Below, in pieces: positions 1 to 32,599 of a DNA stretch of 32,599 nucleotides. The notes beneath the pieces were generated by a model. It ran no database searches. It was not told where the DNA came from and saw only the letters and a program-made list of their open reading frames with translations. Positions within the stretch are counted from its first letter, which is position 1; each line of letters begins with the position of its first letter. Both the position numbers and the translations under genes were made by a program. Source of the stretch: a virus; the IMG/VR virus record IMGVR_UViG_3300031772_000166, positions 1 to 32,599 of that record; one strand, 5' to 3'.

Positions 1-484
1 TATTATAAGAAGGTATAACAACTCTATTTTTATAATCCCCCTGTTCACAATAACCGATATTATATCTTATGATATCTTCCTTTGTTATATTTCTATCTCT
101 TAGGTAGGATATTGCATTAACATATTCAAATGTTTTTATACCTGGTTTAGACAACGAAATAAATTCGTTGGGCAAAGAAAGAACGATGTCGTTCGATTCG
201 AAATTTTTATAGACTTTATTTCCTGCGTATTTCGCCAACTCCGCGTAAACATTTTTATCAGCTCGAAGTTTCCATAATAAGGTATTGAATGTCTTTCCTG
301 ATACACCACAAATCCAACAATGATACGAACCTAAATCCGGTCCACCCACCGCTATTTCTAATTTTTTCTTGTGATGAGAACAGAATGGGCATTTATAAAT
401 TGCCTGAGTCATTCCTTTTCGTATCCACGACTGTCCCAATAATCGATTGAATATTTCTATAATTTTGGAACTTTGATACTCCAT
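1..484 (-). CDS. DNA primase, zinc-finger and pre-TOPRIM part (3' end outside window)
   Basis: The N-terminal 161 residues of a phage DNA primase; the gene runs off the left edge. The ATG is at 484-482 and the frame stays open to base 1. A zinc-binding module is visible at residues 32-59: CPFC, a His pair, then HCWIC, as in CHC2-type primases (DnaG, T7 gp4, T4 gp61 relatives). Residues about 122-160 read YLRDRNITKEDI then GYC and NRVVIPSY, the usual segment just before the TOPRIM catalytic core, which is cut off here. Such proteins lay RNA primers for lagging-strand synthesis and may be fused to a helicase, which cannot be judged from this piece. It follows the small Cys-rich gene after a 46-base gap. 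The family call is firm; the subfamily is inference. Confidence 0.85.
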   Translation of the reverse strand, partial: MEYQSSKIIEIFNRLLGQSWIRKGMTQAIYKCPFCSHHKKKLEIAVGGPDLGSYHCWICGVSGKTFNTLLWKLRADKNVYAELAKYAGNKVYKNFESNDIVLSLPNEFISLSKPGIKTFEYVNAISYLRDRNITKEDIIRYNIGYCEQGDYKNRVVIPSYN

Positions 485-530
485 CTTTTACGGTACAAAA
501 TAAGAAGCGGACCGTCAACTTAAAATAACT

Positions 531-776
531 TTATCTATTTTGATAACGCATGTCTTTTAACATGCATTCATCACAAATTTTTTCTTCTCCGGACAATGCA
601 AATTGTTTCCAATAAGGACCTGTTACATCATAGAATCCGGAAGTCACTTGAATTGTATTATCTTTTTTTGATCTCCAAACACATGCATGAACCTTGATGC
701 CACATCTGTCACAGATTATTGTTGTAGGTTCGCTCTCGTGCAATGCGTTAGCACCTATATAATAGATATCATTCAT
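531..776 (-). CDS. Small Cys-rich (zinc-ribbon-like) hypothetical protein, 81 aa
   Basis: Unrecognised 81-residue protein. It carries two CxxC pairs, ICDRCG near residue 22 and ICDEC near residue 68. This spacing fits a small zinc ribbon, with the aromatic stretch GFYDVTGPYWKQF between the pairs. Its ATG overlaps the 3' end of the RuvC-like gene by 8 bases, so the two are probably translationally coupled. It sits between a resolvase and a primase, which suggests a nucleic-acid role, but no function can be read from the sequence. Confidence 0.7.
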   Translation of the reverse strand: MNDIYYIGANALHESEPTTIICDRCGIKVHACVWRSKKDNTIQVTSGFYDVTGPYWKQFALSGEEKICDECMLKDMRYQNR

Positions 777-1272
777 ATAATGACATTACGATAGCATCGT
801 ATGTGTCTCCGTTTCTTTTATCCCAATTACCTATTTTATTGATCTTTTCAAATTGTTTTATGTTTGATACGATTTTTGGAAGGAATTCTTTCACGTAATC
901 TTTTCCGTTCATCCCCTTGATTCTGGCTTTACCTAATACTTTTTTTCTCGCTGTGGATACGTTGAGTAAATTTACGGCCTTGTTCCATTTTTCTGAAATG
1001 ATGTATTCAAACACAGCGTTGAATCTAGTCAATTTGATGATAACTTGTTGAGAAGTAAATCCACCCGCAAATCCTGACAACGCAGATTCAAGATTAATAG
1101 AATTCACTTTTTGTAGTAGTGGATTTTTTTCTAAAACATCAATGACAAAGAATGATTTATCTTTGATTGTTTCTAATTTGGAGATATCTATGTAACCAGC
1201 GTCGAGAATTTTACCATTCTCGGAAAAAGACCAACCTACAACTGAAGTACTGGCGTCTAAACCTAAAATCAT
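769..1272 (-). CDS. RuvC-like Holliday junction resolvase (RNase H fold)
   Basis: 167 residues with the RuvC/RNase H-fold signature. The first strand is ILGLDASTSVVGW, with the catalytic Asp at D6. A Glu follows in SINLESALSGFAGG (E62), and the C-terminal GDTYDAIVMSLYE supplies acidic residues D156 and D159. Length matches RuvC-type resolvases (about 150-190 aa). Enzymes of this kind cut four-way junctions and branched DNA, and in phages they resolve recombination and replication intermediates before packaging; that role is family knowledge. The ATG at 1272 is 18 bases after the preceding gene, with only a weak GAAG-type Shine-Dalgarno. T4 itself uses an unrelated nuclease (endonuclease VII, gp49) for this job. 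Confidence 0.85.
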   Translation of the reverse strand: MILGLDASTSVVGWSFSENGKILDAGYIDISKLETIKDKSFFVIDVLEKNPLLQKVNSINLESALSGFAGGFTSQQVIIKLTRFNAVFEYIISEKWNKAVNLLNVSTARKKVLGKARIKGMNGKDYVKEFLPKIVSNIKQFEKINKIGNWDKRNGDTYDAIVMSLYE

Positions 1273-1290
1273 AACTTTTTACTTCAAAAA

Positions 1291-1518
1291 TTAACCTTTA
1301 TATTTCTTGTTACTGAATCCACTAAGATATATAGAGTCTCTTTTTGGTAAATGAGTATTTTGTCCGCCTTTGGTGAATCCGTCAGCGAATTCATTCGAGA
1401 AATCATCCACCAAAGCATTAGGAATTTGTTTGGCGTTATACGCTCCACCAGCACGTTGATTCTTATACCTTGATTCTAAGGTAGTTGTTAATGATTCTCT
1501 GTTTGTTGATGTTGGCAT
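1291..1518 (-). CDS. Hypothetical protein, 75 aa
   Basis: Unrecognised small basic protein, rich in Asn, Gly, Ser and Lys, with no Cys, membrane segment or clear domain. A good Shine-Dalgarno (AGAGG on the minus strand at 1530-1526) lies 7 bases before the ATG at 1518, which supports this start. It lies between the propeller structural gene and the resolvase. The low-complexity ends (GFSNKKYKG at the C terminus) suggest a flexible protein. Confidence 0.65.
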   Translation of the reverse strand: MPTSTNRESLTTTLESRYKNQRAGGAYNAKQIPNALVDDFSNEFADGFTKGGQNTHLPKRDSIYLSGFSNKKYKG

Positions 1519-1545
1519 ATATTATCCTCTTAATTATAAATATGA

Positions 1546-4272
1546 TTAGAAATCTATTTTCACGATAAAATTGATAGGAAAGTCTGGAATAAGTTTTATT
1601 GGAGAACCAAGTTTAGCAATTGCTACCAGATCCGTATTGTTATACAATCCGATGGTTGTTACAAATGGAGTCAAATATGACCCTGTTGGGTCGGCTTTAG
1701 ATAACGATTTATAATCTAAAAAGTCGCTGTTTATTTGTTTAGGGTCGTTGACCAGAGTTCTTTCGTCTATAAAATCCAAGATTTCATTCAAGAATCGTTT
1801 TTCTGAATTGGGTGTGATATATGTTTCGTAATTCTTTTGTGTAAGACGGGTAGAAAAATACTTCCACATAATATTCATGTCATTCGTATCAATTTTATTA
1901 TCTTGATTAAAGTCCAAATCATCAAAGTAGTTGTCATTAATCATCGAAAAACTTTGAGAGAATAAGAAGTCGGTTCCTTTGTAACTCGACGAATAAAAGT
2001 TGTATAGACTTTCTTCGTCATTGATAACATCACCGGTATCTGGATCCACCAACAACGAAGAAGACCAATTAGTATCTGTGGAATCAGAAAATTCCGTAGT
2101 CTTATAACGCATGTATCTCAACAAAACATCCGCGTCTTGAAAATCAAATACTCCATTTTTATTAATATCAAATGAGGATGTAATGAATTCGAATGATGTA
2201 GGATTGGTGCTAACATTGAATTCTCCTGGATCGACCGGACATACAACTTGTTTTTCATACAAAGTTTGTTTGGATTTGAAATTGATGGTGTATTCATATA
2301 CTTCACCAGGAACTGTGCTCAACAACAATCCATCGAAAGCTGAACCAGAAGTCATTATTACAATTTTTCCGTTCCTATAAAATACATTACCAACGTAGAA
2401 TTTTTCCTTTAAGTTTTGAAGATTGTAGATATAACTCTTACCACAAAAATCTCCCAAATCGCTTACACTTCCCGTAAAACTACCAGAATTGCTGCTCATG
2501 TCAACGGTTCTATCTGAACCTGATATAGGCATTGGGGCCCCACATGCTATGAAACTTTCACAAATACCAACGTCATATCCAAAGCTTCTAAATGGATTCA
2601 AAAATCGTTTTTTGACTTGATAAACATTTTTTAAATCCCAATCTATAGATGACGTATTCTTTCGAAACAACAAAAATTGTCCATTGATTTCACTTTCATT
2701 GTCATCTCCACAAAAATGTTGTTGATATAACGATCCTCGTAAATAACAAAGAGACATACCATTTAGATTGGCTTTGGGACATCCTGCTACAGCATAATTT
2801 CCCCAAATATCCACCGACCATCCTAATTTATTGTCTTTGATAGTGTCTGTATTCCCATAAGATTTCTCTACCAAATAGTATCCTTTGTTTCTATCTACAC
2901 AACGTTCAAAAATATACACCGAACCTTGTCGGTAAGCCGACGAACCGGAATACTCAAAAATAATTCTGTCTGTTGGGGCACCAACCGCTGCAGTGTTTCC
3001 CCAAATACTGACAGAATAACCGAACAAATCCGTTCGTGAACTCGTATATGAAGATGAAATTTGTGGATAAACAGAGTCAAAAGACAATTGATACAAAGAC
3101 AGGTCCGGAGATAGTATTGACTGTAGTTGCCATCCGGAAGCCGTTGTATATTCATAGACATAGGCAAGAGAGGCACTAGGCTTGAATGTTCCTATTATCA
3201 TACTTCCAGTAAAAGAACCGGTAGCTTTGTTTAACTCAATTGAGTGTCCGAAGTAATCCCTAGACCCTATTCCTGATATAGAACTTCCGCTGATGACTTG
3301 ATATAATGACCAAGAGGCATCATTTCCAAATGGTCCGCCGGTTTTCTTATACATGTAAACGGCACCGACTTGGTTGAGTTCATAAATGGAACTGACGGCT
3401 AACCATTCATCATTTAATGCGACCGAATAACCAAAAGAACCTGTAATGGATGGATTTGGATTATTGATTGTTATCAGATATGGATTGGTAGATATAACTC
3501 CCGATACACGAATATTTGGTGTAACTAAACTACTGGTATTTAGTGATGCAGTTACAATGTAGCCGATTGTTGTACTGTCTGAAGATATGATAAACGTTAT
3601 CAATCCTCCATCACTGGTAACGGGAAGCGTCTGTAATTTTTGATATGGATTAGAAGAAGTAACAAATCTTCCTTCTAATACCGCATATCCATATCCTTGT
3701 GAACCAGGAATAAATGCGGTGATATTGGCTACAGTTGTACTAGAAGTAGTTACTGATACAATATAAGGGGATTCATGTGCAATATATGGATCCAAATTTA
3801 ACTTGGCTAAATCGAATAATGATACTTCACCGGAACCACTGAATACAAATGACGCAGTACCGATTCTAATTTCACTTCTAAAGAATCTATTACCAGCAAT
3901 CAATAGATTCCTATTCAAATCTATAGCATGACCATAATCATCTTCCGAAGCAGTAAAATATGCTCCTGGGTCAACGACAATATCAAAATCAGAAGTTATA
4001 GGAACTGTTCCGGTTAATTCAGTATGAAGAATTTGATCCACTTCAGATGTCAACCAAACGAATTCATTGGAAGATACCGGTCTAAAAATACGAGTTTTAA
4101 AATCGTGGCTGTCTCTATTAAGATTATATCTGAATACTTCTAAAGAACCAGTTTGAGAAAGACTTGCAGAAACCGATGACCACCGAATTGTGGCTGGGTC
4201 GCCAACCACAACCCATCGGTCATAACATGTTACAGTTGATCCGTAACCTTCATTATGTATATTTGATATCAT
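1546..4272 (-). CDS. Tail/baseplate structural protein: seven-repeat FG-GAP-like propeller plus dockerin-type Ca loops
   Basis: A 908-residue structural protein, probably a peripheral fiber or receptor-binding protein. Seven repeats of the form (F/Y/L)G-x-(S/A)-(V/I) followed by a hydrophobic strand begin near residues 10, 113, 280, 341, 418, 483 and 564. Examples are FGYSVSIWGNTAAVGAP and LGWSVDIWGNYAVAGCP. This is the FG-GAP pattern, and seven repeats match a seven-bladed propeller. Residues 702-713 and 787-798 are two textbook calcium loops (D-x-N-x-N-G-x-x-D-x-x-D and D-x-N-x-D-N-x-x-D-x-x-D), each followed by a helix, as in type I dockerins. The C-terminal 45 residues, with TTIGLYN and FIVKIDF, match the end of the protein at 6732-7892. 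The gene follows its upstream neighbour after 6 bases. Domain calls are by eye; host binding is inference. Confidence 0.75.
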   Translation of the reverse strand: MISNIHNEGYGSTVTCYDRWVVVGDPATIRWSSVSASLSQTGSLEVFRYNLNRDSHDFKTRIFRPVSSNEFVWLTSEVDQILHTELTGTVPITSDFDIVVDPGAYFTASEDDYGHAIDLNRNLLIAGNRFFRSEIRIGTASFVFSGSGEVSLFDLAKLNLDPYIAHESPYIVSVTTSSTTVANITAFIPGSQGYGYAVLEGRFVTSSNPYQKLQTLPVTSDGGLITFIISSDSTTIGYIVTASLNTSSLVTPNIRVSGVISTNPYLITINNPNPSITGSFGYSVALNDEWLAVSSIYELNQVGAVYMYKKTGGPFGNDASWSLYQVISGSSISGIGSRDYFGHSIELNKATGSFTGSMIIGTFKPSASLAYVYEYTTASGWQLQSILSPDLSLYQLSFDSVYPQISSSYTSSRTDLFGYSVSIWGNTAAVGAPTDRIIFEYSGSSAYRQGSVYIFERCVDRNKGYYLVEKSYGNTDTIKDNKLGWSVDIWGNYAVAGCPKANLNGMSLCYLRGSLYQQHFCGDDNESEINGQFLLFRKNTSSIDWDLKNVYQVKKRFLNPFRSFGYDVGICESFIACGAPMPISGSDRTVDMSSNSGSFTGSVSDLGDFCGKSYIYNLQNLKEKFYVGNVFYRNGKIVIMTSGSAFDGLLLSTVPGEVYEYTINFKSKQTLYEKQVVCPVDPGEFNVSTNPTSFEFITSSFDINKNGVFDFQDADVLLRYMRYKTTEFSDSTDTNWSSSLLVDPDTGDVINDEESLYNFYSSSYKGTDFLFSQSFSMINDNYFDDLDFNQDNKIDTNDMNIMWKYFSTRLTQKNYETYITPNSEKRFLNEILDFIDERTLVNDPKQINSDFLDYKSLSKADPTGSYLTPFVTTIGLYNNTDLVAIAKLGSPIKLIPDFPINFIVKIDF
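1879..1914 (-). other. Second dockerin/EF-hand type calcium loop in the propeller protein
   Basis: These bases encode the loop DFNQDNKIDTND, with ligands at loop positions 1, 3, 5, 9 and 12 and Asn replacing Gly at position 6. The helix MNIMWKYF follows. It lies about 62 residues after the first repeat, a longer linker than in typical dockerins. Confidence 0.75.
2134..2169 (-). other. First dockerin/EF-hand type calcium loop in the propeller protein
   Basis: These bases encode the 12-residue loop DINKNGVFDFQD. Acidic or amide ligands sit at loop positions 1, 3, 5, 9 and 12, and Gly is at position 6. The helix that follows (ADVLLRYMRY) fits the F helix of a dockerin repeat. Calcium binding is predicted from the loop pattern. 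Confidence 0.75.
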
Positions 4273-4278
4273 TAGTTG

Positions 4279-6630
4279 TTAAGTAGTTCCGGGTAATCCC
4301 CATTTGGTTCTAAAATAATATTCGTATAATTTAAATATTTGTTCTCTACTCAATGATTGTGTGTACCAACACAATTCGGTAATATCACCCACAAAAGGAA
4401 CGCCATCCGCAGAAAATCCGGCTGCATTCCAAGTTAATGCTCCGGTACTACCCCCACCACCAGATTCATCAAATGTACCATTTTGCCAGAAATTTATAGA
4501 AGTTCCGTCGGCGGTTCTTTGCCACACATTCATCTGTAATGTTTGATATGGATGAGTAAATCCAATAGAAACCGCTTCGGCAGATCCTGGGAAGAAATTC
4601 AATACGTTGGCGCCTCCACGACCCACTCTAAATTGCATACTATTTACCGTATGGCCGACCACCGAACTATTTGCTGCGGTTGGTTTACATATCGCAATTA
4701 ATGTAAATTGTCCGTTCACCGGTCGAGTGAATTCGAATGTGGTAAAATATCGCGTAGTTGTAAATCTCATTGCCGGCTTGCCTTGATACGCTCCGGTGAT
4801 ATATGTGGGTCTGTTTGCTTCCACAGACTGAGTCCATACTCTATTATAACCACTTCTATCAATCGTTCCACTTATGGTCTGAGAACCTGAAAGACCTGTA
4901 ATTTGTGTAGCATCCCACCAACCCTGAATTCCAGGAATACTTGATGGACTATAGGATGCGGTATCTACAATAAATGTTTTTCCATATTTACTTGCTAAAT
5001 ATTGATTATTTTGCAATCTTTCTGCTGCAGTTAATGAACGGGTATAGATCATCAATTCTGCTATATCTCCGGGCCATCGTAATGCAGATAATGAATCTCC
5101 AATACTATGACTACCAGGATTTCCAATTCCTACAGAGTTTATATCTCTGCTGTATATAAGTTCTCCGTCATAATAAAGAGCTTTGTGTGCATTTTCTGAT
5201 ACACTGTTTATGACTCTAAATGTTCCGGACATGTATGTTGGCTTTCTAATATTGTTATGCACGGCTGGATTATTAGAAGTTCCGAATGTATCATATAAAC
5301 TAGCTCCTCCGGTTGGATTGACTAATACGTTCTCAATATAAGGATAGGCCATATCTCCACCTGTATTAAACGTAAGCGGCCCGTTAAAAGTAGCACCTGG
5401 CCTTGGATCTGTGGAAGATCTCAATACAATAAACATTTCCGACGAAGAAAATGACATTGTAGTTGAACCTTGAATAAATTTTTGTACCGAGAAACTTCCG
5501 GAACCAAATTTGACGGCTGGCTTTCCACCGAGTTGATTTGTTTTATAAATAGGTCGAGTTGTTGTTACAGTTGAAGACCCTGTGATGGCCCAATTAAATG
5601 AACTCTTATCTCTCCAACTACTTAAAAAGTCTCCATCGGAAGAACCGGTAATATCATTTGCATCAGCCCACAATAACAAGGCGGCTTGAGCAGCGATTTG
5701 AATGTCGGCAAATGTTATACTGGATGTATTACTGTATCCCGAAGATCCAAAGTTATTAAATGAATAAACCCTATAGTAATAAGTGTTATTATTAGACACA
5801 TCCGTATCTACAGACCCCGTGGTGACTCTATCTCCGGAAACCAATCTTAATAATGAATAAGTTGAACCAGAATCCAAAGATTTTTCTATTCCATATCCCA
5901 GTATTAGTGAGGAAGCAGATGGATTTAACCAATTTAATACAGCAGAACCAGAGGAAGCACTCAAACTTACAGGCAATTCAGGAACAGAAAAATTGAAATA
6001 AGCGGCACAGTTATCTATGCTGCCCGTAGCAAATTCATTTTCGAACCCTCCAACTTCTTGAAATTTAGAAAAAATATCATGACTAGCATAGAGATTGTTA
6101 TTTCCGTCATCAGAAATACTGAATTTATTATCCAGAGAATTATCAATGATTTCTACGGTATTTTCTATAATTTTTTCTCCGAAGACACGAGTAGGAGCAG
6201 CGAATATTCTCATTGTATCCGCAAGAGATTTTACCGTCTTAGATTTTGGAAAATCGATATTTTCTAATCCCCATATTTGTGTAGGATTTCTATAATCGTT
6301 ATAGAAGGTGGTTTGTATTTGAGCGTAAACTACTCTTTGAAATGTTCCATCAGCGTTTTGAGGCTCGTTGTCTGGATAAAAAATGCCCGAACCCTTTTTT
6401 CCTTCTCGAAATGTTAATTTATCGTCGTCTTGTTGTTCCAACGCAATTAAACATTCGGTATTAAGCACAGGATTACCGCTGCCATCACCATAATCAACGA
6501 AATCAACATCTACACCTTCATCATCTTCAGTCAATATAAGACTGTCATTATCAATATTAGATAATTTCCAGTCTTTCACCGCAACGAAAGGCGCTGTGTA
6601 TATGTTATGTTTTTTTAATGACTTAAGCAT
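4279..6630 (-). CDS. Tail/baseplate structural protein with FnIII and two LamG-like domains
   Basis: A 783-residue virion protein from the ATG at 6630. An in-frame TTG at 6639 would add MYS but is a poorer start. Residues about 1-205 form an N-terminal part that I do not recognise, presumably the attachment to the baseplate. About 216-308 is a fibronectin type III domain (SGSAVLNWLNPS, then NTYYYRVYSFNNFGSSGYSN). Two concanavalin/LamG-like jelly-roll domains follow at about 315-545 and 560-780. The first has LLLWADANDITG and KTNQLGGKPAVKF, the second GWWDATQITG and YQGKPAMRF. Such folds usually bind sugars or proteins, so a receptor-binding or decoration role is inferred. A paralog of the LamG-like domain lies at 28871-29620. 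The upstream spacer of about 100 bases (6631-6731) holds no gene. Confidence 0.75.
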   Translation of the reverse strand: MLKSLKKHNIYTAPFVAVKDWKLSNIDNDSLILTEDDEGVDVDFVDYGDGSGNPVLNTECLIALEQQDDDKLTFREGKKGSGIFYPDNEPQNADGTFQRVVYAQIQTTFYNDYRNPTQIWGLENIDFPKSKTVKSLADTMRIFAAPTRVFGEKIIENTVEIIDNSLDNKFSISDDGNNNLYASHDIFSKFQEVGGFENEFATGSIDNCAAYFNFSVPELPVSLSASSGSAVLNWLNPSASSLILGYGIEKSLDSGSTYSLLRLVSGDRVTTGSVDTDVSNNNTYYYRVYSFNNFGSSGYSNTSSITFADIQIAAQAALLLWADANDITGSSDGDFLSSWRDKSSFNWAITGSSTVTTTRPIYKTNQLGGKPAVKFGSGSFSVQKFIQGSTTMSFSSSEMFIVLRSSTDPRPGATFNGPLTFNTGGDMAYPYIENVLVNPTGGASLYDTFGTSNNPAVHNNIRKPTYMSGTFRVINSVSENAHKALYYDGELIYSRDINSVGIGNPGSHSIGDSLSALRWPGDIAELMIYTRSLTAAERLQNNQYLASKYGKTFIVDTASYSPSSIPGIQGWWDATQITGLSGSQTISGTIDRSGYNRVWTQSVEANRPTYITGAYQGKPAMRFTTTRYFTTFEFTRPVNGQFTLIAICKPTAANSSVVGHTVNSMQFRVGRGGANVLNFFPGSAEAVSIGFTHPYQTLQMNVWQRTADGTSINFWQNGTFDESGGGGSTGALTWNAAGFSADGVPFVGDITELCWYTQSLSREQIFKLYEYYFRTKWGLPGTT

Positions 6631-6731
6631 ACTATACAATAACTATCATCGAAAGAACGTCTTCGGAACAATATATGCGTCTTTTTGATATCCGATTCAC
6701 GACATCCAATGATTTTTATAACTTTTATTAT

Positions 6732-7892
6732 TTAGAAATCCAGCCGAATCTTTATTAGAAGTTCGTTAGAGAAATCTTTTAATGCCGGGCGGCTTAATTT
6801 GCCCACAGCAACCAATTCGTTGTTTTGATTATAAAGACCAACGCTTGTAATATACGTTCTTGGGTCTGATATAAAATCTTCATTACGAATCGTTCCTTTA
6901 GCATGAATATTATCTTCAGTTCCGTCATACACGTAAGTAGGATTATTTGAATAATTGAAATCCCTGTTTTTTACACGAACGAAATAATGTCTTGAAGGAA
7001 CATATTCCGTTTTACGAACCTTCATCAATTTTGATGTGTTATTGATAGCCCAGAAGAAAGCTTCGTGATTGGCTGTAGTTTGAATGGTTTGATTGGCAAC
7101 TTGAATCGAAGCAATGCTTCCGGTATTATAATTGGCAAAACAGGTTGTTACTCCACCATTAGAACCGCTGATGTTTGATAATCCAACCAACGCATTCAGC
7201 TTATTGGCATTAAACACGACTACACCATCTGACGGATAGAACAGTCCTAATCCTTGATATGAAGGTGAAGTATTTGTAGAATCATCAATTGAACCAGTGA
7301 TTAAATTATACACCGAGGATTGTTGTGTTAAGAAAGGAGAGTCATCACGGAAGGTGAATACACCATTGGAACCAGTAATGGATATTTCGAGAATTCCCTC
7401 ATCGGTTTTATCCTTCATTTTATATGAAGAAAAGGAAATAACGAAAATATCGTCTGCATTTACTGTTTCGCCAGAACTTCCTGTTTTGAAACTGAATTGA
7501 CCATCGATGTCTGCAGTCCCCAATAAAAGATTTTTGTATTGTGTATAAATGGTTTTAGTAGGGAATACTCTAATACTTCCTGTATCTAAGTTGAAAGATC
7601 CACTTCCCAATTGTCCATAAAAATGTCCATAAGATACCGAGAAATAAGGGTCGTTATTTGCTTTATATGTGGTATCAGGAAAAACATCAACATAAAACAT
7701 TGTTCTACGAACGTCATAAATAGACGAACCGTAAGATGGTGAAGGAGTCACCGATGATTGAGTCAACGAAAAATAGTTATCGACGAGACTACTGGCACTC
7801 CAATTAGTTAATCCACTTGGCCAAAAACCGCTGGCTACTTTATTGGTTTTACCAGCAACAATGTCTGTCGGTTCAAACTTCTTAAATATCAT
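6732..7892 (-). CDS. Structural protein sharing a C-terminal GLYN-type module with the propeller protein
   Basis: 386 residues, probably a baseplate or tail component. No named domain is recognised in the first 300 residues, which are rich in Ser, Thr, Gly and aromatic residues like the neighbouring fiber proteins. The C terminus reads YITSVGLYNQNNELVAVGKL and ends FSNELLIKIRLDF. It is clearly homologous to the last 45 residues of the 908-residue protein at 1546-4272, so the two may dock through the same partner. The ATG at 7892 follows the previous gene after an 11-base AT-only gap. Confidence 0.65.
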   Translation of the reverse strand: MIFKKFEPTDIVAGKTNKVASGFWPSGLTNWSASSLVDNYFSLTQSSVTPSPSYGSSIYDVRRTMFYVDVFPDTTYKANNDPYFSVSYGHFYGQLGSGSFNLDTGSIRVFPTKTIYTQYKNLLLGTADIDGQFSFKTGSSGETVNADDIFVISFSSYKMKDKTDEGILEISITGSNGVFTFRDDSPFLTQQSSVYNLITGSIDDSTNTSPSYQGLGLFYPSDGVVVFNANKLNALVGLSNISGSNGGVTTCFANYNTGSIASIQVANQTIQTTANHEAFFWAINNTSKLMKVRKTEYVPSRHYFVRVKNRDFNYSNNPTYVYDGTEDNIHAKGTIRNEDFISDPRTYITSVGLYNQNNELVAVGKLSRPALKDFSNELLIKIRLDF

Positions 7893-7903
7893 AAATTATT
7901 ATA

Positions 7904-8548
7904 TTATGCCGTATTTGTAGGGACAGTAACGGTAACTTCGATACTTATACTGCCTCCGCTTTCATTACCTATTATAGTAAGAGTCGTGCTTGTGGTTTTT
8001 CCTAAACTACTATTTGGTAAAAATCTGAATTTCTTTCCAACAACAACTTGAGCACTCGTAGTGTTGATATCACCAGCAAAAGTAGGAATCGTGCTAGACA
8101 CCGAATTGATAGAGTTGGATTCTTCAACAACCAATACACCAACGTTTTTGTTTCCTAATATAGCAGTATATCCCAAATTGAGATTGTATGCGGGATTTGT
8201 GGATGGAGAAATAATGATGTCTCCAGTAAAATCTCTTTGAACAGAAATCTTATCTTGAGCTATGGAGATAACAGGAATAGACGTGACACCTTGATTTAAA
8301 GTGACCAATTTATACTTCATTACTTGTGTTTCATCCGACACAGGCTCAAAAACCGGAGTATTACGAATAGCAATGTCGTAGAAGGCGCTTCCATTAGGAT
8401 GATTTGGTTGATAGAGTGTATAATCTACTTCATCATCGGCCAAGGCGAACGATGTAATAGTGACGGTTCCATCCTGTGCTAACAATTCTCTCCCCTTTTT
8501 GGTCAGAAGAGCATCAACGGTGATTGTTTGGTTATCCAAATATGCCAT
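7904..8548 (-). CDS. Conserved phage structural protein, 214 aa
   Basis: The N terminus, LDNQTITVDALLTKKGRELL followed by TSFALADDEVDYTLY and a YQPNHPNGSAFYD segment, resembles a protein family I remember from the baseplate/fiber regions of large myoviruses. The family name is not certain. The C-terminal half (TTSTTLTIIGNESGGSISIE) looks like an Ig-like beta domain. A GGAG sequence lies 13 bases before the ATG at 8548. It is the first gene after the 226-base spacer that ends the baseplate operon proper. Function is inferred from position only. Confidence 0.65.
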   Translation of the reverse strand: MAYLDNQTITVDALLTKKGRELLAQDGTVTITSFALADDEVDYTLYQPNHPNGSAFYDIAIRNTPVFEPVSDETQVMKYKLVTLNQGVTSIPVISIAQDKISVQRDFTGDIIISPSTNPAYNLNLGYTAILGNKNVGVLVVEESNSINSVSSTIPTFAGDINTTSAQVVVGKKFRFLPNSSLGKTTSTTLTIIGNESGGSISIEVTVTVPTNTA

Positions 8549-8774
8549 ATAATTATTTTGTCTCCATCTTTTTTAAAATTTTACACACAGACCGTAGTTA
8601 TTCTTTAATTCGTGTTACCAGATAAATATAAACATTTTATAATTTCACATTCATTCTTTGAAACTTTATTCTTTTTATATCATCTCTCGAATTTAGCTTT
8701 TCTAACTCTTATACGTATCTTTTGGAGTTTGGTTTCATTAAATTTTTTGGGAATATACGACTTTCCCATACATT
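8549..8774. other. Intergenic spacer of 226 bases
   Basis: This is the longest non-coding stretch in the window. It is very AT-rich. On the minus strand it holds a TATTTATC motif (8621-8628) and a purine-rich GGAGAC leader before the next gene. A 29-codon Lys/Arg-rich frame (8680-8769, minus, MGKSYIPKKFNETKLQKIR and 10 more residues) is present, but it has no recognisable ribosome-binding site. I see no tRNA, strong terminator hairpin or repeat. Confidence 0.5.
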
Positions 8775-11700
8775 TTATTGTTGTATCACGTTTTCCGAAT
8801 TAACTATATTTACATTATTTACATTAATTGATTGGATAGGGAAGGTACCGTCATCAATACCGTTTTCTCCTATGGTGGTTGCTACAGTTTGGCTACCTTT
8901 AATAAATATAGAGCTGGAACCAGCGGTGGCCGTGGCAGAGGAATATTTCGACGTAGAAAAAAGTTGTCTCTTATGAGTATAATGGTTTCTAGGATATCCA
9001 CTGACTATTTCAAAATAGGTATCTGTATCTCTATTCAAATTCAAATCAAATTGTGCTGGATTAAATCCATTTATATTTATCGCGTTTATGATATTGATGG
9101 TTTGGTCTGGTGTATTTTTGAATGTATTGATGCTATGTGTATATTGTGAAGCAAAGAATATACTAGAAGGATCAGTTATACCACTTACATCATTAGTCTT
9201 TGTATAAACCAACATATCCAAGAATGGTTGATCTATCATGATGTATTTATACATGTAAATAGAGTAAGAAAGATGTCTATTATCCGATAAAACATTTGAA
9301 TGGCTATAAGGTCCATCCATTGTGTAAACACTCTTTCGTTCCCAAACTTTCATCATATAGAATGACTCATTGATTTTTGGTTCGTCTCCATTTTTTCTTC
9401 GACTTGATGATCCTTTTATTACATTGCTAGAAGTCACTTCTCTATGTGCACAATTTTCATAATCAGGATACATTGTAAATTGAATATTGTCATAAGCGTC
9501 CGGAATTTGATTCGAATCAAAATTACTAGGGAACTCCCTCCAAGGATTATTTATGTATTTTATATCAATGACATCTTGATAGTTAGCAGGAAGACTATCT
9601 TTTAGTGCCTGTGAAGACTGAGAAAAATCTGTATTAAAGTCGGCCCAAAGTAATGACATCGAAAGTCTCGTAGCACGCCCTGATACACGAGTAAGATTTC
9701 CTTCTAAAGTCACCGACCGTTCCATACTGGAAGTTATAGGTTTATTTTGGTATTTAGGTCTTTCGAAAATGGTAGGTTCGATTATTACACCTGAAACCAC
9801 ATTGGCTCGAGCAGGCATAACATTTTTGATGGCCGAAAATACCGATTTATCAAAGAAAAATTTGTAAACCGTAATCAATTCGTTGAACAACGTTCTTTTG
9901 TCTCCGGAATTATTGTATTCTACATTCTTATTGACCAACAACGAATATTTGGATTTATAAAGATTCTCAGGGTCAGCAACAAATTCAATTATACCTTTAC
10001 TACCAAGGTATCTTGCCATATCCGTGTTTTTAGAATCTTGTGGGTCAATAAACAATCCCAACAAATTCGAATCCGGAGAAATAAACAAATCACTCGTCGT
10101 AGTTGACCTATCATTTGGATCTAATCTAGCTTCTACATTCAATTCCAATTTAGAAACTCTGTCGTTTTTAAATTTATTTGGTCCGTATTTAGATATGTCT
10201 AGTCCATCTTGTGTAATAAACTCTCGAAAACTAAATGGAAATTTTGACCCACTTAAATAAGAACAAGACGAAGAATCGAATGATGATGTCCAATTTGGAT
10301 TTATTACTGTTGGAAAATTATATCCGATCATTTGTATAGAACCACTTGGTAAATGACTTCTCCAACGGTCATTTGTAATTGTAACAGACGCCGAATACAA
10401 ATTAGGAACCAGAGAACTACTCAAACTTTCACTTGAATAAAAATTAGGCAATGCATAGTATGGAGAACGGTTATCTATCCAAACCGATGATGATCCACTT
10501 ATGTTGTAATATAAAGATTCCGGAGTATTCCACGATAAGGCAACCAATAATCTTTGGTCAGCATTTGACCCACTATAACTGTATGAATTTAAATCGTTGA
10601 CGTGATTATTAAAATCCAAATCGGTGATTGGTTGATCCCACAAAAGGAGTTTGTCCAAAGTTCCTACGAAATGATTTCCGGTAACAAAATAACCATTTCC
10701 CAATTTGAATTTACCTGGGCTAGAGAATACTCTATTATCCTGTACTTCAAGAATACGACTAGAAGTAGAATAGAAAATCGTTCTTCCTTGGTCGTTTCGT
10801 TGAACATACAAGTCGTATTGTAGAGGAACCGCATCCTTATCATCACTATTTTCAAATCTGGCTATGGGGAGATTCCTTCTCAACATCACACTGAATATAT
10901 CACCATTAAAAATAGGTAAGTTACTGCTGGTTATTGTTGTTGCGGTTGATCCCGACCCCATTTCAAACATTACTTGTCCCAAATACTCACCATCCACTCT
11001 CTTGAATCCTATAGACCACGACTGAGAAGGGAAATTGTTATAAGAATATGGATACTTTGTAAATAAAGGATTAAACTTTTGTAAAGTGTATGTGCTGGCA
11101 TCTTCTACGGAGAATTTAAACTCCACGGTTTCTATATTATCAGAGAACGGACCTTCTATAAAGTCATTATTTCCGGAATATTTGGTCATGTATATCTTAT
11201 CATCGATTACATAAGTTTGTTTGAAGTTTTCTGTATAATTTATACCACCAAATTCTCTTATACTTAATAATGATGAAGGCAATCCGTAACAAGATAGAAT
11301 GTATCTAACACATTCTTCTGTTCCTTTTGTCTTATAAATTCCAGGAAGGCTTATCAACAACCTATTCCAGATGGTTCTTAATCTTTCTTCCGCAGAAATA
11401 GCATTATATGTAGTCGAATTTAGACTGTTAAGATAGACTTCATCAACATTCAAATCAGCCAATATATCATCTGTGCTCCAACCAAACGAAATAAGCATCT
11501 CTTGTAAGGTTCTTGTGGATAAGCTAGAACTTAATTCGTTTTGAACTTGTTTTTCTATAGGAACCGAAGAAATATAGGTGTAGATATTATCAAAATGATG
11601 ACCTATCATTGATATGAACGTCAAATAGTCATCGTTATTAGAATCTAATTTAATGTAATCCGGTGTATTGTTGATTAAACAGTCTCTATTGTTTCTATCA

Positions 11701-13427
11701 TAATCCGATGCTAAAACATCTTGGTCGGACACATAACTTGAACTTACGAATGATGCGTTGGCCGGGGTGTAAACGTATTTTCCTTGTTTGAATAAGAAGG
11801 AATCATAACCATCAAAAGAATCCACCAACTCCGTAATTTGCACATCGAGAGTATCTTTTGAATTTTGATAATAAGGATACACCGTAGATGACAATGACGC
11901 ACTATAGGTCGATTCTAATGCGACCAAAGATCCACTCAAAGCATAATACTGTTTTATCTTATTTTTGAAAATATTCAATCTGTCAGATACCGTCGAAAAA
12001 ACAACGAATTTACTAAAATTGGTATAATCAACATTTAACGTAGCAAGTTGTTGATTTATTGTGATATTATTACTTATATCTGTATTAGTATATTCTAAAT
12101 CTTCTATGGAAAATTGTTGATTAGAATTTTCTCTATTAATAAGTTGTGTATCGAGATTATAATTTGGTGGAGATATCTTTATTGTTTTGAATTTTACAGG
12201 ATTTCTCAACCTTGCTGTAAACAAATACGGAACCATGCTAAAATTAGATACCCAACATGTGTCTTTCTCACCTATATCCGAAGGCAATTCAGACCCCAAT
12301 TTAATCAACAAAGTTAATGGATCCGTCTCTACAACTCTTTCGTCTAAGAAACCAGTAACAAGTATGGAAAAATATTTGTTATTTCCGAAATTCAAAACGT
12401 TCTTAAAAAACGAATTGTATTTATTTTGATATAGAAACTCTAATGGTTTTACAACATTTTCGTAGAAGTGAAGAACGAAAAAATCATAAACGAATTGTCT
12501 GGCCCCCTTATAATCCGCTCCTTGTTGATCGCTAAATTGTCCAAATCGTTTATCAAGTCTAATATTAACGAAATCTTTGAATTTATTTTCTACTCCAGTA
12601 AAATCAGAAATAGTTGTGTAATTCGTTAATAAGTAATTATCAAAATATGTTCTAATTCCTTGAATTCTTATAATTTTAGTTGGTACCGAACCATCTTCTA
12701 TCTGAGAACTCGATAGAGATGTGTATTGAATAAAATCTTCATAGATATTTCTTAGAAATGATAATACCGCTCCGTCATCTTGCAAGAAGAAAATGAACTT
12801 CAAAAAATTTATGTCCGCGATATAGTCATTTTTTACTTTCTGATAAATTTGGTCGTATGGACATTGATTCGTGGAAGAAATTAATAATGGAGATACATCA
12901 CTAATTGGAAATTTTTGTAAACAAAATGCTGTATATTGAAGATCCGATTTATTTGATGGGACCAGTTTTATTTCTTTCCTTGATGGGGAAATCTCTTTTA
13001 TTGAAAGTGTATTGTCCGGGTTTCCGGCCATCCATCTATTAAAGGCGTAACTTAATTTATAGTTTCCTTCGGTTATACCCAAAGAATGTAAATGTTCGAG
13101 TGAATCTACTAAAATTTTGTCGTTCTTGTATTGAATAAATTGTTTTTGTAATTGACTGTATGTGAATGATTGTACATTATCTAATGAATCAAGATAAGTC
13201 AACGTCACATCCTTATAGGTTTTTTTGTTTTCTACGATGCCCCACTTAACCATCGAGTCATCATCGGGATTAAACACAGAAACTTCGATTACGTCGTTAG
13301 CAGAAAATCCGAACCACACGTCTTTGACGTTACCATCAAAAAATAAAGGAGTATCTGTTTCGCTTAAAAACGAACCAGAAAATATACTACCTGTTACATT
13401 TCCTAATGTTGTATATGGTATAGACAT
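8775..13427 (-). CDS. Large baseplate wedge protein, gp7/tail-protein-I-like, with embedded LamG-like domain
   Basis: 1550 residues, the largest gene here. Residues about 595-750 look like the tail protein I/gp7 core. They contain YLTFISMIGHHFDNIYTYI, SLSTRTLQEMLISFGW and a segment with NRLLISLPGIYKTKGTEE followed by VRYILSCYGLPSSLLSIREF. A concanavalin/LamG-like insert follows at about 765-955, with WSIGFKRVDGEYLGQVMF and FVGTLDKLLLWDQPITDLDF. Near the C terminus is YFEIVSGYPRNHYTHKRQLF, a stretch I remember from other very large phage structural proteins. It follows the gp25-like and gp6-like genes, as T4 gene 7 follows gene 6 and P2 gene I follows J. That order is the main support for the gp7/gpI role. 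The ATG at 13427 is 2 bases after the preceding gene. Confidence 0.65.
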   Translation of the reverse strand: MSIPYTTLGNVTGSIFSGSFLSETDTPLFFDGNVKDVWFGFSANDVIEVSVFNPDDDSMVKWGIVENKKTYKDVTLTYLDSLDNVQSFTYSQLQKQFIQYKNDKILVDSLEHLHSLGITEGNYKLSYAFNRWMAGNPDNTLSIKEISPSRKEIKLVPSNKSDLQYTAFCLQKFPISDVSPLLISSTNQCPYDQIYQKVKNDYIADINFLKFIFFLQDDGAVLSFLRNIYEDFIQYTSLSSSQIEDGSVPTKIIRIQGIRTYFDNYLLTNYTTISDFTGVENKFKDFVNIRLDKRFGQFSDQQGADYKGARQFVYDFFVLHFYENVVKPLEFLYQNKYNSFFKNVLNFGNNKYFSILVTGFLDERVVETDPLTLLIKLGSELPSDIGEKDTCWVSNFSMVPYLFTARLRNPVKFKTIKISPPNYNLDTQLINRENSNQQFSIEDLEYTNTDISNNITINQQLATLNVDYTNFSKFVVFSTVSDRLNIFKNKIKQYYALSGSLVALESTYSASLSSTVYPYYQNSKDTLDVQITELVDSFDGYDSFLFKQGKYVYTPANASFVSSSYVSDQDVLASDYDRNNRDCLINNTPDYIKLDSNNDDYLTFISMIGHHFDNIYTYISSVPIEKQVQNELSSSLSTRTLQEMLISFGWSTDDILADLNVDEVYLNSLNSTTYNAISAEERLRTIWNRLLISLPGIYKTKGTEECVRYILSCYGLPSSLLSIREFGGINYTENFKQTYVIDDKIYMTKYSGNNDFIEGPFSDNIETVEFKFSVEDASTYTLQKFNPLFTKYPYSYNNFPSQSWSIGFKRVDGEYLGQVMFEMGSGSTATTITSSNLPIFNGDIFSVMLRRNLPIARFENSDDKDAVPLQYDLYVQRNDQGRTIFYSTSSRILEVQDNRVFSSPGKFKLGNGYFVTGNHFVGTLDKLLLWDQPITDLDFNNHVNDLNSYSYSGSNADQRLLVALSWNTPESLYYNISGSSSVWIDNRSPYYALPNFYSSESLSSSLVPNLYSASVTITNDRWRSHLPSGSIQMIGYNFPTVINPNWTSSFDSSSCSYLSGSKFPFSFREFITQDGLDISKYGPNKFKNDRVSKLELNVEARLDPNDRSTTTSDLFISPDSNLLGLFIDPQDSKNTDMARYLGSKGIIEFVADPENLYKSKYSLLVNKNVEYNNSGDKRTLFNELITVYKFFFDKSVFSAIKNVMPARANVVSGVIIEPTIFERPKYQNKPITSSMERSVTLEGNLTRVSGRATRLSMSLLWADFNTDFSQSSQALKDSLPANYQDVIDIKYINNPWREFPSNFDSNQIPDAYDNIQFTMYPDYENCAHREVTSSNVIKGSSSRRKNGDEPKINESFYMMKVWERKSVYTMDGPYSHSNVLSDNRHLSYSIYMYKYIMIDQPFLDMLVYTKTNDVSGITDPSSIFFASQYTHSINTFKNTPDQTINIINAININGFNPAQFDLNLNRDTDTYFEIVSGYPRNHYTHKRQLFSTSKYSSATATAGSSSIFIKGSQTVATTIGENGIDDGTFPIQSINVNNVNIVNSENVIQQ

Positions 13428-13429
13428 GA

Positions 13430-13888
13430 TTAAGTATCTGTTATGTCGATTGGTAAATAAGGGAATTCAGTATCGAAGTCAACTTCGGTTTTTCCTTCTC
13501 CTGATTGTATCCTTAATTGTATGATAATATCTTTTATTGATTGATTGTCTGCTGATGTCGAATTTTGTTCTGAGTCATTAATGATATTACCCAATTGAGT
13601 CTTCAAGTTTTCGTTTTCTCGCTTGAAAGCATCTATCTCAGATTGTGTTTGATCCGAAAGAACGACGCTTGATGTTTCTACTGGTTTTTGGAATTCGACG
13701 AATTCTGTATCATAGAAAGTCTCTATCTTATTTACATTGTAATTGGTATTGGTCAATTGAAATAATACTAAATGTTCTTGGATTATAGAAGATGATGGAT
13801 TTAAAATAACGTTACCAACGTCATCAAATTTGTAGCCGAATACGCCCTGTGTCGTAAACTCATTAATTTGTTCCATGAAATCTGGCAT
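13430..13888 (-). CDS. Hypothetical baseplate-operon protein with coiled coil, 152 aa
   Basis: Unrecognised acidic protein. Residues about 82-110 (DQTQSEIDAFKRENENLKTQ) form a probable short coiled coil, followed by a helical segment SIKDIIIQLRIQSG. The first 75 residues are predicted beta-rich. It is packed between the DNRLRE protein and the gp7/gpI-like protein with gaps of 7 and 2 bases. A small connector or chaperone of the baseplate is possible, but this is inference from context. Confidence 0.65.
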   Translation of the reverse strand: MPDFMEQINEFTTQGVFGYKFDDVGNVILNPSSSIIQEHLVLFQLTNTNYNVNKIETFYDTEFVEFQKPVETSSVVLSDQTQSEIDAFKRENENLKTQLGNIINDSEQNSTSADNQSIKDIIIQLRIQSGEGKTEVDFDTEFPYLPIDITDT

Positions 13889-13895
13889 ATCATCA

Positions 13896-15998
13896 TTATC
13901 TTACTACTTTGAACGTATTTCCTGTATCTATGGTATATATACTTCCACTTTCTTCGGTCTTTATTAATATTCTGAAATACCTCTCTTGAGGTAAACCAGA
14001 CGTATCTAATAAGAAGTAATTTCCATTTAGATCGCAGCTAACTTTAGTATAATTATCAAAGTCTATGACAATTTTTTCAGTTTCGTTATCTTTTATAGAA
14101 TAATAAGATGATGTAGGCAAATAACTCGCGGTAATAAATTGATTAAATTGCGTTCCCCTCACGAAGTTTTTCAACGGAAATTCTTTTCTAGCAAACAAAT
14201 CCACCCTAATTATATTTCCGGCTTTAACTTCTGGTTGAAGATTTTGGACTACAATAGTGAACGGTTGATTAAATTGTAGGGCGTCTAAACTACTGGACCC
14301 TATTATTGATTCCGTGACTGCTGAACTCGTAGAATACGACCCTGTTAAACTTCCAGTTACGAAATATCCCGAAAGTAGTCCTGATTCTAATATTCCAGTA
14401 AATTGTCCGTTGTTATATATACCCAACAGTCTTCCGTCGAACAAACTTCCGGATACATCCGAAACAACTTGATTATAGATATTGGAACTTCCTGACACTC
14501 GGCTTCCGCTGAGTAAGTAACTACCTGTAGAAACTACATTGAATGAACTTGTTCCGTCACTACTTCCTGTGAAATATCGGCCGGCTAATTTACCATTCAA
14601 GAAGGTTCCTTCAATAGATTGAGTCACTATACTTCCTGTGATATTTCCCACAATTTGACTTCCGCTTAATACCGAGTTGGTTGCCGTAGCAACAATACTT
14701 CCTGTTAAATTTGTTCCATTAACGTATGCAGAACCGGTAAAACTTCCACTTAAACTTGCTGATACCGATGCAAATAAGACCGTTCCACCATTAAAGTAAG
14801 ACAATATACTTCCGGATGAAGTGTATTTATTTATGCTAGATGTAAATGTACTTCCGGTAATATACGAAGAATCACTCCATCCAACATCAAGACGAGGAAT
14901 GTAAATTGTATTTGTATCTTTACTAAAAAAGAACAATTGCATTTCAGACCCGGTAGATTGGAATTCGTCGCTACTCAACAGTATAATTCCTTCGTTTGGA
15001 ATACTTCCACTTATCCATCCATTGACAATGGAACTTACATCCATGCTGATGTCAGAAGTTTGGTAGTTAAATGATTGACTTGAGATGTATTGTGAATACC
15101 AAGTTCCACCACCTCTAGCAAAAGATTCTGTAGCCTGTTCAGGATGAGTAATAAAATCAATTATATTGGTTCTGGAAGACGTTATTGGATACCATCTGGA
15201 ACCACTCTTATAGTTTTTGTATGTCCAACTCGTTCCGTCGATGTCTCCTCCATCGAAGAAATACCCTCTGCCCATTTCCCAGCTTTGACTGATAGGTAAT
15301 GCATAGATAGTATATGGTATAGGTAAATTTTGTTCTCTAGCAACATCCAATTTGAGTTTAAAAGAAGGATTTGGAATGTCTCCGGAAGCAACCGAAGAAG
15401 ATATAGCAGAAATATCAAATTTAACCAATGCTCGATTTATAAACTTAGTAGTGACGGTAGTTACATTTTGGATATTTTTAGTATCAATACCAAGAATAGA
15501 ACCCGAAATTATTGCTCCTGTAGAACCACTTACGATTCCATTAAAAATCAAAAATCCATTAGATACAGCTTTTAACGAGCCGGTTACTACACCGATTATA
15601 TTGGATGCGACGATGCTTCCGCTGAAATTATTTAAACTTCCGGTGTGTGCAGAACTCGATATGGAAGACCCTGTTAACCATCCCATATAACTTCCTGTTA
15701 ATGTTCCAGAGAAAAAGGAAGCAGTAAATGCTGTTGACCCACTGTATGCTAAAGTTCCAGAAACGAATGATGATGTACCGGCTAATGACCCAGAAAGAAT
15801 TGTACCAGTAAAATTATCTACGTGAAAATTAGTAACAAATACATTGTTATATAGAAAATCCTTGGTTGAATTTACTTGTCTAGTAGCTTGGTCATTTGTT
15901 CCAATGATTAACATTTCATCCAAACCAAAATTCCTCTCAACATAAGGAACTCGGTTTGTTATGTACGTATCTTTGCTTGGAAAAATAAAATGATGCAT
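13896..15998 (-). CDS. Structural protein with a DNRLRE-like domain interrupted by Gly/Ser solenoid repeats
   Basis: 700 residues. A DNRLRE-like beta-sandwich is recognisable in two pieces. The first is residues about 4-35 (FPSKDTYI, NFGLDEMLIIG). The second is about 186-375 (NRALVKFDISAIS, YTIYALPISQSWEMGRG, DVSSIVNGWISGSIPNEGII, IPRLDVGW). Between them, at about 62-172, and again at about 380-570, are repeats of SGS/TGS turns every 8-15 residues with alternating hydrophobic positions. These look like a beta-solenoid or fibrous stalk. The C-terminal 130 residues (IIRVDLFARKEFPLKNF, YLPTSSYYSIKDNETEKIVI) form another beta domain. It overlaps no neighbour and starts 3 bases after the gp6-like gene. 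It is probably a baseplate-attached fiber or decoration protein. Confidence 0.7.
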   Translation of the reverse strand: MHHFIFPSKDTYITNRVPYVERNFGLDEMLIIGTNDQATRQVNSTKDFLYNNVFVTNFHVDNFTGTILSGSLAGTSSFVSGTLAYSGSTAFTASFFSGTLTGSYMGWLTGSSISSSAHTGSLNNFSGSIVASNIIGVVTGSLKAVSNGFLIFNGIVSGSTGAIISGSILGIDTKNIQNVTTVTTKFINRALVKFDISAISSSVASGDIPNPSFKLKLDVAREQNLPIPYTIYALPISQSWEMGRGYFFDGGDIDGTSWTYKNYKSGSRWYPITSSRTNIIDFITHPEQATESFARGGGTWYSQYISSQSFNYQTSDISMDVSSIVNGWISGSIPNEGIILLSSDEFQSTGSEMQLFFFSKDTNTIYIPRLDVGWSDSSYITGSTFTSSINKYTSSGSILSYFNGGTVLFASVSASLSGSFTGSAYVNGTNLTGSIVATATNSVLSGSQIVGNITGSIVTQSIEGTFLNGKLAGRYFTGSSDGTSSFNVVSTGSYLLSGSRVSGSSNIYNQVVSDVSGSLFDGRLLGIYNNGQFTGILESGLLSGYFVTGSLTGSYSTSSAVTESIIGSSSLDALQFNQPFTIVVQNLQPEVKAGNIIRVDLFARKEFPLKNFVRGTQFNQFITASYLPTSSYYSIKDNETEKIVIDFDNYTKVSCDLNGNYFLLDTSGLPQERYFRILIKTEESGSIYTIDTGNTFKVVR

Positions 15999-16001
15999 AT
16001 C

Positions 16002-17987
16002 TTAAATGGTTGACCCCTTTATGTCTTTATCCGGAAACTTTACTTCAAATACAGCGGGATCTAAAGATGGATAGATGACATCGTTTCTTGTAGAAGATGC
16101 AATGTCATATTCAACCGGAGAATAATCTTCTCCGTTAGTAGTTAATGGTGTCAGATTTTTAATCTTCAACGAAGCGACAGCAGAAACTCCTTCTACCTTG
16201 GCAATCTCTAATCTTAACTGACTTAAATTGATGGGTTGTGAAAAATCCCAATTATCTATATTGAAAAATTCTTTTACTGTTAATAGAGTATTTCCTAATA
16301 CTTCTTTTTTGTTGTATCCTTTAAATACACTAATAGAAAATTCCACGCCTATATTGATAATGTATCCATCAACTATATTGATACCGTCTGTTAATACTCT
16401 ATATTGTCGTAAATACGTTAATATATTGCTGACCAAAGCATCGTTGGTTGTTGTTAAATTTTTATTTTCGTCATAGGATAAAACATAAATATTTATAGAA
16501 AATGGATTGGATCTATCGAAAGAAATCTTTCTAAAATAGTTTTGGGTATTATCATTATTGACTACGGAATTATTATTTTGGTCAACTGTTCCTGTTAAAA
16601 TCTGATTGACATTGACATCCAAACTATTGTATGGGATAACTTGAGCTTTAGCAATACTTCCGTATTTAGGAGGCATAGCATATAAACGAACCAAATAATC
16701 TCCTTGTGTAACAGAACGATTCTGTGCAGCAAAAGAAGCCATGGCATTTTGCCTAATTTCTTCTATTGATTCCGAACCTTTTCCTCCTGTAGTTGGGTCA
16801 TCATTATTTATTTTAAGAGAAGTCTGAACGGTATTCAATAAATCAGCTTCTTCCGGAGACAAACCATCCACAGAATTTTCTATCGAAAGAGATTCTATGT
16901 TAATAACAGAATTAGATGGGGAATTCGATTCGATGCCTCCACCTATAGTGTAAGTTACCGTCATGGTTGTGTTAGATGGAGCCAATCCATAGGTGTCATT
17001 ATTTAAAAAATTGGAAGGATCCAACAGAATATTGGTATTGTTTAGATTTGACAATCCTACACCAATCTGTTGTGAACTCAAACTAATGAGTTCATCCGTA
17101 GAACTGTTTATTCCTGCTCCAAACTCCAAATATGTCTGATTGTCTGCGGTAACATTTACCGTAAATCTACGACCCGTTCTCAAATATTTTAAAATACTAG
17201 GTGTAGTCGATTTAAATTGAGAAAGATTTCCTTCAAACGATTCTTGATTTGGAACTCCATAGAATACTAATTCTTGAGCAAGAAAATCTACTTCATACCA
17301 CTTGTTATTATCAGAATCTCTTACATCAATAATTTCCATGACGTTGCTTTCATCCAATGCTAACTTCAAAAAGGATTCTGCTTGACCAAGAGAAAAGGTT
17401 TTTGTGATTAATTTTCCTGATTTGATGTTGGTAGTCTTTTTTAACAAAAAGAAAGTAGGAACACCGGTACTATCCCTAGAATAAACAGAGAGTTCCCTAG
17501 GAGAAAGAGGATTATCTATATTGAAATTGATAGGTACTGTAGTAAGAAATGTTGCTCCAACGTTATTGGATACTTGCATGTTATCTTTGATATTCAATGC
17601 AAATTTTTCATCAGGAACATATTCCCCATCTACGACGGTGGACGGTATTAATTGAAACACATCAATCTTTCCTGTTGCTCCCCTTACAGGTTTAACTTTG
17701 TATCCCATGAATTTAGCAAGAGGGACTATGTTTTTTCTTTCTTGTGTCTCAAATATAAGACCTTCCTTGAAATTGTAATCGTTGTAGTAAGAAAGAACAT
17801 CGCCCACATACGAGGCCATTTCTATAAACATCATACCAGGGCTGGCATCGGAAAAATCTTTGTAGGTATTTGGGAAATAATACTTGGCAAAATTAATTAA
17901 GGAATCCTTGAACTGAGAAAAATCTCGATTCAAATACCTTACATCCCTTTGATTGGGTTGAAATGACTTTTGTGTGGTTGATGCCAT
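16002..17987 (-). CDS. Baseplate wedge protein, gp6/J-like
   Basis: 661 residues. The N terminus is diagnostic of phage gp6-like wedge proteins: YLNRDFSQFKDSLINFAKYY, then DASPGMMFIEMASYVGDVLS and ERKNIVPLAKFMGYK. The middle has TGGKGSESIEEIRQNAMASF followed by AAQNRSVTQGDYLVRL, the hallmark of baseplate J-like proteins. In T4 and P2-type baseplates this protein dimerises to form the ring that holds the wedges together (family knowledge). Length is equal to T4 gp6 (660 aa). It starts immediately after the gp25-like gene (1-base gap), the order usual for this module. Confidence 0.88.
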   Translation of the reverse strand: MASTTQKSFQPNQRDVRYLNRDFSQFKDSLINFAKYYFPNTYKDFSDASPGMMFIEMASYVGDVLSYYNDYNFKEGLIFETQERKNIVPLAKFMGYKVKPVRGATGKIDVFQLIPSTVVDGEYVPDEKFALNIKDNMQVSNNVGATFLTTVPINFNIDNPLSPRELSVYSRDSTGVPTFFLLKKTTNIKSGKLITKTFSLGQAESFLKLALDESNVMEIIDVRDSDNNKWYEVDFLAQELVFYGVPNQESFEGNLSQFKSTTPSILKYLRTGRRFTVNVTADNQTYLEFGAGINSSTDELISLSSQQIGVGLSNLNNTNILLDPSNFLNNDTYGLAPSNTTMTVTYTIGGGIESNSPSNSVINIESLSIENSVDGLSPEEADLLNTVQTSLKINNDDPTTGGKGSESIEEIRQNAMASFAAQNRSVTQGDYLVRLYAMPPKYGSIAKAQVIPYNSLDVNVNQILTGTVDQNNNSVVNNDNTQNYFRKISFDRSNPFSINIYVLSYDENKNLTTTNDALVSNILTYLRQYRVLTDGINIVDGYIINIGVEFSISVFKGYNKKEVLGNTLLTVKEFFNIDNWDFSQPINLSQLRLEIAKVEGVSAVASLKIKNLTPLTTNGEDYSPVEYDIASSTRNDVIYPSLDPAVFEVKFPDKDIKGSTI

Positions 17988-17988
17988 A

Positions 17989-18411
17989 TTATCTCTTATT
18001 ATCTACAACAATATTTACAGTATCCTTCTGTTTTGTTAAATTCAACATAAATTCTATCTTTATACTTAATCTATAAATATCAATATCGCCTTGTCTTTCT
18101 TCGTTTTTAAGCAAAGTAGGCGTTATATTTGTTACAGTTACATTTGGAATCCACATAGATATGTCTTCTTTTACTATATTTGCTGCGATTTCCGGTAAAA
18201 CTTCTATATTTTGTTCAAATACCAAAGAGTGAAGCCGAGAACCAAATGTAGGTTGCATTCGTCTTTCTCCTGGTCGAGTATTCAAAAGATTATAAATATT
18301 AGACCTTACTTGAGTAAGTGTATCAAATGACTGTTCGAAATATCCATTGTTACTATCGCGGATAGGAATGGTTATTCCGATGGGAGATTTTGCTGATTGA
18401 TCGTTAGACAT
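17989..18411 (-). CDS. Baseplate wedge protein, GPW/gp25 family
   Basis: 140 residues with a clear GPW/gp25 signature. It has GITIPIRDSNNGYFEQSFDT, QVRSNIYNLLNTRPGER, then MQPTFGSRLHSLVFEQN. The GER...P.FG block at residues 48-57 is the conserved core of the family. In T4, gp25 binds the gp6/gp53 wedge and nucleates the contractile sheath. It is slightly longer than T4 gp25 (132 aa). Its stop and the gp6-like start are 1 base apart, and 3 bases separate it from the upstream gene, so it is part of one polycistron. Confidence 0.92.
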   Translation of the reverse strand: MSNDQSAKSPIGITIPIRDSNNGYFEQSFDTLTQVRSNIYNLLNTRPGERRMQPTFGSRLHSLVFEQNIEVLPEIAANIVKEDISMWIPNVTVTNITPTLLKNEERQGDIDIYRLSIKIEFMLNLTKQKDTVNIVVDNKR

Positions 18412-18414
18412 AAA

Positions 18415-18993
18415 TTACATCATGCCTACAAGTCCTGAACCTACTCCCTTTTTTTCGTCTATCTTTTTCATGATAGCCGAATAGTCTTTCTTGAATATAT
18501 TCTTTAAAACATCAGGTACGGCTCCGGGAATTTCTGTTATTGACGAGGGAGCGTCAGAAGACATGGGAGTACTAATAGTTTGTTTTAAAAATTCGATATT
18601 TGTCTTTGGATGGGATGGATTATTTGTAATTTCCTCCGAAACACCTATTTTATCAAATCTACCAACCAAATCAGAATAACTTACCGACTCGTCTTGTGGA
18701 ATAGACGTATGACGTTGGGCAGTTTCTTGTAAAACCGCATCTAATTTAGAGTTTCCAGTCTTTATTTTTGGTACAACTCGGTTCTGAATTTCTTCTTTTA
18801 TCACTTCTTTTGGTGGGGATGGTGGAGTGTTGTTAGCCACTTCCGAAAGAACGTCTCCTTTTGAGAGGATTAATTCAGCTATGATTGTTCCCATAGCCTT
18901 AGTGACTTCTTCTTTAATAATTCCTCTAACCGAGCGGTCTATTTCTTGTTTGACTGCTATTTTTATAATTTTTGCTAAGTCTTTCGTATTCAT
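18415..18993 (-). CDS. Hypothetical protein in baseplate operon, 192 aa
   Basis: Not recognised as a named family. The N-terminal 45 residues (LAKIIKIAVKQEIDRSVRGI then IKEEVTKAMGTIIAELIL) are predicted to be one long amphipathic helix. A Pro-rich linker follows, and a C-terminal helical motif VPDVLKNIFKKDYSAIMKKI ends in a Gly-rich tail. Helical ends with a flexible middle suit a scaffolding, connector or assembly factor. It lies between the spike and gp25-like genes with gaps of 5 and 3 bases, so a role in baseplate hub or wedge assembly is a reasonable inference. Confidence 0.6.
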   Translation of the reverse strand: MNTKDLAKIIKIAVKQEIDRSVRGIIKEEVTKAMGTIIAELILSKGDVLSEVANNTPPSPPKEVIKEEIQNRVVPKIKTGNSKLDAVLQETAQRHTSIPQDESVSYSDLVGRFDKIGVSEEITNNPSHPKTNIEFLKQTISTPMSSDAPSSITEIPGAVPDVLKNIFKKDYSAIMKKIDEKKGVGSGLVGMM

Positions 18994-18998
18994 AAAGA

Positions 18999-20663
18999 TT
19001 ATCGTTTATTTTTACCCTTCCATCCACCCGGAACCCCTTGTCCTGAAGATACATTTATCTTAACTGCTGGAGCCAAAGATGAACCCAAATCTACTCCATT
19101 AAATCCCGGAGCAAATCCTCCACCTGTAATAAATACCCTTCTACTCATCAATGCTTCCAATTTATCTCGCAAAGCAATTAATTTAGCTACTTGAACTGGT
19201 ATCTGAGTCTTATCAGGAATAGCATTTGATACATTTTTCCTTCTGTGTGTATGTTTATACCAGTGTGTATGTTCTATCATCCAATTACACAATTCATACA
19301 ACCAATTGATAGTAGTCTGACCCAATAACGCTGGTTCATCAGTAATGTCATTTCCTCCTAAATAGATAGCCGGAGAATTTATGACGGTTTTGGTGTTAGT
19401 CGTCATTATAATCTGATTAACAGCATCTACAGTAAATTCATCGTCAGTAACTACGGCATATCTCTTTTTAGAAAAATGAAACATCTCTCCTCGTTTAGAT
19501 GATAGAATCACTCTATCACTATTGATAACTATTTGATCTCCATTTAATACTGGATACATGAATTTGGTAGAACCATTGTTTCCAGATTGTTCTTCGGAAC
19601 CATTTCCCCACATTTTCTTTATACAGTTTGTTACAAATTGACTTATAGTAGTTCCTGATGTCAAATGAATGGATGAACCATCATTATTTACATCTTCATC
19701 AATATACCCGCCGACATTTTTTTCTTCTTCTGTACCTAAAACAGGAGGTATATTTTCATAAACTTTAATAGGTTTGTTTTTAGAAGGAGACAACGGACGT
19801 TGACGATTTCTTATCAATACCATAGGATTTCCTCCACCAGCCTCATAGGAGTTACCATCAATATTTTTGTATTTTATGCCTGTTCCTTTATAATCCTCAT
19901 ATCCTTTAAATCCGTCGCTATATCCCTTGTCGTTGGATCGATTATCATCATAAGCACCGAATCTAATCGATTGACCAAATCTACTTTCTAAAATCAAATC
20001 TCCCTCACGTCGTTTTATATTTCTTACCCTATTATTAACTAAAAAATATCTCCCTGACGTTCCTGAATATCCTTGTCCTCCATCTACTCTCGTTGTAGAA
20101 GGTGGGCCGGCATAAGGTTTATAATCACTTTTTAGTAGGATTCCATCATCAATTATCGTTTCTCTGTTACCTCGTTGTTGATTGCTTAGAGGGTCAATGT
20201 ATCCACCATTGTTCAATTCTAATTGAAAATCTACGTTATTATTTGGAAAATTATATAGGTTTATTTTTTTGGTATAAAAGTATTTATCTAAATATTTTAC
20301 GACTCCTACAATTTCGTTGACTAGAGGATATTCTGAAATTCCAGATTCAAGCGGAGAGGCCCAAACCAATTCTTCTTTATCTACGCTTTTATTAGAATAA
20401 AGTCTTCTTATTTGAACTCTTCCTACCCAAGATAAATCTATATCAGTCTTAATTGGTTTTTTACCCTGAACATCAGGCGGCCAAACATCGACATCCAAAA
20501 AATTATCCTTCAGTTTGGGATGTGAAGAATCCAGAATAATATCAAGAACAATTGACGGTTCTATCTCATAGAATTCCGCATTTGAATTTTTTCCGTTGTT
20601 ATTGAATGCTCCTAAATTATCAAGAGACGCATTAGAAGTAATTTGTGTTTTTTTCCAAAACAT
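18999..20663 (-). CDS. Baseplate central spike protein, gp5/VgrG-like
   Basis: 554 residues. An OB-fold-like part spans about 78-130 (DLSWVGRVQIRRLYS, EYPLVNEIVGVVKYL). The middle has the VgrG/gp5-type pattern GDLILESRFGQSIRFGAY and GGGNPMVLIRNRQR at about 221-288. Residues 375-437 are short beta repeats (GDQIVINSDRVILSSKRGEM ... VINSPAIYLGG) expected to form the triple-stranded helix of a trimeric spike. A HTHWYKHTH cluster follows at 465-473, and may bind metal as in some spike tips. No lysozyme domain like that in T4 gp5 is seen. The spike would puncture the outer membrane. It heads the wedge genes, and its ATG is 1 base after the preceding gene. Confidence 0.8.
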   Translation of the reverse strand: MFWKKTQITSNASLDNLGAFNNNGKNSNAEFYEIEPSIVLDIILDSSHPKLKDNFLDVDVWPPDVQGKKPIKTDIDLSWVGRVQIRRLYSNKSVDKEELVWASPLESGISEYPLVNEIVGVVKYLDKYFYTKKINLYNFPNNNVDFQLELNNGGYIDPLSNQQRGNRETIIDDGILLKSDYKPYAGPPSTTRVDGGQGYSGTSGRYFLVNNRVRNIKRREGDLILESRFGQSIRFGAYDDNRSNDKGYSDGFKGYEDYKGTGIKYKNIDGNSYEAGGGNPMVLIRNRQRPLSPSKNKPIKVYENIPPVLGTEEEKNVGGYIDEDVNNDGSSIHLTSGTTISQFVTNCIKKMWGNGSEEQSGNNGSTKFMYPVLNGDQIVINSDRVILSSKRGEMFHFSKKRYAVVTDDEFTVDAVNQIIMTTNTKTVINSPAIYLGGNDITDEPALLGQTTINWLYELCNWMIEHTHWYKHTHRRKNVSNAIPDKTQIPVQVAKLIALRDKLEALMSRRVFITGGGFAPGFNGVDLGSSLAPAVKINVSSGQGVPGGWKGKNKR

Positions 20664-20664
20664 G

Positions 20665-21060
20665 TTATTCTTTCTTAAAACTTTTTACAACTATTGAAGA
20701 TTGTTTTGAAGATTCTTTTATATCACCGGCAGTTTTTTCTATATCTTTTAAGAGTTGATTTTTTTCTTCATCCGTTAAGAAAGCAGAACCATTTCCACCC
20801 TCTGATTCTGATTTAGATGAAACAAGTCTTTGGATTACTGTAGCCAAACGAACAAGGTGTTCATCGTTAGAGATTCCAGAATCTATATACTGTTTAATCA
20901 AAGGAACCACCGCCATAGCATCATTTACGGTTTTTATTAATGGTTTTAAATCACTAATGAGAAGTTCTATCTGATCTTTTCTTTGATTTTGATTACAAAC
21001 AATATCCTTACACAACTCTTCAAAAGTTTTGCCGTCGTATATTTGAAACTTCATATCCAT
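20665..21060 (-). CDS. Hypothetical protein, 131 aa, upstream of spike
   Basis: Unrecognised mostly helical acidic protein. It has a leading MKFQIYDGKTFEELCKDIV segment, a helical core (LKPLIKTVNDAMAVVPLIKQ), and a Ser/Gly-rich linker before a C-terminal helix. Two ATGs compete: 21060, or 21054 (MKF...). The TTAGG at 21067-21063 gives better spacing to 21054. It is the first structural-operon gene after the homing endonuclease insertion. The TATTTATT motif lies only 5 bases before the first ATG. Position suggests an assembly factor for the spike, but this is inference. Confidence 0.65.
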   Translation of the reverse strand: MDMKFQIYDGKTFEELCKDIVCNQNQRKDQIELLISDLKPLIKTVNDAMAVVPLIKQYIDSGISNDEHLVRLATVIQRLVSSKSESEGGNGSAFLTDEEKNQLLKDIEKTAGDIKESSKQSSIVVKSFKKE

Positions 21061-21090
21061 ACCTAATAAATAGATAGAACCACAATAAGT

Positions 21091-21120
21091 TCAAGACTTA
21101 ATATAATTATTTACATTACC
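21091..21120 (-). repeat. Orphan second copy of the 3' end of the sigma-factor gene
   Basis: Read on the minus strand this segment encodes G-NVNNYIKS-stop. The functional copy at the end of the sigma-like gene (21752-21781) encodes V-NVNNYIKS-stop. They match at 25 of 30 bases. The three differences within the shared NVNNYIKS-stop codons are all third-position synonymous (TAC/TAT, AAA/AAG, TCG/TCT). The endonuclease gene lies between the two copies. Confidence 0.8.
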
Positions 21121-21755
21121 CTATACAATTTGTCATTTATTTCGTCGTATCTTATGAATTCACTTGGATGTATAGACTCTATTATATTATTTTGTTTTTC
21201 TATATCCTTTTGTTTTCTATGTTTATTATGATGATACGGTTCGTCATATTCAAAAACAACATTTTTATTTTTGTCATATCCATCGACTGGATAGCCCGAT
21301 AAAACAACTTCTCCGCCATTCATGGCATGTTGAAAATCGTATCCATTTTGTTTTCCATATTCATCGATGAATTTACACGCTTTCGGATTGTATGCTACTA
21401 CTTTACCTTGTTCTTGAATCCTTCTTATAGCAGCTATTCTTAAATTTTCCCTATGTTTTTTTGTGAATTCTTTTCCATAAAAAGGATTATTTTTACCTAA
21501 TTTACTTTTTGATAGTTTATTTTTTGTAATACAGGAAAATTGTTTTCCTATCTTTTTATTAGACATTTTTAGTCGTGTCTCTTGTGTCATGGTTTTTCCA
21601 TACCAATAAGATCTATCACCTTTTTGTGAACAACTTTTACAATAAGAACGGAGATTGTGTCTTCGTAAACAAATTGATCGTGTTTTGTATATTAATTCCT
21701 TGGAACATGACGGACATTTTCTACACCATTTATTATTACAATTCTGATACGTCAC
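21111..21755 (-). CDS. Free-standing homing endonuclease with zinc finger, NUMOD3-like motifs and Vsr/EDxHD-type nuclease domain
   Basis: 214 residues. The N terminus holds a CxxC...CxxC zinc finger (C14, C17, C39, C42). Two NUMOD3-like DNA-binding motifs follow at about 47-70 (WYGKTMTQETRLKMSNKKIG) and 86-110 (GKNNPFYGKEFTKKHRENL). The C-terminal part (145-212) contains GYPVDGYDKNKNVVFEYDEP, His175-His176 and KDIEKQNNI. This is the arrangement of Vsr-like/EDxHD nucleases of phage homing genes. No GIY-YIG or HNH motif is seen. The start is GTG at 21755, overlapping the sigma-gene stop by 4 bases (GTGA). It is an intruder with no expected role in virion building. The flanking duplicated sigma codons mark its insertion. 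Active-site assignment is by eye. Confidence 0.8.
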   Translation of the reverse strand: MTYQNCNNKWCRKCPSCSKELIYKTRSICLRRHNLRSYCKSCSQKGDRSYWYGKTMTQETRLKMSNKKIGKQFSCITKNKLSKSKLGKNNPFYGKEFTKKHRENLRIAAIRRIQEQGKVVAYNPKACKFIDEYGKQNGYDFQHAMNGGEVVLSGYPVDGYDKNKNVVFEYDEPYHHNKHRKQKDIEKQNNIIESIHPSEFIRYDEINDKLYRVM

Positions 21756-21781
21756 GATTTAATGTAATTATTTACATTTAC
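21752..21781 (-). repeat. Functional copy of the duplicated sigma 3' end
   Basis: The last 30 bases of the sigma-like gene (V-NVNNYIKS-stop). They pair with the orphan copy at 21091-21120 as an imperfect direct repeat that brackets the endonuclease gene. Confidence 0.8.
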
Positions 21782-22774
21782 AATTCCATCGTTGATATAA
21801 GAACGAGATACCGTGTTCTGATATTGTTTCATCTTGTTTATCACTTTTGTAATTTGTTGCGTCTTACACTGAGATATTTCTCGGATGTAAAGATACAATG
21901 CTTTCTTATTATATGCTTCTATTCTATCGCTGTTTCTGAACAATTCAATTACGGCGTTTGCTATTTCTAAGTCTCTGGGTTTTGTGAATATTTTATTGAC
22001 GTTATTTTCCCAAAAACTCACCATCAAACTCATAAATTCCTCTGTCTCTGTTTTTTTATAATATTTGTCTTCGCTTTGTAATTGAATGGTGTTTTCGTCT
22101 TTTTCGTCGCTGATGTCAACGTGTTGATTAAATCTCTTATAATTTCCATTATTCAAGGCAATCAGATAATGTTTGGCCACTACAGAAAAATAAGAATAGG
22201 CTTTACTACCTTTTGTAGAATCGAATTTATGCAACACCGATACTAAAAATCCAACAACATCCTTTTGAATATTTAAAGGGCTGGTATCAAAATAAGTAAA
22301 TTTAAATGTATTGAATACATTCTCCACCAATTTTTCGAACGGATATTTTATTCTTTCGTTGTATATCTTATTCCTTATATCCATGTTCTGTTCCAAATTA
22401 TAATCTACAATTGCTAACTCTGTATCACCAGTAAAATACATTTTATTCACCGATGGAGCCTTGACTTCCTTCTCTACAACTTTTGCTTCCTTTTCGACGT
22501 TCTCTAATATTTTTTCTACTTCGACCTTTGGTAATTCTATAGATTTTGTTACGGCAGGAATAGGTGGTGGAGTTATATCTACTACAGGTATAATTTCTTT
22601 TTTTCTTAGAATTTTCTTTGGATTAACCTTACGAGATAGTTTATCTTCCAATTTAGCCTTATTAAGTTCTACAACCCTTTTTGGTTTGCCTTGATAATAC
22701 CGGCGTTGAATAATTTCTGAGGCATTTGATGTTTTCTTCTTTTTATTGGATTTTACTTTGGTGATTTTTTTCAT
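21752..22774 (-). CDS. Late-transcription sigma factor, gp55-like
   Basis: 340 residues. About 140-220 resembles sigma region 2 of phage late sigma factors: KLVENVFNTFKFTYFDTSPL, then FDSTKGSKAYSYFSVVAKHY. A possible region-4-like or helix-turn-helix stretch is ISQCKTQQITKVINKMKQ near 300-320. The first 110 residues are a Lys/Glu/Pro-rich extension (T4 gp55 is only 185 aa), probably flexible. Such factors bind host RNA polymerase core and recognise TATAAATA-type late promoters. The ATG at 22774 is 10 bases after the upstream gene. The C-terminal codons overlap or are duplicated around the endonuclease insertion. Assignment rests on region 2 and context. Confidence 0.72.
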   Translation of the reverse strand: MKKITKVKSNKKKKTSNASEIIQRRYYQGKPKRVVELNKAKLEDKLSRKVNPKKILRKKEIIPVVDITPPPIPAVTKSIELPKVEVEKILENVEKEAKVVEKEVKAPSVNKMYFTGDTELAIVDYNLEQNMDIRNKIYNERIKYPFEKLVENVFNTFKFTYFDTSPLNIQKDVVGFLVSVLHKFDSTKGSKAYSYFSVVAKHYLIALNNGNYKRFNQHVDISDEKDENTIQLQSEDKYYKKTETEEFMSLMVSFWENNVNKIFTKPRDLEIANAVIELFRNSDRIEAYNKKALYLYIREISQCKTQQITKVINKMKQYQNTVSRSYINDGIVNVNNYIKS

Positions 22775-22784
22775 AAAATAACTA

Positions 22785-23090
22785 TTACTTTTCTTCTTCT
22801 GTTTCTTCTTCTGTTTCAGATAAGTTATGAGTTCTTTTATTTAATCTATCTATTAATTCAAAGATTTGTTGAAAGATAACGCCTACATCATCATCTTTCT
22901 CAAACATTTGTTTTTGATCTATTTCTTTAATGTTATCGAATGTAGATTGAACGTCTTGTTTAAACTCCGACACCCACGATTCGTATAACTCAACAAGTTC
23001 CAACTGTCGTTGGCCTGCTTTAAATAAAAGATAGTTGAGTGATAATGAAGACATCAATAACACCAACAAAATAATAATTGTCAATAACAT
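22785..23090 (-). CDS. Small membrane-anchored coiled protein, 101 aa
   Basis: One N-terminal membrane segment (residues about 3-24, LTIIILLVLLMSSLSLNYLL) is followed by a long amphipathic helix (ELVELYESWVSEFKQDVQST). A highly acidic tail (ETEEETEEEK) ends the protein. Topology suggests a short anchor with a cytoplasmic or periplasmic coiled coil. It lies between the 44-residue gene and the sigma gene with gaps of 6 and 10 bases. No lysis-family motif is recognised, so I do not call it a spanin or holin, although a small single-pass protein in a late operon makes that worth considering. Confidence 0.6.
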   Translation of the reverse strand: MLLTIIILLVLLMSSLSLNYLLFKAGQRQLELVELYESWVSEFKQDVQSTFDNIKEIDQKQMFEKDDDVGVIFQQIFELIDRLNKRTHNLSETEEETEEEK

Positions 23091-23096
23091 ATTTAC

Positions 23097-23231
23097 TTAA
23101 CTCGATTCATCTAAAGGATCTTCGAGATATTCGCCGAGGTATTCTAATGCTTCCTCAACACTCTCCCATTCTTTAGATTTTAAAGCATATTTCAATAGTC
23201 CTACTACTTCTTTAATGTCTGATTGATTCAT
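23097..23231 (-). CDS. Very small acidic protein, 44 aa
   Basis: A complete frame from ATG 23231 to TAA 23097. It encodes MNQSDIKEVVGLLKYALKSK and then EWESVEEALEYLGEYLEDPL and DESS. It is predicted to be two amphipathic helices with a strongly acidic C terminus. It fills the space between the membrane protein and the 124-base spacer, and its stop is 6 bases from the next start. Regular helical amphipathy and tight packing support a real gene; the function is unknown. Confidence 0.55.
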   Translation of the reverse strand: MNQSDIKEVVGLLKYALKSKEWESVEEALEYLGEYLEDPLDESS

Positions 23232-23355
23232 ATTTTGTTACATTACTATAATCAAACACATACATAGTATTTCTTCGGAATAATACTCATTTATATTTCA
23301 ATTTACTATCGAACGGATTTTTGTCAAGTATAATTTCTAATTATATTAAACATAC
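23232..23355 (-). promoter_or_regulatory. 124-base spacer with candidate late promoter (TATAAATG)
   Basis: On the minus strand, TATAAATG at 23295-23288 differs at one base from the T4 late consensus TATAAATA. It lies 57 bases before the ATG of the 44-residue gene. A TTGACA hexamer at 23337-23332 lies upstream but has no good TATAAT at 16-18 bases. The spacer otherwise has no gene or hairpin that I can support. If the sigma-like protein is gp55-like, this promoter would drive its own gene cluster. Confidence 0.35.
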
Positions 23356-24366
23356 TCATTTAAAATATCCTTTAGCAAAATTATCGTAATGAGCTTGGGG
23401 TTGTTCTACTACCGCCGGAACCGCCGGAACTGAGGATGGGACGGATGGAACAACATTAGATGTATTATTCGTATCCGTTACTACTTCTTTCGGTGTGGGA
23501 ATATTTACCGTAGTTTCTATGATTGGTTCAATTTTATCGGATAAATCTTTTGGTTCATGAACCGAATCGTCTTCTTTTCTATATAGAGATACGTTATAAG
23601 CAAGTATCAAACATATAGCTAGAGGGTCAAAAACCACTATAATCATTATTATGAACCATTTGGCTACTGTATCCAGAGTTAATCCCAATGCATCAGCAAC
23701 GAATTTAAAAGTTTGAATATCTTTCTTGTCTGCCGACCCTAATTTTAATTCATTTATTTTATTGTCTATCTTTGAGAGTTCGTCGGTAGTTCTCAAAATT
23801 CTTGTATTTTCATCCTTTATATTAGATTCGGTTTGATCTATTATGGCAGCGGTTTGTTCTTGAACTTGTCTTAACAGAATGGGATTCCTATTAATTGTGG
23901 CATTAGTCAAGACTTCACTCAAACGAGATTCCTGCATCGAACGTAATTTATTCAATTCTTCTATCCTTATTCTGGATGATTTAATTGTATTTTCTTGATT
24001 TGGTTTCTGATTCTGTAGTAGTTCTATCTTATCTTGAGAAACTTTAAATTCTATAGATGATTTTTGGTATCCAGCGGATAAATATCCGAATATACCCAAC
24101 GAAGTAATCACCATCAATAATAATACTGCACAAGAAAGATACATTCTTAATATAAGTTTACTTCTTGTCCAATATCTGTAAAGAAATGTGGTGGCGACGA
24201 TTTTACCTATCTCTAATACGGATGCCATTATCATGGCAGATATAGTTACGCCTATGAATAATGTTCCTATTCCATAAACAGAAAAGGCTGCTGCACAAAG
24301 AGCAACCGATAGAGCGGTTAATCCTAATACAAACGAAAACTTTTTATTAAATAATTTATCGTGCAT
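23356..24366 (-). CDS. Membrane protein with four predicted helices, central coiled coil and Pro-rich tail
   Basis: 336 residues. Predicted membrane helices lie at about 10-31, 33-53, 72-97 and 237-258 (the last is WFIIMIIVVFDPLAICLILA). Between helices 3 and 4, residues about 102-208 form a long charged coiled coil (ENTIKSSRIRIEELNKLRSM). The C-terminal about 75 residues are disordered and end in VPSVPSSVPAVPAVVEQPQ and a GYFK tail. Proteins with this layout are, as I recall, widespread in large marine phages, without an assigned function. It stands between fiber genes and the sigma cluster. It is 3 bases after the fiber gene, so it is co-transcribed with late genes. An envelope role during infection is inference. 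Confidence 0.7.
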   Translation of the reverse strand: MHDKLFNKKFSFVLGLTALSVALCAAAFSVYGIGTLFIGVTISAMIMASVLEIGKIVATTFLYRYWTRSKLILRMYLSCAVLLLMVITSLGIFGYLSAGYQKSSIEFKVSQDKIELLQNQKPNQENTIKSSRIRIEELNKLRSMQESRLSEVLTNATINRNPILLRQVQEQTAAIIDQTESNIKDENTRILRTTDELSKIDNKINELKLGSADKKDIQTFKFVADALGLTLDTVAKWFIIMIIVVFDPLAICLILAYNVSLYRKEDDSVHEPKDLSDKIEPIIETTVNIPTPKEVVTDTNNTSNVVPSVPSSVPAVPAVVEQPQAHYDNFAKGYFK

Positions 24367-24369
24367 AGA

Positions 24370-25869
24370 TTATGTAAACGGTATCCAAGAACTTGTTTTA
24401 TCTGTTCTGATTGGAATAGACGATAATGGAATGCCTTGTACAACTGTTGATATCGTCCAAAAATTACCTACTGCCGGCAATGATGATTTGAATGCATAAA
24501 TGACATCGTTTACACTGTTACCTGATGTAGATGCGCTGAAACTAGCCGTGCAGTATTTAGATCCGGACCAAAAATTACATGAAGCCGACACAAATCCAGC
24601 TACCAATGATTGTGTAGTTACTAAGAATGGTAATACATAATTTCTTCCATGATTACCACTTTTATTTCCATAAAAATTGTATGTTGTTCCTGAAGTTCCC
24701 CATGAGGCAGTTGGAGCAAACATACATCCTTGTATTACCGGATTATTTGCAATCACAATCATTTTCTGTGATGAACTATTGACATTAAACGCATGTTCAG
24801 TCGTATCTGCGTTTTGAGTGGGTAGCGAATCCTCTCCAAGATATGCTCCGGTGTCTATGGCACCAAAATCGTCGCCGTCTTTAAAATGTAGTCTCTCGGT
24901 AAAGAGAGTTTCGTTTGCTTGATCTGCTGAAGAATACATTCTGGAACATACCCATAAGGTGTATTGACCTCTTGCTAGTCCGGTCTTTTTAAATTCCAAT
25001 AGTTGAGTAAATGATCCGTATGAACACGGATATACCGTATATCGTCCACGAATATAAGTATAACAATCTGAACTACCCAATGTATCCATGAGAGATGCAG
25101 TCCTATAAATTCCTGGTTTGGATGATTCGGTTATAGGATAGAGTCTGGCTTCATGAATCCAATATCCATTTTGTCCAAATGTGGTATCTCCTGAGGTTAT
25201 TTCATCGCTCATACCGTGTGTTCTTACTTTAAACAAAGCATCGGTATTATCTTTTAATATAATGATAGGAATTCCTTGTTGACACGCATCCCCAAAAGAC
25301 CAAACAGAACTTGTTGATGTACTTGATGTAAATGGGCCGTAAGCTTGTTCAAAACTTGTCTCAAGAGAATCCAAATCAATATTATAGTAAGATGCGGTTA
25401 ATGCAAAGGAAGATGTTGCTGCATATAATGATGTCGAAGCAGTCGGAGAAAATAATGCATAGGATGTAGAAAATACATTATCTGCATTGGCTGCTAAAGG
25501 AGCAAAGGAAGAAGTTATAGCATAGGAAGATGAAATAGATAGAGTTGAAAAACTACTGGTTCTACTCAACGATGCAGTCAAAGCATAAGATGCAGTTCCA
25601 TTAGATGTTGTTCCATCATAATACAAATTTAATAAAACCGATGCGGTTTTTGAGTAACTTGCTGTAAATATAAATGAAGCCGTATCAGTCAATAATGATT
25701 GACTTGAAAAGCTCGATGACAAAAATGACCCACTATCTAACGACCAAGAATTAAGACTCGATACTGCGGATTTAAATAAAGTCAAAGACCCACTATCAAT
25801 CACCACTAAGAAATCATTTCCTGTTGATGATGTTATCGACTGTGTTAATTGACTAATCTGTGTTGACAT
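24370..25869 (-). CDS. Tail fiber paralog 1 (S/T/A repeats plus conserved C-terminal domain)
   Basis: 499 residues, third of three tandem paralogs in the transcription direction. The N terminus (ISQLTQSITSSTGNDFLVVI, DSGS, LTLFKSAVSSLNSW) matches the other two and the 407-residue fiber, so it is probably the baseplate adaptor. Residues about 60-165 are Ser/Ala/Thr repeats (SNGTASYALTASLSRTSS). From about 178 onwards lies a globular region beginning with YGPFTSS and QQGIPIIILKDNTD. A C-terminal block (LVTTQSLVAGFVSASCNFWS, PLSSIPIRTDKTSSW) follows. It lies 2 bases after paralog 2 and should be a trimeric receptor-binding fiber, by analogy only. Confidence 0.72.
   Translation of the reverse strand: MSTQISQLTQSITSSTGNDFLVVIDSGSLTLFKSAVSSLNSWSLDSGSFLSSSFSSQSLLTDTASFIFTASYSKTASVLLNLYYDGTTSNGTASYALTASLSRTSSFSTLSISSSYAITSSFAPLAANADNVFSTSYALFSPTASTSLYAATSSFALTASYYNIDLDSLETSFEQAYGPFTSSTSTSSVWSFGDACQQGIPIIILKDNTDALFKVRTHGMSDEITSGDTTFGQNGYWIHEARLYPITESSKPGIYRTASLMDTLGSSDCYTYIRGRYTVYPCSYGSFTQLLEFKKTGLARGQYTLWVCSRMYSSADQANETLFTERLHFKDGDDFGAIDTGAYLGEDSLPTQNADTTEHAFNVNSSSQKMIVIANNPVIQGCMFAPTASWGTSGTTYNFYGNKSGNHGRNYVLPFLVTTQSLVAGFVSASCNFWSGSKYCTASFSASTSGNSVNDVIYAFKSSLPAVGNFWTISTVVQGIPLSSIPIRTDKTSSWIPFT
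24584..24630 (-). repeat. Near-identical 47-base tract, copy in fiber paralog 1
   Basis: Matches 26095-26141 at 46 of 47 bases. It encodes the LVTTQSLVAGFVSA segment in the C-terminal domain. Flanking sequences are much less alike. Confidence 0.85.
25582..25603 (-). repeat. NGTASYA-module DNA repeat, copy in fiber paralog 1
   Basis: Differs from the two copies in the 407-residue fiber gene at one base, linking the repeat zones of separate genes. Confidence 0.7.
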
Positions 25870-25871
25870 AA

Positions 25872-27332
25872 TTAAAATTTAGACGACGATTTTTCGGTCC
25901 TTATAGGTACACAGGACAATGCCGTTCCTTGAACAACCACCGATGTTGTCCAGTGTGTGGCTGTATTAGGAATATTGCCTAAATATGATACTGCTACATC
26001 CCCAACATTTAATCCAGAAGTAGATGCGCTAAAACTAGCTGAGTAAATATTTGCTAGATTGGAAGCAATAGAACCACTTCTGTAAGTGAACGACGCCGAC
26101 ACAAATCCAGCGACCAATGATTGTGTAGTTACTAAGAATGGGAAGGCATATATTCTACCCCAGTTTGCCGAAAGCCCAGCAGTTTCCTTTCCAAGAGAAG
26201 ATGTTGGAGCTAACATAGTTCCTTGATATATTTTTCCTGAAGAATATATGAGAGCTTTGTGTGATGAACTCATTGGTCTTAACCATGCGGTTTTTTGTCC
26301 GGTACTAAACGATTCTGTTGCTAAGTCATCTAAAATACCTCGATTAAAAACAGCCGTGCCGCTGGATATATGAACAGCCTGTAAAGGAAGATTGTTTACA
26401 GTATTTATCCCCGAATTATCATAAACTTTACTTGCTAACCAACAGATATAAGATCCTTGATTTAATGTCTTTCTAAACATGAATAAATAATCTCTTCCGG
26501 AAACTCTATTTCCAGCAATTTCATCATTTAAAAACGACAACGTGTAAGCCCAATCATCGGCATCATTCGGGCGATTGGATGCAGTTGGATTAACATAATA
26601 ACCAGGCAGAGCCGAAGATGTGATAGGCAACACCCTAGCCTCTATAGTAAACATTTCTCCATCCGTTGCAAACCTACTTGATATCATTTTAGAAGAAACC
26701 TGAAATAATACATCAGAATTATTTTCTGTAACAATAAATGGAATACCTTGATTTAATGGATCGCTCCATCCCCATTTAGATCCGGACCACGCACTGGATG
26801 TGATAGGGCCATACCACCTTGGTATATTTAATGAAGTATCTAAATTTACGTATGATGCGGTTATTGTTAAACTTGATGTTTGTGCTGTTAAAGTCGAATT
26901 AACATTTTGTGAAACTGATGCAAATGAAGATGTAGCAACCAAACTTGCTGTCTGAGCACGTTCGGTATAAGAAGATGTTGACGAACGTAATGATTGACTG
27001 GACTGTAGAGAAAAAGAACTCGTCAATGATATAGGAGCAAATAATGCATACGACGCTGTACCATTTGGTAAATCACTATATTTTAAAAATAATCCTACAG
27101 AACTTCTATGTGCATAACTTGCTGAAATTCCAAAAGAAGATGATATAGAAAATAAAGAACTAGATGCCCAACTTGATGACGCAGCCGAACCACTGGTTGA
27201 AAAATAATTGGCCAGAGAACTAATAGGCATCCTAAATGTTACCAATGTAGATCCACTGTCTGTAAAGACAATAAAATCATTACCTGAAACACTTGTTAGG
27301 TTATTTAATTCACTTATTTTTATATTTGCCAT
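25872..27332 (-). CDS. Tail fiber paralog 2 (S/T/A repeats plus conserved C-terminal domain)
   Basis: 486 residues with the same layout as its two neighbours. The N terminus is IKISELNNLTSVSGNDFIVF. A repeat zone has PNGTASYALFAPISLTSSFS. The WYGPITSSAWSGSKWGWSDP block leads into a C-terminal domain with FLVTTQSLVAGFVSASFTYR and the motif SASFSASTSG. Its LVTTQSLVAGFVSA codons are almost base-identical to those of paralog 1, although the rest differs widely. It is 3 bases from paralog 3 and 2 from paralog 1. This packing indicates a cassette of duplicated fiber genes. Confidence 0.72.
   Translation of the reverse strand: MANIKISELNNLTSVSGNDFIVFTDSGSTLVTFRMPISSLANYFSTSGSAASSSWASSSLFSISSSFGISASYAHRSSVGLFLKYSDLPNGTASYALFAPISLTSSFSLQSSQSLRSSTSSYTERAQTASLVATSSFASVSQNVNSTLTAQTSSLTITASYVNLDTSLNIPRWYGPITSSAWSGSKWGWSDPLNQGIPFIVTENNSDVLFQVSSKMISSRFATDGEMFTIEARVLPITSSALPGYYVNPTASNRPNDADDWAYTLSFLNDEIAGNRVSGRDYLFMFRKTLNQGSYICWLASKVYDNSGINTVNNLPLQAVHISSGTAVFNRGILDDLATESFSTGQKTAWLRPMSSSHKALIYSSGKIYQGTMLAPTSSLGKETAGLSANWGRIYAFPFLVTTQSLVAGFVSASFTYRSGSIASNLANIYSASFSASTSGLNVGDVAVSYLGNIPNTATHWTTSVVVQGTALSCVPIRTEKSSSKF
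26095..26141 (-). repeat. Near-identical 47-base tract, copy in fiber paralog 2
   Basis: Partner of 24584-24630, with a single difference (g for t). The third paralog is diverged at the same position (FLVDDNSISNNM). Confidence 0.85.
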
Positions 27333-27335
27333 AAA

Positions 27336-28862
27336 TTATATCGCTACCCACGAAGAACTTACATCTGTCCTTATAGGTATAGATGACAATGGAATTCCTA
27401 TTGTTGATATATTTAAATTTGCTTGCCACAACTTAGAAGTTCCTGCTATATTTCCTAAGAATCCAACCACCGTATTTCCGGAACTTAATCCCGATGTTGA
27501 CGCACTAAACGATGCAGTAAATCCTACAGAACCACTATAATAGTAAAATGAAGTCCTACACATGTTATTTGATATAGAATTATCATCAACTAAGAATGGC
27601 ATTGCGTAAACTCTACCAAATTTTCCTCCAAATAATTTTCCTATATAATCATAGTGTGGAGTAGGAGAAGAGCGATGTGACACAGAAGCCGTGGCAGCAA
27701 ACAATATTCCTTGTTTTATTTCTCTAGTACCATACACCGTTGTTCGTATGGCGCCACTATAAGGAAACATCCAACATTCCATTTGATTGTTGTTATCTAC
27801 TGCTTGTGCTTTGTCGAACCATATTCCAACAGCAGCTATCTGAATATTGTTTGCCACGGCAACCGGAGTATTTGGGCTTGTGTAAAGAGCATCAGTCAAT
27901 ATCGTGCCGTAAGTTCTATTTGTTATATTAGTATTTTTGAAAAATTTTGATTCAAACCAAAGAATATAAGATCCTCGTTTTACACCACTTTTTGAAAATA
28001 AAAATGTAGGATTCATTACAGTTTTGTATCCTCCGTTACCATAATAAGTTGTGCCTTCAATAATATCATCCGCTGTACCCCATTCATCTGTATAATTTGG
28101 TTCTTGATAAACTCCTGGATTTGTTGATGATGTTATTTCTTTCCATCTTAATTGAAGAGAATGTGGTCCACCAGGAGAAGTGGTATCAGCATCATCATTG
28201 TTTATTATATTTGCTGATGCCTGAAATATTAAATTCGTATCATCATACAAAACCATTATAGGTATTCCTCTAAATACTGGGTCCTGCCATCCATACATAG
28301 ACCCCGAATAACTACTTGCCGTAAAAGGTCCATACCACTTCGGAAAATTTTGTTGTAATGACACATTGACATAAGATGCCGTAAAAGCAACGGATGCCGA
28401 TATAGTTGTAGAAGCTGTCAATGCTAATAATGTGCTTGCAGCAAAAGAGGAGGAGGCTACGTAACTAGCACTTATTGTTCTTATAGCAAACGATGATGTT
28501 ATGCTTCGAGATGAAGAAACTGCAAATAATGATAAAGAACTTGAAGTCGATGATGAAGCGTTTACTGCCCATGATGCCGTTCCATTAAATGATCCATCAT
28601 ATTTTAAAAATTCTCCTGTGGAAGAAGTCAACGAATAACTCGCTGATATAAGATTTGATGCCGTAGGAGAAGTTTTCACATGTTGTGAAAAACTGGAAGA
28701 TAATACCGATGCACTTACAGAAAAATACACGGAATTCAACGTATTTACAGATATTTTAAAGGTGGTAAGAGAGGCCGCAGACCCGCTCTGAACAATGACT
28801 AGCAAATCGTCGCCGGTTATTGTTGATAACGTAGTTAATTGACTTATTCTTATTTGAGCCAT
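27336..28862 (-). CDS. Tail fiber paralog 3 (S/T/A repeats plus conserved C-terminal domain)
   Basis: 508 residues, the first of the three paralogs to be transcribed. The N terminus is IRISQLTTLSTITGDDLLVI. A repeat zone includes FNGTASWAVNASSSTSSSLS. The block WYGPFTASSYSGSMYGWQDP, then GIPIMVLYDDTNLIFQ, opens the globular part, and the end reads TIGIPLSSIPIRTDVSSSWV. Its mid-domain (AVGIWFDKAQAVDNNNQMEC) is unique, so it has diverged most. It follows the LamG-like protein after 8 bases. The role as a receptor-binding fiber is inferred from architecture. Confidence 0.72.
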   Translation of the reverse strand: MAQIRISQLTTLSTITGDDLLVIVQSGSAASLTTFKISVNTLNSVYFSVSASVLSSSFSQHVKTSPTASNLISASYSLTSSTGEFLKYDGSFNGTASWAVNASSSTSSSLSLFAVSSSRSITSSFAIRTISASYVASSSFAASTLLALTASTTISASVAFTASYVNVSLQQNFPKWYGPFTASSYSGSMYGWQDPVFRGIPIMVLYDDTNLIFQASANIINNDDADTTSPGGPHSLQLRWKEITSSTNPGVYQEPNYTDEWGTADDIIEGTTYYGNGGYKTVMNPTFLFSKSGVKRGSYILWFESKFFKNTNITNRTYGTILTDALYTSPNTPVAVANNIQIAAVGIWFDKAQAVDNNNQMECWMFPYSGAIRTTVYGTREIKQGILFAATASVSHRSSPTPHYDYIGKLFGGKFGRVYAMPFLVDDNSISNNMCRTSFYYYSGSVGFTASFSASTSGLSSGNTVVGFLGNIAGTSKLWQANLNISTIGIPLSSIPIRTDVSSSWVAI

Positions 28863-28870
28863 AATTTACT

Positions 28871-29620
28871 TTACCAAGGCAAACTAAAATGGGGTTTTAA
28901 ATAGTTGGTGTATAGATCTAAATATACTGAATCTGCCATAGCATTAGAATACATTAATACCACACCAACGTTACAACTATTGAGTGGTCCTCCATCGTCA
29001 CTTCCTAATATATCTGTGAGATACGTTCCTCCGTTTGAACCTCCTCCTGCGCTGGCAGAATTTTCCCAGAATGTAACGTTGCTTCCTGAACGCATCCAAA
29101 CGTTAGCTTTACCGGTACCTATTGACGCCGATAATAAATTAGAAGTTATTACACTTCCGCCATTAGGAAAGAACGAATTTTTGTTTGTTCCGCTTGTACA
29201 AATTCTTACTTGATAATTTAATCCGTTCTCACCAATAAGAATAGTGTCATTAGACCCCGTAGTTACTATAATAAAAGTGAAATCTCCAGCAAATGTAATT
29301 GTCGCTGGATGATTCATTCTGGCAAAAGGAGAGGTAAATAATACCGCTGGTTTTGTTCCAAATTGGTTTGTTTTGAAAACTGGTTTAGCAGTATTAACCG
29401 GGGTTGAGGATTGTGTATTAAGTGATTTATCTGTCCAAGGCATTGAACTGGAAAGTTGATCCCCATCGGATCGAGTCGCAGAATACGAATCAGCATCGAA
29501 CCATCTTACAAGAGTGCCGAATTGGACATCTGATGGTAATGTTGTTTCTCCTGCTGCGGCCGCGGTTGATGGCCGAGTAAGTGTTAAAAAAGTCAAATCA
29601 AACAGTGTTTGTGTAAGCAT
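28871..29620 (-). CDS. LamG/concanavalin-like domain protein, 249 aa
   Basis: Almost entirely one jelly-roll lectin-like domain. It shows GTLVRWFDADSYSATRSDGD, TNQFGTKPAVLFTS, DFTFIIVTTGSNDTILIGEN and an ending DLYTNYLKPHFSLPW. The same pattern occurs twice in the protein at 4279-6630, for example KTNQLGGKPAVKF against KTNQFGTKPAVLF. The protein lacks the adaptor N terminus of the neighbouring fibers. It sits between the 407-residue fiber and paralog 3 with gaps of 6 and 8 bases. It could be a fiber tip or adhesin added in trans. Sugar binding is inference from the fold. Confidence 0.72.
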   Translation of the reverse strand: MLTQTLFDLTFLTLTRPSTAAAAGETTLPSDVQFGTLVRWFDADSYSATRSDGDQLSSSMPWTDKSLNTQSSTPVNTAKPVFKTNQFGTKPAVLFTSPFARMNHPATITFAGDFTFIIVTTGSNDTILIGENGLNYQVRICTSGTNKNSFFPNGGSVITSNLLSASIGTGKANVWMRSGSNVTFWENSASAGGGSNGGTYLTDILGSDDGGPLNSCNVGVVLMYSNAMADSVYLDLYTNYLKPHFSLPW

Positions 29621-29626
29621 AACATA

Positions 29627-30850
29627 TTAAAGTTGAGTTGAGAATCCTCCTACTATAGCATTGTCAGCACTTCCATAACATGTTAAAGAAATTACACCAA
29701 TTTTACTAGCACTAATAGCAATAGGTGCCGTTCCCAACCATATCCATGCGGCCGGATAACCAATATTACAATTACTTCCACTCGCAAATATCTTTATACT
29801 CGCCATTTTTACAGATCCTAAATTACTTCCGGTGAGATATACACTAGAACTGATACTTGCACTATGATACATTGAAGCATTAAAATCAATGCTCATTGTA
29901 GGTGTATAATTAAGAGTAGTTAATGTTCCTACAACAATTGATGAATACGATGATGACACCGAATAAGATGATGACACGGAGAGAGAAGATGTCAATGAGA
30001 ATGATGCTGTTACAGCTAACGAAGATGTCCTAGAATAAGAAGCCGTGGTAGATAACGAAGATGTCGCTGAGAATGATGCAGTTTCAGCCAATACAGCAAA
30101 TACAGTATAAGACGACGTTATGTTTATTAAAGAAAATGATGCCGACACGGCTACCAAGGCATAAGATGCCGTTCCATTAGGAGTAAATCCATCATAATTT
30201 AAAAAATCAGCAGCGGCTGCTAATGTAGCCACATCACACGTATCTGCATCGAAAGCATGCATCGCTTCTAAAGCATAAGATGCCGTAGCAAAAGAAGCAC
30301 TATTAGGAATCGGATTAAAATAAGAAGCAGTAGTCGCTATATCAGCTTGAGAGGCTTTAATAGCATAAGATGCCGTTCCATTAGCTGTTCCTGTATAAAT
30401 TAAAAATGAAGAACTGTAAGCATTTAAAGCGACTGAAGCTGTTCGTGAAAATGATGAGGTTCCATTCGATACGGATGGAGAAAATACTAAAAATGATGCA
30501 CTAACAGACAAATTTGGAGTATTTGAACCACTTAGGAAGGAGGCCGTTAATGCATACGATGATGTAGTCGCACTACCTGCGGTTAAAGCGTAACTTGCTG
30601 TTCTGGACGTTATTCCATGAGACGCACTGGGAATCAATCCTACGTTGCTGGGATTAATATACGACGCGGTTGCAGCAGTGGTAGCTGTAACGGCTGTAAA
30701 ACTTCCACTAGCAACGATATAAGAAAGTAGTTGACTAGCTTGTAATTTTTTTGATTCTCTTGCGCTAGAATCTACTATAAGAAATAAATCGACTGATGAT
30801 ATTTCTCCAGCAGTAAGTTCTACAAGTTGCGATACTCTTTGGTTCGACAT
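29627..30850 (-). CDS. Ser/Thr/Ala-repeat tail fiber with a different C-terminal domain
   Basis: 407 residues. The N-terminal adaptor motif (QRVSQLVELTAGEISSVDLF) resembles the three paralogs. Residues about 52-315 consist of TASYA, SSSF and SLSVSSSYS repeats, including three NGTASYA modules, and should form a fibrous trimeric shaft. The C terminus (TTLNYTPTMSIDFNASMYHS, WIWLGTAPIAISASKIGVIS) is a small beta domain unlike the paralogs, similar to head domains of other phage fibers. The ATG at 30850 is the first start after the 79-base spacer that follows phoH. No Cys-rich or enzymatic motif is present. Confidence 0.72.
   Translation of the reverse strand: MSNQRVSQLVELTAGEISSVDLFLIVDSSARESKKLQASQLLSYIVASGSFTAVTATTAATASYINPSNVGLIPSASHGITSRTASYALTAGSATTSSYALTASFLSGSNTPNLSVSASFLVFSPSVSNGTSSFSRTASVALNAYSSSFLIYTGTANGTASYAIKASQADIATTASYFNPIPNSASFATASYALEAMHAFDADTCDVATLAAAADFLNYDGFTPNGTASYALVAVSASFSLINITSSYTVFAVLAETASFSATSSLSTTASYSRTSSLAVTASFSLTSSLSVSSSYSVSSSYSSIVVGTLTTLNYTPTMSIDFNASMYHSASISSSVYLTGSNLGSVKMASIKIFASGSNCNIGYPAAWIWLGTAPIAISASKIGVISLTCYGSADNAIVGGFSTQL
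30159..30180 (-). repeat. NGTASYA-module DNA repeat, copy a
   Basis: 22 bases identical to 30363-30384 and with one mismatch to 25582-25603. They encode the NGTASYA peptide module found in four fiber genes. Confidence 0.75.
30363..30384 (-). repeat. NGTASYA-module DNA repeat, copy b
   Basis: Identical over 22 bases to 30159-30180, within the same 407-residue fiber gene. Confidence 0.75.
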
Positions 30851-30929
30851 AGATTAACGTATATAATTGTCCTTAATAAATATGTACGTTATCAAAAATA
30901 AAGAGTCTATATAAAAATATTTAAATAAG
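30851..30929. other. Spacer between phoH and the fiber cassette
   Basis: A 79-base AT-rich spacer. It carries the TATTTATTAAGG motif (minus strand, motif core at 30882-30875), 25 bases before the fiber start. There is no strong hairpin followed by a T-run. It is a plausible promoter or leader for the fiber cassette. Confidence 0.4.
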
Positions 30930-31661
30930 TTACGACGGTTTTCTTAACTTTCTTATTATAAACTGAACCAATCCACTACGAACAATGTCGTTTTCGGTAA
31001 ATTTGAATACCCTTATACCATTGTTTTTACTGTCTTCATCGTTGAAAGTATCCATTATTTTGACAAATCCACTCTTATTATTGATGTCGGATTGGTCTGG
31101 ATCTCCTAAAACGAATACTTTACTAAATTCTCCGATACGAGTAATCAACGTGATTAATTCTTTTTGTGTTAAATTCTGAGCTTCATCAGCAATGACAACT
31201 TTGGCATTCCAATTCAATCCCCTCAAGAATCCAACAGGTACTGCAGTCACTCGGTCATCCTTCATTAATTGGTCTATATCAGATTTTGGCAATAATTCAA
31301 TCATTTTATCCAATAGTGGTTGAATGTATGGAGACATTTTTTCAGCAGCTTCTCCAGGTAAAAATCCCAATTTTGAATCGGAACTCTCAACGGCACTTCT
31401 AATATAGATTAAATCACTGACTCTCTTATCATTTAACATTATTAGAGCAACCAAAACGGAAAGATAGGTTTTAGAAGTTCCGGCTGGACCAGAAACGAAC
31501 ATCAATTTAGTATCTTTATCGAATGCCATATCTAAAAATTTGTGTTGATATTCAGTCAATTCTCTTCTGAATATATTAAGATTACCATTAATTTTGTTTC
31601 TCTGTGGAATAACAGGACTATTATCCTTACTGACCTTATTTTTTTGTCGATTCTTTTTCAT
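30930..31661 (-). CDS. phoH: PhoH-like P-loop ATPase
   Basis: 243 residues from the ATG at 31661. An in-frame ATG at 31703 would lie deep inside the preceding gene and is unlikely. Walker A is GPAGTSKT (residues 58-65), and Walker B is VVIADEAQN with D159-E160. A polar motif LGDPDQSD follows. RSAVESSDSKLGFLPGE and NWNAKVVIADEAQN are typical of the PhoH core, which resembles the ATPase domain of superfamily I helicases. phoH is common in marine and freshwater myoviruses, but its role in infection is unsettled. The gene overlaps the upstream gene by 26 bases. The lysine-rich leader (residues 1-20) may be disordered. Confidence 0.9.
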   Translation of the reverse strand: MKKNRQKNKVSKDNSPVIPQRNKINGNLNIFRRELTEYQHKFLDMAFDKDTKLMFVSGPAGTSKTYLSVLVALIMLNDKRVSDLIYIRSAVESSDSKLGFLPGEAAEKMSPYIQPLLDKMIELLPKSDIDQLMKDDRVTAVPVGFLRGLNWNAKVVIADEAQNLTQKELITLITRIGEFSKVFVLGDPDQSDINNKSGFVKIMDTFNDEDSKNNGIRVFKFTENDIVRSGLVQFIIRKLRKPS

Positions 31662-31986
31662 TATTGTATATTTGTTTTTCTGACAGAAATTTTTGGAGTA
31701 CAACTACCCTAGAACATAATTCATACAATTCTGCATCCATATAGAATTGATAGATATTATTTATATTGTTTAGGTAGTCTTTTTCGGATAGGGTAATAAC
31801 AAACTCAGATTCGTCGAATTGAAATACTTCCACCATAGGTAATTCATTTTCTATTGCGTAGGCTATAGATGCTATGGTTTGTTCCATCATTGGGACACGA
31901 TGGGAATTGATAAAACCCAACAGTTCCTTATTGGTTGACGGGAGACTGTATTTAGCTAATTTCTTTATTCTCTCTTTATTAGCCAT
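31636..31986 (-). CDS. Hypothetical protein upstream of phoH, 116 aa
   Basis: Unrecognised protein of mixed alpha/beta character: NKELLGFINSHRVPMMEQTI, VEVFQFDESEFVITLSEKDY, then an alpha-helical C terminus. It has no transmembrane segment. Its 3' end overlaps phoH by 26 bases, so translation is likely coupled. The ATG at 31986 is preceded by a spacer with the AT-rich motif. Function unknown; possibly a partner of the PhoH ATPase, by position only. Confidence 0.65.
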   Translation of the reverse strand: MANKERIKKLAKYSLPSTNKELLGFINSHRVPMMEQTIASIAYAIENELPMVEVFQFDESEFVITLSEKDYLNNINNIYQFYMDAELYELCSRVVVLQKFLSEKQIYNNEKESTKK

Positions 31987-32088
31987 AATCGGTATTATGT
32001 TGCTAATAAATATTTTAAGAAATGTCTATAGATACAAATAAATCATCTTTCTAATGATTATTTTGCCTATTGACACGGATGCCCGTAT
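31987..32088 (-). terminator. Spacer with two weak hairpins, possible terminator
   Basis: Downstream of the 102-residue gene, the minus-strand RNA can form a short GC hairpin (stem ACGG/CCGU, 32088-32073). It can also form an AT hairpin (stem AAUCAU/AUGAUU, 32059-32041) followed by a U-rich stretch. Both are weak. The spacer also holds the TATTTATT motif 19 bases before the next start. Confidence 0.25.
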
Positions 32089-32397
32089 TTACACATTCAA
32101 TTCTCGAATGCGTTTATCTGCTAATTTTTGCCACTTTATTATAGTTCCAGACGAAGCCGATTTATAAGCCGCGCCGATTTCTAATATAGATTTTACTTCT
32201 TCTACCGTGACGGCTTGTTCTAATTTTTGCAGTATGCTGGGAGATTCGTATTTACTTTTTTTCAACCACCTGCGACGAGATTCATAAAATGTAGGAACTT
32301 GTCCATATTTTGTAATTCTACTCATTTCACTATCTATCTCTTTATTGAGAATACATAGTTCATCATTTACAATCATCGTCTTTTCTTGAGTTTCCAT
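32089..32397 (-). CDS. Hypothetical protein, 102 aa
   Basis: Unrecognised, mostly helical and charged: NDELCILNKEIDSEMSRITK, RRRWLKKSKYESPSILQKLE, then GTIIKWQKLADKRIRELNV. It has no Cys cluster or membrane segment, and its basic middle might bind nucleic acid. It is 5 bases after the partial gene at the right edge and is the last gene before the spacer with weak hairpins. Confidence 0.65.
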   Translation of the reverse strand: METQEKTMIVNDELCILNKEIDSEMSRITKYGQVPTFYESRRRWLKKSKYESPSILQKLEQAVTVEEVKSILEIGAAYKSASSGTIIKWQKLADKRIRELNV

Positions 32398-32402
32398 AAT
32401 AT

Positions 32403-32599
32403 TTAGTAGATTCGGTGGATTTTTTTATTAAAAGGTACAATTTCTATTTTTGTTCCGTCTGGAAAACGGTTTGATACACGTTTCCAAAAATTTAATTCGG
32501 CAATTGCTGCCTCATCACTGGATGCGAGAAAGTCTCTATCAGAAACTCTATGTCCGTCTCGAACGACTACATATTTAGTTGGTTCAGCCGATTGTTCGT
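32403..32599 (-). CDS. Partial hypothetical protein, C-terminal part (5' end outside window)
   Basis: The C-terminal about 65 residues of a protein that enters from the right edge. The visible part contains TKYVVVRDGHRVSDRDFLAS, ELNFWKRVSNRFPDGTKIEI and ends FNKKIHRIY. The stop is TAA at 32405-32403. It looks like a small alpha/beta phage protein of unknown role; I recall similar conserved ends in other large phages but cannot name a family. No functional claim is made. Confidence 0.6.
   Translation of the reverse strand, partial: EQSAEPTKYVVVRDGHRVSDRDFLASSDEAAIAELNFWKRVSNRFPDGTKIEIVPFNKKIHRIY

Follow-up and report, generated by a model that had tools for sequence, protein, structure and literature searches.

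A homing endonuclease gene at the 3' end of a phage sigma-like gene probably arrived with a substitute sigma end and left the native end as an orphan

The window, the complete 32,599-nucleotide stretch of IMG/VR virus record IMGVR_UViG_3300031772_000166, carries a free-standing homing endonuclease gene directly behind a phage sigma-like gene; the endonuclease gene probably arrived there with a replacement for the sigma 3' end (we put the probability of this reading at about three in four). The last codons of the sigma gene are present twice, once attached to the gene and once as an orphan behind the endonuclease. The relevant features are:

20665 to 21060, minus strand: next gene (131 aa), which follows directly after sigma in uninserted relatives
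21061 to 21090, minus strand: native 30-nt spacer from sigma stop to next gene, with the conserved CTATTTAT
21091 to 21117, minus strand: orphan native sigma 3' end, NVNNYIKS and stop, with three synonymous differences (sequence comparison, shuffles)
21118 to 21122, minus strand: probable extension of the orphan, AGGGT, one base lost, equivalent to the (K/R)V codons of the sister L001 (comparison with L001)
21111 to 21755, minus strand: homing endonuclease gene (214 aa), GTG start in the sigma stop (GTGA) and TAA stop inside the orphan (ORF, NUMOD3, same-site homologues in L012, L161, L155 and L442)
21141 to 21398, minus strand: predicted nuclease domain, about residues 120 to 205, DUF559/Vsr-like (family alignment, DUF559 matches, AF2, weak Foldseek match)
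21447 to 21548, minus strand: NUMOD3 DNA-binding motif, residues 70 to 103, with a second repeat that matches too (Pfam PF07460)
21630 to 21728, minus strand: N-terminal zinc ribbon (WCRKCPSC ... CKSC), cysteines conserved in the family alignment
21752 to 21778, minus strand: attached sigma 3' end, ...NVNNYIKS and stop (sequence comparison, shuffles)
21752 to 22774, minus strand: sigma-factor-like gene (340 aa), weakly similar to T4 gp55 and conserved in all relatives (ORF, profile match, conserved neighbours)

The attached end is AATGTAAATAATTACATTAAATCGTGA and the second copy AATGTAAATAATTATATTAAGTCTTGA; both encode NVNNYIKS and a stop, the attached one closing with TCGTGA. The preliminary description had stated that the last eight sigma codons and the stop recur with synonymous differences only, and this is what the comparison returns: 24 of 27 positions are identical and the sole differences, TAC/TAT, AAA/AAG and TCG/TCT (attached/orphan), are all three synonymous. 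At up to three mismatches, the two copies are the only matches in the 32.6 kb and none occurred in 100 dinucleotide shuffles; the repeat of the sigma end is not due to chance. With 18% of single changes being synonymous, three out of three has a p of about 0.006 under free drift of both copies. The likeness of the copies reaches position 21122, where AGGGT-AATG... corresponds to (R)VNVNNYIKS minus one base.

The endonuclease gene begins at the GTG of TCGTGA, within the sigma stop, as had been proposed; that this start is right follows from the homologues of L012 and L442, which start with ATGA at the same alignment position. The sigma frame is closed by its own stop ahead of the endonuclease ORF, and an ATGA/GTGA overlap at the sigma stop is present in 6 of the 7 sites with this endonuclease or its remains versus 3 of 74 empty sites. 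At the other end, the endonuclease stop TAA (21113 to 21111) lies inside the second sigma copy, out of that copy's frame: the protein ends with LYR and continues into orphan bases, where relatives have LYDALTNLDL. The window endonuclease is thus without its own last codons, indicating that the right junction is not homologous. The endonuclease gene lies in neither an intron nor an intein; a group I intron was considered and rejected, as an Rfam search gave no match.

The endonuclease matches NUMOD3 with an E-value of 2.2e-15. In its predicted nuclease domain, D158, D161, E169, H175 and D184 are invariant in the alignment of 24 family members, six of which match DUF559; the AF2 model has a pLDDT of 91 and its Foldseek match to Vsr (1vsr) is weak (E 0.27). 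A Vsr/restriction-like nuclease core with tethered NUMOD-type DNA-binding parts may be shared with the EDxHD (I-Bth0305I-like) phage homing endonucleases (PMC3943268), the structural match being weak; unlike those, the window enzyme is not intron-encoded and its nuclease is C-terminal, behind the zinc ribbon. Residues 1 to 48 of the L161 and L155 endonucleases are a duplicated zinc-ribbon unit at the N-terminus, suggesting that an internal duplication enlarged the DNA-binding part.

The sigma-like gene may be related to T4 gp55, at the edge of detection: a profile comparison (hhalign) with the T4/cyanophage gp55 family alignment gave an E-value of 1.4e-4 and a probability of 53%, co-linear over region 2, and the single T4 gp55 sequence reached only E 0.12. 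Pfam and PHROGs searches with the window sigma protein were negative, and the predicted structure was of low confidence (pLDDT 47) and left unused. The gene is kept in the cultured Flavobacterium phage immuto and in Microcystis phage Mel-JY01, where the next gene starts at most 33 nt past the stop, with no insert. In L013, the last sigma codons are frame-shifted and the expected INTDSYMKV end is encoded in another frame; the cause is a sequencing error or a broken sigma tail.

IMG/VR was scanned with the sigma proteins of the window, L012, L001 and L442, yielding 96 distinct junctions between sigma and the next gene. Of these, 74 are uninserted and have the same gene order, with a median distance of 50 nt from sigma stop to ATG and 27 to 31 nt in most near relatives (these counts leave out rows L141, L156 and L161; L141 is uninserted). 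The orphan stop in the window is 30 nt from the next ATG, exactly as in the uninserted L002, L005 and L006, and the spacer resembles that of L001. As the geometry of orphan and spacer equals that of the empty sites, the orphan represents the native end, and the insert comprises all that lies between the two copies. The proposal that the endonuclease inserted at the sigma 3' end and orphaned the original end is therefore well supported by the order of sigma stop, short spacer and next gene at empty sites. Relatives that have both copies but no endonuclease would have spoken against it; a second sigma end was found in none of the 74 uninserted junctions. A clean pair of occupied and empty sites is L442 and L003: L442 has an endonuclease of the same family and its sigma protein is 97% identical to that of the uninserted L003, with a clean insert exactly between sigma TGA and spacer and about 83% DNA identity on both flanks. 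The endonuclease gene lies between conserved genes and is absent from related genomes, as expected of a free-standing homing gene. The L442 contig (JACTVG010000072.1, 3.4 kb) is clearly phage; GTDB has it in the bin of a Methanoregulaceae archaeon.

The nearest relative, L001, is distant; it shares TAT with the orphan and AAA with the attached copy, so that each copy seems to have changed, the orphan synonymously. L001 thereby polarises one of the synonymous changes to the orphan. Before VNVNNYIKS, L001 has a K codon, the orphan an R codon and the attached copy an I codon. This codon pattern is consistent, if thinly, with the orphan being the native end.

Clearer signs of a sigma tail that moves with the endonuclease come from three relatives. 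An unusual sigma end, Y-x-S-Y-R-D-x-G-x-[VI]-[ND]-V-N-N-Y..., is common to L161, L155 and L136, as is an endonuclease with a 48-residue N-terminal extension; L136 keeps only the start of this endonuclease. Their sigma cores (codons 105 to 318) differ in lineage: L161 groups with L156, L155 with L138 and L136 with L012/L013, and a single clade of the three by sigma core is rejected (AU p 8e-93). L161 resembles its sister L156 at 146 of 169 informative sites up to about codon 282, then at 14 of 53; the gain of this breakpoint is 33.7, with a shuffled maximum of 9.2. L136 has a breakpoint near codon 266 against L012 (gain 40.0, null 7.2) and L155 has a less marked one (gain 16.4, null 8.1). To the right, all three keep the next gene of their native lineage (0.86 to the sister for L161, 0.81 and 0.69 for the other two). 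Co-conversion of flanking target sequence is thus seen in L161 and L136 and more weakly in L155, and the breakpoints of L161 and L136 suggest that the exchange starts 60 to 75 codons upstream of the sigma stop.

L161 also has an orphan: ACATAAAGGTTTGA, the native last 14 nt, stands behind the endonuclease and is continuous with the native spacer. It matches the native ends of the sisters L156 and L141, with 9 or 10 of 2000 shuffles scoring as well, whereas it does not match the end that is attached in L161 itself (506 of 2000 shuffles score as well); the peptides are FHSIKSKV for the attached end and HIKV for the orphan. Judged by these comparisons, the L161 orphan end is closer to close relatives than the attached end is, and the order in L161 reads as native core, foreign 3' fifth of sigma, endonuclease and native orphan end, which is the order that had been proposed for the window. 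L161 is the only significant orphan beyond the window; those of L156 (about 9 nt) and L001 (decayed) are suggestive, and none of significance was found in L442 and L012, which carry the endonuclease. The sequence NTDLSL behind the insert of L012 was considered as an orphan sigma end (NTE/NTD...) and rejected: LYDALTNxDL is the endonuclease C-terminus in L155, L161 and L442.

The suggestion that the endonuclease brings its own sigma 3' end is thus borne out at the same site and for the same family in L161, L155 and L136, but not by a breakpoint in the window: a search for a foreign tract in the window sigma gene, against L001/L012 and L001/L003, detected none (gain 2.5, null 6.7). The attached end is of the window/L001 type. 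The lack of a detectable breakpoint implies that the donor, if any, was probably a close relative, and that the case for a foreign origin of the attached end in the window draws on the three synonymous differences, one upstream codon and analogy. Recoding had also been proposed to shield the recipient from cutting, which is doubtful for these 27 nt: the un-recoded orphan persists together with the full native spacer and would be cut if that stretch were the whole target, which argues that the target extends beyond these 27 bases.

The event was probably one-sided homing, with illegitimate joining at the right end. The endonuclease would cut the sigma gene in a co-infecting relative without the endonuclease, and the break would be repaired from the donor: homologous recombination on the left would bring in the 3' part of the donor sigma gene, the sigma stop codon and the endonuclease gene that overlaps it. 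At the right-hand side, the incoming DNA may be joined illegitimately inside the recipient's sigma 3' end, or a deletion may place the junction there. The result would be a whole sigma protein with a donor-derived end, while the last codons of the recipient, with the native spacer, would become the orphan that follows the endonuclease. The right junction of the window would have fallen inside the last codons of the endonuclease, which then borrowed its stop codon from the orphan.

For the window considered alone, the main rival is a local duplication: error-prone repair at the insertion of the endonuclease would have duplicated about 30 bp, and the two ends of the same phage would have drifted, the attached one under selection. 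We regard this as improbable but not negligible. As expected from a duplication, the two window ends resemble each other more than either resembles L001, and the window has no detectable foreign tract; the earlier argument that synonymous-only change means divergence in separate phages, plausible as it is, does not compel on its own, because duplication with selection on the attached copy could yield the same. Against this stand the low probability of three synonymous changes if both copies drift freely and the L001 pattern, with AAA in the attached copy and TAT in the orphan, which suggests a change in each copy and a synonymous one in the orphan. L442 has no duplication, and L161 cannot have arisen in this way, since its two peptides differ and its attached end is foreign; one account for the window and L161 together is simpler.

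Slightly less probable still is a serial turnover, in which an insert already present in the common ancestor of the window and L001 produced the orphan before its endonuclease was exchanged for another (GIY-YIG in L001, NUMOD3/DUF559 here). L001 does have another type of endonuclease at this position, what may be a decayed orphan in L001 aligns over 53 columns with the window orphan and spacer, and the junction is a hotspot with several endonuclease types and remnants. On its own, however, the L001 orphan lacks significance (985 of 2000 shuffles score as well), the window orphan is nearly undecayed, which suggests a recent event, and the present endonuclease overlaps the orphan and takes its stop codon from it. 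That the second copy is a functional element, such as a regulatory site, promoter or terminator of the next gene, and resembles the sigma end by accident, is very improbable: the conserved CTATTTAT does adjoin it in the spacer, near the start of the next gene, but this motif lies outside the copy, the copy is absent from the 74 uninserted relatives and there is no Rfam match. The motif, as CTATTTAT(A)GG at 21061 to 21075 and its equivalents, directly precedes the ATG of the next gene in nearly all relatives, often behind a hairpin and T-run, and may be a late promoter or a start signal; this is the sole place in the window where CTATTTAT stands within 80 nt of a gene start.

The arrangement has a known counterpart in the mobile ORFs with foreign C-termini of fungal mitochondria, described for atp6 of Allomyces macrogynus, atp6, atp9, cox2 and nad3 of Glomus sp., atp9 of Rhizopus and cox2 of Mortierella (PMC3630166). 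There too, an intact hybrid host gene consists of native core and element-supplied C-terminal part, the endonuclease ORF follows directly, and the native C-terminal coding end is orphaned and matches close relatives, including one case with synonymous-only differences. The window and L161 have the anatomy of Allomyces atp6, with the host gene intact with an element-supplied end and the native end orphaned behind the endonuclease; for the window, the foreign origin of the attached end is presumed. The differences are the phage rather than mitochondrial setting, the shorter orphans (14 to 32 nt versus 50 to 280 nt), the NUMOD3/DUF559 type of enzyme in place of LAGLIDADG or GIY-YIG, and the 4-nt stop/start overlap with translational coupling.

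In T4, free-standing endonucleases such as SegF, SegG and MobE home without introns: they also lie between conserved genes, are absent from relatives and co-convert their flanks, and GTG starts and promoter-less cassettes occur among them; the T4 examples have no duplicated target end and their cut sites are hundreds of bp away (PMC2988022). T4 crosses in work of 1999, as reviewed in PMC2988022, gave one-sided homing with an illegitimate junction where homology was missing from one flank. In those crosses, homologous recombination on one flank was likewise paired with a non-homologous junction on the other, in a laboratory construct with a group I intron, whereas the present event is deduced from natural phage sequences. 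The anatomy is thus known from fungal mitochondria and co-conversion by free-standing endonucleases is classic in T4; an orphan target end in a phage is apparently new, as a limited search of the open literature, with most subscription journals outside its range, returned no phage report of one.

If correct, these phages provide natural examples of one-sided homing, until now a phenomenon of laboratory crosses, and they show how an intron-less endonuclease can enter an essential gene and still leave it whole, through replacement of the end that it displaces. Orphan-end scars would distinguish recipients from donors, and a hotspot with empty, clean, scarred and ruined alleles within one phage group makes the homing cycle testable. 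The sigma 3' end of these phages should not be used as a vertical marker. A broader reading, for which we see about even odds, is that the endonuclease family moves packaged with a recoded 3' fifth (60 to 75 codons) of the essential sigma gene that it attacks, and that repeated invasions shuffle sigma C-termini among lineages and leave orphan scars: an independent phage counterpart of the mitochondrial tail-carrying mobile ORFs, in which a selfish gene partly drives the diversity of sigma C-termini.

More than 100 nt separate sigma from the next gene in 21 of the 96 junctions (the mis-framed L141 excluded). The endonuclease family of the window is present at the sigma junction of L012, L155, L161 and L442, with 5' remains in L148, L156 and L136; GIY-YIG-like enzymes are found in L001, L166, L167, L528, L328 and L341 and distant NUMOD3 enzymes in L332 and L337. 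L148:3188-4052 and L156:3263-3820 are wrecked endonuclease genes at the sigma stop, accompanied by inserted or leftover DNA of other kinds, and represent the decay phase of homing. No orphan ends were found at about 54 further loci where the endonuclease family has inserted; scores of L239 and L262 were above the null but were rejected on inspection, the former match being the start of the next gene (YPEKD) and the latter a short upstream match away from the gene end. The same family apparently has a second hotspot, directly downstream of a gp6-like baseplate gene (its homologue in the window is 16002 to 17987), with no orphan end found there; it is occupied in L097, L099, L100, L227, L239, L241 and L247, and the upstream gene ends with ...PSxDPSxxExxxPxxDIxG... 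Elsewhere in the window, positions 24370 to 30850 encode several large proteins rich in SSS/TASY repeats with a common N-terminal MxxxxISQLxxL, which are probably tandem paralogous fibre-like proteins.
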